Shown here one piece after another: positions 1 to 64,000 of a DNA stretch of 64,000 nt (position 1 is the first letter of the stretch; each line of letters opens with the position of its first letter). The stretch covers positions 1-64,000 of the forward strand of contig JAGPCK010000003.1 in NCBI GenBank assembly GCA_018058135.1, given 5' to 3'. Source of the DNA: Bacteroidia bacterium. Lineage in GTDB: Bacteria; Bacteroidota; Bacteroidia; UKL13-3. The notes under the pieces are model-generated. The model saw nothing but the letters and a program-made list of their open reading frames with translations, was not told the origin of the DNA and made no database searches. The position numbers and the translations under genes were made by a program.

Positions 1-8
1 CAAATAAA

Positions 9-33
9 GTTCTTTGAAGTAATGAAATAGCGG
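9..33 (+). promoter_or_regulatory. boxA-like element and left arm of the 16S processing stem
   Basis: The sequence GTTCTTTGAA at 9-18 resembles a boxA antitermination element. Related copies follow at 1662-1671 (GTTCTTTGAT) and 1936-1945 (GTTCTTTGAC). Bases 14-32 are complementary to 1635-1655 apart from a two-base bulge, so 16S rRNA would be looped out of a duplex. Such duplexes are the usual RNase III target in rRNA precursors. The pairing is seen directly; the enzyme and antitermination roles are inferred. Confidence 0.6.
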
Positions 34-90
34 ACCTTTTGGAAATTCCAAGAGAAAAAATAAATCTGAGTTTCAAATCAAAATCTTTTA

Positions 91-1615
<1,525 letters not shown>

Positions 1616-1634
1616 AGAGTCAGATTTATCAGTT

Positions 1635-1671
1635 CGCTATTTCATTTCACTTCAATTTTTTGTTCTTTGAT
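1635..1671 (+). promoter_or_regulatory. Right arm of the 16S processing stem plus second boxA-like site
   Basis: Bases 1635-1655 pair with 14-32 upstream of 16S, allowing one two-base bulge. They are followed at 1662-1671 by GTTCTTTGAT, a second boxA-like element in the 16S-tRNA spacer. The pairing is directly visible; the processing function is inferred from rRNA operon biology. Confidence 0.55.
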
Positions 1672-1746
1672 CACTTTTATTGCTTAATACCAATAACGTA
1701 AACATCAGAGGGGCATCTTCTCTGAGTTTCGTAGATTAATTTACAT

Positions 1747-1820
1747 AGTCTCGTAGCTCAGTTGGTTAGAGCGCTACACTGATAATGTAGAGGTCCCCAG
1801 TTCAAATCTGGGCGGGACTA
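1747..1820 (+). tRNA. tRNA-Ile (GAT)
   Basis: A 74-nt cloverleaf can be folded by eye. Acceptor AGTCTCG pairs with CGGGACT (one G-U), followed by discriminator A. The D-arm is TAGCTCAGTTGGTTAGAGC, the anticodon stem CTACA/TGTAG holds GAT, and the T-loop is TTCAAAT. CCA is not encoded. It sits in the 16S-23S spacer, the usual place for tRNA-Ile in bacterial rRNA operons. Confidence 0.97.
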
Positions 1821-1837
1821 CAATCATATCCGTTATT

Positions 1838-1914
1838 GGGGAATTAGCTCAGCTGGCTAGAGCACCTGCCTTGCACGCAGGGGGTCAACGGTTCGAATCC
1901 GTTATTCTCCACCA
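1838..1914 (+). tRNA. tRNA-Ala (TGC)
   Basis: Acceptor GGGGAAT pairs with ATTCTCC. The anticodon stem CCTGC/GCAGG holds TGC, the T-loop is TTCGAAT, and discriminator A is followed by an encoded CCA at 1912-1914. It lies 17 nt after tRNA-Ile, giving the classical Ile-Ala spacer pair. The encoded CCA contrasts with the neighbouring tRNA-Ile, which lacks it. Confidence 0.97.
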
Positions 1915-1935
1915 GTCAATTAAGCAATTGACAAA

Positions 1936-1967
1936 GTTCTTTGACATATTGAAAGAAAACACAAGAG
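1936..1967 (+). promoter_or_regulatory. Third boxA-like site and left arm of the 23S processing stem
   Basis: GTTCTTTGAC at 1936-1945 repeats the boxA-like motif. Bases 1941-1967 (27 nt) are fully complementary to 4798-4827 except for a three-base bulge on the 3' side. This long duplex would close off 23S rRNA and is the expected RNase III substrate. Confidence 0.6.
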
Positions 1968-2005
1968 TAACAAGAGTACACACAAAAGAGTACTTCCTGA
2001 ATTAC

Positions 2006-4781
<2,776 letters not shown>

Positions 4782-4797
4782 ATTTTATATTCAGTAT

Positions 4798-4827
4798 CTC
4801 TTGTGTTTTCTTTCAATAATATGTCAA
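4798..4827 (+). promoter_or_regulatory. Right arm of the 23S processing stem
   Basis: The 30-nt segment CTCTTGTGTTTTCTTTCAAT followed by AATATGTCAA is the reverse complement of 1941-1967 with an extra three-base bulge. It lies between 23S and 5S. The complementarity is directly visible. Confidence 0.65.
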
Positions 4828-4846
4828 TGAACTTATTAAGAGTTTT

Positions 4847-4956
<110 letters not shown>

Positions 4957-4962
4957 ATATTT

Positions 4963-4990
4963 AAAAAGCCCCCGTAAAGGGGCTTTTTTA
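4963..4990. terminator. Bidirectional rho-independent terminator of the rRNA operon
   Basis: The hairpin AAAAAGCCCC-CGTAAA-GGGGCTTTTTT is directly after 5S rRNA and touches the stop codon of the convergent cytochrome b5-like gene. T-runs on both sides suit termination of both transcripts. Confidence 0.85.
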
Positions 4991-5218
4991 TTTTACAAGA
5001 ATCCCAATTATTTCAAATCTTTCGAATACTTTTTCTGAATGCGGGGCATTAGGAAGTTCATCTGTTAAGTCTTGACCAGCCCAATGTTCGTAATGCTTGC
5101 CATTTTTCCATAACCGGCTTTGAGTGACATCATAAATGATCCCTTTATATGCAATCCAAATCTCTTCTTTATCATATCCGTTTCTAAGGGATAGTTGGTT
5201 CTTCGTATATTTTTCCAA
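4988..5218 (-). CDS. Small cytochrome b5-like heme/steroid-binding protein
   Basis: This 76-residue protein carries the compact cytochrome b5-like fold. Signs are IAYKGIIYDVTQS, then LWKNGKHYEHWAGQDLT, then the second histidine in NAPHSEKVFERF. It lacks the classical HPGG and resembles the short bacterial predicted heme/steroid-binding proteins (COG4892 type), in which conserved His residues are the likely axial ligands. The only usable start is TTG, 4 nt after the asd stop, and an in-frame TAG lies a little upstream, so translation is probably coupled to asd. There is no signal peptide, so it is probably cytoplasmic. The partner redox protein is unknown. Confidence 0.72.
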   Translation of the reverse strand: MEKYTKNQLSLRNGYDKEEIWIAYKGIIYDVTQSRLWKNGKHYEHWAGQDLTDELPNAPHSEKVFERFEIIGILVK

Positions 5219-5222
5219 AGTA

Positions 5223-6209
5223 TTACAGGATTTTTTTAGCTATATATTCTGCTATTTGTATAGCATTGGTAGCAGCTCCCTTTCGGAGATTATCTGCAAC
5301 AATCCACATGTTTAATCCATTCTGAATTGACTCATCAATTCTAACTCTGCCAACTAATACATAATCTTTATCCTTTGATAGTAGTGGCATAGGATAAATC
5401 TGGTTTGCTATATCATCCAAAAGTACTACACCAGGTGTGTCAGAAATCAAGGACTTGATATTATCTATAGTAAACGACTTTTCAGTTTGAATATTAACAG
5501 ATTCAGAATGCCCCCCAACAACAGGAATTCTTACACAAGTTGATGTTATTTGAATATCCTTGCTGTTTAATATTTTTCTAGTTTCGTTAACCATTTTCAT
5601 TTCCTCTTTGGTATATCCATTTTCCAAAAAGGCATCTATTTGTGGTATACAATTTTTGTCAATAGGATATTTATAGGCCATATCACCGGAAATTCCATTT
5701 CGTTCATTTTCCATCTGATTTACCGCTTTTACTCCAGTTCCTGTTATGGATTGGTAAGTTGACACTACAATTCGTTGAATTTTGTATAAGTCATGTATTG
5801 GTGCAAGTACCATTACCATTTGTATGGTTGAGCAATTTGGGTTGGCAATAATTTTATCTTGCACTGTAAGTGTTGAAGCATTTATTTCCGGAACTATTAA
5901 TTTGTGGTCGGGGTGCATTCTCCAAGCCGAAGAATTGTCAATAACGAATGTGCCAACTTGAGCGAACAAGGGTGCAAATTCTATTGAGACACTTGAACCC
6001 GCAGAAAAAATTGCAATATCCGGTTTAAGTAGAATAGCCTCTTCAATACTTTTGATTATAAATTCTTTCCCTTTGAATGTGATGAGTTTTCCTACAGATT
6101 TATTTGATGCTACAGGTATGAGTTCAGAAACATTGAAATTTCGTTCTTCAAGTACTTTTAACATTGTTGAACCAACAAGTCCTGTAACTCCAATTATTGC
6201 TATTTTCAT
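5223..6209 (-). CDS. asd: Aspartate-semialdehyde dehydrogenase
   Basis: It catalyses NADPH-dependent reduction of aspartyl phosphate to aspartate semialdehyde, the branch point to lysine/diaminopimelate, threonine and methionine. The N-terminal GVTGLVGS loop (residues 7-14) binds NADP. NPNCST places the catalytic Cys at 126, and VGGHSES places the active-site His at about 234. The 328-aa length is normal for the bacterial enzyme. The ATG start is 53 nt from the divergent secreted-protein gene, so promoters of both must lie in that short interval. The small b5-like gene follows in the same direction. Confidence 0.96.
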   Translation of the reverse strand: MKIAIIGVTGLVGSTMLKVLEERNFNVSELIPVASNKSVGKLITFKGKEFIIKSIEEAILLKPDIAIFSAGSSVSIEFAPLFAQVGTFVIDNSSAWRMHPDHKLIVPEINASTLTVQDKIIANPNCSTIQMVMVLAPIHDLYKIQRIVVSTYQSITGTGVKAVNQMENERNGISGDMAYKYPIDKNCIPQIDAFLENGYTKEEMKMVNETRKILNSKDIQITSTCVRIPVVGGHSESVNIQTEKSFTIDNIKSLISDTPGVVLLDDIANQIYPMPLLSKDKDYVLVGRVRIDESIQNGLNMWIVADNLRKGAATNAIQIAEYIAKKIL

Positions 6210-6262
6210 TATTTTACGATAAATTTATGCGAAGATATTTTTTTCGTACTATATTCATTGCG

Positions 6263-9200
6263 ATGAAGTTTATTAATCTCATACTGGCTGTTTTGTTATC
6301 GCTAGGGGCTCTAGCACAGGTTCAAGACAATTTCGATGACGGTGATTTTGTTAATTTTCCTTCATGGGTTGGTAATACTGACTCATTTGTGGTTATTTCA
6401 GGGCAATTAAGGTTGAATGCTTTGGGGGCTGGTAAATCTTATTTAAGTACAGCAACGAACCATAATTTAAGCCACGAATGGAGGATGGACTGTAGGTTTG
6501 ATTTTAGTCCCAGCAACCAAAATTTTTCCAGAATTTACTTAGTAAGCAGTCAGAGTGATTTATCATCAGCATTAAATGGGTATTATATTCAGCTTGGTGG
6601 CAGTACAGGGAATACGGATTCTATTTCCTTGTACAGACAGGACGGATTACAACGTACGAGATTAATAGCAGGAAGGCCAGGAACAGTTTCTAAGAATCAG
6701 AATTTTGTAAGTATAAGGGTTGTTAAGGATTCTGTAAGCGGATGGCAACTCTTTTCAGATACAACGGGTGGTGTAAACTTTAATTTGGAAGGCAGCGTAA
6801 TCGATTCTAATTATAAGGTATTTGCACACGCAGGGGTGTATTGCCAATATACAAGTGGCAACAAGACGAATTTTTATTTTGATAACTTTTACTCAGGCCC
6901 TATTATAATTGACCAAACAGCTCCGGTTGTTGATTCATTTGCTATATTGAGTAGTACTTCACTTTTACTTCGATTTAACGAAGTGGTAGATTTAATATCC
7001 TCTCAAACTGTCTCAAACTATATTTTAAATGGGGGAATACAACCTGTAAGTGTGGTTAGGCAATCGGATGAAAGAACGGTATTGATAACCTTTTCTACTC
7101 CTTTTGTGTCAGGGCTGTCTAGGACTTTAGTTTGTGACGGGGTTGAAGATTTATCTGGCAATCCTATTGTAAACTATGTAAAACAGTTTCTCTACTTTGT
7201 TCCTACCTACAGAGATATTGTAATCAATGAGATATTCCCAGACCCCAGTCCTGTTGTGGGATTACCAGCGTTTGAATTTGTTGAGTTATATAACAGAAGC
7301 GCTACAGATATAAACATTAAGGGTTGGTATTTTAGCGATGGTACGACTATAGCAACTTTACCTGATTTTATTCTGAGAGCAGATAGTCATCTAACTATTT
7401 GTCCTACAGGTGGAATAGCAGATTATTCAATATTGGGTCGAGTGCTTGGTGTAACATCATTTCCAAGTTTGAATAATGCAGGGGATAAGCTTGTTTTGAA
7501 GGCTGCTTCTGGAAATATAATTGATGAAGTGAACTATTCTGATGTTTGGTATCGCGATGAGTTGAAAAGGGGAGGAGGCTGGACATTAGAACAGAAGAAC
7601 CCCAATCACCCTTGTTCAGGCTCAGGTAACTGGATTGCATCCTCAGATATAAGCGGTGGTACACCAGGGAAAAGAAATAGCGTATACACCATTGTTGCTG
7701 ACAATACTCCTCCATCTGTTATCAATAAATTATATCAAATAGGTAATGGTTTTCTGCTGGTTTTTGATGAACAGGTTGATTCGGTCTCATTTTCAATGAG
7801 TGTTTTTATATTAGATAACGGTGTTAATGTATTGTCAAAAGTATTAAAAGGTGATTCTGTGTTTCTTCAACTTTCAGCAAATTTGGTTTCGAATGTTACT
7901 TATACTTTTAGAATATCAGGTGTGAAAGATTGTTGGGGTAATGTATTAAGTAATTTTTCTTTCAATTATGTTCATGTAGTTCCGGTTGCAGCTTCAATAT
8001 ATGGTGTGCTGATAACAGAGATATTGGCAGATGAAAATCCGGTTGTGGGCTTACCTGAGGCCGAATATATAGAGTTGTATAACAATACAGGTAAGTCAGT
8101 TGATCTTACTAACTGGAGCATTTCTGACATCTCGGGCTCCGGTAAGTTACCTTCTTACATTCTTGATTCAGGGGAGTATGTGATTTTGTGCAATAATTCT
8201 GCAGTTGCTAAGTTTAGCGGGTATTCCAATGTTTTAGGTGTTTCTTCATTTCCATCTTTGTCGAATGACGGAGAGCTTTTGGTGTTAAAAAATAGCAACG
8301 GAAATACAATTCATTTTCTTAACTATAATAGCAGTTGGCATACAGATAATCTGAAGAAGAATGGTGGCTGGAGTTTGGAGATGGCCGATTTAAAGAACTA
8401 CTGTACCGTAGATAATAACTGGAGGAGTTCGTTAGATGTAAAGGGTGGAACGCCCGGAAGTGCCAATTCCTTGAATGGGAATTATCCTGATACTAAGAAA
8501 CCGGAAGTTGTCAATTCATTTATTGCAGATTCAGTTCATGTGGTATTGGTTTTTTCAGAAGCAATAGATAGTATTTCAGCTTCGAAGTTAACGCAATATG
8601 TATGTGCAGATTTGCCTTCTCCGGTTGAGGCATCAGCATTTGCAAGTGACTTTACGTCTTTCAAACTCCGTTACCCTCTACCTTTTTCAACAGGAATTAT
8701 CTACGAACTTTCGTTTGATAGTATAACCGATTGTGCAGGGAACATCATTTCTGCCAAAGGAAATAGAGTTAAATTTGGTGTTACTTCTGATGCAGATAGT
8801 GGGGATATAATTATTAATGAAGTGCTTTTTAATCCACGCTCAGGCGGATATGATTACGTTGAACTGTACAATAGGACAAATAAAGTTATTGACCTAAACA
8901 GGTTAATGCTTGCTAATGTAGATAATCAGCATCAGATTAAAGATTTTTATGGTATAGGAAACACACCTCTTCTCATTTTCCCAAAAGAACAGATTGCGCT
9001 TACTGAAAATGTGAAAAATATCCGAGCTAACTATTATTCCGCTTATCCTGAGCGGATTTTGCAGGTTAATACCTTGCCTGGTATGTCTGACGATGAAGGT
9101 ACTATACTTATTATGGATTCAATTGGTAAACGTTTGGATCAATTGGATTATTCAGTTGAGTGGCATCATCCGCAAGTAGATAATAAAGATGGTGTAAGTT

Positions 9201-9637
9201 TAGAACGAATCAGTTATGAATTACCTACGCAGGATAAAAATAATTGGACCTCTGCAGCTGCTACAGCAGGATACGGAACCCCGGGGCAGGTGAATTCTCA
9301 ATTTAATACGTTGAATTCGAATGATAGAACAATTCATCTTCTAAAAGACGTTTTTTCCCCGGATGGAGATGGTTATGATGATGAATTATTAATTCAGTAC
9401 AACATGGGAGAAACTGGTTACATCTGCTCATTTTCAGTATTTACATCACAAGGCAACCTCGTGAAGAAGGTTTTAAACAATGAATTGCTTGGTTCGAGCG
9501 GGCAACTGAAATGGCGGGGAGAGACGACCCAATCAGCTATTTCACCTCCGGGCATCTATGTGCTTGTTTTTGAGTTACAACACCCATCAGGCCAGCTAAA
9601 GCAGATACGAAAAACGGCCGTACTTGCTGTAAAGTAG
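6263..9637 (+). CDS. Large secreted protein with three lamin-tail domains and a C-terminal FlgD-like/T9SS tail
   Basis: I start at the ATG opening MKFINLILAVLLSLGALAQ, a good signal peptide, rather than 22 codons upstream where the frame overlaps asd. The 1124-aa protein has a laminin-G/ConA-like N-terminal part (about 20-210). Bacterial Ig-like blocks (beginning TAPVVDSF) then alternate with three lamin-tail domains at about 317-430, 580-695 and 848-960, each starting I-N-E/T-E and containing VELYN or IELYN. The C-terminus (about 1030-1124) has SPDGDGYDDE and a FlgD-like Ig ending, typical of Bacteroidota T9SS-exported surface proteins. The ligand is unknown. It is convergent with the esterase, with 4 nt between the stops. 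Confidence 0.85.
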   Translation: MKFINLILAVLLSLGALAQVQDNFDDGDFVNFPSWVGNTDSFVVISGQLRLNALGAGKSYLSTATNHNLSHEWRMDCRFDFSPSNQNFSRIYLVSSQSDLSSALNGYYIQLGGSTGNTDSISLYRQDGLQRTRLIAGRPGTVSKNQNFVSIRVVKDSVSGWQLFSDTTGGVNFNLEGSVIDSNYKVFAHAGVYCQYTSGNKTNFYFDNFYSGPIIIDQTAPVVDSFAILSSTSLLLRFNEVVDLISSQTVSNYILNGGIQPVSVVRQSDERTVLITFSTPFVSGLSRTLVCDGVEDLSGNPIVNYVKQFLYFVPTYRDIVINEIFPDPSPVVGLPAFEFVELYNRSATDINIKGWYFSDGTTIATLPDFILRADSHLTICPTGGIADYSILGRVLGVTSFPSLNNAGDKLVLKAASGNIIDEVNYSDVWYRDELKRGGGWTLEQKNPNHPCSGSGNWIASSDISGGTPGKRNSVYTIVADNTPPSVINKLYQIGNGFLLVFDEQVDSVSFSMSVFILDNGVNVLSKVLKGDSVFLQLSANLVSNVTYTFRISGVKDCWGNVLSNFSFNYVHVVPVAASIYGVLITEILADENPVVGLPEAEYIELYNNTGKSVDLTNWSISDISGSGKLPSYILDSGEYVILCNNSAVAKFSGYSNVLGVSSFPSLSNDGELLVLKNSNGNTIHFLNYNSSWHTDNLKKNGGWSLEMADLKNYCTVDNNWRSSLDVKGGTPGSANSLNGNYPDTKKPEVVNSFIADSVHVVLVFSEAIDSISASKLTQYVCADLPSPVEASAFASDFTSFKLRYPLPFSTGIIYELSFDSITDCAGNIISAKGNRVKFGVTSDADSGDIIINEVLFNPRSGGYDYVELYNRTNKVIDLNRLMLANVDNQHQIKDFYGIGNTPLLIFPKEQIALTENVKNIRANYYSAYPERILQVNTLPGMSDDEGTILIMDSIGKRLDQLDYSVEWHHPQVDNKDGVSLERISYELPTQDKNNWTSAAATAGYGTPGQVNSQFNTLNSNDRTIHLLKDVFSPDGDGYDDELLIQYNMGETGYICSFSVFTSQGNLVKKVLNNELLGSSGQLKWRGETTQSAISPPGIYVLVFELQHPSGQLKQIRKTAVLAVK

Positions 9638-9641
9638 AGGT

Positions 9642-10646
9642 TTACTTGCAATCAGGTTTTAGCATTTCATGACTACGTGTATTACATGCACCACACATGA
9701 TACTTTTAAGAAAACATGCAGTACGATTCATAAGGTAAATATCATCATATACCATATGTGGTCCTTTGGGGTCTGTATTTAACTCATTACATATTTTCAG
9801 AGCATTTAATCTTTTTGTTAGACTTAATGAGCCATGAATGATTGGGTATTCTACCGGTGCATAACAACTACAAAATCGACCAATGTAATAAGGAACAATT
9901 TCATCTTTTCCTCCATGGAATGAGATAACAGGTATTCTATCATCTTCTTCTATAAACAAATCAGACAGCAGAGCCCCCCACATATTTACCACTCCTTTTA
10001 TAGTGTATTTGTTTTTAAGTGTATTTGTTGAAGAATCAATCCCCCCTAATTTTTTCTCTTGCTTTTCAAGCCTTTGGTTTATTTCATCCTGTGTGCAGAA
10101 TGTTGCATGTAATGCTGATGCAGCACCGGCTGATGAGCCCCCCACAAAAATCCATGCTGTATCAATTCCATAAGTAGCGGCATTTGCAACGGTATATCTT
10201 AATGCTGCGCGAGTATCTTGTATTGCTCTATAAACAGCATCTTTCAATAAATCAACATTACCATTGCAATCGGTCCCTCTGTACCAACCAATGCGATAAT
10301 CTATTGATGCGGCTACAAAACCCTTTGAGGCTAATAACATACACTGCTTGTGCATTAACTGGCGTGTACCAGCACTAAAGCCACCTGGGAAAACCAGAAG
10401 AACCAGTGGCCTTTTTTTGAAATTATCAACTTCAGCTGAAGGGTAAAAGTAATCCACCCGAAGTGTGTCTGTTTCACCTTTCCAGTTTCTGGCTGTACCA
10501 TATATTACACCTAATGAAGACGAAATTTCTTTTGCCTTAAAATACGTTGCGTTGGTGAATCGTTTGTCAGAGCAATAATCCTGCTGCGCGAGTGTAGCGA
10601 GTGAAAGAAATAATAGTGATAACAATAAAGTGGTTCTAGCTTTCAT
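9642..10646 (-). CDS. Secreted alpha/beta-hydrolase (carboxylesterase-like)
   Basis: The 334-aa protein begins with a cleavable signal peptide (MKARTTLLLSLLFLSLATLA, cleaved before QQD). VFPGGFSAG at about 85-93 is an oxyanion-hole element. GGSSAG at 169-174 is the nucleophile elbow with Ser172. GGKDEIVPY near 244-252 probably supplies the catalytic Asp. The C-terminal His is not obvious among several candidates. It has many cysteines (for example CNGN, CSC, CGAC), consistent with an exported protein. The substrate cannot be deduced. It lies 11 nt downstream of the persulfide dioxygenase-like gene on the same strand, so they may be co-transcribed. Confidence 0.8.
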   Translation of the reverse strand: MKARTTLLLSLLFLSLATLAQQDYCSDKRFTNATYFKAKEISSSLGVIYGTARNWKGETDTLRVDYFYPSAEVDNFKKRPLVLLVFPGGFSAGTRQLMHKQCMLLASKGFVAASIDYRIGWYRGTDCNGNVDLLKDAVYRAIQDTRAALRYTVANAATYGIDTAWIFVGGSSAGAASALHATFCTQDEINQRLEKQEKKLGGIDSSTNTLKNKYTIKGVVNMWGALLSDLFIEEDDRIPVISFHGGKDEIVPYYIGRFCSCYAPVEYPIIHGSLSLTKRLNALKICNELNTDPKGPHMVYDDIYLMNRTACFLKSIMCGACNTRSHEMLKPDCK

Positions 10647-10657
10647 ATATATGGTAA

Positions 10658-12043
10658 TTAACCGTTTTGAGCTTTAGATACAGGCAAGTCAGTATCAATA
10701 ATTTTTGAGTATCCTCCGTAAACATTTTTAATATTTTGAAATCCTTTTGCTTTTAAAAGTGATGATGCAATCATTGACCGATACCCTCCAGCGCAATGAA
10801 TGTAATAAGTGTCATTCTTGGATAGGGTATTTAATTTCTCAGGTAATTCCTGTAAAGATGCGAGTTGCGCTCCTTCTATATGGCCGGAGTCAAATTCATT
10901 GGGTTTGCGTACATCCAATACTTTAATGTCATCATGCTTATAATCGAGAGAGAATTCATACGGGTCGATAGAGATAATCATGTCGATTCTTTTGCCCGCA
11001 TCACGCCATGCATCAAAACCACCTTTTAATATTCCCAATACGTTGTCGAAACCAACTCTAGCCAACCGTGTAACAGACTCAATTTCTTTACCCGGTTGGG
11101 TTACCAAAAGAACCGGTGTTGAAATATCCAGCAGCGTTGCCGCCCAAATTGCATATTGGCCATTAAGGCCGAAGTTAAGTGATCCCGGAATGAAGCCATT
11201 CTCAAATTCATCAGGAATTCGGGTATCAATTATTACGGTTTGTTTTGATGTAGCTTCGATAAATTCATTTACAGTGAGTTCTTTTACTGCTGAATTAATG
11301 AGTTCATCAATGGGTATGTATCCGTTTTTGTTAAGTGAAGCATCTTTGAAAAAATATTTTGGTGCAGGTTGAATGCCTGCAGTTACTTCATTAATGAACG
11401 CCTCTTTTGCCATGGGCTGTAAGGCATAGTTATTTTGTTTCTGTTCTCCGATGGTAGAGAATGTTTCTTTGCCAATGTTTTTACCACAGGCAGAACCTGC
11501 ACCGTGGGCGGGGTATACCAATACATCATCGGGAAGTGTCATAAGTTTATTACGAAGTGAATCGTACATCAAACCCGCCAGTTCTTCTTTAGTCATAACA
11601 CCATCAAGTAAATCGGGCCGGCCCACATCTCCGACAAAAAGGGTATCTCCTGTAAATACCGCAGTTGATCTGCCTTGTTCATCTATAGCCAGAAAACAAC
11701 TTGATTCAGGTGTGTGCCCCGGTGTATGCAATATTTTTATTTTTGCATTTCCCAGTTTTAACTCTTCTCCATCCCTCGCAACATGCACACTATAACTTGT
11801 TTTAGTTGTGGGACCGTACACAATTTTCGCCTCTGTTTTAGAGGCCAAATCAATATGTCCTGAAACAAAATCAGCATGAAAGTGAGTTTCGAAAATGTAT
11901 TTTATACGGGCATTTCTGGAGGAAGCGAGTTCCATGTACTCCTGATAATCTCTTAGCGGGTCAATGATTGCAGCTTCTCCGTCAGCTTCTATATAATAAG
12001 CTGCTTGGGCAAGGCAGCTTGTGTAAAGTTGTTGAATATACAT
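10658..12043 (-). CDS. Metallo-beta-lactamase-fold persulfide dioxygenase fused to two rhodanese domains
   Basis: The N-terminal MBL domain (1-215) carries HFHADFVSGH (His54, His56, Asp58, His63), HTPGH (His110), Asp133 and His180. This is the mononuclear-iron ETHE1-like pattern. Two rhodanese modules follow: residues 255-350, where the active Cys position is replaced (VTQPGKE near 314-320), and 370-460, with intact HCAGGYRS (Cys417). The CstB/BlrB-like architecture suggests oxidation of protein- or glutathione-bound persulfide to sulfite plus sulfur transfer. No signal peptide is present, so it is cytoplasmic. It lies 31 nt downstream of tsaB. A sulfite-type exporter is encoded about 2 kb away. 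Confidence 0.88.
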   Translation of the reverse strand: MYIQQLYTSCLAQAAYYIEADGEAAIIDPLRDYQEYMELASSRNARIKYIFETHFHADFVSGHIDLASKTEAKIVYGPTTKTSYSVHVARDGEELKLGNAKIKILHTPGHTPESSCFLAIDEQGRSTAVFTGDTLFVGDVGRPDLLDGVMTKEELAGLMYDSLRNKLMTLPDDVLVYPAHGAGSACGKNIGKETFSTIGEQKQNNYALQPMAKEAFINEVTAGIQPAPKYFFKDASLNKNGYIPIDELINSAVKELTVNEFIEATSKQTVIIDTRIPDEFENGFIPGSLNFGLNGQYAIWAATLLDISTPVLLVTQPGKEIESVTRLARVGFDNVLGILKGGFDAWRDAGKRIDMIISIDPYEFSLDYKHDDIKVLDVRKPNEFDSGHIEGAQLASLQELPEKLNTLSKNDTYYIHCAGGYRSMIASSLLKAKGFQNIKNVYGGYSKIIDTDLPVSKAQNG

Positions 12044-12074
12044 GGATAAAGTATCTTGAATAATTACAAATGTA

Positions 12075-12749
12075 TCAAGCTTTAGCCGTAGTAAAAAAAT
12101 CTTTCAGGTAAAATGGCTCAAATGCTGAAGTGTTCTCCACCTGTTTTTGTTCAAATTTTGATTTAGCAAGTTCGGCCATATGAGCCGCTCTCAGCACAAA
12201 GTCAGGGAAATAGTTTGCCTTGTTGAAGAGTTGTTCGAATGCCACCATTTTGCCTGCACCATTTCCGATAAATGCAGTTGTTTCGTTTTTAAGTTCTTCA
12301 AAAGAGTTCTCACTCAATATTTCCGCACGCGCAGGGTACATACTTTTCATGTTCGGGTCAAATACTTGAGTGTATACCTCCATTCTTTTGGCATCGATCA
12401 TGGGGCAAATGAAGCCGGAGTTGAAGCCATACTCCATTCTGAATCCATTGGCCATTGCATCCAATGTTCCCACCCCAATTAAAGGGAGGTTGAGTGCATA
12501 ACAAAGACCTTTTGCCGTGGAAGCGCCAACCCTCAAACCTGTATATGACCCAGGACCCATACTTACGCAAATGGCATCCAAATCTTTCATATAGATATGG
12601 TTGTCTTTTAATAATTCATTAATTAGCCCGGTTAATGCTGCAGCATGAACGTTTTTTTCTCTTCTTTCGAGGTAAGTCGTTTTGCTTTCGTTGAACAAGG
12701 CAACTGAGCAAAGTTCTCCAGAGGTTTCAATAGCTAAAAGTATTGCCAT
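12075..12749 (-). CDS. tsaB: tRNA threonylcarbamoyladenosine biosynthesis protein TsaB
   Basis: TsaB is the ASKHA-fold partner of TsaD in making the universal t6A37 modification of ANN-decoding tRNAs. The N-terminus ILLAIETSGELCSVAL and the signature MGPGSYTGLRVG (about residues 68-79), followed by STAKGLCYALNLPLIGV, are diagnostic. The 224-aa length matches the family. The ATG start is well placed. It is divergent from the lipoprotein gene with 70 nt between start codons, and heads a short minus-strand group with the persulfide dioxygenase and esterase. Confidence 0.95.
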   Translation of the reverse strand: MAILLAIETSGELCSVALFNESKTTYLERREKNVHAAALTGLINELLKDNHIYMKDLDAICVSMGPGSYTGLRVGASTAKGLCYALNLPLIGVGTLDAMANGFRMEYGFNSGFICPMIDAKRMEVYTQVFDPNMKSMYPARAEILSENSFEELKNETTAFIGNGAGKMVAFEQLFNKANYFPDFVLRAAHMAELAKSKFEQKQVENTSAFEPFYLKDFFTTAKA

Positions 12750-12756
12750 ATGCCTT

Positions 12757-12764
12757 CAAAAATA
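12757..12764 (-). promoter_or_regulatory. Possible -7 promoter box for tsaB
   Basis: On the minus strand this reads TATTTTTG, a perfect match to the Bacteroidota -7 consensus TAnnTTTG, eight bases from the tsaB start. I do not see a convincing TTTG -33 element at the usual spacing, so this is tentative. Confidence 0.35.
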
Positions 12765-12819
12765 CAAAAGCTATTGTGTATTTGATTTTATTTTCGAAAT
12801 TGCGACAAAAGCAAAATAC

Positions 12820-14034
12820 ATGAACCTAAAATTAGCGACAATAATTTGTTCTTTGTCCATTATATATGGCTGTAAGCCACCGGATGATACAGGTTTTGAA
12901 CCCACAGCCCCTTTTCTGATAAAAAAACAGGTTTTTGAATTACCCGGTACGGATGAAGATCCTGTGAGTTCTGTGAGTTCAGGCGTTGAGGTAAAAATTG
13001 CAGGTAATAACGGCAACGGAGGAGCAACAAACTTTAGTTTTACCAACCTAACATCCTCAGGAGATTTTACAGTGGGAGCCTGGAAGAGTATTACACAAAC
13101 GGCAGGCATGTCTTATAACAAATGTAACAGGATACAACAGTTAAGCGGTGGGAATCTGCTTATGCTTGGAACAGCAGGTGTTTCCATGACTGATTGTGAA
13201 GCATATGCTATTGTAACGGATGGCGGAGGTAATTATATCAAACATTACAAAACGGATAATGTAGGCGCAAATGAGTTCAATAGCGCTGTTGTTCAGTCTG
13301 ACGGGGCTTTGCTCATTACAGGAAGTTCAACAGCCTTTGGTACAGGTGATCCTGATTTTTATCTGGTTAAACTGGATGTGAACCTCGGTTTTGTATGGGA
13401 AAAGAATTTTGGCTCAGAGTGGAACGAGGGCGCAGTAAAAATTGTTCCCTTTGACAATAACGGGAACTTCTTTTACCTTTTTGGATACACAGATGCAGAT
13501 TTTCTTAACGGACGACAATTGTGGCTTATCCGTATAAACAATCTGGGAGATTCTGTATGGAGTAAAACATTAGGAACTGATGTGGATGATGAGCCAAGAG
13601 ATATTATCAGAACAGAAGATGAGAATCATGTGATTTTGAGCGTAGCGGATAATGATAATCGTGAGTTGCAATTTTATAAAATTGACCCATCCACAGGAAA
13701 AGACAATTGGCTTGGAACAGCTAAATACGGAATGCCTAATCAGGATATTGATGCATACCATTTGATTAATTCCCAATCATCAAACCCGGGCGGGACTATT
13801 ATAGCTGTAGGTTATGGCTATGCAAGCGGTACACGAACAGATGAGGATATGTTGGTTATTAAAACAACCTTATCTTTTGATGGGCCTACAGTTTACACTA
13901 TAGGGGAGGCTGATTTTAATGAAAGGGGAAAAACAGCTGTAGAGGTTGCTGATGGCATTATGATTATCGGGTATAAGTCTGATAAATCGGGTAATACCAA
14001 TAAAGATTTATTTGTGGCTAAAATCAGAAAATAA
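12820..14034 (+). CDS. Lipoprotein with beta-propeller-like repeats
   Basis: The start is at MNLKLATIICSLSIIYGCKP; the upstream part of the open frame overlaps tsaB and is not used. It has a lipobox-type signal (IIYGC, Cys18), so an envelope lipoprotein of 404 aa is expected. The mature part has repeated units in which a GD-type turn is followed by a strand such as FYLVKLDVNLGFVWEKNFG, LWLIRINNLGDSVWSKTLG or LFVAKI. This resembles delta-60/SBBP propeller blades. The function is unknown. TATTTTCG at 12789-12796 could be its -7 box. It is convergent with the TauE gene (3 nt between the stops). Confidence 0.75.
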   Translation: MNLKLATIICSLSIIYGCKPPDDTGFEPTAPFLIKKQVFELPGTDEDPVSSVSSGVEVKIAGNNGNGGATNFSFTNLTSSGDFTVGAWKSITQTAGMSYNKCNRIQQLSGGNLLMLGTAGVSMTDCEAYAIVTDGGGNYIKHYKTDNVGANEFNSAVVQSDGALLITGSSTAFGTGDPDFYLVKLDVNLGFVWEKNFGSEWNEGAVKIVPFDNNGNFFYLFGYTDADFLNGRQLWLIRINNLGDSVWSKTLGTDVDDEPRDIIRTEDENHVILSVADNDNRELQFYKIDPSTGKDNWLGTAKYGMPNQDIDAYHLINSQSSNPGGTIIAVGYGYASGTRTDEDMLVIKTTLSFDGPTVYTIGEADFNERGKTAVEVADGIMIIGYKSDKSGNTNKDLFVAKIRK

Positions 14035-14037
14035 TAG

Positions 14038-14865
14038 TTAAAGGATTTCCCACACTGTTTTGCTCAACACCAATAGTGCAAAAATCATAAAGATGATTTT
14101 GATTTTTGCAGGTTTCATGGTGTGCGATGCTTTTACGCCCAATTGAGTAAAAAATACAGAACCTATGGCCAGCGGTAATATAATTTGTCCGTTTAGCCAA
14201 CCTAATTGTAAGGGTAAAATAACTCCGTGAGGGAGTTGCTGCATGGCATAGTAAATAGTTATTGGCAGTACCAAAAATGTAATAACCCCGGTAGATATAG
14301 AGGTTGATGTTTTCAGATTTAACCTGAGTAATTGGTTGAATACAGGTACCATAACTAAGCCTCCGCCTAACCCTGATAAGGCTGTTGCGCAACCGGTAAC
14401 AGCGCCTACCAAGGAATAATGTATAGGCGTCCAATGGGAAGGTAAAATACTTTTTGCAACTGCCTGTTTTTGATTTTTCAACATACGTATGATTAGAACC
14501 AGCAACATAAATGCAAAGATGATATTGAACATGCTCTTGGAATAAAAAGTTGTTGTAGCTATTAAGTACGAAACAGACAACGATGTAATAATTCCTCCAA
14601 GGGCAGTAAATGTTATTTCTTTTGGAAAGTAGTTTCCGAGTTTGAATTGTTTGATGCTACCTACAGCTCCTGTAAATACAATGGTGGCAAGGGAATTAGC
14701 CAATATTAAGTTCACCAGCAAGTGCCCGTTTATACCTTGTTTTTGCAGGTAGTAGTCAATTACCGGTACGAAAATAATGCCTCCGCCTACACCCAATAAG
14801 CCCGACATAAAGCCGCCTACTGCACCGGTGAGTAATAATAATATGATTTGCAGTATATCGGGCAA
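14038..14865 (-). CDS. TauE/SafE-family membrane exporter
   Basis: The 275-aa protein is almost entirely hydrophobic with about 8 membrane segments. It has the family's duplicated halves: GGFMSGLLGVGGGIIFVPV near the N-terminus and GCATALSGLGGGLVMVPVF in the second half. Family members export sulfite, sulfonates or related anions. The start is TTG, 3 nt after the stop of the CtpA-type protease gene, and choosing the first internal ATG would remove the first membrane helix. Substrate is not proven. The persulfide dioxygenase nearby makes sulfite plausible, but it is in a different transcription unit. Confidence 0.85.
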   Translation of the reverse strand: MPDILQIILLLLTGAVGGFMSGLLGVGGGIIFVPVIDYYLQKQGINGHLLVNLILANSLATIVFTGAVGSIKQFKLGNYFPKEITFTALGGIITSLSVSYLIATTTFYSKSMFNIIFAFMLLVLIIRMLKNQKQAVAKSILPSHWTPIHYSLVGAVTGCATALSGLGGGLVMVPVFNQLLRLNLKTSTSISTGVITFLVLPITIYYAMQQLPHGVILPLQLGWLNGQIILPLAIGSVFFTQLGVKASHTMKPAKIKIIFMIFALLVLSKTVWEIL

Positions 14866-14868
14866 ATC

Positions 14869-16515
14869 TTAATTGGCTTTTAATAATGATTGGTATTTTT
14901 TCATGTCACTGAAAAGTTTCACTGCTTCTTGAATTTCCGCATCGTCATCAAAAGATGATTCAACGCGGGCCTTTTGAAAATAATACCTACGGGCAATTTC
15001 TTCTTCCAGCAATTCAGTTATTTCAGCTTTATTTTTTAGTATATCAGCATCTTTATCACGCTTCAACTGTTGCTTCATTTTTTCGTAGGTTTCTTTTACT
15101 GCTTCGAAATACTTTTCATCTTCCGCTTTTTTTCTGAAGTCTTCCAGACTTTGTTCTGCTCTGGTGGTATAATCGTAGTTACGGGTTTTAGCAAAGTTGA
15201 TAAATTCTGTAAAATCAGCTTCGGTAATGCTGAAACTGCGGGCAGGTACTATGGTAGCATGTTTGCTGTGGTAGGAGGTAGCGAAGTCGAAAATGATTTG
15301 CTTGTATAGTAAACTTTGCGCAATAGCACTCATATTCTCTGCTTTGGTTTCAATATCAGGGTTTACTCCACCGCCATCATATACTTTGCGGCCTGCTTTG
15401 GTTTTGAATTCTTTTTTGAGTGAATCGGGCACTGAGCCCACACTTCCATCTTCATTGCGGTGTGAGTAATCTAATGCCTGAATGCAACGTCCCGATGGAA
15501 TATAATATTTGGCTGTAGTTACTTTAAGTTGGGAGTTATATGTTAACGGGCGGGTAGATTGAACCAGGCCTTTTCCGAATGTGCGCTGACCAATAATCAC
15601 TCCGCGATCAAGGTCCTGGATAGTGCCCGAAACAATTTCAGATGCTGATGCAGAACTTCTGCTGGTTAAAACTACCAAAGGAATTTCGGCATCTACAGCC
15701 TGCCCCAAGGTGTGGTAAGATTTATCCCACTCTTTGGCCTTTCCTTTTGTACTAACTACTTCCTGACCTTTAGAAACAAATACGTTTACCACATTTACAG
15801 ATTCATGCAACAACCCACCTGGGTTACCTCTAACGTCTAATATTACTGATGCGAGTTTGTCATTTTTCTTCAACTCCGTTAAAGCATCTTTTACCTCTTT
15901 GCCGGCATCGTTGGTAAAACCTGTGAGTTTAATGTACCCAATATTATCGTTAATCATCCCGAAGTAGGGAACGTTCTTAACATGAATCTCTTCGCGGGTA
16001 ATTTCTTTAACGAGCTCACCTGTTCCCTCTCTTTTGATTCTTAATTTGACCTTTGTTTTAGGTTGGCCTTTGAGTAGTTTACTTACATCAGAGGTGGTTT
16101 TTCCTTTCATACTTTTACCGTCAATCTCCAGTAAAATATCTCCGGGCCTCAGGTCTTCTTTTTGCGCAGGGAAGCCCTCGTAGGGTTCTGTAATCATGAT
16201 TTCATTTTCACGCATGCCTATGGTTGCGCCAATGCCTCCGTACTGGCCGGTTACCTGAAATCTGTAATCTTCTGTTTCAGCTTCCGAAATATAATTGGTA
16301 TAAGGATCGAGCGATTCCAGCATAGCATCAATGCCAGTGCGCATAAACTTGGATGGCTCAATGTCATCTACATAATACGTATTCACTTCCTTGTAGAGAG
16401 TAGTGAAAATATCGAGGTTCTTACTCATTTCAAAGTAATTGTCGACAAAGGAAAAGGTGAATACTGACGATAGGCCAAGGGCCCCAATGACGATATATTT
16501 TTTATGTTTGTTCAT
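14869..16515 (-). CDS. C-terminal processing serine protease (S41, CtpA/Prc type)
   Basis: The 548-aa protein has an N-terminal membrane anchor (IVIGALGLSSVFTFSFV). A PDZ domain follows at about 80-165 (GGIGATIG, LRPGDILLEIDG). The S41 catalytic domain has RSSASASEIVSG with Ser290 and RTFGKGLVQ with Lys315, the classical Ser/Lys dyad spaced by 25. The C-terminal region is charged and helical. It acts in the periplasm on C-termini of envelope proteins. The ATG start is clear. TAATTTTG on the minus strand at 16544-16551 may be its -7 box. Confidence 0.93.
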   Translation of the reverse strand: MNKHKKYIVIGALGLSSVFTFSFVDNYFEMSKNLDIFTTLYKEVNTYYVDDIEPSKFMRTGIDAMLESLDPYTNYISEAETEDYRFQVTGQYGGIGATIGMRENEIMITEPYEGFPAQKEDLRPGDILLEIDGKSMKGKTTSDVSKLLKGQPKTKVKLRIKREGTGELVKEITREEIHVKNVPYFGMINDNIGYIKLTGFTNDAGKEVKDALTELKKNDKLASVILDVRGNPGGLLHESVNVVNVFVSKGQEVVSTKGKAKEWDKSYHTLGQAVDAEIPLVVLTSRSSASASEIVSGTIQDLDRGVIIGQRTFGKGLVQSTRPLTYNSQLKVTTAKYYIPSGRCIQALDYSHRNEDGSVGSVPDSLKKEFKTKAGRKVYDGGGVNPDIETKAENMSAIAQSLLYKQIIFDFATSYHSKHATIVPARSFSITEADFTEFINFAKTRNYDYTTRAEQSLEDFRKKAEDEKYFEAVKETYEKMKQQLKRDKDADILKNKAEITELLEEEIARRYYFQKARVESSFDDDAEIQEAVKLFSDMKKYQSLLKAN

Positions 16516-16564
16516 CGGTAAATTATCTGTGGGTAAAGATACTCAAAATTATTGCCAAGGTGAG

Positions 16565-16786
16565 TCAGTCGAGTGGGTCATTTCCATGTCCACCCCAAGG
16601 ATGGCAGCGCGATATTCTGCCGGCAGTTTTAATTAAGCCTTTGAACGGGCCGTATTTTTTAAATGCCTGAATGCCATAGTCTGAACAGGTAGGGGTAAAG
16701 CGACAGGCATTGGGCAGCAGTGGTGAAATCAATGTCCTGTAAAGTTTGATGAGTAGAATAAAAAAATTACTTAGGAGCCACCTCAT
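16565..16786 (-). CDS. yidD: Membrane protein insertion efficiency factor YidD
   Basis: The protein is 73 aa. The signature LIKLYRTLISPLLPNACRF followed by PTCSDYGIQAF and RCHPWGGHGNDP is unmistakable for YidD, a small membrane-associated factor that assists YidC. I use the ATG that gives MRWLLSNFF; a TTG three codons upstream is also possible. It overlaps the 3' end of rnpA by 20 nt. The rpmH-rnpA-yidD order is the common bacterial arrangement; here yidC does not follow. Confidence 0.95.
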   Translation of the reverse strand: MRWLLSNFFILLIKLYRTLISPLLPNACRFTPTCSDYGIQAFKKYGPFKGLIKTAGRISRCHPWGGHGNDPLD

Positions 16787-17180
16787 GTTGGTCAAAAAGC
16801 TGTTGTAGTGTAGTGTTTAGTCTTTCCTGCATAAAAGCAAAGGGTTGGTGTTCTTTGCCTACAAAAGTAATGAGCAAGGCGGCCTGTTTGTTTTGTTTAA
16901 TCAAAAGTTGATGTATTAACGGCTGTTGGTGGCGTAATATTTCACGAATCTGCCTTTTTATACGGTTACGGTCGTGGGCGTGTTTGAATTTGCGTGACGA
17001 TACAGAAATAAGTGTTTGTAAGGGCATATCCTCCGGTAGCTGTGTATATAGGCAACTTACTTTAAACGGGAACAGATAGGATGAGGCTGATGGTTTGCTA
17101 TAGAGTTGCTCTATGAGTTTTGTACTGCAAAGCCGGTGTTTTTTGCTAAAGGATAAACGAACTTTGATGGCGGGCAACAT
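16767..17180 (-). CDS. rnpA: Ribonuclease P protein component
   Basis: RnpA is the protein subunit of RNase P, which matures tRNA 5' ends. The family signature is SFSKKHRL at the start of the fold and KFKHAHDRNRIKRQIREILR (about 70-89), the RNR motif that contacts P RNA. The protein is 137 aa from the ATG (MLPAIKVRLSF); a TTG two codons earlier exists but is less likely. A terminator-like hairpin separates it from rpmH, so its expression may depend on read-through or its own promoter. Confidence 0.95.
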   Translation of the reverse strand: MLPAIKVRLSFSKKHRLCSTKLIEQLYSKPSASSYLFPFKVSCLYTQLPEDMPLQTLISVSSRKFKHAHDRNRIKRQIREILRHQQPLIHQLLIKQNKQAALLITFVGKEHQPFAFMQERLNTTLQQLFDQHEVAPK

Positions 17181-17192
17181 GCTCAAATATAA

Positions 17193-17223
17193 TAAAAAAG
17201 GCCCCGATGCGCACCGGAGCCTT
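17193..17223 (-). terminator. Terminator-like hairpin between rpmH and rnpA
   Basis: On the minus strand AAGGCTCCGG...CGGGGCCTT forms a nine-position stem with one mismatch, followed by a run of six T residues. It sits 29 nt after the rpmH stop and just upstream of rnpA. It may uncouple high rpmH expression from rnpA. Confidence 0.65.
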
Positions 17224-17252
17224 CAGTTAAGAGTTTGGAAACACAAATTAGA

Positions 17253-17411
17253 CTAGCGTTTGTGTCTTTTCTCGTCAGAAACGGTAAGTTTCTTGCGGCC
17301 TTGTTTCCTTCTTCTGGCTAACACAGCGCGTCCTGAAGCAGTAGCCATACGGTCTTTAAAGCCGTGTTTATTCTTTCTTTTTCTAACTGAAGGTTGGTAA
17401 GTACGTATCAT
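17253..17411 (-). CDS. rpmH: 50S ribosomal protein L34
   Basis: This 52-codon gene reads [20 protein letters not shown] and continues [20 protein letters not shown] to a KRHKR end. It is the highly basic L34 pattern (PS.RKRK..HGF..RM.T..GR.VL..RR.KGR..L). ATG is at 17409-17411 and TAG at 17253-17255. It heads the rpmH-rnpA-yidD group and is divergent from the M61 peptidase gene. Confidence 0.97.
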
Positions 17412-17431
17412 CGCTCAAAAATTTTGGACTG

Positions 17432-17439
17432 CAAAGATA
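17432..17439 (-). promoter_or_regulatory. Probable -7 promoter box of rpmH
   Basis: The minus strand reads TATCTTTG, matching TAnnTTTG, about 20 nt before the L34 ATG. A clear TTTG at -33 is absent (only A/T-rich sequence), so confidence is moderate. Confidence 0.45.
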
Positions 17440-17536
17440 GGAAAGCAGGGGATAAATAAAAATTTTTTCGCACTTTTAGTAAAATGACTCCGCAATTCAC
17501 ACAATCCTTCTATTATTGAGGCCTTATACCAAAAGA

Positions 17537-19270
17537 ATGCGCTACAAAGTTAAAGCACAACATCCGCATCGCCATGTGGTGGAAATTGAGTTTATAGTTA
17601 CTGATAATCAGGAAAAAGAGTTGGTGATTCAGCAGCCGTCCTGGCGTCCCGGCCGGTATGAATTGGGTAATTTTGCCAAAAATATTATTGCTTGGCGGGC
17701 TTTGGATGCCAATGGCAAGGAGCTGAAATTCAAAAAAATAAATAAAGACAGGTGGCTTATAAGTACGCCTGAACAGGGCGATGTGCATATCGAGTACAGT
17801 TATTATGCGCATGAGTTAACGGCCGGGTCCAGTTTTTTTAATGAGCAAATGCTTTACCTGAATCCTGTTAACTGCTTTTTGTATGTGCCGGAGCGTATGC
17901 ATGAACCCTGCGAAGTAGAGCTTTTGGGGTTGCCTGATACCTATGAGGTGGCCTGCCAAATGGAGAAAGTAGCGCATCATGTTTTGAAAGCACGCGATTT
18001 TGATTACTTGGCTGATAGTCCGTTGATAGCCTCAGAACACCTCAAACACTTTCATTTTCATTTGAATGAAGCGGAAGTGCACCTTTGGTTTACAGGTAAT
18101 TTCAGCGGAGATTTTGGAGAGATTCTGGAGCATACCCATGCCTATTGCAAAAAGCAGGTAGAGGTTTTTGGCGAACTGCCTTGTGAAAAATACCATTTTC
18201 TCTACCACATTTTGCCTTATCCGTATCATCACGGAGTGGAGCATTTGGATTCAACCGTGATTGCGATGGGGCCTGCGGATAAATTTTCAGATATTAATTT
18301 TTACCGAGAGTTTTTGGGAGTTAGTTCGCACGAGTTTTATCACCTGTGGAACATAAAACGTATTCGTCCGGCTGAGATGTGGCCGTATGATTTTACAAAA
18401 GAAAACTATTCACGGCAAGGTTACGTGTACGAAGGGGTAACCACCTACATGGGCGATTTAATGTTGTTGCGCTCTGGTGTGTTTGATTGGGATGAGTACT
18501 GTGCTGAGTTCAATGATTTTTTACAGCGTCATTTTGATAACTACGGACGTTATAATTTATCAGTTGCCGGCAGTTCATGGGATACCTGGCTGGATGGTTA
18601 TGTGCCTGGCGTATTCGGGCGTAAAGTTTCCATTTATGTGGAGGGTGCACTTGCAGCCTTTATACTCGATACAATTCTGATGAACAGTACACAAAATAAA
18701 AATACCATTGATGAGTTGATGCGCAGGTTGTATTACGATTTTTATAAACAAAATAAAGGTTACTCACAGCAGGATTACATTAAACTAATTGCTGACATAA
18801 GCGGAAGTCCCCAGCAGCAATACGTGGATGAGATACTGGAGGGTTGCGGATATATTGAGCACTATTTGCCTAACTCACTCGACTATGTGGGTTGCACACT
18901 CAATAAAACAGACTCTCCTTTGCTGTATGAAAGCGAATGGGGGATTAAAGTTGCGGTAGATGCAGGGCAATGGGTAGTGAAAACTATTGCTCCGGGCTCA
19001 CCGGCAGACCATGCAGGTGTTGCTGAGCAAGACGTTATTGTAAGTATTAATGGGGCAGCACTTGCAACCATTGCCGACCTTAACGTGTGGCTTCAACAGC
19101 ATAAAGTATCTGCATACGAACTGGAACTGAAAAATAGTTTGATGAAAAAATTGGTGTCCGTACAAAGCGGGCCCGACACTTTCTGGCATCGTTATCGTAT
19201 CAGTAAACAACCTAACGCGACTGTTGCACAGAGAGAGGCATTTAAAACGTGGACACATCAGGAGTTTTAA
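17537..19270 (+). CDS. M61-family metallopeptidase with C-terminal PDZ domain
   Basis: The 577-aa protein (ATG giving MRYKVKAQHPHRH; a TTG seven codons earlier is unlikely) has the M61 glycyl-aminopeptidase layout. An N-terminal beta domain spans 1-165. The gluzincin core SSHEFYHLWNIKRIRP holds zinc ligands His265 and His269 with Glu266, and YEGVTTYMGDL supplies the third ligand. A PDZ domain at about 470-555 contains IAPGSPADHAGV. No signal peptide is visible, so it is probably cytoplasmic. The family cleaves N-terminal Gly/Ala-type residues; the natural substrate is unknown. It is followed by a glycosyltransferase 21 nt downstream. Confidence 0.9.
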   Translation: MRYKVKAQHPHRHVVEIEFIVTDNQEKELVIQQPSWRPGRYELGNFAKNIIAWRALDANGKELKFKKINKDRWLISTPEQGDVHIEYSYYAHELTAGSSFFNEQMLYLNPVNCFLYVPERMHEPCEVELLGLPDTYEVACQMEKVAHHVLKARDFDYLADSPLIASEHLKHFHFHLNEAEVHLWFTGNFSGDFGEILEHTHAYCKKQVEVFGELPCEKYHFLYHILPYPYHHGVEHLDSTVIAMGPADKFSDINFYREFLGVSSHEFYHLWNIKRIRPAEMWPYDFTKENYSRQGYVYEGVTTYMGDLMLLRSGVFDWDEYCAEFNDFLQRHFDNYGRYNLSVAGSSWDTWLDGYVPGVFGRKVSIYVEGALAAFILDTILMNSTQNKNTIDELMRRLYYDFYKQNKGYSQQDYIKLIADISGSPQQQYVDEILEGCGYIEHYLPNSLDYVGCTLNKTDSPLLYESEWGIKVAVDAGQWVVKTIAPGSPADHAGVAEQDVIVSINGAALATIADLNVWLQQHKVSAYELELKNSLMKKLVSVQSGPDTFWHRYRISKQPNATVAQREAFKTWTHQEF

Positions 19271-19291
19271 TTTAAACGTAAATTCGCCCAC

Positions 19292-20056
19292 GTGAACATT
19301 CAACTATCCGTAGTTATTATCTCATACAACGAGGAGAAGAACATTGCACGTTGTCTGCAATCGGTGCAAGGTATAGCCGATGAAATACTTTTGGTGGATT
19401 CATTTTCCAAAGACCTTACAAAAGATATCGCAAGTTCTATGGGAGCGCGTGTAATTGAGCATGTGTTTGAAGGACATATTCAGCAAAAGAATTACGCTGC
19501 ACAACAGGCAAAATATGATTATGTACTTTCACTGGATGCAGATGAAGCCCTGAGTGATGAACTTGAAAAATCAATTCAACAGATAAAGGCCAACTGGCAA
19601 TACGATGCTTACCAAATGAACCGTTGCACCAACTATTGCGGAAAATGGATTAAGCACAGTGGTTGGTACCCTGACCGCAAGCTGCGTTTGTGGAATCGCA
19701 CTAAAGGAGAGTGGGGGGGCGTAAATCCTCATGATAAGTGGGAGTTACATAAAAAGAGTATGAATTTTAAATGGATTAAGGGCGATATTTTACACTACAG
19801 TTATTACAGCATTGAAGGGCATTGGAAACAAGCCGAGAAATTCAGTAACATAGCAGCGCAAGCTATGTTTGATCAAGGTAAACGAATAAGCTTTGCGGGA
19901 GTATATCTTAAAGCAGCTTTTAAGTTTATACGCAATTATTTTTTGAAGGCGGGCTTCTTAGACGGTTATTACGGCTGGGTAGTTTGCAAAATTACAGCCT
20001 GGGAAACTTTTGAGAAATACCGCAAGTTGAGGGATATGAACAGGAGATTGGCATGA
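19292..20056 (+). CDS. Family 2 glycosyltransferase, LPS core type (WaaE/KdtX-like)
   Basis: The 254-aa GT-A enzyme has LSVVIISYNEEKNIARCL at the N-terminus, LLVDSFSKDLT, and the metal-binding LSLDADEAL at about 89-97. GWYPDRKLRLWNR and GVNPHDKWEL are the signature of lipopolysaccharide core beta-1,4-glucosyltransferase relatives. It is probably a cytoplasmic-side membrane-associated enzyme adding a sugar to LPS. The start is GTG; TAAATTCG at 19279-19286 looks like a -7 box only five bases upstream, so the mRNA may have a very short leader. It follows the M61 gene. Confidence 0.85.
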   Translation: MNIQLSVVIISYNEEKNIARCLQSVQGIADEILLVDSFSKDLTKDIASSMGARVIEHVFEGHIQQKNYAAQQAKYDYVLSLDADEALSDELEKSIQQIKANWQYDAYQMNRCTNYCGKWIKHSGWYPDRKLRLWNRTKGEWGGVNPHDKWELHKKSMNFKWIKGDILHYSYYSIEGHWKQAEKFSNIAAQAMFDQGKRISFAGVYLKAAFKFIRNYFLKAGFLDGYYGWVVCKITAWETFEKYRKLRDMNRRLA

Positions 20057-20087
20057 TATTTTATGAATAAGCACAAATCATATTGAG

Positions 20088-20642
20088 ATGAAAAAGATAT
20101 TTTTATTTGCCTTTGTAGCTATGGTAGCCTTTGCCTGCGGTACTAACAAGAAAAAAGCCACAGAAGGACTCACTGAAATTAAAGGTCCGTTTAGCGGAAA
20201 TAAATACGAATCAAATCGTAGGTATTTTCGTGCAACCGGTAGTGGTGAAAGTATTAATCTGGAATCGTCCCGTAGCCAGGCTATGTTGTTAGCTAAACAA
20301 CGTCTGGCTTCTTCTGTGCAAACTCAGATTAAAAGTGTACAGGAGGCCTACAGTAGTGACCGTAAAGCGGAAGGCGGAACAGAATTCGAAGAGCGTTTTC
20401 AGAATTTAACACGGGAAGTACTTAACCAGATTATCGTTGATGTATCTACCATTGATGAAAAAACATTTCAAAAAAGTGATGGTACTTACATCACCTATTT
20501 AGCTCTGGAAGCACGCAAAAAAACCACTTACAAAAAACTTAAGGAGATTGCCAAACAACGCACCAGTTTGTCTGATAAAGACAAGAAGTATATTGAAGAT
20601 ATGATTGATAGTGCGATTAAAGATTTGGATGACGGAGAGTAA
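20088..20642 (+). CDS. LPP20-family lipoprotein
   Basis: The protein is 184 aa with lipoprotein signal MKKIFLFAFVAMVAFACG (Cys17). The domain ATGSGESINLESSRSQAMLL followed by AKQRLASSVQTQIKSV is the LPP20-like pattern (FRATGSG.S.....A...A...AR..LA). The C-terminus is a charged helix. It is an envelope lipoprotein of unknown role, common in Bacteroidota. It follows the glycosyltransferase by 31 nt, and nothing recognisable as a terminator separates it from the convergent ketolase gene. Confidence 0.8.
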   Translation: MKKIFLFAFVAMVAFACGTNKKKATEGLTEIKGPFSGNKYESNRRYFRATGSGESINLESSRSQAMLLAKQRLASSVQTQIKSVQEAYSSDRKAEGGTEFEERFQNLTREVLNQIIVDVSTIDEKTFQKSDGTYITYLALEARKKTTYKKLKEIAKQRTSLSDKDKKYIEDMIDSAIKDLDDGE

Positions 20643-20704
20643 GTAATCGAATCAACGCAAAAGGCGCGCTATCGTCTATAGTTTGCACGCATCAATACCT
20701 GAAC

Positions 20705-21394
20705 TTACGATTTGGTTTTCCATAACATCCACCAGGGAACGTAAGGTTTGTCATGGTGTTCATAATGGTAGCCGAAGAAATAACAACTTACAAACCCCCA
20801 AAGGTGATTTTTACTTTGCGTTCTTGCTTTATGTACGTTATCCAATTGTTCGGGGTAACGGTGCGGTAAATATGTGCCAAAGTAGAACAGTTGAAGTGTG
20901 CTGAGTAAAGGTGGGATTACCCAGAATAAAATCAGGTTGGTTTGAGGGATGCCCAAAAACCAATGCAGAAAATTAAATGCACCTGCCAGTAAGACAATCT
21001 GCCACCAACGCAAGTAGTGTTTCACAAAGCTTATATACCAATTGATGAATCTTCCTTCGTAGTAGTCAGGGTCATCTTGAGAGGCAACGTGTCGGTGGTG
21101 TTTATGGTGCTCTGGATAAAGATTTTTGTAATAAAAGGCAGCGTAAAGTAATAAGCTTATGGAGCCGATTATGTCGTTTATCCTTTTATTGGAACTAACT
21201 GTTCCATGCATGGCATCATGGGCTGTAATAAACAGGCCGGTATACAAATGTGCCTGAACTAATATAAACAACAGCCATACCGGATTTTTCCAGTTTATCT
21301 CATACTGAAATAAAAAAATCAGCCCAGCGCACCAAGATAGAATAAGGAGCAGTGCGATAATTGCACCTGCGTTGTTTCTATTCTTATTGATCAA
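20705..21394 (-). CDS. crtW: Beta-carotene ketolase-like membrane di-iron enzyme
   Basis: The 229-aa integral membrane protein has the three His boxes of the CrtW branch of fatty-acid-hydroxylase/desaturase enzymes: HDAMHG (59-64), HHKHHRH (96-102) and HYEHHDKPYVPWW (210-222). The FYFGTYLPHRYP motif before the last box is typical of CrtW. The predicted reaction is 4-ketolation of a beta-ionone ring. The only in-frame start is TTG, overlapping the gpx stop by 11 nt, with a TGA immediately upstream. It is the last gene of the cruG-cruF-ispH-gpx-crtW run. A different carotenoid oxygenase specificity is possible. Confidence 0.78.
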   Translation of the reverse strand: MINKNRNNAGAIIALLLILSWCAGLIFLFQYEINWKNPVWLLFILVQAHLYTGLFITAHDAMHGTVSSNKRINDIIGSISLLLYAAFYYKNLYPEHHKHHRHVASQDDPDYYEGRFINWYISFVKHYLRWWQIVLLAGAFNFLHWFLGIPQTNLILFWVIPPLLSTLQLFYFGTYLPHRYPEQLDNVHKARTQSKNHLWGFVSCYFFGYHYEHHDKPYVPWWMLWKTKS

Positions 21395-21977
21395 TCAGAG
21401 TTGTTAAATTAGTATCGAAGGGTTTTACACCTGAAGGGAAGTACTGAACCAGTTCTCCTTTTTCATTAATGAGGAATTTGTTAAAGTTCCATTTTACCTC
21501 GTAGTCTGATTTCCCGTTTTGTGCTTTTTGAGTGAGCCATTGATAAACGGGGTGTTGATCTTTACCCTTTACATCAATTTTTTGGGTGAGTTGGAAAGTT
21601 ACTCCGTAATTTTTTTTGCAAAACGTTTGAATTTCCTCGGCATCACCAGGTTCCTGTGCGCCAAACTGGTTACATGGGAAGCCAATAATCACCAATTTAT
21701 CTTTGTATTTGTCTTGTAGTTTTTGCAACTCGCTGTATTGAGGGGTATAACCGCACTGAGAAGCGACATTCACACACAAAACCTTTTTACCTTTCAAGTC
21801 GGCAAATTTTAGTTCTTTTCCATCAATACTTTTGATGGAGAGATCGAAGAAAGATTTAACAGGAGTTACTGTGGTTGGATTGTAATTGTATTGTCTGAAT
21901 TTGAAGTTGTAAAACAACAGACCCGATACACCTGCAACAGCTGCTACGATTAATGTTTTCAAAAACATATTTTTCAT
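21384..21977 (-). CDS. Glutathione peroxidase-family thiol peroxidase, membrane-anchored
   Basis: The 197-aa protein has an N-terminal hydrophobic segment (about 5-25) before a thioredoxin-fold Gpx domain. It carries VNVASQCGYTPQYSELQ (peroxidatic Cys), GFPCNQFGAQEPG and VKWNFNKFLIN (the Trp-Asn of the catalytic tetrad). It is the Cys, not Sec, type and probably uses thioredoxin. The anchor suggests periplasmic or membrane-facing lipid-peroxide removal. It sits between ispH and crtW with 3 nt and overlapping junctions, so it is co-transcribed with pigment genes. Confidence 0.92.
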   Translation of the reverse strand: MKNMFLKTLIVAAVAGVSGLLFYNFKFRQYNYNPTTVTPVKSFFDLSIKSIDGKELKFADLKGKKVLCVNVASQCGYTPQYSELQKLQDKYKDKLVIIGFPCNQFGAQEPGDAEEIQTFCKKNYGVTFQLTQKIDVKGKDQHPVYQWLTQKAQNGKSDYEVKWNFNKFLINEKGELVQYFPSGVKPFDTNLTTLIDQ

Positions 21978-21980
21978 TAT

Positions 21981-22826
21981 TTAAAAAGATGAAATTTTTT
22001 CTTTTACCTGTTCCATGAGCCACATGGGAGTGGAGGTGGCCCCACATATGCCCACAGTTTCTCCCGGCTTAAACCAATCAGCATCTAATTCTTCTACAGT
22101 ACTCACAAAATAGCTGTTTGGGTTATTGTCTTTGCACACATCGTACAATACTTTACCGTTTGATGATTTTTTGCCGGATACAAACACAATTACATCAAAT
22201 TTTTTGGCATATTCTCTTAATTGAATATCCCTGTTAGATACCTGTCGGCAAAGTGTATCATTAAAATCTACTTCTACTCCGCGTTTTTCTAGTTCGTCTT
22301 TTAAAGCGTATAAGTTTTTTGTGCGTTTAGTTGTTTGACTGTAGAGGGCAATTTTTTCAGGCAGTTGAATTTGGTCCAATTCTTCAAACTTTTCAATCAC
22401 AATAGCGTCACCGTTGGTCTGGCCTTTTAAACCGTTTACCTCAGCGTGCCCGTGTTTGCCATAAATCAGAATAGGAACTTTATCGTTGTATGCCTCACGT
22501 ACGCGATTCTGTAGCTTAAGTACAACCGGACAACTGGCATCAATCAATTCAATATCATTATCAAGGGCTGTTTTGTACGTTTGAGGAGGTTCACCGTGGG
22601 CCCGAATCAGAACACGCTCGTGTTTCAGATTGGGTAAGTCATCGTGTGAGATAATCTGTAGTCCTTTTGCCTTCAGGCGTTCTACCTCTTCTTCGTTGTG
22701 TACGATATCTCCCAAACAGTAAAGTTTGCCATATTCGTTCAGGTAGTCCTCAGCCATTTGTATGGCGTAAACTACGCCAAAGCAAAAGCCTGAATTGTCA
22801 TCAATAGATACTTGTAAATCTTTCAC
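21981..22826 (-). CDS. ispH: 4-hydroxy-3-methylbut-2-enyl diphosphate reductase
   Basis: IspH is the last enzyme of the MEP isoprenoid pathway, a 4Fe-4S protein making IPP and DMAPP. The 281-aa sequence has NSGFCFGVVYAI (Cys15), LGDIVHN, IRAHGEPP, DASCPVVLKLQ and DTLCRQVSNRD. These give the three cluster cysteines and the substrate-binding His. The start is GTG giving MKDLQVSIDDNSG, matching the family N-terminus. It lies 36 nt after cruF and 3 nt before gpx, tying precursor supply to carotenoid genes. Confidence 0.96.
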   Translation of the reverse strand: MKDLQVSIDDNSGFCFGVVYAIQMAEDYLNEYGKLYCLGDIVHNEEEVERLKAKGLQIISHDDLPNLKHERVLIRAHGEPPQTYKTALDNDIELIDASCPVVLKLQNRVREAYNDKVPILIYGKHGHAEVNGLKGQTNGDAIVIEKFEELDQIQLPEKIALYSQTTKRTKNLYALKDELEKRGVEVDFNDTLCRQVSNRDIQLREYAKKFDVIVFVSGKKSSNGKVLYDVCKDNNPNSYFVSTVEELDADWFKPGETVGICGATSTPMWLMEQVKEKISSF

Positions 22827-22862
22827 GTCTGCAAAAGTAAACCAATTTGAGGCTTAAATGTT

Positions 22863-23498
22863 TTAATTCAGGTTTAAAGCGATAAAAAATGCCAATTGAA
22901 TCAGGTACACATTTTTGGCTATTTTGTTCCGGGCATCTACTTCAAACATGAAGAATAAGATGCTGAAAACGAAGGAAACGGCAAACCACATGGCGTAATT
23001 CTGGAATGGAATTTCGTTATCCAACCAGCCCCAGTAATCGTACTTAATAGCCACCGGCTCAATAAATATGTCCATAAATACCATGAGCATAGCTGCTGTA
23101 AAGGCTCTCATAGGCAAGGTTCGGGTAGAGCGCCAGGCAATACAACATGCACAGTAAATGAGAATCAACCAGTTGAGACCTATTATAAGTGGGGTGTTGA
23201 GCACCTTTGTACCCAAGGTGTTCCCGTAAGTATAATCTCCAAAAATGGCCTTTGTATTTGTTCCAATTACTTCTATACCCCAGGCAGTAACGGCAATAAT
23301 CAGGGCAAAAGTTATTTGTCTGGTATTGTATTTACGGTGAAATGAAAATAGGATTACTGCTGTTAACAGTAGGTTGTATGGCACAAGTGTTTTAAACAGG
23401 TGTATTAAAGCGTCAAGGCTAAAGCCCACAACGCCCACCAGATAAAATACGCCCAGTATTGTTGTCCAGATTATTGGTTTATTGTCCGTCCTTTCCAT
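22863..23498 (-). CDS. cruF: Carotenoid 1',2'-hydratase (CruF-like)
   Basis: The 211-aa polytopic membrane protein is hydrophobic with about 7 segments. ITAWGIEVIGTNTKAIFGDY followed by TYGNTLG, PLIIGLNWL, and MVFMDIFIEPVAIKYDYWGW is the Caroten_synth/DUF422 signature. Family members (CruF, CrtC-unrelated) hydrate the acyclic psi-end of gamma-carotene. I use the ATG giving MERTDNKPIIW; a GTG 23 codons upstream would deepen the overlap. It overlaps the 3' end of the glycosyltransferase gene by 28 nt, as in other cruF-cruG pairs. Confidence 0.78.
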   Translation of the reverse strand: MERTDNKPIIWTTILGVFYLVGVVGFSLDALIHLFKTLVPYNLLLTAVILFSFHRKYNTRQITFALIIAVTAWGIEVIGTNTKAIFGDYTYGNTLGTKVLNTPLIIGLNWLILIYCACCIAWRSTRTLPMRAFTAAMLMVFMDIFIEPVAIKYDYWGWLDNEIPFQNYAMWFAVSFVFSILFFMFEVDARNKIAKNVYLIQLAFFIALNLN

Positions 23499-24565
23499 TC
23501 GTTTGATTTGGTTAGTAGTTTGTTTACAGACAGAACGGAAATATGAACCAAAGTTAACATTTGCCACGAGTGGTACAATACGTTAAATATTAAATTTTGG
23601 TTAGCAGCCTTAGATATCATAATGCGCAGGTAAATAATCAGAATAAAACTGAGCCACAAATTGGGTGTGGGGACAAACCATATAAATGCAATGTAAGAGA
23701 ATGTTGTTAAAGCAAGATAAACAAGCAGGGCAGATACACTGTTGCCAAAACCGCTGAGAATATTTTTAGAAAAACCATTGATCCCATCTTGATAGCTTTT
23801 GTACATGCGGCATTGAATAAAACCATTGGCCAGTAAGGTTTGTCCTCTGTATCCCAGTTTTTTAACCAATTTCATACACTCAATATCTTCCGTAATTTTA
23901 TTGGCCAAACTCAAATGAAACAAGTGCTTTTTGTAAGTACCAGCATCAAACAACATAAACTGCCCGTTGGCAGCTGCCAATGATGGGAAACTGCTTTTAC
24001 GAATAAGTACTAGCGGGAGCATTGAAAGCAGCAAGTAATGCATGAGGGGTACTACCAGTTTCTCTCCGCGGGTTTCCATCAGCTGGTCAGGGAAAATGGA
24101 GAGTAAAGTGAGTTTTTCACTAGCCGAATAGGCCAAAGCGTTTTTTATTAATCCTTTTTTTACGGTTACATCAGCATCCAGAAAGAGCAGTTTGTTGCCT
24201 TTGGATTGAAGTGCCAGTTGATGACAAGCCCAGTTTTTACCTAACATGTTAGGCGGCAACGCCTCTCCCTTTAGTAGTTTTACTTTAGGGTCGATTTTGC
24301 TGAATTGCTGAACGAGCATGGCAGTTCTGTCGGTAGAATGGTCATCCAATACCAGTACTTCATAGTTTTTGTAATCCTGATTGAGGATGGAGCGCAACAG
24401 TTTATCAATATTTTTTTCTTCATTCCTGGCCGGAATAAGAATAGAAACCTTATCACCAGGTTCGGCTGTTGAGTCCTCTAAACGCTGAGGGTACCAGTAG
24501 TTTACCGTGGCTACCATAAAGCGCAGAAGCAAAAATGAAAATGTAATCCACCACAATACAAGCAT
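23471..24565 (-). CDS. Membrane family-2 glycosyltransferase, CruG-like
   Basis: The 364-aa protein has an N-terminal membrane segment, then a GT-A domain: VSILIPARNEEKNIDKLLRS, VLVLDDHSTDRTA, LLFLDADVTVKKG, and AANGQFMLFD. Several C-terminal transmembrane segments follow. The layout and its overlap with cruF match CruG, the carotenoid 2'-O-glycosyltransferase of cyanobacteria, but this is inferred from neighbourhood as much as from sequence. It is the first gene of the five-gene minus-strand cluster, with an ATG start; the gap to the divergent DUF2452 gene is 59 nt. Confidence 0.7.
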   Translation of the reverse strand: MLVLWWITFSFLLLRFMVATVNYWYPQRLEDSTAEPGDKVSILIPARNEEKNIDKLLRSILNQDYKNYEVLVLDDHSTDRTAMLVQQFSKIDPKVKLLKGEALPPNMLGKNWACHQLALQSKGNKLLFLDADVTVKKGLIKNALAYSASEKLTLLSIFPDQLMETRGEKLVVPLMHYLLLSMLPLVLIRKSSFPSLAAANGQFMLFDAGTYKKHLFHLSLANKITEDIECMKLVKKLGYRGQTLLANGFIQCRMYKSYQDGINGFSKNILSGFGNSVSALLVYLALTTFSYIAFIWFVPTPNLWLSFILIIYLRIMISKAANQNLIFNVLYHSWQMLTLVHISVLSVNKLLTKSNEWKGRTINQ

Positions 24566-24596
24566 AGAGTCTAAAACAAAAGAGGGCTAAAATAGT

Positions 24597-24604
24597 TATT
24601 TTTG
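24597..24604 (+). promoter_or_regulatory. Possible -7 box of the DUF2452 gene
   Basis: TATTTTTG matches TAnnTTTG and lies 20 nt upstream of the DUF2452 ATG. No clear TTTG -33 is seen. Confidence 0.35.
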
Positions 24605-24624
24605 TTTTGACCTTTATATACCTG

Positions 24625-25053
24625 ATGACAAATAACGAGCCTGATGAGTTTTCGTACCGCGGTGAAGCCTCTCTTTTCCCTATTCCGCTAAGCATTAGTT
24701 CTCCGGTTATTAAACCCGAGGATAAGAATAAAATACGTGCCAATGCAGTAGAGGCGATGCACCATTATGCTCAGCAGGAAATTTCCTTACTCAGGAAGCA
24801 GGCTGAGTTGATTATGCAGCAGGTGCGTGAAATTGAAGACCGCATGAAGATATCGGAGCATATTTATGAATCTGATATGCGCTTTACCCCGGTAGTGGGA
24901 CAGGTTTATCACTTATATGAAAAGGACGATCACTACACACTTTCTTTAATTGGTCCGAATGAATGGGGAAGAAAAGAGATGCCGTTTCAACGTTACGTAG
25001 CTACTGTAAAGTTGATGGGTGACCATAGCTGGGACGTTCTGAAAAATTCTTAG
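24625..25053 (+). CDS. DUF2452-type conserved protein
   Basis: The 142-aa soluble protein starts MTNNEPDEFSYRGEASLFPI. It contains a helical central part (AMHHYAQQEISLLRKQAELI, probable coiled coil) and a C-terminal region FTPVVGQVYHLYEKDDHY... LSLIGPNEWG, characteristic of DUF2452. No catalytic motif is apparent and the role is unknown. It is transcribed away from the carotenoid cluster. The upstream six codons of open frame begin with TTG and are not needed. Confidence 0.8.
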   Translation: MTNNEPDEFSYRGEASLFPIPLSISSPVIKPEDKNKIRANAVEAMHHYAQQEISLLRKQAELIMQQVREIEDRMKISEHIYESDMRFTPVVGQVYHLYEKDDHYTLSLIGPNEWGRKEMPFQRYVATVKLMGDHSWDVLKNS

Positions 25054-25065
25054 TGACCCCATGGT

Positions 25066-25230
25066 TCAGGCAAAAATATCTTTTGCCCGAATGCCGTTTT
25101 CCCGCATCCATTTCAGCGATAGACTTCTGCTGATTTGGACAGTTTGTTTCCCCAATAAAAAATTAAACGCATTACCCTTGTGCAAGTAACCGCTGGGAGT
25201 GGGAGCTATGCGGGTATGAATGGCCGGCAT
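25066..25230 (-). pseudogene. Internally deleted glutamyl-tRNA-synthetase-like (GluQ-type) remnant
   Basis: The minus strand encodes a 54-residue frame. Residues 6-26 (TRIAPTPSGYLHKGNAFNFL) are the class I Glu/Gln synthetase N-terminus containing the HIGH-equivalent. This passes directly, without a frameshift, into QISRSLSLKWMRENGIRAKD and a stop. The second part resembles the KMSKS-plus-tail segment of the short GluQ-like proteins (QISRS in place of KLSKS). The roughly 200-residue middle is absent, so it cannot be an active enzyme. It lies just downstream of the DUF2452 gene, on the opposite strand. The N-terminal assignment is secure; the C-terminal one is inferred. Confidence 0.65.
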
Positions 25231-25273
25231 ATTGCTAAGGTAGGAATATTAGAAACGTGTATTATATTTGAGT

Positions 25274-25957
25274 ATGAACTTCTCTACATTTTTTTTAAGT
25301 AGTCAATATTTTCGGGGTAAAAGTGGGTTGTTATTCCTCGTTTTTTTGCCTATACTATTTCTAATTGCATGTGCCAATAATACTTCTGAAAGCACATCAA
25401 TGATTAACAAACAATTGGATGTAGTAGATAGTAATTTATTGGACTCGGAACTCTTTATTAGAAAAGAATTTTATTCATTAATGGGAGAAGAGCGAATAAA
25501 AGAATTGAAAGATACTAGTCGGGTAATTATTCGATTAACAACTTCTTTTCCTTTTGATAGCATGGCTTTAAGGATTTATAAGATTGAGAGTAGAAGATAT
25601 TCTGATGGGAAGGAGTTCATACACTCTATTTACAAGCACTATCCTAATGAATTCAATCCTTTCTTACTACTTGGAGATCCTTCAGGAAAAAGCATAGAAA
25701 CCTACCCTCGCATTTTTGAACAAAAATGTATTCGTGTTAATTTGAAGTCATGGAAAGCAATCCTCCAAAATATAAATGAAATGGGAATATGGGGACTTAC
25801 TAGCCAAAGATGCAATTGCTTTGATGGTAATAGGTATCAACTTGAGGTAAATATTAAAGGCAGATATAAATACTTGTTTTTTGATAACCCACAACCATCA
25901 GATACAATCATGTCTTTATTTGATGAGATTACCTCGCAATTTAGTAAATCAAACTAA
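25274..25957 (+). CDS. Uncharacterised lipoprotein
   Basis: I do not recognise this 227-aa protein. It has an unusual extended N-terminus (MNFSTFFLSSQYFRGKSG) before a hydrophobic stretch and lipobox LIACAN. The mature part is polar, with FIRKEFYSLMGEERIKELKD, no enzymatic motif, and a Cys pair CNCF near residue 183. The start is the ATG just after a TTG. It is flanked by a gene remnant upstream and 220 nt of non-coding DNA downstream, as expected for a variable, accessory locus. Confidence 0.6.
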   Translation: MNFSTFFLSSQYFRGKSGLLFLVFLPILFLIACANNTSESTSMINKQLDVVDSNLLDSELFIRKEFYSLMGEERIKELKDTSRVIIRLTTSFPFDSMALRIYKIESRRYSDGKEFIHSIYKHYPNEFNPFLLLGDPSGKSIETYPRIFEQKCIRVNLKSWKAILQNINEMGIWGLTSQRCNCFDGNRYQLEVNIKGRYKYLFFDNPQPSDTIMSLFDEITSQFSKSN

Positions 25958-26131
25958 ATACACTTTCCTCTTCTAAGTAATTTGACTTTTATGCTTTCTT
26001 CACATATCACCCCCACAAACACATCCTGTTATTCATTCAGGAATCTTACTTCACCAAATACATAATTGTAGTCTTGCTAAAGGATTGTTCTAAGTGAATT
26101 AAAATCTACTTCTCGCAAATATTTAAAAGTA

Positions 26132-26160
26132 AAGCCCCTGTCTTATGCAGACAAGGGCTT
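26132..26160 (-). terminator. Terminator of the serine hydrolase gene
   Basis: AAGCCCCTGTCT pairs with AGACAAGGGCTT (12 positions, one mismatch). Read on the minus strand the stem is followed by T-rich sequence. It is 22 nt beyond the stop of the gene at 26182. Confidence 0.7.
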
Positions 26161-26181
26161 GAAGAAATTTGTATGCAGGGG

Positions 26182-27558
26182 TTATTTAATAATTATCCGC
26201 TCTACGTGCAGCAGGTTATTGTCTTTGTCAAAAAGTTGTAACAGGTATATTCCTGCTTTTTGTTTTAGTGCAAGCTCAAAAGCTGATAGGTTTGATGGGA
26301 GTATCTCGGATTGTAATACACGTCCGGTGATGTCGCATATTTCTGCTTTGGCTAAACTAATTTCTGTGTTGTATTGAACGCGAATATGATCTGATGCAGG
26401 GTTGGGGTAAAGCTGTACAAAAGGATTTCGACTCACACGCGTTGTGCCTGCGGGGATTTGTAAACTTACTTTATGCAATGCACGGATGACAGTGCCAAAT
26501 AGCAGGTTGTTAGACAGGCTATCCTGATTGGTAAGAACGGAAAATGTAATGCCCGATGTAATGTCTACAGCATTCTCATTGATGTATCCGAAAAAAGTTC
26601 CTCCGTGTGAGTAAGCTCCGCGTCCGTTTAGTTCATTGTTATACTTAAATATGCCCAATCCGTAACCGTCACCTCCGCCAATATTTATTGTTTGAGTCAT
26701 CTCACCCCAAGAAGTAGAGTTTAATAGTTTTCCAGATGTGAGCAGATGCCAGAACAGGACATTGTCTTCTGCTGTGGTTACTAATGAACCGGCTGTATTG
26801 GCCAGGCTAAACAAGTTGTCGAGGTATGGCGTTTGAGTCATGTCTTCCATTTCTGCCCCTGTTAATATATTACTCCAGGGGTGAGCCAAAGGTGTAGCGC
26901 CTGCATCTCCAAAGTTTTTAGTGTGATTAAGCCCGTGCGGAGCAAGCAATCTGGTGTTAAGTGCAGTCCAGGGTGATTCGTTAAGCACTTTGCTGATGAT
27001 AATACCGGTTACAATATAGTTGGTGTTAGAATAGTCCCAGGCTGATCCGGGAGGGAAATTGGGTGTTTTTGCCAATCGCATAATTTCCTCTCTGGTCCAT
27101 ATTTTAGCCGGCTTGCCAAAAATGGAGTCATTGATGGCATCACTCTGCATGTAGTCATGCAAGCCACTGGTGTGGTTGAGGCATTGTCGTATGGTGATTT
27201 GTCCGTTGATGTTTGGGTACCCTTGAATCCATTTTCCGATGGTGTCATTCAGGTTAAGCAAACCGTTCTCCTGCATGTTGAGTAACAAAGCAGCTATATG
27301 TGTTTTTGTATTGCTCCCCATACCAAAGTACATGTCTGGTGTAATAGGAACGTTCTGCTGTGAGTAGCCATATCCTCGTTTCCAGGTTCCAGCATTTGGG
27401 AAATGTACAGCCGCTGAAGCACCTTTTATTTTGTAACGGAGACAAACGCTGTCGAGTACTTCAGATAAGCGATTGGTGAGTGTTTGTGGTAGTTGGGCAC
27501 TTGACTGCAAGCACATCATTACGCCACATGTAATGGAGAGTAGAGTTATTTTTTTCAT
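26182..27558 (-). CDS. Secreted serine hydrolase (class C beta-lactamase fold) with T9SS tail
   Basis: The 458-aa protein has a signal peptide ending QSSAQ. The beta-lactamase/D,D-peptidase domain contains GSNTK (Ser82, Lys85, the SxxK motif) and WDYSNTNY (Tyr176, Asn178, the YxN motif). Later GAYSHGGTFFG replaces the KTG-type motif with HGG, as in many esterase-like members. The C-terminal about 80 residues, VQLYPNPASDHIRVQYNTE to GIYLLQLFDK...IIIK, are a classical T9SS type A sorting domain. It is probably a surface or extracellular peptidase/esterase rather than an antibiotic-resistance enzyme. It is divergent from the LytS gene. Confidence 0.88.
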   Translation of the reverse strand: MKKITLLSITCGVMMCLQSSAQLPQTLTNRLSEVLDSVCLRYKIKGASAAVHFPNAGTWKRGYGYSQQNVPITPDMYFGMGSNTKTHIAALLLNMQENGLLNLNDTIGKWIQGYPNINGQITIRQCLNHTSGLHDYMQSDAINDSIFGKPAKIWTREEIMRLAKTPNFPPGSAWDYSNTNYIVTGIIISKVLNESPWTALNTRLLAPHGLNHTKNFGDAGATPLAHPWSNILTGAEMEDMTQTPYLDNLFSLANTAGSLVTTAEDNVLFWHLLTSGKLLNSTSWGEMTQTINIGGGDGYGLGIFKYNNELNGRGAYSHGGTFFGYINENAVDITSGITFSVLTNQDSLSNNLLFGTVIRALHKVSLQIPAGTTRVSRNPFVQLYPNPASDHIRVQYNTEISLAKAEICDITGRVLQSEILPSNLSAFELALKQKAGIYLLQLFDKDNNLLHVERIIIK

Positions 27559-27660
27559 GGTAGGGTTATTTTATGTGGCAAAGAAAAGTTACACCTCAGA
27601 TGAAGACAAACCTGTTTAGACGTAGCTCCTTTATAATTAGACAGGCAAAGCTTTGAGCTG

Positions 27661-27690
27661 TTTGGTCTAAAAAAAAGAAACTTTGGTCTA
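27661..27690. promoter_or_regulatory. Candidate LytTR operator: 9-bp direct repeat, 12-bp spacer
   Basis: TTTGGTCTA occurs exactly at 27661-27669 and again at 27682-27690. The 12-nt gap gives a 21-bp (two-turn) period. LytTR response regulators typically bind pairs of about 9-bp direct repeats with 12-13-bp spacing. It lies 30 nt upstream of the LytS start, in the divergent interval with the serine hydrolase gene. The repeat is seen directly; the binding role is inferred. Confidence 0.55.
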
Positions 27691-27720
27691 TTGTGCTATA
27701 GATATTTGAGGTAATATTGA

Positions 27721-28824
27721 ATGTTTTGCAGCATGAATCAATTCATTTTGTTTTTACGTAAACTAATTAATCTCGCAGGCTCGCGCATTGCACTCAATAT
27801 TTATTTCTGGGTAGCAATACTGCTCTTGAAAATTTCGGATGCAGATGATCAGCAAGCTTATCCGAATATTTTCTACTACTTACTGATGGTTTTCTTTCTT
27901 GGTTTTTTTGCTGCTGTCAGTTACATCAACAATCTGTATTTGCTGCCGGTATTTCTTTTCAGGAAGAAGTACCTTAAGTATTTTATTTTTTTACTGCTAC
28001 TTGTCTCAGGCATTTCATACCTGTATACCTACTTACTTATTTACCTGCCCCGCATTTTTCCCGCTTTGGATACAATGGTACTTTCTATTGTAATGGATCC
28101 TGTAGATAACGATTTGAGCCCTGCCGGGGTAGCAGGAAACATGATGACCTATTTCTTCTTTATGCTGGTATGGACATTCTTCTTCACATTGCTGGGAATA
28201 TATTACCGCAATAAAAAGCAACTGGTCGATATGCAGGCTGTTCTCAATCAACACAGAGAAGTTGAGCTGACTATGTTAAAGAACCAGATTCATCCTCATT
28301 TTTTATTTAATACCTTAAACAATCTGTATGCATTAGCGCTGAAAAAATCGGATGATACGCCTGAACTAATTTTGAAGCTATCGGCTGTGTTACGTTACAT
28401 GATTTATGAGGCTGCAACACCATTGGTTTCTTTCAGTAGAGAGAAAGAGGTTATTCAGGCGTATACGGATATTGAACTATTGCGTGTACAGAATACTCAG
28501 CAAGTACATTTTTCGATAGTGAGTGACGGGGAATATACCATCCCTCCTTTATTGTGGCTGCCGGCTTTGGAGAATGTGTTTAAACATACACGCAACGCGG
28601 AAAGTCCGGACATTGAGTTCAGGTTGGAAATAAAAGACAATAAGTTTTATCTGTGGTGTCGCAACAAACTGTATCCAAATGCCATTACTAAAGACGAGTC
28701 AGGTGGTTTCGGGATAGTGAATTTACGGAAACGTTTGGACTTACTCTTTCCTGAAAAACATCAACTGTTTGCAGAGCCAAGCGGAGATTATTTTATATTT
28801 GAATTAGAAGTTTCTCTTTTATGA
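27721..28824 (+). CDS. LytS-family sensor histidine kinase
   Basis: The 367-aa protein has four hydrophobic segments (about 23-160), a linker coiled coil, and the His_kinase domain LKNQIHPHFLFNTLNNLYAL, with phosphoacceptor His193. It ends in a degenerate ATPase domain containing GGFGIVNLRKRL. The 5TM/4TM sensor type has no periplasmic domain, implying sensing of the membrane. ATG occurs at 27721 and again at 27733; either could be used. It overlaps the response-regulator gene by 4 nt (ATGA), so the pair is translationally coupled. The signal is unknown. Confidence 0.92.
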   Translation: MFCSMNQFILFLRKLINLAGSRIALNIYFWVAILLLKISDADDQQAYPNIFYYLLMVFFLGFFAAVSYINNLYLLPVFLFRKKYLKYFIFLLLLVSGISYLYTYLLIYLPRIFPALDTMVLSIVMDPVDNDLSPAGVAGNMMTYFFFMLVWTFFFTLLGIYYRNKKQLVDMQAVLNQHREVELTMLKNQIHPHFLFNTLNNLYALALKKSDDTPELILKLSAVLRYMIYEAATPLVSFSREKEVIQAYTDIELLRVQNTQQVHFSIVSDGEYTIPPLLWLPALENVFKHTRNAESPDIEFRLEIKDNKFYLWCRNKLYPNAITKDESGGFGIVNLRKRLDLLFPEKHQLFAEPSGDYFIFELEVSLL

Positions 28825-29546
28825 AAAAACATAAAGTACTTATAGTGGATGATGAGCCGCTTGCCAGAGAAATTATTCAAACTTTTTTAGGGGAATACTC
28901 TGAGTTAACTATTGCGGGTTCGTGTAGAAATGCAATGGAGGCTTTTGCACTGCTCAATCAGGTTGAGGTAGATGTGATTTTTCTTGATATCAATATGCCG
29001 GAAGTAAGCGGGATAGATTTTGTGAAAATGCTCAAGAAGGCTCCATTGATTGTGTTTACCACCGCGTATGCAGAATTTGCTTTAGAGAGTTACAGTCTAA
29101 ATGCGGTAGACTATTTACTTAAACCCATAGCGAAAGACCGTTTCAGGCAAGCTATGGGGAAGGTTATTGCACAGCTGCAACTGAATAATAGTCCTGATGA
29201 ATTGGCTAAAGAAAGCAACGACAACAGTTTGTTGTTTGTGCGTTCAGAAGGGAAATGGATGAAAATAGATTTGGCAAAACTACAGTGGGCCGAGTCGCTT
29301 AAGGATTATGTGAGGCTGTGGACTGCTGAAGGACGTATTACTATCCACAGCACCATGAAAAATCTGGAGGACCAACTTTCTGCTCATCCGAAATTTGTTC
29401 GTATTCACAAATCGTTTCTGGTTAATCTGGAGTTTGTACAGCAGGTTGATGTGAACGAGGTATGTGTTGCAGAAAGCCGTGTGGCTATAGGAAGCAGTTA
29501 TAAGTCTGCTTTGCAGGAAAGGTTAAATCAGTTCAGGTTATTGTAG
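28821..29546 (+). CDS. LytTR-family response regulator
   Basis: The 241-aa protein has a receiver domain (1-125) with DDE at 10-12, phosphoacceptor Asp56 in FLDINMP, and Lys in LLKPIAKD. The LytTR DNA-binding domain (about 140-240) has KIDLAKLQWAESLKDYVRLW and MKNLEDQL...FVRIHKSFLVN. The ATG overlaps the kinase stop. It should bind direct repeats such as the 9-12-9 element upstream of its own operon, giving autoregulation. Confidence 0.93.
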   Translation: MKKHKVLIVDDEPLAREIIQTFLGEYSELTIAGSCRNAMEAFALLNQVEVDVIFLDINMPEVSGIDFVKMLKKAPLIVFTTAYAEFALESYSLNAVDYLLKPIAKDRFRQAMGKVIAQLQLNNSPDELAKESNDNSLLFVRSEGKWMKIDLAKLQWAESLKDYVRLWTAEGRITIHSTMKNLEDQLSAHPKFVRIHKSFLVNLEFVQQVDVNEVCVAESRVAIGSSYKSALQERLNQFRLL

Positions 29547-29550
29547 TAAA

Positions 29551-29587
29551 ACAATTCCTGTACTCAATTAGTGAGTACAGGAATTGT
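29551..29587. terminator. Bidirectional terminator hairpin
   Basis: ACAATTCCTGTACTC pairs perfectly with GAGTACAGGAATTGT (15 bp, 7-nt loop) between the convergent LytTR and M2 peptidase genes. The absence of a long T run means it may act as an mRNA end stabiliser. Confidence 0.7.
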
Positions 29588-29596
29588 CACTATTCT

Positions 29597-31408
29597 CTAG
29601 TCTATATTTTCAGGTAGCGTATAAGTACGGTCTTTGTTTTTCTCTTTCAAATAAGGCATTAAGGGCGCAAAGTATTCCAGCATGGATGCAGCACTTAATT
29701 CACTTCCGGTTTTTTCTTTTAAAACATCGCGCCAGTTTTTGCCGGCACCATATTTCATAATATCGCGAAGGAAATCACCTGTTTCTTTACTGCCAAAATA
29801 ATTGGTATTGCGCGGGTCTTGCTTCAATATGTTTTTGGCAATATGGTTGTGAATCTGGTAAAGCAGTATGTAGGAGATGGCGTAATCATAGTATTGTGCA
29901 GCATCGTCATTGATATGTGTTTTGCTTGCAGCATCACAATACTCTTCGCTTCGATTAGTGGGAGGGACAACGCCCTGGTATTTTTTTACCAGTTCCCACC
30001 AGCGCGTATTGTATTGGTCGGCTGGTAGGTTTTTAACATATAAATCGTGCTCAAAGTGTGTCATGGTTCCGGCTGAGAACGGAATAAATACTACGGAGTT
30101 GAGCGCTTGTTTCAATAAGGTTTGCATCTCATCCGTTTGTGTATTGGCAGGCAACAAACCATTGTTGGCTAGGAAAGCATTTTGCATGGCGGCCAGTCCT
30201 ATCATGGTGCCGAATGCTTCGTGGTAGGCACGGTTAGCACCCTCACGCAATACAGGTGGAACTTCGGGAGTGCTATAGGTCATGTAATAGTAAATGTGTC
30301 CCAGTTCGTGGTTTACTGTTTCGTACCATTCTGTGTTGGGGATAACACTCATCAATGAGCGTACATCTTTGTTCAAATCCATGTGCCAGGCACTGGCGTG
30401 GTTATTCTTTTTGTATTTAGCATCAGCGGGAACCGGGTAAAGGCTCGATTTGTCATAGAAAGATTTGGGTAGCTCATCAAAACCCAGGCTTACATAAAAG
30501 CGCTCACCCTCTTTTACTACCCACTCGGCAGTTTTTGTTTTGAGTACAGAGTCGAGGTTCATACCTTCCACATTAACCATAGCACTCCAGTCTTGCGACC
30601 AGCGGTTGGTGAGCCAGTGTGCCGGTATATAATCAGGCACGTTTGACTTGTACTTAGCCGCCAGTTCGTAACGTGCATAGGTATGCAATTCACGGTACAA
30701 TGGCCAAAGCTCTTTAATAAATTTTTTATTAAGCGCCATCATTTCTTCAGAAGTCATTCCGTAGTCAGATACCTGATAGGTAAAGTAATCAGGATAGCCT
30801 AAACCTTTTACTGTTTCATTGCGCAGACGCTGTAAATGCTGGAGGCCGTTCTTAAGAGTTTTGCCTACCTCTTTGCTCGATTCCCATGCAGCCTGACGTT
30901 TTGCTAAGTCATTTTCTTCATTGAGAGTGGCATCAATATCATTGGTGGAAACAGATTTGCCGTTCATCTTAAAATCATATCCGAAGAGTTTTTCTGTTTG
31001 TGCAGTTTCTGCCTTGATGCGTTCTTTTACAATATCGCTGAGTGTCTCAGGGTTGTTGGCTGCGAGATAGAGTACTTTCTCCAGTTGTTTGATCTGTAAT
31101 GACGTGAGTTCTTTTTTATTTTCAAGAAATTTACGTGCTGTTTCAATGTTTGTTTTGCTACCGGTAAAGGCAGCATAAGCTTCATTTGTTGCTTCCGCTG
31201 CTTTGGCATTAGTGCTGTCACCTTCAATAATCATAGTGTTTACTTTCCATTGAGCTTCATTGGCCGCTGTAGAAAGTTCCACATATTTCTTGTTGTAATC
31301 GTCAAGAAATTTCTGAGCTTCCTGTTGCAGGTTTTTGCCTGTTTGGCCACAAGCGAAAAAGGCCATACTGATTATGGTTAACCAAAATAGTGATTTGATT
31401 TGTTTCAT
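29597..31408 (-). CDS. M2-family peptidyl-dipeptidase (ACE-like) lipoprotein
   Basis: The protein is 603 aa, with lipoprotein signal MKQIKSLFWLTIISMAFFAC (Cys20). The gluzincin motif VNHELGHIYYY has zinc ligands His367 and His371 with Glu368, and REGANRAYHEAFGTM supplies Glu397 as third ligand. This REGAN...HEA arrangement is that of angiotensin-converting-enzyme-type peptidases. It removes C-terminal dipeptides from oligopeptides, presumably in the periplasm or outer membrane. It is monocistronic between two clear terminators. The physiological substrate is unknown. Confidence 0.92.
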   Translation of the reverse strand: MKQIKSLFWLTIISMAFFACGQTGKNLQQEAQKFLDDYNKKYVELSTAANEAQWKVNTMIIEGDSTNAKAAEATNEAYAAFTGSKTNIETARKFLENKKELTSLQIKQLEKVLYLAANNPETLSDIVKERIKAETAQTEKLFGYDFKMNGKSVSTNDIDATLNEENDLAKRQAAWESSKEVGKTLKNGLQHLQRLRNETVKGLGYPDYFTYQVSDYGMTSEEMMALNKKFIKELWPLYRELHTYARYELAAKYKSNVPDYIPAHWLTNRWSQDWSAMVNVEGMNLDSVLKTKTAEWVVKEGERFYVSLGFDELPKSFYDKSSLYPVPADAKYKKNNHASAWHMDLNKDVRSLMSVIPNTEWYETVNHELGHIYYYMTYSTPEVPPVLREGANRAYHEAFGTMIGLAAMQNAFLANNGLLPANTQTDEMQTLLKQALNSVVFIPFSAGTMTHFEHDLYVKNLPADQYNTRWWELVKKYQGVVPPTNRSEEYCDAASKTHINDDAAQYYDYAISYILLYQIHNHIAKNILKQDPRNTNYFGSKETGDFLRDIMKYGAGKNWRDVLKEKTGSELSAASMLEYFAPLMPYLKEKNKDRTYTLPENID

Positions 31409-31474
31409 ACGTTTGTAATTTGATATAGCTAGTTATTCTGTTTTTTAATGTTGCTCAACATTATCCGATAAAAC

Positions 31475-31507
31475 AAAACCCTGTTTCGATGAACGAAACA
31501 GGGTTTT
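31475..31507 (-). terminator. Terminator of the OmpA-family gene
   Basis: AAAACCCTGTTTCG pairs with CGAAACAGGGTTTT (14 bp, 5-nt loop), 31 nt beyond the OmpA stop; on the minus strand it is followed by GTTTT. Confidence 0.85.
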
Positions 31508-31537
31508 GAAGGATTGTTATTTATTGTTAAATCTTGA

Positions 31538-33034
31538 TTAGTAATCGAGTTTAAATTCTACCCTACGGTTTTGTGCGCGACCTTTAGGTGTTTTGTTATC
31601 GGCCACCGGTTTAGTAGAACCCATACCTGTTGCAGTCATGCGTGAAGGATCTACACCTTTTGATTCAAGATACTTCTTCACGGCCTCAGTTCTGCGTTGT
31701 GAAAGTTGCATGTTTTTCTCAGGATCTCCCACATCATCTGTGTGACCTTCAATGGAAACTTTGAGTTCTTTATCTGCATTTAATATAGCAGCTAAAACGT
31801 TCAGGTCATCAAATGATTCTTTTTTGATAACATCTTTTCCTGATTCGAAGAATACTCCTTTAGCAGCTACAGCCACTTTCTTCATTACCTCAGCTTTAAT
31901 TTCAGGACAACCTCTGTTTGCAGCAATACCAGCAACAGTTGGACAACGGTCTTCTGCATCATCGATACCGTCTTTGTCTGTATCAACAAACGGACAACCT
32001 TGTTTAGCTGCAATACCTGCTTCATTAGGGCATTTGTCTAAGCTGTTTTGAATGCCATCACCGTCAGTATCAGGGCAACCTTCAAACTGTGCAATACCTG
32101 CTTCGGTAGGGCATTTATCAAGTGCATCCTGAATTCCGTCACCGTCAGTATCAGGGCAACCTTCAAACTGGCGAATACCCGGGGTTTCAGGGCATTTATC
32201 TTCTGTATCCACGATGCTGTCTTTGTCAGAGTCAAGGTCGCAACCCACAGAGTCAACCGCATAACCCGGACGCGTGGTTTTACATTTATCGTATTTGTTG
32301 GCAACACCATCGTTGTCATCATCTTTCATTTTCTTAGGTCTGGCTCCAGCGGCAGCATCACCAAAAGGAAGGTTGTATTTGATGCCTGCTGCATAATACA
32401 AAAACTGGTCGTTGTCAGACCATTTTGCAGCACGGTGAATACCATCCCAAGAATCACTCATGGTGTAGTTGTATGTGATTTGTCCATAGGCCGAAAGGTT
32501 GTCATTGATAGGATAGTCAAATCCTGCACCCATAGGCCAGTTGAATTTGTAGGCAGATTCTACTTGTTTGTTAACATAGTTGCCATCATACAAGTGAAAG
32601 CCGAAGTTGGTTTTGATAAAGTAATTAAATCCACCCAAGCCCATGAAAACATAGGGGCGAATTTTAGTGTCTTCTTTTAAAAGTTTTCCGTTGCTGAACT
32701 TGTATTTTCCTCCAACAAAGTAATCTGCAATGTGTCCGCCAAAACTGTATGTCTGAAACTCACCTTTTTTGGAAAGGTATCCGATTTGACCCCAGTTGGC
32801 ATTCACCATGGCGTCAAGTGACGGGCTTACATAATAATTAAGGGAGATGCCTCCGGTAGGGTGAAATACCTGATCGTTTAAAAATGACCAGTAACCCAAA
32901 TCACCATGGTATTCACGTTGACCGAAGTGTAGTCCTACAGCAAGCCTGCGGTCTGCTGTTTGAGCCATTGAGGTAGCCCATGTCAAACAGGCCATTACAA
33001 CAACTAAAAGTTTAGTAAAACTTTGTCTTCTCAT
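31538..33034 (-). CDS. OmpA-family outer membrane protein with thrombospondin type 3 repeats
   Basis: The 498-aa protein has a signal peptide ending MAQ and an 8-strand beta-barrel-like N-terminal half (about 25-225, with GLHFGQREYHGDLGYW). A calcium-binding region of about 5 thrombospondin-3 units follows (240-370, DTDGDGIQD..DKCP). The C-terminal peptidoglycan-binding OmpA domain (385-498) has SIEGHTDDVGDPEKN and LSQRRTEAVKKYL. It is a major outer membrane protein linking membrane to peptidoglycan. The ATG start is clear and the leader is about 50 nt. Confidence 0.95.
   Translation of the reverse strand: MRRQSFTKLLVVVMACLTWATSMAQTADRRLAVGLHFGQREYHGDLGYWSFLNDQVFHPTGGISLNYYVSPSLDAMVNANWGQIGYLSKKGEFQTYSFGGHIADYFVGGKYKFSNGKLLKEDTKIRPYVFMGLGGFNYFIKTNFGFHLYDGNYVNKQVESAYKFNWPMGAGFDYPINDNLSAYGQITYNYTMSDSWDGIHRAAKWSDNDQFLYYAAGIKYNLPFGDAAAGARPKKMKDDDNDGVANKYDKCKTTRPGYAVDSVGCDLDSDKDSIVDTEDKCPETPGIRQFEGCPDTDGDGIQDALDKCPTEAGIAQFEGCPDTDGDGIQNSLDKCPNEAGIAAKQGCPFVDTDKDGIDDAEDRCPTVAGIAANRGCPEIKAEVMKKVAVAAKGVFFESGKDVIKKESFDDLNVLAAILNADKELKVSIEGHTDDVGDPEKNMQLSQRRTEAVKKYLESKGVDPSRMTATGMGSTKPVADNKTPKGRAQNRRVEFKLDY
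32055..32216 (-). repeat. Two tandem 81-bp units in the thrombospondin-3 region
   Basis: The block starting CCATCACCGTCAGTATCAGG at 32055 recurs at 32136 (one base different over the first 35), 81 nt apart, encoding two near-identical 27-residue calcium-binding repeats. They lie inside the OmpA-family gene. Such repeats can expand or contract by recombination. Confidence 0.7.
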
Positions 33035-33084
33035 ATCTTTAGGTAGTTAAAAAGTTCATAAAAATAATGTAAACATTAGTAAAA

Positions 33085-33092
33085 CAAAACTA
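33085..33092 (-). promoter_or_regulatory. Possible -7 box of the OmpA-family gene
   Basis: The minus strand reads TAGTTTTG, a TAnnTTTG match about 50 nt upstream of the ATG. No TTTG -33 at the canonical distance is visible. Confidence 0.35.
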
Positions 33093-33167
33093 ATACTCAA
33101 AAAAGAGTACTAATTCTCCTTTTTTGAGGAAGTTATGTTTTTGCAAGTTATGTTTTTGTCGTAAATA

Positions 33168-33198
33168 AAAAAAGCCTCCGGATATTTCAGAGGCTTTT
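33168..33198 (-). terminator. Terminator of pdhB
   Basis: AAAAGCCTC pairs with GAGGCTTTT around an 11-nt loop; on the minus strand the stem is followed by TTTTTATT. It is 28 nt beyond the pdhB stop. Confidence 0.85.
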
Positions 33199-33225
33199 AT
33201 GGGGTAATTTCTTTATTTTCAGTTA

Positions 33226-34203
33226 TCAAGCATACATAACACTTTTGATTGCCTCTTTAGTACGGGAAACATTAGGCAGAAATTCTTCTACAAAGGTTGG
33301 GGCATAACCCAATGGCACATCGCGTGTTGTTATACGTTTAATAGGTGCGTCAAGGTAATCAAAGGCTTCTTTTTGTACCATGTAAGTAATCTCAGAGGAG
33401 ATGGAGGCCAAAGGCCATGCTTCTTCTACAATGACTAACCGGTTGGTCTTTTTAACAGATTCAATAACGGTTGCGTAATCCAGCGGGCGAACAGTTCGCA
33501 TATCTATTACTTCAGCAGAAATGCCCTCCTGAGCTAATTCTTCAGCCGTAGCCAATGCAACCTTCATTATTTTTCCAAAGGAAACAATGGTAACGTCAGT
33601 ACCAACCCGTTTTATATCTGCTTTGCCAATAGGGATGAGGTACTCTACTTCAGGTACTTCTCCCTTATCGCCATACATTTGTTCTGATTCCATGAAAATC
33701 ACAGGGTCATTATCGCGAATGGCGGATTTCAAAAGACCTTTCGCATCGTAGGGGTTAGAGGGGACCACTACTTTTAATCCGGGGCAGTTGGCATACCAAT
33801 TTTCAAACGCCTGTGAATGCTGAGCTCCCAATTGTCCGGCAGAACCTGTAGGGCCCCTGAAAACAATAGGTACATTGAATTGACCACCGCTCATTTGGTA
33901 TATTTTAGCGGCTGCGTTAATCACCTGGTCAATGGCAACCAAAGAAAAGTTGAAGGTCATAAATTCAATCACCGGGCGCAATCCGTTCATAGCTGCCCCT
34001 ACGCCAATGCCGGCAAAACCCAACTCCGCAATGGGTGTGTCAATCACCCGTTTCTCACCAAACTCTTCCAGCATTCCCTGGCTCACTTTGTATGCTCCGT
34101 TGTACTCGGCCACTTCTTCACCCATCAAAAAGATATTTTCATCCTTGCGCATTTCTTCGCTCAAGGCTTCTCTCAGGGCTTCACGAAATTGTATTACTCT
34201 CAT
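33226..34203 (-). CDS. pdhB: Pyruvate dehydrogenase E1 component, beta subunit
   Basis: The 325-aa protein belongs to the transketolase-like thiamine-diphosphate E1-beta family. It has MGEEVAEYNGAYKVSQGM, DTPIAELGFAGIGVGAAM, GPTGSAGQLGAQHSQ and VPSNPYDAKGLL. Together with E1-alpha it decarboxylates pyruvate in the PDH complex. The alpha subunit and E2/E3 are not adjacent, which is common in this group; branched-chain 2-oxoacid E1-beta is a less likely alternative. The ATG start is clear, and the gene has its own terminator. Confidence 0.92.
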   Translation of the reverse strand: MRVIQFREALREALSEEMRKDENIFLMGEEVAEYNGAYKVSQGMLEEFGEKRVIDTPIAELGFAGIGVGAAMNGLRPVIEFMTFNFSLVAIDQVINAAAKIYQMSGGQFNVPIVFRGPTGSAGQLGAQHSQAFENWYANCPGLKVVVPSNPYDAKGLLKSAIRDNDPVIFMESEQMYGDKGEVPEVEYLIPIGKADIKRVGTDVTIVSFGKIMKVALATAEELAQEGISAEVIDMRTVRPLDYATVIESVKKTNRLVIVEEAWPLASISSEITYMVQKEAFDYLDAPIKRITTRDVPLGYAPTFVEEFLPNVSRTKEAIKSVMYA

Positions 34204-34256
34204 GCTTTTCTTTTTAGCAGGGCAAAAATAGGTTTTTTTTTGAAACCTGTTTCTAC

Positions 34257-34288
34257 TTTGTGTGAAGTAAGAATATACTGTATTTTCG
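34257..34288 (+). promoter_or_regulatory. Likely promoter of the methyltransferase gene
   Basis: TTTG at 34257-34260 is followed after 20 nt by TATTTTCG at 34281-34288, one base from the Bacteroidota -7 consensus TAnnTTTG. The spacing fits the TTTG/TAnnTTTG promoter type. The ATG is 7 nt further, so the 5' leader would be very short. Confidence 0.5.
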
Positions 34289-34295
34289 CAACCGC

Positions 34296-35033
34296 ATGAC
34301 TAAACAGTTTGAATTTAAAGAAATTGACCGGGAAGGTTTTGAAAACCTTGACGTGATAGCCGAAGCAGAAAACTTTAATCGTTGGATGTACGATCAGGTT
34401 AACCCGCATTGCAAAGGCACCATTCTGGAAATTGGCAGTGGTATAGGCAACATCTCTCAGTTTTTTCTGAATAACCACCAGCATTTATATGTAAGTGACC
34501 TTAGAGAGAACTACAGAGCTGAGTTAACCAGAAAGTTTGAAAATCAAAAAACCTTAGGCGGGGTTCTTGATTTGGATATTGTAGCTTCTGATTTTGATAC
34601 CAAGTTCAGCCACTTATTTGAAAAGTTTGATACTATTTTTGCTTTAAACGTGGTGGAGCACATCGAAGATGATAAGCTAGCTATTCACAATTGTCGTAAA
34701 CTTTTGAAAAAAGGAGGGAAGCTCATTATTCTGGTTCCTGCATTTCAATCCTTATACAATGAGTTCGATAAAGAGCTTTACCACTTTCGAAGGTATACCA
34801 AACACACCTTAAACAAACTCTTCAGAGAGAATCAATTTCATCTAATAGAGTCAAGGTATTTTAATGCACTCGGAATTTTGGGTTGGTATGTTTCAGGTAA
34901 AATTCAACGGAATAAAACTATCCCTAAATCGCAGATGAAACTGTACAACATTATTATTCCAATCAGCAAAGTGCTGGATAAGCTCATGTTGAAAAGGGTA
35001 GGACTCTCCGTTATAACAGTTGGGCAAAAATAA
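34296..35033 (+). CDS. SAM-dependent class I methyltransferase
   Basis: The 245-aa protein has the glycine-rich SAM site LEIGSGIGNISQF (about 47-59) and the post-I acid in VSDLRENY. ALNVVEHIEDDKLAIHNCRK is motif III/IV, and the LLKKGGKLIILVPAF segment is typical of type 11/23 methyltransferases. The C-terminus carries a hydrophobic/basic stretch that may contact membrane. The acceptor is unknown. Similar proteins sit next to glycan or lipid genes, but the neighbours here do not tell. It is convergent with the SDR gene (4 nt between the stops). Confidence 0.85.
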   Translation: MTKQFEFKEIDREGFENLDVIAEAENFNRWMYDQVNPHCKGTILEIGSGIGNISQFFLNNHQHLYVSDLRENYRAELTRKFENQKTLGGVLDLDIVASDFDTKFSHLFEKFDTIFALNVVEHIEDDKLAIHNCRKLLKKGGKLIILVPAFQSLYNEFDKELYHFRRYTKHTLNKLFRENQFHLIESRYFNALGILGWYVSGKIQRNKTIPKSQMKLYNIIIPISKVLDKLMLKRVGLSVITVGQK

Positions 35034-35037
35034 CGCT

Positions 35038-35739
35038 CTAAGCTTTCGGTCCTTTGGGTTGCAAAGGGCGTATCTCGAGGTTTACCGTATGAAAATTGTC
35101 GGGCATTTCAAGTGCTTGAATAATGTTTAAGGCAACATCTTCAGGCATCAGCATATAATCATGAGGTTGAATGCCCGGGCTGTTTCTGAAAAAATCTGTT
35201 TTGGTTGAGCCGGGGTAAACACAGGTTACTTTAATTCTGAAATCCCGCACCTCCCTAAACAGTGATTCTGATATTCCTTTTACGGCCCACTTGGTTCCGC
35301 AGTATGCTGAGACTTGTGGCATACCTTCCAAAGCAGCCGTTGATGCGATATTGATAATGTGTCCGTATTGTTGTTTTTTCATTTGCGGTAAAGCCATTTT
35401 GGTGCAATGGAAAAGACCTTTCACATTGGTATCAAACAGTTCGTCCCACTGTTCGTAACTGATGTCTTCCAAAAATCCGAAGTAACCCAGGCCGGCATTG
35501 TTCATCAGGATATGCAACTCGTCACCCCATTGTTTTCGTACCAATTCAAAAGCATGTTCAACCTGTTCGTGTTTTCTGATGTCGCAGGAAATAAAGATTA
35601 AATTCTCATGTGTGTAATCCGGAGCATTTCTGCCTAAGCCGGCCACTTTGCATCCTTTGTTCAGCAGTTGTTGTGCAGTTGCTTTTCCAATGCCTTTACT
35701 TATGCCGGTTACAATGGCTATTTTGTTTTTTAAGTCCAT
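35038..35739 (-). CDS. Short-chain dehydrogenase/reductase
   Basis: The 233-aa classical SDR has IVTGISKGIGKATAQ (NAD(P)-binding TGxxxGIG), NNAG at about 85-88, a catalytic Ser in NIASTAAL, and YCGTKWAVKG (Tyr-x3-Lys). A basic residue after beta-2 (GRNAPD) suggests NADP. The substrate cannot be deduced. Its ATG is 1 nt after the prmC stop on the same strand, so the two are co-transcribed. Confidence 0.9.
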   Translation of the reverse strand: MDLKNKIAIVTGISKGIGKATAQQLLNKGCKVAGLGRNAPDYTHENLIFISCDIRKHEQVEHAFELVRKQWGDELHILMNNAGLGYFGFLEDISYEQWDELFDTNVKGLFHCTKMALPQMKKQQYGHIINIASTAALEGMPQVSAYCGTKWAVKGISESLFREVRDFRIKVTCVYPGSTKTDFFRNSPGIQPHDYMLMPEDVALNIIQALEMPDNFHTVNLEIRPLQPKGPKA

Positions 35740-35740
35740 G

Positions 35741-36598
35741 TTATTGTTGGAATTTTGCAGTAACCATACGGTCTTTTCCCTGCATATCTTTTAAAATTTC
35801 TGTTTCGGTAAAATTGTTTTGTTGAAGTAACTCAGCTACCTGTGAAGCGAAAGACTCATTGCATTCCAAAAACAACATTCCTCCTTTATTCAGGTGTTTT
35901 AAGGCAAGTGCAGTTATGGCTTTGTAAAACTGTAAAGGGTCGTTATTGGTTACAAACAACGCCTGATGTGGTTCATGCAGCAATACATTGTTTTTCATAT
36001 CAGTCTTTTCAGCTTCAGTAATGTAGGGCGGGTTGCTCACTATAGCATCAAACTTTTCCAAACCTGAGCAAGATGACTGATTCAGTATATCCAGTTGCTC
36101 AAAACGCACTTTAGCGGCATTAAGATTAGCTGCATTTTTTTTAGCCACCGTCAGCGCTTCTGACGAAATATCAATGGCCATAACATCTGCTTCAGGTAAT
36201 TCCAGTTGCAGGGAGATGGCAATACATCCGCTACCGGTACCCATATCAAGGATGGATGCTTTCCGGCCACGGTACTCTTTCACTACACGGTAAACCAACT
36301 CTTCGGTTTCTTTTCGTGGTATAAGAACAGCAGCATCTACAAAGAATTTCTGTTTGTAGAACCAAGCGTAACCAAAGGCGTATTGCACCGGTTGATGCTG
36401 CATTAAACTGTGCAGGTATTTGTAAACTCGAAACGTAAACGTTTCTGAGATTTCCTCCCGATCAAGAGTACGAAGCTTGCTTCTGCTGAAACCGGAGGCT
36501 TCTTCCAGCAACATCCAGGTGATTTGTTCTGCTTCATCATTGTCGTAAATTGAAGCGAGTTCTAAGGTCACTTTTTGCTGAAATTCTTTGTATGTCAT
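35741..36598 (-). CDS. prmC: Release factor glutamine N5-methyltransferase
   Basis: PrmC methylates the GGQ glutamine of peptide-chain release factors. The 285-aa sequence from the ATG (MTYKEFQQKV) has an N-terminal helical domain with QPVQYAFGYAWFYKQKFFVD and VLIPRKETEELV. It continues with ILDMGTGSGCIAISL, and the substrate-binding NPPYI at about 193-197. An upstream TTG start (8 codons) is unnecessary. It is divergent from ribD, with 44 nt between the starts, and followed directly by the SDR. Confidence 0.95.
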   Translation of the reverse strand: MTYKEFQQKVTLELASIYDNDEAEQITWMLLEEASGFSRSKLRTLDREEISETFTFRVYKYLHSLMQHQPVQYAFGYAWFYKQKFFVDAAVLIPRKETEELVYRVVKEYRGRKASILDMGTGSGCIAISLQLELPEADVMAIDISSEALTVAKKNAANLNAAKVRFEQLDILNQSSCSGLEKFDAIVSNPPYITEAEKTDMKNNVLLHEPHQALFVTNNDPLQFYKAITALALKHLNKGGMLFLECNESFASQVAELLQQNNFTETEILKDMQGKDRMVTAKFQQ

Positions 36599-36642
36599 AG
36601 TTGAAAGAGCAGCAAAATACAAAAGAATGGTATTTTCGCACC

Positions 36643-37704
36643 ATGTCAGCTCATCATTTATTTATGCAACGTGCACTGGAATTGGCTCAAAATGGTCACG
36701 GACAGGTTGCTCCCAACCCGATGGTGGGTTGTGTGGTGGTGCACAATAATGAAATAATTGGTGAAGGATGGCACAAAGTATACGGTGGTGCACATGCAGA
36801 GGTGAATGCTATAACATCAGTAACCGATAAATCCCTGTTAGCCCAAAGTGTTTTGTACGTTACTCTGGAACCTTGTAATCACTTCGGCAAAACACCTCCG
36901 TGTACATCGTTAATTCTGGATTTGGGCATAAAGCAGGTAGTTGTTGCTAGCAGCGATCCGAATCCGCTGGTTTCAGGCAGAGGAATAGCACGTTTACAAG
37001 GAGCCGGAGTAAATGTGGAAACAGGAATTTTGAAATCAGCAGCAGATGAATTGAATAAACGTTTTTTTACTTTTCATCAGCAGCAACGTCCTTTTGTGCT
37101 ATTGAAATATGCACAAACCGCTGATAGTTATCTTGGATTGGATGTTCAAAATTCAACTCAGGAAGAGTTTGTTGCACACAAGCAAATTTCAGGTAATGCT
37201 GCACAGCGTTTAACCCACCGATGGAGAAGCGAAGAGCAGGCAGTACTGGTGGGTGCAAATACAGTAATAAACGATAATCCGCAGCTTAATGTAAGGCACT
37301 GGCAGGGCAAAAATCCGGTACGCGTGCTGATTGATGCGAAAGGCCGTGTACCGTTAACAGCTAAATTGTTTGACGGGCTTACCAGAACCATTGTTTTTAC
37401 ATTGAATGCCCCATATTTTAAATCAGTGTCCGCAGAGGTTGTAAAATTGACAACTCAAGAGCCGGTAATCAAACAAGTACTCTATTATCTGTATGCTCAG
37501 CATTTTCTTTCCGTATTGGTAGAAGGAGGTGCTGCAACACTATCCGCATTTATTGACGCAGGTATGTGGGATGAGGCACGTATTTTCACTTCGCCTAAGC
37601 ACTATGGCAAAGGAATAAAAGCACCCGGCATTGACGCAGAGAAAACCATAGAAATTGCTGTAGGTGACGATTCATTAAGCATACTAAAACATCAACAGGC
37701 ATGA
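36643..37704 (+). CDS. ribD: Bifunctional riboflavin deaminase/reductase RibD
   Basis: RibD performs steps 2 and 3 of riboflavin synthesis, deaminating then reducing the pyrimidine intermediate. The 353-aa protein starts at MSAHHLFMQRAL. The deaminase zinc site is HAE (His51, Glu53) plus PCNHFGKTPPC (Cys78, Cys87). The reductase domain carries LKYAQTADSY, VLVGANTVINDNPQLNVR and LVEGGAATLSAFI. TATTTTCG at 36631-36638, five bases before the ATG, is a possible -7 box giving a nearly leaderless mRNA. It overlaps the next gene by 4 nt (ATGA). Confidence 0.95.
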   Translation: MSAHHLFMQRALELAQNGHGQVAPNPMVGCVVVHNNEIIGEGWHKVYGGAHAEVNAITSVTDKSLLAQSVLYVTLEPCNHFGKTPPCTSLILDLGIKQVVVASSDPNPLVSGRGIARLQGAGVNVETGILKSAADELNKRFFTFHQQQRPFVLLKYAQTADSYLGLDVQNSTQEEFVAHKQISGNAAQRLTHRWRSEEQAVLVGANTVINDNPQLNVRHWQGKNPVRVLIDAKGRVPLTAKLFDGLTRTIVFTLNAPYFKSVSAEVVKLTTQEPVIKQVLYYLYAQHFLSVLVEGGAATLSAFIDAGMWDEARIFTSPKHYGKGIKAPGIDAEKTIEIAVGDDSLSILKHQQA

Positions 37705-38567
37705 CATATCTTTTACTGAGTATTCTTTTTTCCAGCGTGGTGGTGCTTATTTTTAAGTTTTTTGAGAAATATAAGGTAGCCACATTTCAGGCGATAGTTG
37801 TGAACTACGCTGTATGTTTTTTGATGGGTGCTTATTTTTCAGCTCAACCATTTCAAGTCCAAATATTGTCGCAAAATGAATGGTTTCAATGGGCTGCAAT
37901 ATTGGGTATATTATTTATTACAGTGTTTAATGCAATCGGGTGGGTTGCTCAAAAAGTATCGGTTTCGGTGAGTATGGTTGCCGCGAAAATGTCAGTGATA
38001 ATCCCGCTCTTATTTGCAGTAGTAATTTTGGGTGAAAGTATGAACGCACTTAAGCTGTCGGGTATATTGCTTTCTATGGCAGCCTTGTATTTTGTGGTAG
38101 GAAGAAATGAACAGGTGCATTCAAATGGATTCTCGGTTTACCTGTATCCGTTGTTGGTTTTTACAGGCAGCGGAGCTATAGATTCTATTATGAAATACCT
38201 GCAGGTAAACTATCTGCATCATGTTTCAGTTGATACGGTCCTTACTGTGGTATTCGGTCTGGCATTTATTACCGGATTAATTTTACTGCTTAGAAATGTG
38301 GTAGTATACCGGGAGAAAATTTTGCTACGCAACCTTATCGGGGGAGTGTTGCTGGGGTTGCCCAATTATTTTTCCATGTATTTTCTTTTCCGCACTTTGC
38401 ATCAGCCAAACCTTACCTCTACCCTAGTGTTTCCCATAAATAACATTGGGATTGTGCTGCTCTCTACTTTGCTTGCAGCAGTTTTGTTTAAAGAAAAACT
38501 TACACGAAGGGCTTTATTGGGACTGTTGCTGGCCATTCTATCTATTGCCATCATTGCGTGTTCATGA
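37701..38567 (+). CDS. EamA-family (drug/metabolite transporter superfamily) permease
   Basis: The 288-aa integral membrane protein has ten hydrophobic segments in two EamA halves: first IIPLLFAVVILGESM, second FPINNIGIVLLSTLLAAVLF followed by KEKLTRRALLGLLLAI. The KE motif after the penultimate helix is typical of EamA proteins. The substrate is unknown. Its position between ribD and yigZ makes a metabolite-linked export plausible but unproven. Start ATG overlaps the ribD stop by 4 nt. Confidence 0.85.
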   Translation: MTYLLLSILFSSVVVLIFKFFEKYKVATFQAIVVNYAVCFLMGAYFSAQPFQVQILSQNEWFQWAAILGILFITVFNAIGWVAQKVSVSVSMVAAKMSVIIPLLFAVVILGESMNALKLSGILLSMAALYFVVGRNEQVHSNGFSVYLYPLLVFTGSGAIDSIMKYLQVNYLHHVSVDTVLTVVFGLAFITGLILLLRNVVVYREKILLRNLIGGVLLGLPNYFSMYFLFRTLHQPNLTSTLVFPINNIGIVLLSTLLAAVLFKEKLTRRALLGLLLAILSIAIIACS

Positions 38568-39184
38568 GTTTGTTTGCCGATACGTATACCACCATCGAAG
38601 CGCCATCAAAGGCTGAAGTGCGTGAACGCGGCAGCAGGTTTTTTGCCTTTGCTTTTCCGATAGAAAATGAAAATCAGGTTAAAGAACAACTCAAAACACT
38701 AAGGGAGGAATACCCCGATGCAACGCATCATTGTTATGCCTATAAACTGGGTTTAGATAACAACCACTACCGCGTAAATGATGACGGAGAGCCTTCGAAT
38801 TCTGCGGGTCGCCCTATACTCAGAGCCATATTATCAGCAGGTGTTACCAATGTGCTGGTAGTTGTGGTGCGCTATTTTGGCGGCAAACTATTAGGTGTTC
38901 CCGGACTCATTCAGTCATACGGTGAAGCTGCAACCATTGCACTTAAAAATGCCACTGTATTAGAAAAAGAGTTGTGTTCACATTACCGTATGGAATATCC
39001 TTTTGAGTTGGAGAATGAAGCGTATCGTTTCTTGCGTCAGGAGCAAGCGACAATAACCGCACACCATTACACCGGAGAGCAAAACGAAATTGAGTTTAGT
39101 CTGAGGTTAGGGCGTGTGGAAAGGGTTTTGAATGCTGTGAAATCCTATCATCAATTTAAAATTTATTATCTTTACACTATATGA
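38564..39184 (+). CDS. YigZ/IMPACT family protein
   Basis: The 206-aa protein has the UPF0029 signature DATHHCYAYKLG, followed by VNDDGEPSNSAGRPILRAIL and VVVVRYFGGKLLGVPGLIQSYG. An N-terminal IMPACT domain is followed by the YigZ C-terminal domain with VLEKEL. In other organisms the fold is linked to translation or tRNA-associated control; the exact bacterial function is not settled. I use the ATG overlapping the EamA stop by 4 nt, preferred to a GTG two codons upstream. Confidence 0.9.
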   Translation: MSLFADTYTTIEAPSKAEVRERGSRFFAFAFPIENENQVKEQLKTLREEYPDATHHCYAYKLGLDNNHYRVNDDGEPSNSAGRPILRAILSAGVTNVLVVVVRYFGGKLLGVPGLIQSYGEAATIALKNATVLEKELCSHYRMEYPFELENEAYRFLRQEQATITAHHYTGEQNEIEFSLRLGRVERVLNAVKSYHQFKIYYLYTI

Positions 39185-40932
39185 AAAGAGTAAGTGTATT
39201 CACATTATTTAGTATTATCTGTGTTGGCGCTTTTGCGCAAACTGCATTATTGCCGCAAGGAAAAACCACGGAGAATTTGCTTCAACGTACATCGCAGGTG
39301 ATAGCCACACCATTAAGTTTTGCTTCTGATATTGACATAGAGAAAAAGGTAGCGGACTATTGTGAGCAGCATTTGCCTGAATTATCTTTTTCAGAAAGTA
39401 GCGTGAAGCTGGAAACTGTAAGAACCAGTAATTTGGGTAAACACTACACTTTTGTGCAAACGTGGAAAGGTGTTCCGGTTATTGGAGGAGAAGTGAAAGT
39501 GAATGTAAGTGTTGATGGTAATATTATTTCTTTCATCAATGGTTTGTGGCCAATAAAAGATGTTCAGGTCCATGAAAATGCTGCCATTTGGGTGTACGAG
39601 CATGGAACTTTATTGCCGGGCCGTATAGCTCAGGAAGCTGATTTGCGCAAAGTGTATCATGCAGAAAGTGGTGCATTGCTTTTATGCGAAAGTCTGAATA
39701 AATACTTTATGCCGGGCGACAGTACAGTGCAGGCCAAAGTTTTTTTACCCGACCCGCTCACTACTGCTCAAATGGCATACGGCTCCCCATACATTGACAG
39801 CAACGATGCTGATGTAACGGTGTTAAACAATGAACGCAAAGATGTAAGTATGAAAGTGTGGTTTGACGGTGTGAAATTTTCATTGGTTAATAAGTATTTT
39901 AAAATGATGGAGTTCAGTTCTCCGGATATAGATCCGGTTACTTCATCTGTGCCTGAGTTTTTCTATACCCGAAGCCAGCCGGGTTTTGAAGATGTGAATG
40001 CTTTTTATCATTTAAATGTGTACCATAAACACCTCGATAGCTTAGGTTTTTTGAATCTTATAAATGATACTGTATTAGTAGATGCTCATGCTTTGGGCAC
40101 GGCAGACCAATCAATGTTCTCCAGGTATAACGGACGTCCTGCTTTGTTCCTGGGAGAAGGAGGTGTTGATGATGGGGAAGATGCTGATGTGATTGTGCAT
40201 GAATATACTCACTCGATTATTGAAAAAACTACGGATACGGATAATCTCACAAAAGAAAGACAGGCCATAGATGAGGCAGTTTGTGATTATATGGCTATTG
40301 CCCACTCTAAAAGATTTACTCCATACAACTGGCGTAAAATATTTAACTGGGATGGCAACAATGCTGCTATACAATGGACAGGCCGAAGTGCAGGCACCAC
40401 AAAAACTTATCCTTTTAATGATGCCAAGGATTTCTATTGGAACTCGGAAATATTCTCCGCTACTATGGCTGATTTAGATGATTTATTAGGCTCGCCTTTA
40501 ACAGAACGTTTGCTCATAAGCTCGTTATCAATGATGGCCCGTTCTTCCACCATGAAAGATATGTGCAGATTCATGCTTGATACAGATAGCATGCTATACG
40601 GCAAGCAACATTGGTTTCCAATTCAGCAGGCATTTATGGGAAGAAACATTATTGATCAGATGGTGGGAGTGAAACGTAAGGCAGAATCGGTAATTGGTTT
40701 TGAGTTACTAAATTCTGCAGGGTTTGCCTCAGGAACGGGACAGCTTCGCATTATCAATAAAAATAGCGGAATCATGGTTGTTGATTTGTATGATCATACA
40801 GGCAAGAAAGTTGCGAATTATAGTGTCAGTAATGAAATAATTCTTCTACCTGAGAAGTATGAATCAGGTATTTATCTGATAAGAATTAGTAACGATAATC
40901 AGGTGTTTACTGCACGTGTACTAAGGCAGTAA
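39181..40932 (+). CDS. Secreted M4/M36-type metalloprotease with T9SS tail
   Basis: The 583-aa preproprotein has a signal peptide ending GAFAQ and an FTP-type propeptide (GKHYTFVQTWKGVPVIGGEV). The gluzincin core VIVHEYTHSIIEK has zinc ligands His340 and His344 with Glu341, and AIDEAVCDYMA supplies the third ligand. The C-terminal ending LYDHTGKKVANYSV to GIYLIRIS is a T9SS type A sorting domain. It is an extracellular protease that would be self-processed. The ATG overlaps the yigZ stop (ATGA), so it is the fourth member of a coupled chain starting at ribD. Convergent with the universal stress gene (2 nt between the stops). Confidence 0.88.
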   Translation: MKRVSVFTLFSIICVGAFAQTALLPQGKTTENLLQRTSQVIATPLSFASDIDIEKKVADYCEQHLPELSFSESSVKLETVRTSNLGKHYTFVQTWKGVPVIGGEVKVNVSVDGNIISFINGLWPIKDVQVHENAAIWVYEHGTLLPGRIAQEADLRKVYHAESGALLLCESLNKYFMPGDSTVQAKVFLPDPLTTAQMAYGSPYIDSNDADVTVLNNERKDVSMKVWFDGVKFSLVNKYFKMMEFSSPDIDPVTSSVPEFFYTRSQPGFEDVNAFYHLNVYHKHLDSLGFLNLINDTVLVDAHALGTADQSMFSRYNGRPALFLGEGGVDDGEDADVIVHEYTHSIIEKTTDTDNLTKERQAIDEAVCDYMAIAHSKRFTPYNWRKIFNWDGNNAAIQWTGRSAGTTKTYPFNDAKDFYWNSEIFSATMADLDDLLGSPLTERLLISSLSMMARSSTMKDMCRFMLDTDSMLYGKQHWFPIQQAFMGRNIIDQMVGVKRKAESVIGFELLNSAGFASGTGQLRIINKNSGIMVVDLYDHTGKKVANYSVSNEIILLPEKYESGIYLIRISNDNQVFTARVLRQ

Positions 40933-40934
40933 AG

Positions 40935-41750
40935 TTAGTAGCCAGATCCACCCGCAATACCAATTTCGCGTGGGCGAATGCTCATAACAGGGATAGGTGA
41001 GTGGTTCACCATCTGCTGTGCAAATTTACCCATGAAAAATGCAGAACTGTTTGGTTCCTGTTCTGTCATAATCATAATTAAGTCGGCATCTATTTTCTTG
41101 GCGTAATCAATTGTATTGTTGGTAATATTACCCCCAAGTATTTCTTCCCGCTCATATTTTACTTTGTGCCGGTCAAAGAACTCTTCAGCCTGATTGCAGT
41201 ATATGCGAATGTACTTTTGTGTTTCAGAGTCGCTGTCAGTTGATACACCTAACAGGTATATGGTAGCATTAAAACTCTCCGCCATTTTTGAAGCATAAGG
41301 GATTTTTTGACGGGTCTCATCAGAGGTGTCTATAGGCAAAACGATTTTCTTAATGTCGTTTCGTTTAAAGCTTTCCTGCATGGTAATAACAGGGCAAGGT
41401 GCTGAGCTCACTACGCGGTAAGCGTTACTGCCCATCCAAAATTCCTGTACACCGAATATGCCGTGTGTGCCCATAATAATTAAATCAGCATCCAACTCTT
41501 CTGTGGCTTTTACAATTGACTTGTAAATGCTCCCTTTTTTGTGGAGGAGGTTAATGGGTATTCCCTCATTCTTTTTCTTCTCAATGAACTCATCTACTTT
41601 AGCGACTACTCCTTTGCCGTTCTCTTCAATATGAATTAAATTCAAACGACTTTGGAAACGTTTGTGCATGGTTTCAGCTAAATTGTAGGCAACAACAGAT
41701 GCCTCTGAACCTTCAAAAGCAACTGCAATATTTTCAAAGAATTGTTCCAT
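40935..41750 (-). CDS. Tandem-domain universal stress protein
   Basis: The 271-aa protein starts at MEQFFENIAVAFEGSEASVV; an upstream TTG in the rplT terminator region is not used. It has two UspA domains: 1-150, with ADLIIMGTHGIFGVQEFWMG followed by SNAYRV in the ATP-binding loop, and 155-271, with ADLIMIMTEQEP and FFMGKFAQQMVNHSPIPVMS in the second. It is cytoplasmic, related to stress or energy status; whether it binds ATP is not certain. It is downstream of the rplT terminator. Confidence 0.9.
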   Translation of the reverse strand: MEQFFENIAVAFEGSEASVVAYNLAETMHKRFQSRLNLIHIEENGKGVVAKVDEFIEKKKNEGIPINLLHKKGSIYKSIVKATEELDADLIIMGTHGIFGVQEFWMGSNAYRVVSSAPCPVITMQESFKRNDIKKIVLPIDTSDETRQKIPYASKMAESFNATIYLLGVSTDSDSETQKYIRIYCNQAEEFFDRHKVKYEREEILGGNITNNTIDYAKKIDADLIMIMTEQEPNSSAFFMGKFAQQMVNHSPIPVMSIRPREIGIAGGSGY

Positions 41751-41812
41751 AACGGAGTAATTTGGTTTCCCTAAATTAGGTACATTTTGGCAAACCACCA
41801 AATTGCTCAAAA

Positions 41813-41840
41813 AAAAAGGAGCCTTATGGGGCTCCTTTTT
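41813..41840 (-). terminator. Terminator of the thrS-infC-rpmI-rplT operon
   Basis: AAAAAGGAGCC pairs with GGCTCCTTTTT; on the minus strand a run of T residues follows. It lies 25 nt past the rplT stop and before the universal stress protein gene. Confidence 0.88.
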
Positions 41841-41864
41841 CAACTCAAAAACAGTTAAATATGT

Positions 41865-42209
41865 CTATTTTACTGCATCTACCACCGATTTGAAGGTCTC
41901 GGGGTGATTCATGGCCAAATCGGCCAATACTTTACGGTTTAAACCCAAATTTTTGGCATTTACTTTACCAATAAACTGAGAGTAACTCATGCCATGTAAA
42001 CGGGCACCTGCATTGATACGTTGTATCCACAGTGCACGGAAATGACGTTTTTTGGTTTTACGGTCGCGGTAAGCGTACCCTAAACCTTTTTCAATAGTGT
42101 GCTTCGCTACTGTGAGCACATTTTTTCTTTTACCCCAGAAGCCTTTGGCTAACTCGAGTAATTTTTTGCGTCTTCTTCTGGACGCAACGGAATTGACTGA
42201 ACGTGGCAT
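41865..42209 (-). CDS. rplT: 50S ribosomal protein L20
   Basis: The 114-aa basic protein [20 protein letters not shown] is the L20 N-terminus, followed by [20 protein letters not shown] and [20 protein letters not shown]. It organises 23S rRNA domain folding during 50S assembly. In many bacteria L20 represses its own operon by binding mRNA. The 82-nt rpmI-rplT interval contains a small AGCGC/GCGCT hairpin (42234-42246) that could be examined for this. Confidence 0.98.
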
Positions 42210-42292
42210 TTTATTTAATTGTTTTTTGGAACATAGCGCCCTGCGCTAACAGGATCTTTTGTGCTGGGTTCCGGGTTAAACATTGAAACTAC

Positions 42293-42493
42293 TTATTTTC
42301 CTAATCCTAATAAAAGCTTGATGTTACCTTCGTCCGGTTTCAAAACGTAGGCTGTCTTGCTCAGGTTGTGCTTTTGCTTGGTTTCTTTTTTGGTCAGAAT
42401 GTGATTTTTGTAAGCGTGTGCTCTCTTAATCTTTCCTGAAGCGGTTACCTTGAAACGCTTAGCGGCACTTTTGTTTGTTTTTACCTTAGGCAT
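42293..42493 (-). CDS. rpmI: 50S ribosomal protein L35
   Basis: The 66-aa protein [20 protein letters not shown] with [20 protein letters not shown] matches L35. It sits between infC and rplT as in most bacteria, 32 nt after infC and 83 nt before rplT. Confidence 0.98.
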
Positions 42494-42525
42494 CTTTGTG
42501 TCCTTTTATAATTGTTCTTAATCTG

Positions 42526-43095
42526 TTACTTTTTTCCTTTTGGTGCTACCAGCAAAAACATTTTTTTGCCTTCCAGCTTTGGGAGTTGCTCTACTTTTCC
42601 CAGCTCAGACAAACGCTGTGCGAAGGTTAATAATAAAACTTCTCCTCTTTCTTTGTATACGATGGCTCTTCCTCTGAACATTACGTAAGCTCTTACCTTA
42701 TGTCCTTCTTCCAAAAAGCCTAACGCATGCTTTAGTTTAAATTCAAAATCATGCTCATCGGTATTCGGCCCGAATCGAATTTCTTTAACCAGGGCTTTAA
42801 CCGTATTTGCTTTTAACTCTTTCTTTTTCTTCTTCTGTTCGTACAGGAATTTTTTGTAGTCAATTACTTTACAAACCGGTGGAACAGCAGAAGGAGAAAT
42901 TTCAACCAAGTCCAACTCCATTTCTTCAGCAAATTTTAATGCCTTAGAAATCGGGTAGACACCGGTCTCAATGTTTTCGCCTACAACCCTTACTTCATGG
43001 GCGGTAATCTCATTGTTGATACGGTGCTCGTTTTCTTTTTTCATCGGACCCCTTCTTCCCAGATAAGGTCTGCCCGGACTTGAGTTTTGTACCAA
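42526..43095 (-). CDS. infC: Translation initiation factor IF-3
   Basis: The 189-aa protein has [48 protein letters not shown] and [20 protein letters not shown], the IF-3 N- and C-domain signatures. It prevents 50S joining and controls start-codon choice. The chosen start is TTG (VQNSSPGRP), with AAGGAG at about 11-13 nt; the next ATG is 17 codons in and would cut the usual basic N-terminus. Rare starts are a known feature of infC autoregulation. It is 34 nt after the thrS stop. Confidence 0.95.
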
Positions 43096-43129
43096 GTGTT
43101 TCTTTTTTCTCCTTTTTGTTAGTTTTTAT

Positions 43130-45061
43130 TTAGCTCAATTTATCAGGATGTTGTGAGTGAATTAACTCAGCAAATTCATTTAAGTTCATTTTGCCTTTGT
43201 CACCCTCTCCATGCTTACGCACAGCGAGGTTTTCCTCATTCATTTCCTGTTCTCCTATAACAACCATGTACGGGATTTTCTTGGTTTCAGCATCACGTAT
43301 CTTTCTGCCAATCTTCTCGCTACGGTCGTCAAAAGAGGCGCGAATATCACACTTTTTCAGGAAATCAACAACTTTTTGTGCATACTCATTGTATTTGTCG
43401 CTTATAGGCAACACGGCTACCTGAGTCGGGCTGAGCCAAACGGGCAGGTTTCCGGCATAATGCTCAAGCAAAAATCCGATAAAACGTTCGTGGGTGCTCA
43501 AAGGCGCACGGTGAATGATTAAAGGACGCTCTTTTTCGTTGTGTTCGTTGGTAAACCACAGGTCAAATCGCTCAGCCTGAGCAAAATCAACCTGATTTGT
43601 TGCCAGGGTGAACTCGCGTCCAATGGCGCTATATATCTGAATATCAATCTTTGGTCCGTAGAAGGCGGCTTCGTCTTCCACTTCCACAAAGTTTACGCCC
43701 AGCTTCACCAGTACTTTGCGCACCATGTCTTCGGTTTTTATCCAAAGTTCAGGTGCGTTGATGTATTTCTGCCCCAACTTCTCTACTGAGTGTTTGGAGA
43801 AACGCATCACGTATTTATCAATGCCAAATACTTTGAAATATTTCAGGTACAGGTCGTTTACCTTGGTGAATTCAGCCTCAAATTGCGATTCGGTGCAATA
43901 GATGTGTGCATCGTTCATGGTTAAACTGCGCACGCGCATCAGCCCGAACAATTCACCACTTTGCTCATACCTGTAACAGGTGCCGTACTCTGCAAAACGC
44001 AAAGGTAAATCGCGGTATGATTTAGGGGTAGCTGCAAAAATTTTGTGGTGGTGAGGGCAGTTCATCGCCTTGAGGTAATATTTGTCACCATCCATTTCCA
44101 TGGGGGGGAACATACTTTCAGCATAATAGGGCAGGTGCCCGCTTTTGATGTACATGCTCTCTTTGGCAATGTGCGGAGATTTTACCCGAACATATCCGGC
44201 ATCGGCCTCGGTTTTTTTGGCATATCCTTCCAATAATTCAATTACTGCCGCTCCGTTGGGTAACCACAAAGGTAAACCCGGGCCTACATCATCATCAAAG
44301 GTGAACATCTCCAGTTCTTTACCCAGCTTGCGGTGGTCGCGTTTTTTGGCTTCTTCCAGCATTACCAAGTACTCTTCAAGCTCAGCTTGTTTAGGGAAGG
44401 TAATGCCATATACACGGGTAAGTTGTTTGTTCTTTTCATCTCCGCGCCAATAGGCACCGGCCACACTCATCAGTTTTACGGCTTTGATGAAACCGGTGTT
44501 GGGCAAGTGTCCGCCACGGCACAAATCAGTAAAATTACTGTGGTCGCAAAAGGTGATATCTCCGTCATTCAGGTTTTCAATTAATTCAACCTTGAACTCG
44601 TTGTTTTTCGATTGGTAATAAGCCAGTGCGTCTGCTTTGGTTACCGGCTTTTTATGGAACTCGGCTTTTTCACGGGCAAACTCCAACATTTTGTCTTCAA
44701 TTTTTTTGAAGTCTTTGTCTGAAATGGTTGCACCGTCAAGGTCCACATCGTAGTAAAACCCGTTTTCAATAGCAGGGCCAATGGTAAGTTTTATTTTGGG
44801 GTAAAAAAACTCCAGTGCCTGAGCCAATACGTGTGCTGAAGAATGCCAGAAAGCTTGTTTGCCTTCTTTGTCGTTCCAGGTAAATAAACGCAGGGAGCCA
44901 TCTTCCTGAAGCGGCTCGCTCACTTCGATGGTGTTGTTGTTAAATTTTGCCGAGAGCACGTTGCGGGCAAGGCCTTCGCTGATACTTTTGGCAATTTCCA
45001 GAGCAGTGGTGCCCCGTTCATACGAGCGAACGGACCCGTCCGGGAGGGTAATGTTTATCAT
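43130..45061 (-). CDS. thrS: Threonine-tRNA ligase
   Basis: The 643-aa class II synthetase has an N-terminal TGS domain (MINITLPDGSVRSYERGTTA). The editing SAD domain has HSSAHVLAQAL. The catalytic core has the motif 2 region FAEYGTCYRYEQSGELFGL and motif 3 with APLSTHERFIGFLLEHYAGN. A C-terminal anticodon-binding domain carries VAVLPISDKYNEYA. It charges tRNA-Thr and edits Ser-tRNA-Thr. It heads the thrS-infC-rpmI-rplT operon with an ATG start. Confidence 0.98.
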   Translation of the reverse strand: MINITLPDGSVRSYERGTTALEIAKSISEGLARNVLSAKFNNNTIEVSEPLQEDGSLRLFTWNDKEGKQAFWHSSAHVLAQALEFFYPKIKLTIGPAIENGFYYDVDLDGATISDKDFKKIEDKMLEFAREKAEFHKKPVTKADALAYYQSKNNEFKVELIENLNDGDITFCDHSNFTDLCRGGHLPNTGFIKAVKLMSVAGAYWRGDEKNKQLTRVYGITFPKQAELEEYLVMLEEAKKRDHRKLGKELEMFTFDDDVGPGLPLWLPNGAAVIELLEGYAKKTEADAGYVRVKSPHIAKESMYIKSGHLPYYAESMFPPMEMDGDKYYLKAMNCPHHHKIFAATPKSYRDLPLRFAEYGTCYRYEQSGELFGLMRVRSLTMNDAHIYCTESQFEAEFTKVNDLYLKYFKVFGIDKYVMRFSKHSVEKLGQKYINAPELWIKTEDMVRKVLVKLGVNFVEVEDEAAFYGPKIDIQIYSAIGREFTLATNQVDFAQAERFDLWFTNEHNEKERPLIIHRAPLSTHERFIGFLLEHYAGNLPVWLSPTQVAVLPISDKYNEYAQKVVDFLKKCDIRASFDDRSEKIGRKIRDAETKKIPYMVVIGEQEMNEENLAVRKHGEGDKGKMNLNEFAELIHSQHPDKLS

Positions 45062-45363
45062 GAATGTATAAATATATAAGGTGGCAAATATAAGCGGATG
45101 AATGCAATTTATCTAACCTGTAGCAGAGTCAGGAATTTTGATGTTTTGAATTCACTATTTTGTTCTTATAAAGTTTTATTTGGGATTTCATTAAGAATGT
45201 TTAGAGTATTTCCATGCAGTAAGTGGGGTTTAATTTTTATATTTGAAACTGACAAATAGATTTGTTGTACATAACAAAAGAAAGTACTTAGATTGTTTAG
45301 GCAATTTATAGTGCCATACTTGATTTCTGAATAGAAAGAGCTGTTCCTAAAATCCCATGACAT
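45062..45363. other. AT-rich intergenic interval between thrS and the DUF4238 gene
   Basis: These 302 bases separate the start codons of divergent genes. I see no tRNA, T-box, terminator or repeat. Short frames here are not supported by any motif. The thrS promoter should lie near its right-hand side of the start (45062 onwards), but no box stands out. Confidence 0.5.
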
Positions 45364-46464
45364 ATGACTATTGCCAAAAACCACCACTATATTCCGCAAT
45401 CATATCTTAGGAATTTTGCTTTTGAAAAAAATCGTGAACATTATGTTTTTGTGCGCTATAGAGGTGAGAAATTTCACACAGTAAATATTCGAAATATTTG
45501 TTCGGAGAATTACTTCTATACACTCCCAAGTGACCATGTAGACCCCAATATTATTGAAACATTTTATGCAAATAATATTGATAATGTATTCCCTTTATTA
45601 TATGAGATTGCCCACAATTTTAGTATTGAAGAGGTTGATCAGGATACAATAAAAAAAATTATCCGATCTGCGGTAAGCCTTTATGTCCGTACGCCTCGAT
45701 TTTTAAGGATGTATACAGAGCACATTAAGTTGATGCTAGCTAATTTACATGAAAGGGCACAAGATTACCCACACGTAGAGAAAGCAAAATTTTTAGGTGA
45801 AGAGATAGATATACGAACAGTTGACTTTAAGCAGTTGGAGGAGGAATTTGTGCAAAAAGGCAAAATAATATTTCTAACTCAGCACCTTGATGTATTAGAG
45901 GCCTTTGTAGAGTCCAGAAAAGCAAATTGCATTGGAATTAACACAATTTCTGATAACTCTGAGTTTATTACATGTGACAATCCAATAATTCTTGCAAATA
46001 GTAAAACTGGGGATAATTTTAATTTACTAGACCCCAAGAATACTCTCTACTTGCCTTTAGGACCAAAGCATATGCTTGCAATCTTGCCTGAAAGTTATGA
46101 ATGGTCAGGGGGCAAAGTTTTACGCATAATGTCAGAGAAAGATTTCACGATTGGTATTAATAGTCGTTTAGAAAATAATTCTGAATCGTGGATTATAGGC
46201 TCAAAAGATAGTGTTAATAATTATCTTGTTGATATAGAATTATATAATAGAGAAATACCTGAGAATTTTCAGAGACTTGATGATATAAAAGAAAAAGCAA
46301 AGCTTATGGACGAGCTTAACGTTGTTTTGAATCAATCAGGGGGTGAGCTAAACGTTGCGGTGATAACAAAAATTGTTGAATTGTCTAAAAATAGATTGTT
46401 CAAGGATGATCCTAATTTTGAAAGGCACTTAAAAAATCTAAAAGAGCAAGGGCTCATTCAATAG
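45364..46464 (+). CDS. DUF4238 domain protein
   Basis: The 366-aa cytoplasmic protein opens KNHHYIPQSYLRNFA, the DUF4238 hallmark HYxPQxYLRxF. Conserved acidic and His residues continue in ICSENYFY and NSEFITCDNPIIL, followed by YLPLGPKHMLAILP near the middle. The family is widespread and sporadic, of unknown function; some relatives sit in variable or defence-rich loci. AT-richness is higher than in neighbouring housekeeping genes. It is a single gene with long intergenic DNA on both sides, suggesting an accessory insertion. Confidence 0.8.
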   Translation: MTIAKNHHYIPQSYLRNFAFEKNREHYVFVRYRGEKFHTVNIRNICSENYFYTLPSDHVDPNIIETFYANNIDNVFPLLYEIAHNFSIEEVDQDTIKKIIRSAVSLYVRTPRFLRMYTEHIKLMLANLHERAQDYPHVEKAKFLGEEIDIRTVDFKQLEEEFVQKGKIIFLTQHLDVLEAFVESRKANCIGINTISDNSEFITCDNPIILANSKTGDNFNLLDPKNTLYLPLGPKHMLAILPESYEWSGGKVLRIMSEKDFTIGINSRLENNSESWIIGSKDSVNNYLVDIELYNREIPENFQRLDDIKEKAKLMDELNVVLNQSGGELNVAVITKIVELSKNRLFKDDPNFERHLKNLKEQGLIQ

Positions 46465-46643
46465 GACTCTCATTTCTGTAGTAGGTTTAAGGTCGAGGCC
46501 TAAGACAAAAGAATTACTGGTTATAAGTTATACTTGAAATTAATTAATGCGAAAAGGGCAGCTTATTTCTATTCTTTGTTCCTTGCTAAAGTGAAAGAAT
46601 ATTTGATGCTTGATTTGACAGTATTATTCTCTATTTTGGCACT

Positions 46644-47156
46644 ATGAAAAATGTGCTTTTTTGTATTTTGGCTTTGGCTATTATTCCATTTATACAATCC
46701 TGTTCAGGTCCTTCAGTAAAGGAAGAACTGACCATAAGTGAGGTGTTAATTACGGCTGAAGGACCCTTGTTTGAGGGGGCCAACACGCTGCAAGGGGAAG
46801 TGCCTTCTGCCTTAACAACATGGTTGAGCAGTAAAGGGAAAACACTTGACGATGTAGAGCAGGCATTGGTTAAAAAAGTAACTGTTTTTCCTTTGCCCGA
46901 TAGCTTACACACCGTAGTGAAAAGTCTTGTGATACAACTGGCTGCCGACAATGGCAACATGGTAAAAGCAGCCGTGCTTAATCCGTTACCGGAAGGAGCA
47001 ACAACTTATTCGCTTCAGGTGGCCGAAGGTGCAGATGTTTTGAGTTTGCTCAAACAAAATACTTTTTTTGTTGTAGGAGATGCAGAGTTGGCATCTGACC
47101 GTGAACAAGCATTATCTATGAAAGCAGAACTGGTTTTTGAAATAACCTTAAAATAA
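46644..47156 (+). CDS. Uncharacterised lipoprotein
   Basis: I do not recognise the family. The 170-aa protein has a lipoprotein signal (MKNVLFCILALAIIPFIQSC, Cys20) and a mature domain. Strand-rich segments such as LTISEVLITAEGPLF and KAELVFEITLK bracket a central helix. No catalytic motif is visible. It starts a short operon with the DUF2147 and beta-barrel genes (11-nt gap, then an ATGA overlap), so an envelope role is likely. Confidence 0.65.
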   Translation: MKNVLFCILALAIIPFIQSCSGPSVKEELTISEVLITAEGPLFEGANTLQGEVPSALTTWLSSKGKTLDDVEQALVKKVTVFPLPDSLHTVVKSLVIQLAADNGNMVKAAVLNPLPEGATTYSLQVAEGADVLSLLKQNTFFVVGDAELASDREQALSMKAELVFEITLK

Positions 47157-47167
47157 ATTACATCAAT

Positions 47168-47644
47168 ATGAAGAAAAATTTCAGGTGGCTGAGTGTGCTC
47201 AGCGTTTTTTTGATGATGGCAGGTATCACCCTTCCTTTACTGGCCAGCAACGATGAAGGAGATAAGTTAATGGGAGTTTGGGAGCCCAGTAACGGTCGTG
47301 CCCGGGTTAAAGTTGAAAAAGTGGCCAATAAATATTACGGCAAAATTGTGTGGCTCAAAGAGCCCAACGATCCGCAAACCGGTTTGCCAAAATTGGATAA
47401 AAACAATCCTGATGATAAACTGCGCACTGTGCCTTTAAAAGGATATCGGTTGCTGAAGGATTTTACCTATGCGGGTAACGGAGAGTGGAAAGAAGGTACC
47501 ATCTATGACCCCGAAAACGGAAACACTTACAACTGCATCATTAAAATGAAAGATGACAATACGCTTGACATCAGAGGCTACATCGGCCTTTCGGCATTCG
47601 GGCGTACGGATGTATGGAAGCGATTGCAGATTAATAAGAAATGA
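47168..47644 (+). CDS. DUF2147-family exported protein
   Basis: The 158-aa protein has a signal peptide ending LLASN. A DUF2147 domain (about 33-155) has GVWEPSNGRARVKVEKVANK, YYGKIVWLKEPNDPQTG and the GYRLLKDF...GTIYDPENGNTYNC segment. The family is a small beta-rich periplasmic domain, probably ligand-binding. Its stop overlaps the start of the following gene by 4 nt. Confidence 0.85.
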   Translation: MKKNFRWLSVLSVFLMMAGITLPLLASNDEGDKLMGVWEPSNGRARVKVEKVANKYYGKIVWLKEPNDPQTGLPKLDKNNPDDKLRTVPLKGYRLLKDFTYAGNGEWKEGTIYDPENGNTYNCIIKMKDDNTLDIRGYIGLSAFGRTDVWKRLQINKK

Positions 47645-48732
47645 TTTTTAAATTCAGTATCTCTTTTTTACTGGTGTTGTGCACCGTGAACATCTTTGCA
47701 CAAACAGATACCACGCAACAGGAAGAAGATTATAGCCAGTATGAAAATGCAGGATTCGCAGATAGCGGCACCAAGCGTTACTGCACTTCGAAAATTCTGG
47801 ACATGAGTCCGCAGAAACTCATTTTTGTTGGGTATGATGTACAAGGAAATTCATTACTTGAAGCGGCTTCTTTTTATGGAATTAATCCTAATGATCCTAT
47901 TGACAAAGAAGATATTCGCATCAATCAAACGCATGGGATACGGTTTGGGGCCAACATACCGGTTATTTCCCGCAACTCTGGTATTTTTCAGCTAGGGTTT
48001 AATTATGCTGAAAGTCGTTATAACTTACCAACTTATTCATTAAGTAATCACCCATTGAGGTATTGGCTCAAAGAATATGGTTTGCGCACTATTGGTATCC
48101 AGGGTACACTTTTTAAACCATTAAATGAGAAAAAATTTATACTTGCACAGGCACAAGCTGATTTAAATGGTGATTATAATTGGCAAAACAAACAATCGCT
48201 TAAATATTTGCGATACTCGGGTACAGTAATTTATGGATGGAAAAAAAATGACCGGCTGATGTATGGTTTTGGTTTATCACGTACTTATCGTGTGGGTGAT
48301 TTGAATTACATTCCTGTGGTGCTTTATAATTACACTGCACCAAGTCGCAAATGGGGTGTAGAAACTGTTTTCCCAGCACGCCTACAAGTAAAAAGAATAT
48401 TTAGCCCTCGCAGTATTCTTTCTTGGGGCCACGAGTTGGAAGGAGGAAGTTACCGTGTAAATAATACAGGAAGGGTGGCTTTACCCTATGACAATTTGGA
48501 GATAAGAAGAGGAGAGTTGCGCATTCGTTTTATGTTTGAACGCAGTCTGTACCGCTTCATTTGGCTATCTGTTCAAAGCGGCTTACGCTATAATTGGAGC
48601 TACGATGTAGATCATTTGCCTAATGGCAAAGAGTTTTTCAGAGGATTTTTTGGTAAGCAACCGTTTATTATGGAAAACGAACTTTCAAATACCTGGTACA
48701 CGCAAATCAGCATTAATCTTGTTAGCCCCTAG
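47641..48732 (+). CDS. Outer membrane beta-barrel-like protein (possibly DUF6268 type)
   Basis: The 363-aa protein has a signal peptide ending IFAQ. The mature sequence alternates aromatic and polar residues (ILAQAQADLNGDYNWQ, RLMYGFGLSRTYRVGD), as in outer membrane barrels, and ends in a beta-strand-like WYTQISINLVSP. The resemblance to the DUF6268 barrel family is tentative. ATG overlaps the DUF2147 stop, so it is coupled to that gene. The function is unknown. Confidence 0.6.
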   Translation: MIFKFSISFLLVLCTVNIFAQTDTTQQEEDYSQYENAGFADSGTKRYCTSKILDMSPQKLIFVGYDVQGNSLLEAASFYGINPNDPIDKEDIRINQTHGIRFGANIPVISRNSGIFQLGFNYAESRYNLPTYSLSNHPLRYWLKEYGLRTIGIQGTLFKPLNEKKFILAQAQADLNGDYNWQNKQSLKYLRYSGTVIYGWKKNDRLMYGFGLSRTYRVGDLNYIPVVLYNYTAPSRKWGVETVFPARLQVKRIFSPRSILSWGHELEGGSYRVNNTGRVALPYDNLEIRRGELRIRFMFERSLYRFIWLSVQSGLRYNWSYDVDHLPNGKEFFRGFFGKQPFIMENELSNTWYTQISINLVSP

Positions 48733-48768
48733 CGATAGCAGACGGGTGTGTAAGGTATATTGAGCAAT

Positions 48769-49751
48769 TTAGTTTTTAATAAAGCGAGCCTTATATCTTC
48801 TTTCATCAGTATAAATCAAGATGTAATAAATGCCTCTGCTCATTTTATCTATACTTATGTAAGTCTTGTCGTGCATTTGGAGTCTGTTGAAGTCTTTTAT
48901 TGTCAATCCGGTTGTGCTATAAATGCTTACGCTATTTGCAACTTCATTTGCAGGTAAATGAAATTGAATAAAATTTGAAGCTGGATTTGGACTTATTTCA
49001 AGTGCTGAGTAATTTATATCAGAGGTATTTGTGAAAGTTAGATTACGTACAAAGCGGTAAACCATGTTCTCATTGGATGGATTTGTTGCCAAACCATGTT
49101 CAGCCTTGCTATCAACGGTTGATGGCATAAGCGGGTTTCCTTTGAGCATAAGCGATGAACTGTACTGAGAAATATCGTCATCATAAACAATCCCGAAATT
49201 TTTAAAAGTGGTTTCGTTTTTCACCTTTTGCTTGCCAAAATGTATTTCAATATTTCCGTTTTCATATAACCATATTTGAGCATTCACTACAGAGTTACTG
49301 TCGCCATTCAAAATGCCCATATTTTTAAATTCAAGTTTTAAAATTTTGTTTGCAGTTTGTGAAGAGTCAATAAGGTAACTAATGGTAGATTTCTGATTCG
49401 AGACAAGGCTGTTTCTGTCACACAAAACAGAGCCCCCATCAAACTTAGTAATCAACAATGTTCTGTCAACTCTAGGCAATGATATTCCCGGGTAAAAATC
49501 AATACGTCCTTCAGAAGACACAAGAATGGAAGAGGCTCCGGTAGAGTTGCTGCGTTGCGGTAGAATAAAAGGTAAAGGTATAGTATGAGATTTTGGGCTG
49601 CTTCCCCAATCAGTCATAACAGGAATGGAGTTGCTTAAATAACTGAAGTTAGACGTGAAACTTTGAAAAGAATAGTCACCGGAGACTTGCGTGTGTATAT
49701 CTGACTAAATGCATAATACGGCAGAAGAAGTATAAGAAGCGTATTTTTCAT
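48769..49751 (-). pseudogene. T9SS type A exported protein gene split by a frameshift after the signal peptide
   Basis: The frame 48769-49617 encodes a 282-aa mature-like region ending in a T9SS type A sorting domain (LEISPNPASNFIQFHL to GIYYILIYTDER), but its first ATG gives MTDWG, with no signal peptide. Extending upstream in that frame gives TQVSGDYSFQSF...SIPV up to a stop at 49705-49707. In another frame MKNTLLILLLPYYAFSQ, a good signal peptide, starts at 49751. The two frames meet in the dinucleotide tract GTGTGTATAT (49691-49700): removing one 2-bp unit joins them. So this is either a frameshifted gene, a phase-variable gene, or a sequence error. Confidence 0.65.
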
Positions 49752-49792
49752 TGACCTACAACGGCAGAATACATGACTTTAGTGTAGAGTAT

Positions 49793-49844
49793 GTATTACC
49801 TATTATGAAATGAATGTCAGGATTTATTTCATAATAGGTAATAC
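49793..49844. repeat. Perfect 19-bp inverted repeat with 14-nt loop
   Basis: Left arm 49793-49811 (GTATTACCTATTATGAAAT) and right arm 49826-49844 are exact reverse complements. No T run follows, so it is not a classical terminator. It sits between the CDGSH gene end and the start of the split T9SS gene. It could terminate or stabilise the upstream minus-strand transcript, or be a small DNA element. Confidence 0.75.
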
Positions 49845-49875
49845 AGAATGGTACAAACTAAAAATGTATGTAAAT

Positions 49876-50100
49876 TTATGCAGAAGGTTTGGGAGGTAAC
49901 TCAAAAGCTTTGGCTTCATCTTCAAATACGCCCTTGTGTGCTCCATCACAAAAAGGTTTGTTTTTGGAAAGTCCGCAACGGCAAAGTGAAACCACGGTGC
50001 GTCCGTTGAGGTTATAAACGTTTCCATCACCATCTGTAATTTCAAAATCACCTTCAATGCGCAGGGCGCTGTTACTTTTTACGGTTATGCGTGTTGTCAT
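49876..50100 (-). CDS. CDGSH-type iron-sulfur protein
   Basis: The 74-aa protein contains CRCGLSKNKPFCDGAHKG, which gives the CDGSH pattern C-x-C-x2-S-x3-P-x-C-D-G-x-H. The three Cys and one His bind a 2Fe-2S cluster of the mitoNEET-like group. It is small, soluble and cytoplasmic. Its redox or sensing role is not known. It lies 8 nt downstream of gldH, so it belongs to the holB-ricT-gldH group. Confidence 0.9.
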   Translation of the reverse strand: MTTRITVKSNSALRIEGDFEITDGDGNVYNLNGRTVVSLCRCGLSKNKPFCDGAHKGVFEDEAKAFELPPKPSA

Positions 50101-50108
50101 AAAGTAGT

Positions 50109-50594
50109 TTAGTTTTTAGGGTCAGATTTTTCAATGCGTAAGCCAGCGGCTACCACATGATATAAAGTATCATCGCGCATGTTTTGCTCCAGACTAAAAC
50201 GGTAAATACCACGCTGTGCAAAGTTCACATTTTTTAAAATGGGGTATTGGTAATCGTACACATCGCCCAGGCCGTTGCCGTACCATTTTCCAAGGTCATC
50301 AGCAATTGGAATTTCAAAGCGTTGTTTGAGTTCTTTTTTATCGGGCAATTGGGTGTAAAGCAGTACAAACATGTTGTTGTATTTGTAGTCAGATTTTACC
50401 CGTGTATTGATATACATGTTGTACAAAATGTTGGTGTCTTCAATAAGTACATCAAAGCCTACCTTGTCTTTATAATGCCAGTTGTATTGTGGTATTTCAC
50501 GGTTTTCATCCAGTATGCGGGTGTTGTCGCAGCTGTTCAGTAACAGTGCGCAGGTGATAACGGATAAAAAAAGTTTAACGTGCATTAACTTCAT
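50109..50594 (-). CDS. gldH: Gliding-motility lipoprotein GldH
   Basis: The 161-aa lipoprotein has MKLMHVKLFLSVITCALLLN and Cys22, followed by IPQYNWHYKDKVGFDVLI, DYKYNNMFVLLYTQLPD and GLGDVYDYQYPILKNVNF. This is the GldH pattern. GldH is associated with gliding motility and T9SS in Bacteroidota. I use the ATG that overlaps the ricT stop by 4 nt; a second ATG three codons later is possible. The gene is usually found beside ricT, as here. Confidence 0.9.
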   Translation of the reverse strand: MKLMHVKLFLSVITCALLLNSCDNTRILDENREIPQYNWHYKDKVGFDVLIEDTNILYNMYINTRVKSDYKYNNMFVLLYTQLPDKKELKQRFEIPIADDLGKWYGNGLGDVYDYQYPILKNVNFAQRGIYRFSLEQNMRDDTLYHVVAAGLRIEKSDPKN

Positions 50595-52141
50595 GCCTGA
50601 TCGGGAGGTGGTGGTGGGGTGCCGGCATCGGGTTTGTTAGTGTTGCGGTTATCCCGACCACGGTTATTCCTGTTTCCACGGTTTCGGTTGTTGTCGCGAT
50701 TCCTGTTCTCATTGTTGCGCGGTGGACGATTGGTAGTATCGCCTTCACGTTTTTCTCCGGTGTTCGGTGGAGTACTTGGTGTATCAGAAGGAGGTGTGTT
50801 GGGGTTATCGGGCCTCGGCCTTCTGTTGTTCGGGTTGTTTCTGCGTTCGTTATTGCCTTCAGCAGGTTTATTGGTGTTGTTCTCAGGTCTTGGCTTTCTG
50901 TTCTGACCTCCTTCAGTATTACCCTCTCTACGCGGGTTAGCGCTATTTTCGGGGCGTGGTGGTCGGTTGCTGTTTCCTCCGCGCTCGTTGCTGTTTCTGT
51001 TACGGTTATCGCGGTTGCGGTTATTGTTGCGGTTGCCTTTTGCTTGCTTGGGCCGGTCCAAACGAGTAATGCTGTCTTCGCCCACCATATCTTTAAAGTC
51101 GGGTTCTTCTTCCAAAATGGCATCCGCAGCGGCTTCAATGACGTGCGTAGGTTTTTCACCACGTGCATTCAACTCCATAATTTCGCGCACCTTAGCTAAA
51201 GGCAAACAAATCCATTGAGCTGAGTCACTGCCCTGAACGGAGAACCACATTAGCCTGCGCAGTATGTCAGTTTTAACCAAAAATGCTGTGCCCGATTCTA
51301 CTTCCAAACGCAAGCGATCGTCTTTCGGGAATTCTTGGAGAGCTTCGAGGTAAGAGTCCAATTCAAAGTTGAGGCAACATTTTAAACGGCCACACTGCCC
51401 TGATAATTTCAACGGGTTAAGGGAAAGATTTTGGTAACGTGCAGCCGAGTTGTTTACCTGTTTAAAATCGGTAAGCCAGGTAGAGCAACAAAGTACTTTA
51501 CCGCAAGAACCGATGCCACCTAAACGGCCGGCTTCTTCACGGTAGCTTATCTGGCGCATTTCAATTTTTACTTTGAAAGTTTCTGCCAAACGTTTAATCA
51601 GTTCACGAAAATCAACGCGGGTTTCTGCGGTGTAATAGAAAGTAGCTTTTCTTCTGTCGGCCTGGTATTCTACGTCACTCAGTTTCATGTCCAATCCCAA
51701 ATCGATGGCCAGCGAGCGGGCTCTGTACTGGGTGGGTATTTCCATTTCTTTACATTCCTGCCATTTGGCCAAATCGGCTTCGGTGGCTTTGCGGTAAAGT
51801 TTTTTAATACGTGGGTCATCTTCGCTGTATCCGTTTTTCTTGAGCTGCAGTTTTACCAGTTCGCCTTTTACATTTACGCGTCCTATGTCGTACCCACCGG
51901 TTTCCACTTCTACGGCTACAGCATCATCTTTGTATAAATCAATTGCGTTAACGTTTCTGTAATATCCTTTTCTGCTGCCTTTGAAGCTAACTTCAACCAC
52001 ATCAAAAGGTTTCATGATAGCAGGCAATTCTATATCTGACAGCCAGTCATAAACATTCAGTTTATTGCACCCACCGCTGCTACATCCACCTGAGCTTCCG
52101 CATCCACCCGGTTTGGTGCCGCATGCTGTTCCACATCCCAT
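50591..52141 (-). CDS. ricT: RicT-like PSP1-domain regulator with a long Asn/Arg-rich tail
   Basis: The 516-aa protein starts at MGCGTACGTKPGGCG; the N-terminus has five Cys (3, 7, 14, 20, 25) in a Gly/Ser linker. The PSP1 domain (about 45-270) carries RKATFYYTAETRVDFRELIK, followed by IGSCGKVLCCSTWLTDF and SGQCGRLKCCLNFEL. The latter CxxxxCC-type Cys clusters are 4Fe-4S ligands in RicT/YaaT. The C-terminal approximately 145 residues are low complexity, rich in N, R, P and G (for example RNRDNNRNRGNRNNRGR). RicT modulates RNA processing in Firmicutes; the tail may bind RNA. It overlaps gldH. Confidence 0.88.
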   Translation of the reverse strand: MGCGTACGTKPGGCGSSGGCSSGGCNKLNVYDWLSDIELPAIMKPFDVVEVSFKGSRKGYYRNVNAIDLYKDDAVAVEVETGGYDIGRVNVKGELVKLQLKKNGYSEDDPRIKKLYRKATEADLAKWQECKEMEIPTQYRARSLAIDLGLDMKLSDVEYQADRRKATFYYTAETRVDFRELIKRLAETFKVKIEMRQISYREEAGRLGGIGSCGKVLCCSTWLTDFKQVNNSAARYQNLSLNPLKLSGQCGRLKCCLNFELDSYLEALQEFPKDDRLRLEVESGTAFLVKTDILRRLMWFSVQGSDSAQWICLPLAKVREIMELNARGEKPTHVIEAAADAILEEEPDFKDMVGEDSITRLDRPKQAKGNRNNNRNRDNRNRNSNERGGNSNRPPRPENSANPRREGNTEGGQNRKPRPENNTNKPAEGNNERRNNPNNRRPRPDNPNTPPSDTPSTPPNTGEKREGDTTNRPPRNNENRNRDNNRNRGNRNNRGRDNRNTNKPDAGTPPPPPDQA

Positions 52142-52188
52142 AATTATATATTCGTTTCTATAAAAACAGTTCAACAATAGATAACCGC

Positions 52189-53310
52189 TTAGGCAACAGC
52201 CTCAACGGGTTTAAGAATTCTCTTAAGAGACAAAGATAGGTTCATCAGGGTAATTTTAGGGTTGGCGTTACGCTCGATATGGCCAATAGCTGAGTTAAAC
52301 TCTTGATTAATAGTAGGTAAATTTTGCTCGTGCACAAATCGGGCGAATTTTTGAACAAAGTCCTCCTCATTGGTATCTACTCTGAGTAAACTGCTGATGT
52401 TGTTGCGGTAAATGTAGGCTTCACGAAACATGTGTAAGGCATACCGCAGAAAGTTTTTCAGGCTTTCCCGACCCATGCTGCCTGCTGTGTCAATCCAATC
52501 CACCAGTTCTTTGGCTTTGGAAGGAGTAACGCACAACAACATCCACTCCCTGAAGTTTTGTAACAAGTCGGCTTCCTCACTGTCAATATGAGCTAAGGCT
52601 TCGTTCATATTTCCTTCAGCCAGTTTGGTGATGAGCGTAGCACGATTTTCTTCCAACTCCATTTTCTCCATCAAAAAATGTTTGATGTCCTGATCAGTGA
52701 AGCGGTTAATCTTAATCATTTGCAAGCGCGAAAGAATGGTGGGGAGCATTTTTTCACTGTCGTTGGCAATCAGAATAATGAGGGTTTTTTCAGGAGGCTC
52801 TTCTAAAAGTTTGAGTAACATGTTGCCTTCGTTACCTAAGTACTCGGGCATCCACATCAGTTGCATCTTGTATTCGGCTTCAAAGCTTTTAAGTCCTAAA
52901 CGTTTGATAACGTCTCTTGATTCTTCGGCAGTAATATTTCCCTGTTTGTTTTCAGCATTGAGGTGTTGCAACCAACTGAAAACGGTTTGGTAAGGGTTGG
53001 CCAGCAGGGCCTCTTTCCATTCGGCCATTAGCTCGCGACTTAATTTGGCCGGAGAGATGGTGGGGTAGGTAAAATGCAAATCAGGGTGAATGAGCTTGCT
53101 TATTTTGATGCAGGATGGGCAGGTGCCGCAGCTGTCATTTTCTTTTTTGTTGGTACAATTCACAAATTGAACGTAGGCCCATGCCAAAGCGAAATTGGCA
53201 CTTCCTTCCGGACCTAAAAAAAGCTGCGCATGGCTGATGCGTTGTTCTTTTACGGTTTGAACAAGGTGCTGTTTTATTTTTTCGTTGCCCGGAATGTCAT
53301 GAAATTGCAT
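52189..53310 (-). CDS. holB: DNA polymerase III delta-prime subunit
   Basis: The 373-aa clamp-loader subunit has HAQLFLGPEGSANFALAWAY (P-loop-like but lacking the canonical GKT, as in delta-prime), a zinc module CGTCPSC, and LGNEGNMLLKLLEEPPEKTL. The latter continues with IILIANDSEKMLPTILSRLQ (SRC-like region). It is cytoplasmic, part of the beta-clamp loader. It begins the holB-ricT-gldH-CDGSH run. Confidence 0.92.
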   Translation of the reverse strand: MQFHDIPGNEKIKQHLVQTVKEQRISHAQLFLGPEGSANFALAWAYVQFVNCTNKKENDSCGTCPSCIKISKLIHPDLHFTYPTISPAKLSRELMAEWKEALLANPYQTVFSWLQHLNAENKQGNITAEESRDVIKRLGLKSFEAEYKMQLMWMPEYLGNEGNMLLKLLEEPPEKTLIILIANDSEKMLPTILSRLQMIKINRFTDQDIKHFLMEKMELEENRATLITKLAEGNMNEALAHIDSEEADLLQNFREWMLLCVTPSKAKELVDWIDTAGSMGRESLKNFLRYALHMFREAYIYRNNISSLLRVDTNEEDFVQKFARFVHEQNLPTINQEFNSAIGHIERNANPKITLMNLSLSLKRILKPVEAVA

Positions 53311-53507
53311 GAGGCGAATTTAACCTCAAATTGCGAAGTAGTATAACTTATAGCAATAATTTTAGGTGTTTCGTGGTGACACGAAGCACAGCGGTGGTTG
53401 ATTTTGAACTGCGTTTCCCAAATTAATCAAAGCGTAAAACAGACACTGATTAACACTGAATACACAGATTAAATTGGTGTAGGTTATTTACTGTAGCTTT
53501 TCTCAGC

Positions 53508-54977
53508 TTATCGTCTGCTGTAATTCGGAGCTTCTTTGGTGATGGTGATGTCGTGCGGGTGGCTTTCTTTCATGCCTGAAGGAGTTACTCTTACAAACTT
53601 GGCTTTTTGTAAATCGGTTACTGTTTTCGAACCGCAATATCCCATGCCTGCTCTTAATCCTCCAACCATTTGATAGAGTACTTCTTTGAGTAAACCTTTA
53701 TAAGGCACAATGCCCACAATACCTTCAGGCACCAGTTTAGAAATTTCTTCTTCAGCATCCTGAAAATAACGGTCCTTTGAACCTTCTTTCATGGCTTCAA
53801 TAGAACCCATGCCTCGATAAGATTTGAATTGACGCCCCTCATAAATAATGGTTTCACCGGGTGACTCTTCCACACCGGCAAACAACGAACCCGCCATGAT
53901 GGTACTGGCTCCTGCGGCAATGGCTTTAACCAAATCGCCACTGTAGCGTATGCCACCGTCAGCAATGATTGGAACACCTGAGTTTTTAATGGCAGATGCA
54001 GCTTCATAAATAGCCGAAAGTTGAGGTACTCCTATACCGGCAATAATGCGGGTGGTACAAATGGAACCAGGCCCAACGCCTACTTTAATACCATCGGCAC
54101 CGGCTTTCACCAGTGCTTTTGCAGCTTCTCCTGTTGCAATATTTCCAACCACTACATCTAGTTTAGGGTGGGCCTTTTTTACTCGTTTCAACTCATTGAT
54201 AACACCTTTGGAATGTCCGTGTGCGGTATCAATAATAATGAAATCAACTCCGGCTTTTACCAAAGCATTTACACGCTCCAATGTGTCGGCCGTTACACCC
54301 ACCGCAGCACCTACCCGTAAGCGACCGTGTTCGTCTTTGCAGGCATTGGGGTGGTCTTTCAGTTTAAGGATGTCTTTGTAAGTAATCAGTCCGGTGAGGA
54401 TACCTTTTTTGCTTACCACCGGTAATTTTTCGATTTTGTATTTCTGTAAAATGCCTTCTGCTTTTTGTAAGGTAGTTCCTTCAGGAGCAGTAATCAAATT
54501 GTCTTTGGTCATAATGTCTGACACTTTGGTGGTCAGATTTTTCTGAAAGCGCAGGTCGCGGTTAGTGAGTATGCCCAATAATTTATTCTCTTTGGAAACT
54601 ATAGGGATGCCGCCAATTTTATTGTCCTTCATTAAAGCAAGTGCATCTTTTAATGTGGCATTTTCAGGCAGGGTGATGGGGTCCATAATCATACCGCTTT
54701 CAGAACGTTTCACCTTACGTACTTCCTCTGCCTGACGGTCGATACTCATGTTTTTGTGCAACACACCAATGCCGCCCTGTTGAGCCATAGCAATAGCCAG
54801 TTTTGACTCGGTAACAGTATCCATAGCGGCCGAAACCAAAGGAATATTGATGCGTATATTACGGGTAATGTAAGTGGCGGTGCTTACTTCGCGCGGAAGT
54901 ACTTCAGAGTAGGCCGGGAGAACCAGAACGTCATCGAAAGTGAGGCCGTTTTCTGTAAATTTCTTGGGGTCGAGCAT
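53508..54977 (-). CDS. guaB: Inosine-5'-monophosphate dehydrogenase
   Basis: This is the first step of GMP synthesis, IMP to XMP with NAD. The 489-aa protein has [20 protein letters not shown], two CBS domains (about 95-210) and the catalytic loop [20 protein letters not shown] (Cys). The [18 protein letters not shown] segment is followed by [10 protein letters not shown]. It has its own ATG; TACATTTG on the minus strand at 55009-55016 is a likely -7 box. It is divergent from murB, consistent with a monocistronic unit. Confidence 0.98.
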
Positions 54978-55008
54978 AGCAAATAATTAAGTATGATTAT
55001 TTGCCGTG

Positions 55009-55016
55009 CAAATGTA
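55009..55016 (-). promoter_or_regulatory. Probable -7 promoter box of guaB
   Basis: The minus strand reads TACATTTG (TAnnTTTG), 31 nt before the guaB ATG. A TTTA-like -33 element (TTTAT at about 55031-55036) is imperfect. Confidence 0.45.
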
Positions 55017-55112
55017 GGGTAAAGATTGGAATAAACTAATGAAGAAATTAGTAACGCATGAATTTTTGTAGCAGACTGATATAAACATCTGTGCATTTTA
55101 TTGCCGTAAACT

Positions 55113-56159
55113 ATGAATTACCCGTATTACCTTTACGGCCATATGAAGGCAGAGCAACAGGTTTCTTTGCAACCTTACAACACATTCGGAATTGCTGTTC
55201 AGGCAAAAGAGTTGATACACATTACTTCTGTAGAGGAAATTAAATCCCTTATCATTTCAGGCAGGATAAACACTACTGACTTACTAATTTTAGGTGGTGG
55301 AAGCAACGTGCTTTTTACACAGGATTTTGATGGTTTGGTATTGCGCAATGAACTGAAAGGAATTTCGGTATTGAAAGAAGATGACGACCATGTGTGGGTA
55401 AAATCAATGGGAGGCGAAGTGTGGCATGAGTTGGTGCTCTGGAGCATTAACCGAAATTATGCGGGCATTGAGAACCTGTCGCTTATACCCGGGACTGTAG
55501 GTGCGGCCCCTATGCAAAATATTGGTGCTTACGGTGTGGAAATTAAAGACACATTCGATTCGCTGGAGGCTATGGACTTACAAACGGCTGAAGTGAAAGT
55601 TTTTTCTCATGCAGATTGTCAGTTCGGGTATCGTGAAAGTATTTTTAAACATACAGCAAAGGGCCGGTATTTTATCTTGTCAGTGACTTTCCGTTTGAAT
55701 AAAAAGCCAAACTTTAATACGACTTACGGAGCCATTCAGCAAACGCTGGAAAAAATGAATGTGGTGGAGCCCTCCATTAAAGCAGTAAGTGATGCTGTGA
55801 TTGCGATTCGCAGCAGCAAGTTGCCCAATCCGGCCGTAATTGGTAATGCGGGTAGCTTTTTCAAAAATCCCGAAGTGGATGAAGCGAAATACCTCGAGTT
55901 GAAAAATAGGTATACCGATATTGTCGGTTACCCTACCACACCCGGCAAAGTTAAGTTGGCTGCGGGTTGGCTCATAGAGCAATGCGGCTGGCGTGGTAAG
56001 CGTGTAGGGAATACGGGCTCGCACAAAGATCAGGCATTGGTGCTGGTAAACTATGGCGGAGTGCAGGGGCAGGACGTCTATCAACTTTCGGAAGATATAA
56101 AAAAATCAGTGTTGGATAAGTTTGGGGTGCAACTACAAACAGAGGTGAATATTATTTGA
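55113..56159 (+). CDS. murB: UDP-N-acetylmuramate dehydrogenase
   Basis: MurB reduces UDP-GlcNAc-enolpyruvate to UDP-MurNAc, an early peptidoglycan step. The 348-aa flavoprotein has NTFGIAVQAKELI, LILGGGSNVLFTQDF, GIENLSLIPGTVGAAPMQNI with the FAD loop, SIFKHTAKGRYFILSVTFRL, and the active-site Ser in GNAGSFFKNP. The start at 55113 is used, giving MNYPYYLYGHMKAEQQVS; a second ATG is ten codons in. It is followed after 42 nt by an L,D-transpeptidase, so the two may form a cell-wall pair. Confidence 0.96.
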   Translation: MNYPYYLYGHMKAEQQVSLQPYNTFGIAVQAKELIHITSVEEIKSLIISGRINTTDLLILGGGSNVLFTQDFDGLVLRNELKGISVLKEDDDHVWVKSMGGEVWHELVLWSINRNYAGIENLSLIPGTVGAAPMQNIGAYGVEIKDTFDSLEAMDLQTAEVKVFSHADCQFGYRESIFKHTAKGRYFILSVTFRLNKKPNFNTTYGAIQQTLEKMNVVEPSIKAVSDAVIAIRSSKLPNPAVIGNAGSFFKNPEVDEAKYLELKNRYTDIVGYPTTPGKVKLAAGWLIEQCGWRGKRVGNTGSHKDQALVLVNYGGVQGQDVYQLSEDIKKSVLDKFGVQLQTEVNII

Positions 56160-56201
56160 ACGAGTATTGGTGAAGCGCATACATTAACGTAGTTTCACCA
56201 A

Positions 56202-57086
56202 ATGAATAAGATACTTCTTAAAGTTGTTTTGCTTTTCTCTGCTTGTTCTAACTCAACTCCACCTGTTCCTGATACTCAATACCCTGAAAAATTACCTCCA
56301 CCTAATGTACAACAGAAGTTGCCGACAGATTCCATTGAGCAAAAAGCACCGGAGACGGCAATACATTATTCACTCGTAGCTTTTGATTCGCTTGATTTTT
56401 CTGATACCCTTAAAGCAGCCGTTTATATTGCTCTTAACCGATTAGATGCGGAGCATTTCAGGTCTTCAAAAAAGTACATTGTGCCTGATGTTTATTATGC
56501 AGATTTGTTAAAGTACAGTCCCTTCCCTATAGAAGTTAAGAGTTTGCATAGCGTAGATAAATGCATATTGATATCTTATGCACTTCAGGCATTTGCTGCT
56601 TATGAGTATGGTCAATTGATTCGTTGGGGGCCTACCAGCTTGGGAAAAAAATCAACACGTACACCCACGGGCTTGTTTCATTGCAATTGGAAGTCGAAAA
56701 AAACTATCAGCACCATTGACCCGGAATGGATTATGGAATGGTACATTAATCTGGAAAATAAGTTGGGGGTATCTATGCATCAATATGATTTGCCGGGTTA
56801 TCCCGCCTCACATGCCTGTGTGCGGTTATTGAAACAAGATGCCGTTTATTTATATCGCTGGACTAACTCATGGGAACTAACGGATGATTGGACCATTAAA
56901 CAATACGGTACACCGGTGATTGTTTTCGGAGATTATGTTTATGAAGAGCATCAACCATGGTTTAAGGATGGTGGGATGTGCTATTTGAATGAGCAAGAGT
57001 TAACAGGGCAGTTGAATTTGTATCAGCCTACTATTTTATCCAGACAGAAAAAAGTAGTTGATTCTGTTGCGGTAGTTGTTCCTTAA
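56202..57086 (+). CDS. L,D-transpeptidase (YkuD) lipoprotein
   Basis: The 294-aa protein has a short lipoprotein signal (MNKILLKVVLLFSAC, Cys15), then a Pro-rich linker. The YkuD domain holds IRWGPTSLGKKSTRTPTGLF, then SMHQYDLPGYPASHACVRLL, with catalytic Cys206, Ser203, His204 and Arg208. These enzymes form 3-3 crosslinks or anchor Lpp-like proteins in peptidoglycan. The stop overlaps the convergent Gre-like gene's stop by 4 nt. It is close behind murB, fitting a cell-wall role. Confidence 0.93.
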   Translation: MNKILLKVVLLFSACSNSTPPVPDTQYPEKLPPPNVQQKLPTDSIEQKAPETAIHYSLVAFDSLDFSDTLKAAVYIALNRLDAEHFRSSKKYIVPDVYYADLLKYSPFPIEVKSLHSVDKCILISYALQAFAAYEYGQLIRWGPTSLGKKSTRTPTGLFHCNWKSKKTISTIDPEWIMEWYINLENKLGVSMHQYDLPGYPASHACVRLLKQDAVYLYRWTNSWELTDDWTIKQYGTPVIVFGDYVYEEHQPWFKDGGMCYLNEQELTGQLNLYQPTILSRQKKVVDSVAVVVP

Positions 57087-57544
57087 CAAATACTTTTAAT
57101 GGTGAGTGTTCGTCCGTTGAAAGTAATGCGGTCACCGGCTTTTTTGCCCAATAGTTCTTGTGTTAAGGGAGCCTTGGGTGAAAGCACAATTGCCTTTTGT
57201 TTATTTACAGTAATCACACCCACCGCAGCAGCAATCAAAAAGGTGTCTTCGGCACATACCACTAAGGCACCCGTACCCGCTTGCTGATGTTCGGTATTCA
57301 GGTCAATTTTGTTCAGTTGGGCCAGTTCGTTTTTTGCTTCAGCCAGTTGTTTTGCATTGCGGTCACGTTCAATCTGGCTCATGGCTCTGCCTGTTTCGTA
57401 CTTATCTCCTGCACTGCTTTTTTCCTCGCTATTCGCACTTTCCTGTGCTGAGAGCATGGCTTTTTCTGCATTGGCTATACGTTGTTCTACCGCATCTCTG
57501 CAAGCATTCATTAAAGCGAGTTTAAATTTTGTAAGGTTACTCAT
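57083..57544 (-). CDS. Gre-factor-like protein
   Basis: The 153-aa protein resembles the GreA/GreB layout: an N-terminal helical hairpin (MSNLTKFKLALMNACRDAVE, with SSAGDKYETGRAMSQIERDR in the coiled coil) and a C-terminal FKBP-like segment AIVLSPKAPLTQELLGKKAG...TFNGRTLTIKSI. I infer an RNA-polymerase secondary-channel binding role, but key tip acidic residues would need checking. Family members are often labelled uncertainly. Its start overlaps the pdeM stop (ATGA), so it is coupled to that gene. Confidence 0.6.
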   Translation of the reverse strand: MSNLTKFKLALMNACRDAVEQRIANAEKAMLSAQESANSEEKSSAGDKYETGRAMSQIERDRNAKQLAEAKNELAQLNKIDLNTEHQQAGTGALVVCAEDTFLIAAAVGVITVNKQKAIVLSPKAPLTQELLGKKAGDRITFNGRTLTIKSIC

Positions 57545-58194
57545 GGTTGTGTAACGGGTATAACCTGATTATCTGCAATTACGTAAATGCGGTCGTTTTT
57601 GGAAGGCTGAATGACAGCACTGCCTGTAAACGAACCGAAGGAGGGCAATATTCCACCTTTTTTGCCAAAGTAAAAACAGGGTAGACGTAATGATTGACGA
57701 CCTTTCCCTTTTAGTAAAACTGCGGGATGCAAATGACCGCAAAGGTTGTATCCCTTGTTGAGTGTGGAAGGGTGGTGAGTGAAGATAAACGGCCCCAGTT
57801 CAAAAGGTTCATCTACACAGGTGATGTTCAGCGCTTCGGGAGGGTCACCGGCATGTACATCGTGGTTGCCGCGCACCAGCGTCATGTTCACTTTGCGGTG
57901 AATGTGTCTCCAGCCCTCAATCATGGCCAATGTGGCCAATGCTTTACCTGCCTTGGCATGAAATAAATCACCCAGAAAAAGAATCTGCTGTGCTTGTGTG
58001 CTTTCCAACATATCAGAGAGCAGGCTGAGGTCGTTACTGGTGGTTCCTTTGGGCAGGTGAATAAAACTGTTTCTGAACGTGGCTGCTTTTCCCCAATGTA
58101 AATCTGCTACCAACAGGAGGCTGTATTTGGGCCAGAAAATTCCTTTTTCAGGCAGTAAATGCAATTCTTCCCCTTCAATAGTAATTGGCAGCAT
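57541..58194 (-). CDS. pdeM: Ligase-associated DNA damage response endonuclease PdeM
   Basis: The 217-aa calcineurin-like metallo-phosphoesterase starts at MLPITIEGEELHLLPEKGIF; an ATG 17 codons upstream is less likely. It has LLVADLHWGKAATFR (D-x-H metal site), LFLGDLFHAK, TLVRGNHDVHAG (GNHD) and NLCGHLHPAV (GHxH). This is the PdeM pattern from the ligase-associated DNA repair module. The usual partner helicase and ligase are not in this window. It is translationally coupled to the Gre-like gene. Confidence 0.93.
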   Translation of the reverse strand: MLPITIEGEELHLLPEKGIFWPKYSLLLVADLHWGKAATFRNSFIHLPKGTTSNDLSLLSDMLESTQAQQILFLGDLFHAKAGKALATLAMIEGWRHIHRKVNMTLVRGNHDVHAGDPPEALNITCVDEPFELGPFIFTHHPSTLNKGYNLCGHLHPAVLLKGKGRQSLRLPCFYFGKKGGILPSFGSFTGSAVIQPSKNDRIYVIADNQVIPVTQP

Positions 58195-58262
58195 GGTGCG
58201 AAAATAATCGCAACGGTTGATAAATGTGCGAATAATCATCCCCATAGCTCACTAAAATGGGT

Positions 58263-58270
58263 TAAATTTG
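58263..58270 (+). promoter_or_regulatory. Possible -7 box of purF
   Basis: TAAATTTG matches TAnnTTTG exactly, 17 nt before the ATG. No TTTG is seen at -33. Confidence 0.4.
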
Positions 58271-58287
58271 CACTTTCAAATTCAGGC

Positions 58288-60183
58288 ATGAGTGACGCTA
58301 TAAAGCATGAGTGCGGTATTGCACTTATCAGATTACTAAAACCCTTATCATATTATCAGGAAAAGTATGGTTCATCGTTGTACGGTTTAAAAAAGCTGTA
58401 CCTGTTGATGGAAAAACAACATAACCGTGGCCAGGATGGCGCGGGAGTGGGGGTGATTAAACTTGATCCTGAACCTGGTGAACAATACATTTACCGCAAG
58501 CGCACAGCCGGAAGCGGTGCAGTTGCCGAAATTTTTGCCAACATAAGTAGGCGCATTACGCAAACTGCGGATAAGGAACAGATGAAAGATGCTGATTACC
58601 TCAAGGCACGTTCACCCTACATGGGAGAGCTGTTGCTGGGGCATTTGCGTTACGGCACACACGGAGAAAATTCGGAAGACAAGTGCCATCCGTTTATTCG
58701 TGAGAACAATTGGATGAGCCGTAACCTGATGCTGGCCGGTAACTTCAACATGACTAACGTAGATGAGCTCTTTGGTTTGCTGGTTGACTTAGGTCAGCAC
58801 CCTCGTGAGAAAGCTGATACGGTAACCATGCTGGAAAAAATCGGTCATTTTTTGGATGAAGAGAACCAGAACTGTTTTGATAAGTTCAAGGCTGAAGGTT
58901 ATGCCAACAATGAAATATCGGCACTTATCCAGAAAAACCTGAACATCGAAAATATCCTGAAACGTGCGATGAAAGAAGTGGACGGAGGATACACCATGGC
59001 CGGTATGATGGGCCACGGTGATGCATTTGTAATGCGCGACCCTTCAGGCATTCGGCCCTGCTACTATTACCAGGACGATGAAGTGGTGGTGGTTACTTCA
59101 GAACGCCCTGCGATACAAACCGGATTTAACATTCCTTACCGCGACATCAAGGAATTACAGCCCGGCAACGCACTGGTTATTCGCAAAGACGGACATACCT
59201 CTGAAATCAACATCCTTCCGGCAACCGAGAAATTATCGTGTTCATTTGAGCGCATTTATTTTTCCCGTGGCAACGACCGTGAGATATACAAGGAGCGCAA
59301 AATGCTGGGTCATTTGCTCTCAGCAAAAGTGTTGAAGACCATTGATTACGATATGGCCAATACGGTATTTTCTTATATTCCTAATACTGCGGCTACGGCT
59401 TTCTACGGTATGATTGATGGTTTGCACGATTACCTTACTGAATACAAAGCACAGGAAGTAATCAAACTGGGCCCCAATCCTGATATCAATAAACTGAAAG
59501 AAATACTGGCCATTAAACCCCGCAGAGAGAAAATTGCGGTAAAAGATGCCAAGCTACGCACATTCATTACTGACGATGCTCACCGGGAAGATATGGTGGC
59601 GCACGTGTATGATGTGACTTACGGAGTAATCAACAACAATACCGACACGCTGGTGGTAATTGATGATTCTATTGTTCGCGGCACTACGTTACGTACCAGC
59701 ATTCTGCGTATATTGGATCGTTTGCACCCCAAGAAAATTGTGATTGTTTCTTCAGCACCTCAAATTCGCTACCCTGATTGTTATGGTATTGACATGTCGA
59801 AGTTGAAAGAGTTTGTGGCCTTTCAGGCTATGCTGGCTTTGCTGAAAGAGCGTGGTTTGGAAAGCAAGTTGCAAGAGACTTATTCCAAGTGTAAAGCACA
59901 GGAAAACTTACCTAAAGAAGAGCAGCGAAATAACTTACAGGAATTGTATGCACTGTTTACAGATGACGAGATCAGCAAAAAAGTGGCCGAGATAGTTACA
60001 CCTGAGGTTTGCCAGGCAGAAGTAGAAGTGATTTATCAATCTATTGAAGACCTTCATGTAGCCTGTCCGCATAACAAAGGCGACTGGTACTTCTCAGGCA
60101 ACTACCCCACACCCGGAGGGAATAAAGTGGTGAACAAAGCCTTCATTAACTTTATGGAAGGCCGGGGCGGACGGGCCTATTGA
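58288..60183 (+). CDS. purF: Amidophosphoribosyltransferase
   Basis: PurF commits PRPP to purine synthesis by transferring the glutamine amide. The 631-aa protein starts at MSDAIKHECGIALIRLLKPL. The Ntn-type glutaminase domain carries QHNRGQDGAGVGVIKL and GHLRYGTHGENSEDKCHPFI. The phosphoribosyltransferase domain is at about 420-560 with TLVVIDDSIVRGTTLRTSIL. It is the long Bacteroidota-type form, with extra C-terminal sequence. The upstream 43 codons of open frame overlap pdeM and are not used. A terminator follows. Confidence 0.95.
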   Translation: MSDAIKHECGIALIRLLKPLSYYQEKYGSSLYGLKKLYLLMEKQHNRGQDGAGVGVIKLDPEPGEQYIYRKRTAGSGAVAEIFANISRRITQTADKEQMKDADYLKARSPYMGELLLGHLRYGTHGENSEDKCHPFIRENNWMSRNLMLAGNFNMTNVDELFGLLVDLGQHPREKADTVTMLEKIGHFLDEENQNCFDKFKAEGYANNEISALIQKNLNIENILKRAMKEVDGGYTMAGMMGHGDAFVMRDPSGIRPCYYYQDDEVVVVTSERPAIQTGFNIPYRDIKELQPGNALVIRKDGHTSEINILPATEKLSCSFERIYFSRGNDREIYKERKMLGHLLSAKVLKTIDYDMANTVFSYIPNTAATAFYGMIDGLHDYLTEYKAQEVIKLGPNPDINKLKEILAIKPRREKIAVKDAKLRTFITDDAHREDMVAHVYDVTYGVINNNTDTLVVIDDSIVRGTTLRTSILRILDRLHPKKIVIVSSAPQIRYPDCYGIDMSKLKEFVAFQAMLALLKERGLESKLQETYSKCKAQENLPKEEQRNNLQELYALFTDDEISKKVAEIVTPEVCQAEVEVIYQSIEDLHVACPHNKGDWYFSGNYPTPGGNKVVNKAFINFMEGRGGRAY

Positions 60184-60209
60184 AATTCTTTTTGAGAATT
60201 CTTTTTTTT
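60184..60209 (+). terminator. Terminator of purF
   Basis: AATTCT pairs with AGAATT around a short TTTTG-containing loop, followed by a run of eight T residues. It starts right at the purF stop. Confidence 0.75.
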
Positions 60210-60241
60210 GCTTAAATTGCAGATAGCTAATGACTATCTAT

Positions 60242-63200
60242 ATGAAGCATTTTATCAAATTGCTGTTTATTCTCTTGTTTTGTGGAATAAACGATGTTTT
60301 TGCAGATATTAATGGAGGATATATTTCATACCGAGTTTTACCTAATGATTCTGTTGAATTAACTTTAAGTCTTGTTCGGAGCTGTATCGGTCTTCCATTC
60401 AATCAGAATCAAACTGTATCACTTAAACAAGGGAGTACTTCACAATCTATTTCTTTACCTCGCGTTAGAATGACAGATATAACGGCATTGTGCGGTCCCA
60501 CTTTTTCCCCTTGCTCTTCAACTAATTTTATTTACTACGGATTTGAACAGAATGTGTTTTCTAAGGTGGTGAGTTTAGCAGCCTATTCTGCCAGTGCACC
60601 CATTCAAATTCAGTATGCTGAATGCTGTATTCCGGGTAGTGTTTCTAATGTTAATTTGCTTACATCAAATAATTTATATCTTGAAGCATCTTTTTTTAAA
60701 GGTTACACATTAAATGAAGGGCCGGTGTTTAGAAGACCTTTGCCTGCAGTTTTTCTTGTAGGTGTTCCAAATTATTACAATGCTGACATTATAAATTCAA
60801 ATGGAGATTCAATAGTCTATGAATTATCAGCTCCTAATTATGCCAGTGGTTCGCCATACACTTATAATTCAAGTTATACCACTAACAAACAATTTCAGTA
60901 TTCAGGAAGTGGAGCAATTTCATTGTCATTTGATCCTGTAAGTCGACAATTATCTACCGGAAGTACCAAGTATGTTGTTCCTACCAGCCAGCAAATGGCA
61001 CTAATTTCATATACTATCTCCAGATACAGAAACGGTGTTTTTATTGGAAATACGAAAGTGGCACATACCATTTTAATGACTGCCAATACGTCAACGAACC
61101 AAACTCCGGTGATAAATTTAAATTCTACTACATATAAAGTATGTGCCGGAGGGCAGTTATGTTTAAGCTTATACAGCTCAGATGCAAATAGTAGTGATTC
61201 CACTTATGTATTTATGGATAATACAACGGTAAGTGGTGTAAATTTTACAACCAATAATCAAAAGAATGCAACAGGAAATTTTTGTTGGTCTCCCAATGCC
61301 AGCCATGTGCGTAATGAACCCTATTATTTTACTTTTAGTGTACGCGACAATTCTTGTCCCAAAACATTAGAAAGTTTCTTAACCATTTCGGTGAAAGTAG
61401 ACTCAGTTGGTGGTGTTATACAAGCTAACCCTACAGTAGAATATAATTATTGTACAGGTAAGGTTGATTTTGCAGCCAATGTTCAGCAGGGGCCGGGTAA
61501 CTATCAGTACCAGTGGTGGGGGCCGGGAGGTTTAACTGCTCTAACAGCAAACCACAACTTTAATTACGGCTCAGTAGGTTGGAAATCTTTCACTTTAAGA
61601 ATTAGCTCACCGGGAGCATGCAATGATTATGTAAAGAATGATTCGGTTTTTGTTCCTCAATACACACCTTTAAAGGTAACTATATTTGATAAGTCTGATA
61701 CAATTTCATGTAGTAATGCCCCATTTCTTTTGCAACCAACAATAAGAGGTGGTATGCCACCTATCAACTTTTATTGGAACAATAATACAACTTCATCAAA
61801 TTCCTATACTTTCCAGAGTATTACACCTGATACCGTTTACCTCAAAGCCGTTGATGCTTATGGGTGCGTGAGCTATACTTCTATTTTTGTCCGAACGAGG
61901 CAAAATCCGGTTACAACAATTGCCGGTGACAATAAAACTCTTTGTATAAGTCCATTGGGTGCAGAGCTTTTTGGCTCTCCAGCTGGCGGGTTTTGGAGTG
62001 GATCTTCTTGCGTTAATAATTTTCAGAAACTTTTTATACCTCAGTTGTCCTGTGTTGGTCAGAATCAAATTATTTACACCTATACAGACACGAATGGTTG
62101 CATAGGCAGAGATACAGTTGTTTATACAGTAACTGATAAAGTAAAATCTGATGCCGGAACCTATACTTCAGTTTGTGCCACTACAGGTTTTGTACAATTG
62201 AATGGCACTCCTGCAGGAGGCACATGGTATGGAGATTCAGTCAGGTTAAATAAATTTTATCCTTCGCAATTTAAAGTAGGACTAAATCAATTGATATATC
62301 GCTCACCGCTTTCCTGCTCAGAAGATGATACTACCTATTTGGAAGTGTTATCAGCACCACCGGTAAGTATTCAGGTTCCAGATAGTTTTTGCAGCAATGT
62401 GGCTCAGGCAACGTTGATCGCTTCCCCTGCTGGTGGTTCATGGTTTGGTAACCATATTCTTAATGATAAGTTCAATCTTCAAACCGCTGGTGCAGGTAAA
62501 CATGAAATTGCGTATTACTATTATTCTCCTGCGGGTTGTTTAACCAGTAACTCCAAGTGGATTACAGTTCAGGCAGCTCCAACTGTTAGCGCTGGTACTG
62601 ATTTAACAGTCTGCAAAAACAGCGGTACAATTAATTTGAATGCCACACCAAGTGGCGGAAACTGGAGCGGACAATTGGTGTCATTGGGTAAGTTTAATTC
62701 AGACAGTGCTTTTGGCGGTACATACACTAATGTGTATCAATACAGTTCAGGAGTTTGTAACCTGAGGGACACCATGAAAATCCATTTACTGGAAGCAGGT
62801 TTTAATGCAGCTGTTGTAAGCGGCAATGCACCACTTACGGTAAACTTCACTAATACTTCGTCAACTGGTTTTGATTATTACTCGTGGGTGTTTGGCGACC
62901 CGGGTAGTGGATCAGCCAATATCTCGTCACAAACCAATCCATCGCACACATACAATAATCAAGGAGTATATCAGGTAAAATTAACAGCGGGCAATACAGC
63001 GGCAGCTTGTACTCATGCAGTAACTAAAAATGCTTACATTGCTGTTGGCCCTAATGGGGTAAATAACTTATTGGCACTTGATGGTTTTTCAATTTATCCC
63101 AATCCAAGTTATTCCGGTGTATGTGAAATGTTACTTTTAAGCCCGATTTTATCAGGTGATACGTATAATATACAGGTGTTTACTTCTGATGGTAAGTTGT

Positions 63201-63325
63201 GCCATAGTGCAGTAGCAACGGAAGGTGTTCCCTATTCGTTTGAAACGTTCAAAGTGGGTATTTACTTTGTAAAGGCTATTGATAATACAGGTAAGCAAAT
63301 GATAAAGAAGTTAATTATTCATTAG
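60242..63325 (+). CDS. Large T9SS-exported Cys-rich protein with PKD domain (paralog 1)
   Basis: The protein is about 1027 aa. The start is the ATG giving MKHFIKLLFILLFCGINDVF; an ATG four codons earlier is equally possible. The N-terminal module (about 22-180) has GGYISYRVLPNDSVELTL, CCIPG and GYTLNEGPVFRRPLPAVFLV. Repeated beta-strand modules follow, with SPAGGFWSG-, TPAGGTWYG- and SPAGGSWFG-like units (620-870), then a PKD domain (about 850-945, NFTNTSSTGFDYYSWVFGDP) and a T9SS type A tail (FSIYPNPSYSG to GIYFVKAID). It is probably a large adhesin. It begins a tandem pair with the next gene. Confidence 0.82.
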   Translation: MKHFIKLLFILLFCGINDVFADINGGYISYRVLPNDSVELTLSLVRSCIGLPFNQNQTVSLKQGSTSQSISLPRVRMTDITALCGPTFSPCSSTNFIYYGFEQNVFSKVVSLAAYSASAPIQIQYAECCIPGSVSNVNLLTSNNLYLEASFFKGYTLNEGPVFRRPLPAVFLVGVPNYYNADIINSNGDSIVYELSAPNYASGSPYTYNSSYTTNKQFQYSGSGAISLSFDPVSRQLSTGSTKYVVPTSQQMALISYTISRYRNGVFIGNTKVAHTILMTANTSTNQTPVINLNSTTYKVCAGGQLCLSLYSSDANSSDSTYVFMDNTTVSGVNFTTNNQKNATGNFCWSPNASHVRNEPYYFTFSVRDNSCPKTLESFLTISVKVDSVGGVIQANPTVEYNYCTGKVDFAANVQQGPGNYQYQWWGPGGLTALTANHNFNYGSVGWKSFTLRISSPGACNDYVKNDSVFVPQYTPLKVTIFDKSDTISCSNAPFLLQPTIRGGMPPINFYWNNNTTSSNSYTFQSITPDTVYLKAVDAYGCVSYTSIFVRTRQNPVTTIAGDNKTLCISPLGAELFGSPAGGFWSGSSCVNNFQKLFIPQLSCVGQNQIIYTYTDTNGCIGRDTVVYTVTDKVKSDAGTYTSVCATTGFVQLNGTPAGGTWYGDSVRLNKFYPSQFKVGLNQLIYRSPLSCSEDDTTYLEVLSAPPVSIQVPDSFCSNVAQATLIASPAGGSWFGNHILNDKFNLQTAGAGKHEIAYYYYSPAGCLTSNSKWITVQAAPTVSAGTDLTVCKNSGTINLNATPSGGNWSGQLVSLGKFNSDSAFGGTYTNVYQYSSGVCNLRDTMKIHLLEAGFNAAVVSGNAPLTVNFTNTSSTGFDYYSWVFGDPGSGSANISSQTNPSHTYNNQGVYQVKLTAGNTAAACTHAVTKNAYIAVGPNGVNNLLALDGFSIYPNPSYSGVCEMLLLSPILSGDTYNIQVFTSDGKLCHSAVATEGVPYSFETFKVGIYFVKAIDNTGKQMIKKLIIH

Positions 63326-63441
63326 CGCAACAAAAGAAAACGGATGTTAAAAGTAACTTATAATTCATCGATTATTATTTGCTTGATAGTTAATAATTTA
63401 TTGTGAAATAGTGTAAATTGCAGTATAATAAGGTTCATACT

Positions 63442-64000
63442 ATGGCCAAATATGTACAAATCAGAATTGTTTTTGCGCTGCTGTGCATAATAGCCATAAG
63501 CACACCTTCGTTTAGTTTTCAAACCCCCGGTGGATATATTTCTTACAAGGTGTTACCGAATGATTCATTGGATATTATTTGTGTTCTATACAGAGATTGC
63601 AACAGTATTCCCATTGCAGGTGGTTGGCAAGTGGTAGTTAAGCAGGGGAATGACTCTGTTATTACTTATCCTCCCAGAACTTCGATAAAGGATATTTCCG
63701 ATCAATGTAGTTCGTATAAGTCATTATGTACAAGTGGCAGTGGACTTAGCACAGATTTTGGATTCGAAGAAAATTATTTTATCAAACGTATTAGTATTGC
63801 GTCATTCTCAACAACTTCACCAATAAAAATATATCTCAAAGTATGCTGTTATACAGGGAACATTACTAATATTATTCAGGGGGAGTATTATGTGGAAGCC
63901 ACATTCTTAAAAGGATATACTCAGAATGAGGGCCCTATTTTTAAAAGACCATTGAATGGTATCTTCGTAGCAGGAACCCCCAATTATTATAATGCAGATA
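63442..64000 (+). CDS. Large exported protein, N-terminal part (paralog 2, cut by window end)
   Basis: An open frame runs from ATG at 63442 to the last base with no stop, at least 186 codons. It begins MAKYVQIRIVFALLCIIAIS with a signal peptide ending SFS. It closely parallels the preceding protein: GGYISYKVLPNDSLDIICVL, the IASFSTTSPIKIYLKVCCY region, then FLKGYTQNEGPIFKRPLNGI and GTPNYYNAD match GGYISYRVLPNDS, ECCIPG, FFKGYTLNEGPVFRRP and VGVPNYYNAD. So it is a tandem paralog. The C-terminus lies beyond the window. Confidence 0.85.
   Translation, partial: MAKYVQIRIVFALLCIIAISTPSFSFQTPGGYISYKVLPNDSLDIICVLYRDCNSIPIAGGWQVVVKQGNDSVITYPPRTSIKDISDQCSSYKSLCTSGSGLSTDFGFEENYFIKRISIASFSTTSPIKIYLKVCCYTGNITNIIQGEYYVEATFLKGYTQNEGPIFKRPLNGIFVAGTPNYYNAD

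Follow-up and report, generated by a model that had tools for sequence, protein, structure and literature searches.

The promoters P2 and P3 of the agr locus of Staphylococcus aureus combine autoregulation with an output, and the same combination is proposed here for a two-component operon of a Bacteroidia bacterium. In both cases the regulator is a LytTR response regulator (AgrA in S. aureus), and direct repeats lie upstream of each of two promoters, in the former within the agr intergenic region (PMC4227749). The present locus differs from agr in its recognition sequence, in having a single divergent gene for a secreted protein as its output, in its Bacteroidota -7 box and in a whole-turn spacing that recurs across lineages. 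Most LytTR sites consist of repeats of 9-11 nt with spacers of 11-13 nt and share no consensus (PMC4847170); this type of layout is found here, as 9-12-9, at the locus described below and at 16 others.

LytTR Regulatory Systems (LRS), such as HdrRM, BrsRM and the LRS-like operons of Bacteroides, resemble the present locus in having 9-12-9 repeats just upstream of a promoter and in being autoregulated (PMC6193735), and in Streptococcus mutans LytTR repeats just upstream of promoters lead to positive autoregulation (PMC6193735). By definition these systems have no kinase and pair the LytTR protein with a membrane inhibitor, whereas the operon studied here encodes a kinase and a receiver-LytTR protein; the repeats of the Bacteroides LRS-like operons are, moreover, of an 11-11-11, TCCGG type and lie further from the box (PMC6193735). 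The BtsS/BtsR and YpdA/YpdB pairs of Escherichia coli have, as here, a His_kinase (PF06580) protein with a receiver-LytTR regulator and a tandem repeat upstream of the target gene. BtsR is the best NCBIfam match, at 154 bits, below its cut-off of 246. The E. coli systems differ in that their targets are transporters and, in the portions of the sources available, no mirror-image operator is described for them; YpdB binds GGCATTTCAT repeats (PMC4847170).

In a literature search, with most subscription journals outside its coverage, no kinase-LytTR pair of Bacteroidota had an operator defined, and the recognition sequence, whole-turn mirror-image pair and swapped secreted partner described below did not turn up either. 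The 9-12-9 layout is already known. The novelty lies in the recognition sequence and the mirror-image arrangement, which make this a well-supported further version of a familiar type of control site; the mechanism is not of a new kind.

The operon and its divergent neighbour

The stretch of DNA analysed, 64 kb in length and referred to here as the window, contains a sensor histidine kinase gene (27733-28824, plus strand) followed by a response regulator gene (28821-29546, plus strand). A domain search bore out the preliminary description of a kinase with a LytTR-domain partner: the kinase carries His_kinase PF06580, and the regulator consists of a receiver domain (PF00072, 80.7 bits against a cut-off of 30.2) and a LytTR DNA-binding domain (PF04397, 53.9 bits against a cut-off of 22.6), as the definition of the class requires; by alignment, D56 is the aspartate of the receiver. 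The name LytS given to the kinase holds for the His_kinase domain but not for the sensor, as no LytS-type membrane sensor domain was found by Pfam, which returned PF06580 only, or by NCBIfam, which returned no match. Searching plasmids with the kinase recovered distant kinases only. The solved structures inspected among the matches covered the receiver domain, and none was a LytTR-DNA complex. At least two further LytTR regulators are encoded in the same genome. Divergent from the operon lies a gene (26182-27558, minus strand) for a beta-lactamase-fold serine hydrolase (PF00144) with a Por secretion (T9SS) tail (Por_Secre_tail, PF18962). Downstream, facing the operon, is a lipoprotein-like gene of the Peptidase_M2 (angiotensin-converting-enzyme-like) type (29597-31408, minus strand).

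The kinase is more likely to start at the ATG at 27733 than at 27721, a revision suggested by orthologue alignment and by the position of the predicted promoter. The direct repeat had been placed 30 bp before the kinase gene, which is correct when counted to 27721; the distance to the favoured start is 42 bp. The start at 27721 could be annotated, and it overlaps the predicted -7 box. If the predicted boxes are used, the kinase mRNA would begin at or next to the start codon at 27733. Leaderless mRNAs exist as a minority (5.5%) in a flavobacterium that has been studied (PMC9723704).

Direct repeats and promoter boxes in the intergenic region

Two exact copies of TTTGGTCTA, putative operator units on the plus strand at 27661-27669 and, proximal to the kinase promoter, at 27682-27690, are separated by a 12-nt spacer and hence repeat with a period of 21, as the preliminary description had it. 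They adjoin the kinase-LytTR operon on its upstream side and are the only exact copies of this 9-mer in the window. A scan of the genome found the pair once, the next best place having three mismatches. On sequence statistics alone the pair is mildly unusual and constitutes weak evidence. When the 162-bp intergenic region was dinucleotide-shuffled 5000 times, 2 of the shuffled sequences had an exact 9-mer repeat with this period, and the window contains four such repeats including this one; given the other three, the repeat by itself is no more than suggestive, and it is conservation in other genomes that makes it significant.

The earlier suggestion that this repeat could also act on the divergent hydrolase gene is supported by sequence in a modified form, through a second, inverted pair that had been overlooked. 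The putative units of this pair lie on the minus strand, GCCTGTCTA at 27638-27646 with the core GTCTA and, proximal to the hydrolase promoter, CTACGTCTA at 27617-27625. Their match in the window is confined to the GTCTA core (11/16 over the units), where it is complete (10/10), a value reached by 2 of 5000 shuffles. When periods from 10 to 33 were scanned over ten loci, 21 alone stood out, with a mean of 15.5/16 on the kinase side against 11.1-12.4 at other periods, and of 13.3 on the hydrolase or divergent side against 10.3-12.1.

The distance between the inner GTC[T/G]A cores of the two pairs also follows a rule. In 17 loci it is 10, 11 (seven loci), 12, 21 (two), 22 (three), 23, 32 or 33 bp, so that all gaps fall at 10-12, 21-23 or 32-33 bp, corresponding to between one and three full helical turns, and no gap has an intermediate length (R = 0.94 for a 10.5-bp turn, treating related loci as independent). 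The opposite pair of one locus, L068, and its inter-core value were placed by hand, and in L146-L148 the opposite pair is weak. Such whole-turn spacing suggests either contact between the proposed dimers or a need for both to have the same orientation on the helix.

The Bacteroidota -7 box has the consensus TAnnTTTG and lies at -12 to -5 (PMC9723704). A predicted -7 box for the hydrolase promoter, TTTCTTTG (27579-27586, minus strand), is found 30 bp beyond the operator, with a TTTG at an inferred -33 position (27607-27610, minus strand) 20 bp before it that is not conserved in orthologues. On the other side a weak -7-like box, ATGTTTTG (27721-27728, plus strand), likewise 30 bp beyond the operator, matches in TTTG alone. 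Both boxes are imperfect in the window, and better or perfect ones occupy the same place in orthologues. On the divergent side each of the first ten loci has a TAnnTTTG-like box, often imperfect, whose start lies 29 or 30 bp past the proximal unit, and four further loci (L154-L157) have a perfect TAnnTTTG at +29; no good box was seen at this position in L147 and L148. The kinase side shows a weaker and less regular effect, with poor boxes in many loci, that peaks likewise at 29-30 bp. For neither side did any of 2000 shuffles reproduce the boxes at +29/30. Use of these boxes would centre the units near -46 and -67, the position of an activator, and hydrolase transcription would begin at 27574 on the minus strand.

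Distribution of the site among Bacteroidota

A search of 64 genomes of the same family with a regulator cut-off of E <= 1e-55 identified six further regulators, 42-54% identical to the one in the window. In five of their loci the order of hydrolase gene and divergent kinase-regulator operon is retained, while in the sixth, L048, the contig ends within the kinase gene. A one-mismatch match to the operator pattern led to an eighth member, L083, which the protein search had overlooked because its contig breaks. The system is present in 8 of the 64 genomes, and was absent from both of two genomes of the same genus. All seven readable intergenic regions, including that of the window, contain a TTTnGTC[T/G]A pair with a period of 21 bp directed toward the kinase. 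Each also has a further pair, on the opposite strand and directed toward the hydrolase, in which GTC[T/G]A is the best-kept part. The repeat is therefore conserved on both sides in the orthologous promoters of the family, which supports the original reading of its spacing as the mark of a LytTR operator. In L046 the serine hydrolase gene is present in another copy (1061-2419), which adjoins the same two-component operon and has no clear operator.

Beyond the family, the direct repeat again lies upstream of orthologous or related kinase-LytTR operons, which brings the total to 17 loci in four Bacteroidota families. The same layout is seen with another PF00144 hydrolase as the divergent gene in L065, with a DUF4369/AhpC-TSA redoxin in L068 and with a 97-residue protein with a signal-like start in L112. 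Relatives of the L068 and L112 kinases supplied seven more loci (L154-L157 and L146-L148), the divergent gene being redoxin-type in all four of the former and encoding a signal-bearing protein of about 95 residues in L147 and L148. The site accompanies the kinase-regulator pair while the divergent gene varies between hydrolase, redoxin and small secreted protein. Sites are weak in L149 and L151, whose kinases are close relatives, none is present in the related-kinase loci L150 and L152, and the repeat is missing in most of the more distant regulators. The proposal that it defines the operator of this family in Bacteroidota thus applies to one LytTR subfamily, several relatives being without the motif.

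Other lines of analysis were set aside. Among 395 genomes of the class, 21 contain the exact consensus, at 33 places in total; with a spacer of 13 nt the pattern has 9 places, in 5 genomes. This count is not relied upon, since a period of 21 is divisible by three and a reversed control pattern also rises at N12. A whole-genome regulon could not be derived, as the exact or near-exact site occurs once in the genome of the window and a degenerate scan remained at background level, so further targets could not be named. The LytTR recognition motif FhRhH[R/K]S does not account for specificity, since HKS is found in the family of the window, in L065 and also in some non-carriers, while HRS is found in other carriers.

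A predicted two-way operator and its alternatives

It is very probable, judging from these arrangements, that the LytTR regulator binds both pairs and activates its own operon together with the divergent secreted serine hydrolase gene. The intergenic region (27559-27732) would then be a two-way LytTR operator: the kinase would phosphorylate the adjacent regulator (28821-29546) and so enable it to bind, and a phosphorylated dimer would occupy each direct-repeat pair (unit TTTnGTC[T/G]A), whose 21-bp separation would place the units on one helix face. With one pair facing the kinase operon and the other the divergent gene, each dimer would sit just upstream of RNA polymerase, its units near -46 and -67, giving positive autoregulation on the kinase side and induction of the secreted hydrolase on the other. 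The basis for this is the observed sequence, conservation, spacing, phase and promoter-box position, from which we infer binding, phosphorylation, cooperation and activation as the direction of control. It is possible, though somewhat doubtful, that the two operators are a single unit in which mirror-image dimers, their helical phase kept in different lineages, cooperate in binding and switch on the two promoters jointly. They would form a dedicated Bacteroidota 'sense and secrete' module whose control region is constant and whose divergent secreted product is exchanged (hydrolase, redoxin or small protein).

Repression of one or both promoters by the same regulator is unlikely. Both promoters do lie within one short region, and binding could block looping or the access of another activator, but a simple repressor site would be expected to overlap its promoter, whereas these units end about 42 bp before the predicted transcription start, clear of the -7 and -33 boxes, and known LytTR sites at such a position activate (PMC6193735). 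That the conserved repeats are bound by another protein, such as a LytTR paralogue or a different activator, is quite improbable. The additional LytTR regulators of the genome would provide candidates, and similar exact repeats occur elsewhere in the class beside genes with no LytTR neighbour, but these unlinked sites lack the +29 box; in the 64 genomes of the family, by contrast, the exact consensus pair occurs at four places, each of them preceding the orthologous kinase gene, and the site stays with the kinase-regulator pair though the divergent gene changes. A chance repeat in AT-rich intergenic DNA, which the four period-21 repeats of the window might suggest, is hardly credible: across 17 loci the unit, its period, the two orientations, the phase and the distance to the box are all conserved, which already refutes it.

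The results yield an explicit consensus (TTTnGTC[T/G]A-N12-TTTnGTC[T/G]A) and rules of position from which the target genes of such systems would be predictable; the site by itself sufficed to find a diverged orthologue, L083. Whether divergent LytTR operators cooperate can be tested directly through the helical-phase rule, and the kinase would be tied to a secreted product, the function of which might point to the signal.

Repeats with a period of about 21 bp also occur as arrays. One genome, G327, has three intergenic tandem arrays (L107, L126 and L130), made up of 5-9 units about 21 bp long that all begin TTTAGTCGA, the 12-nt spacer differing from array to array; one array is next to gldN, one separates response-regulator from kinase genes, and one lies upstream of a gene of Kelch/Por-tail type. 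Intergenic TTTnGTC[T/G]A arrays of three or four units with a period of 21 are present at L108, L113, L115, L119, L121 and L124, where no LytTR gene was recognised nearby in the stretch read, and several of them adjoin genes for SprB, GEVED or CHU_C-type surface proteins.
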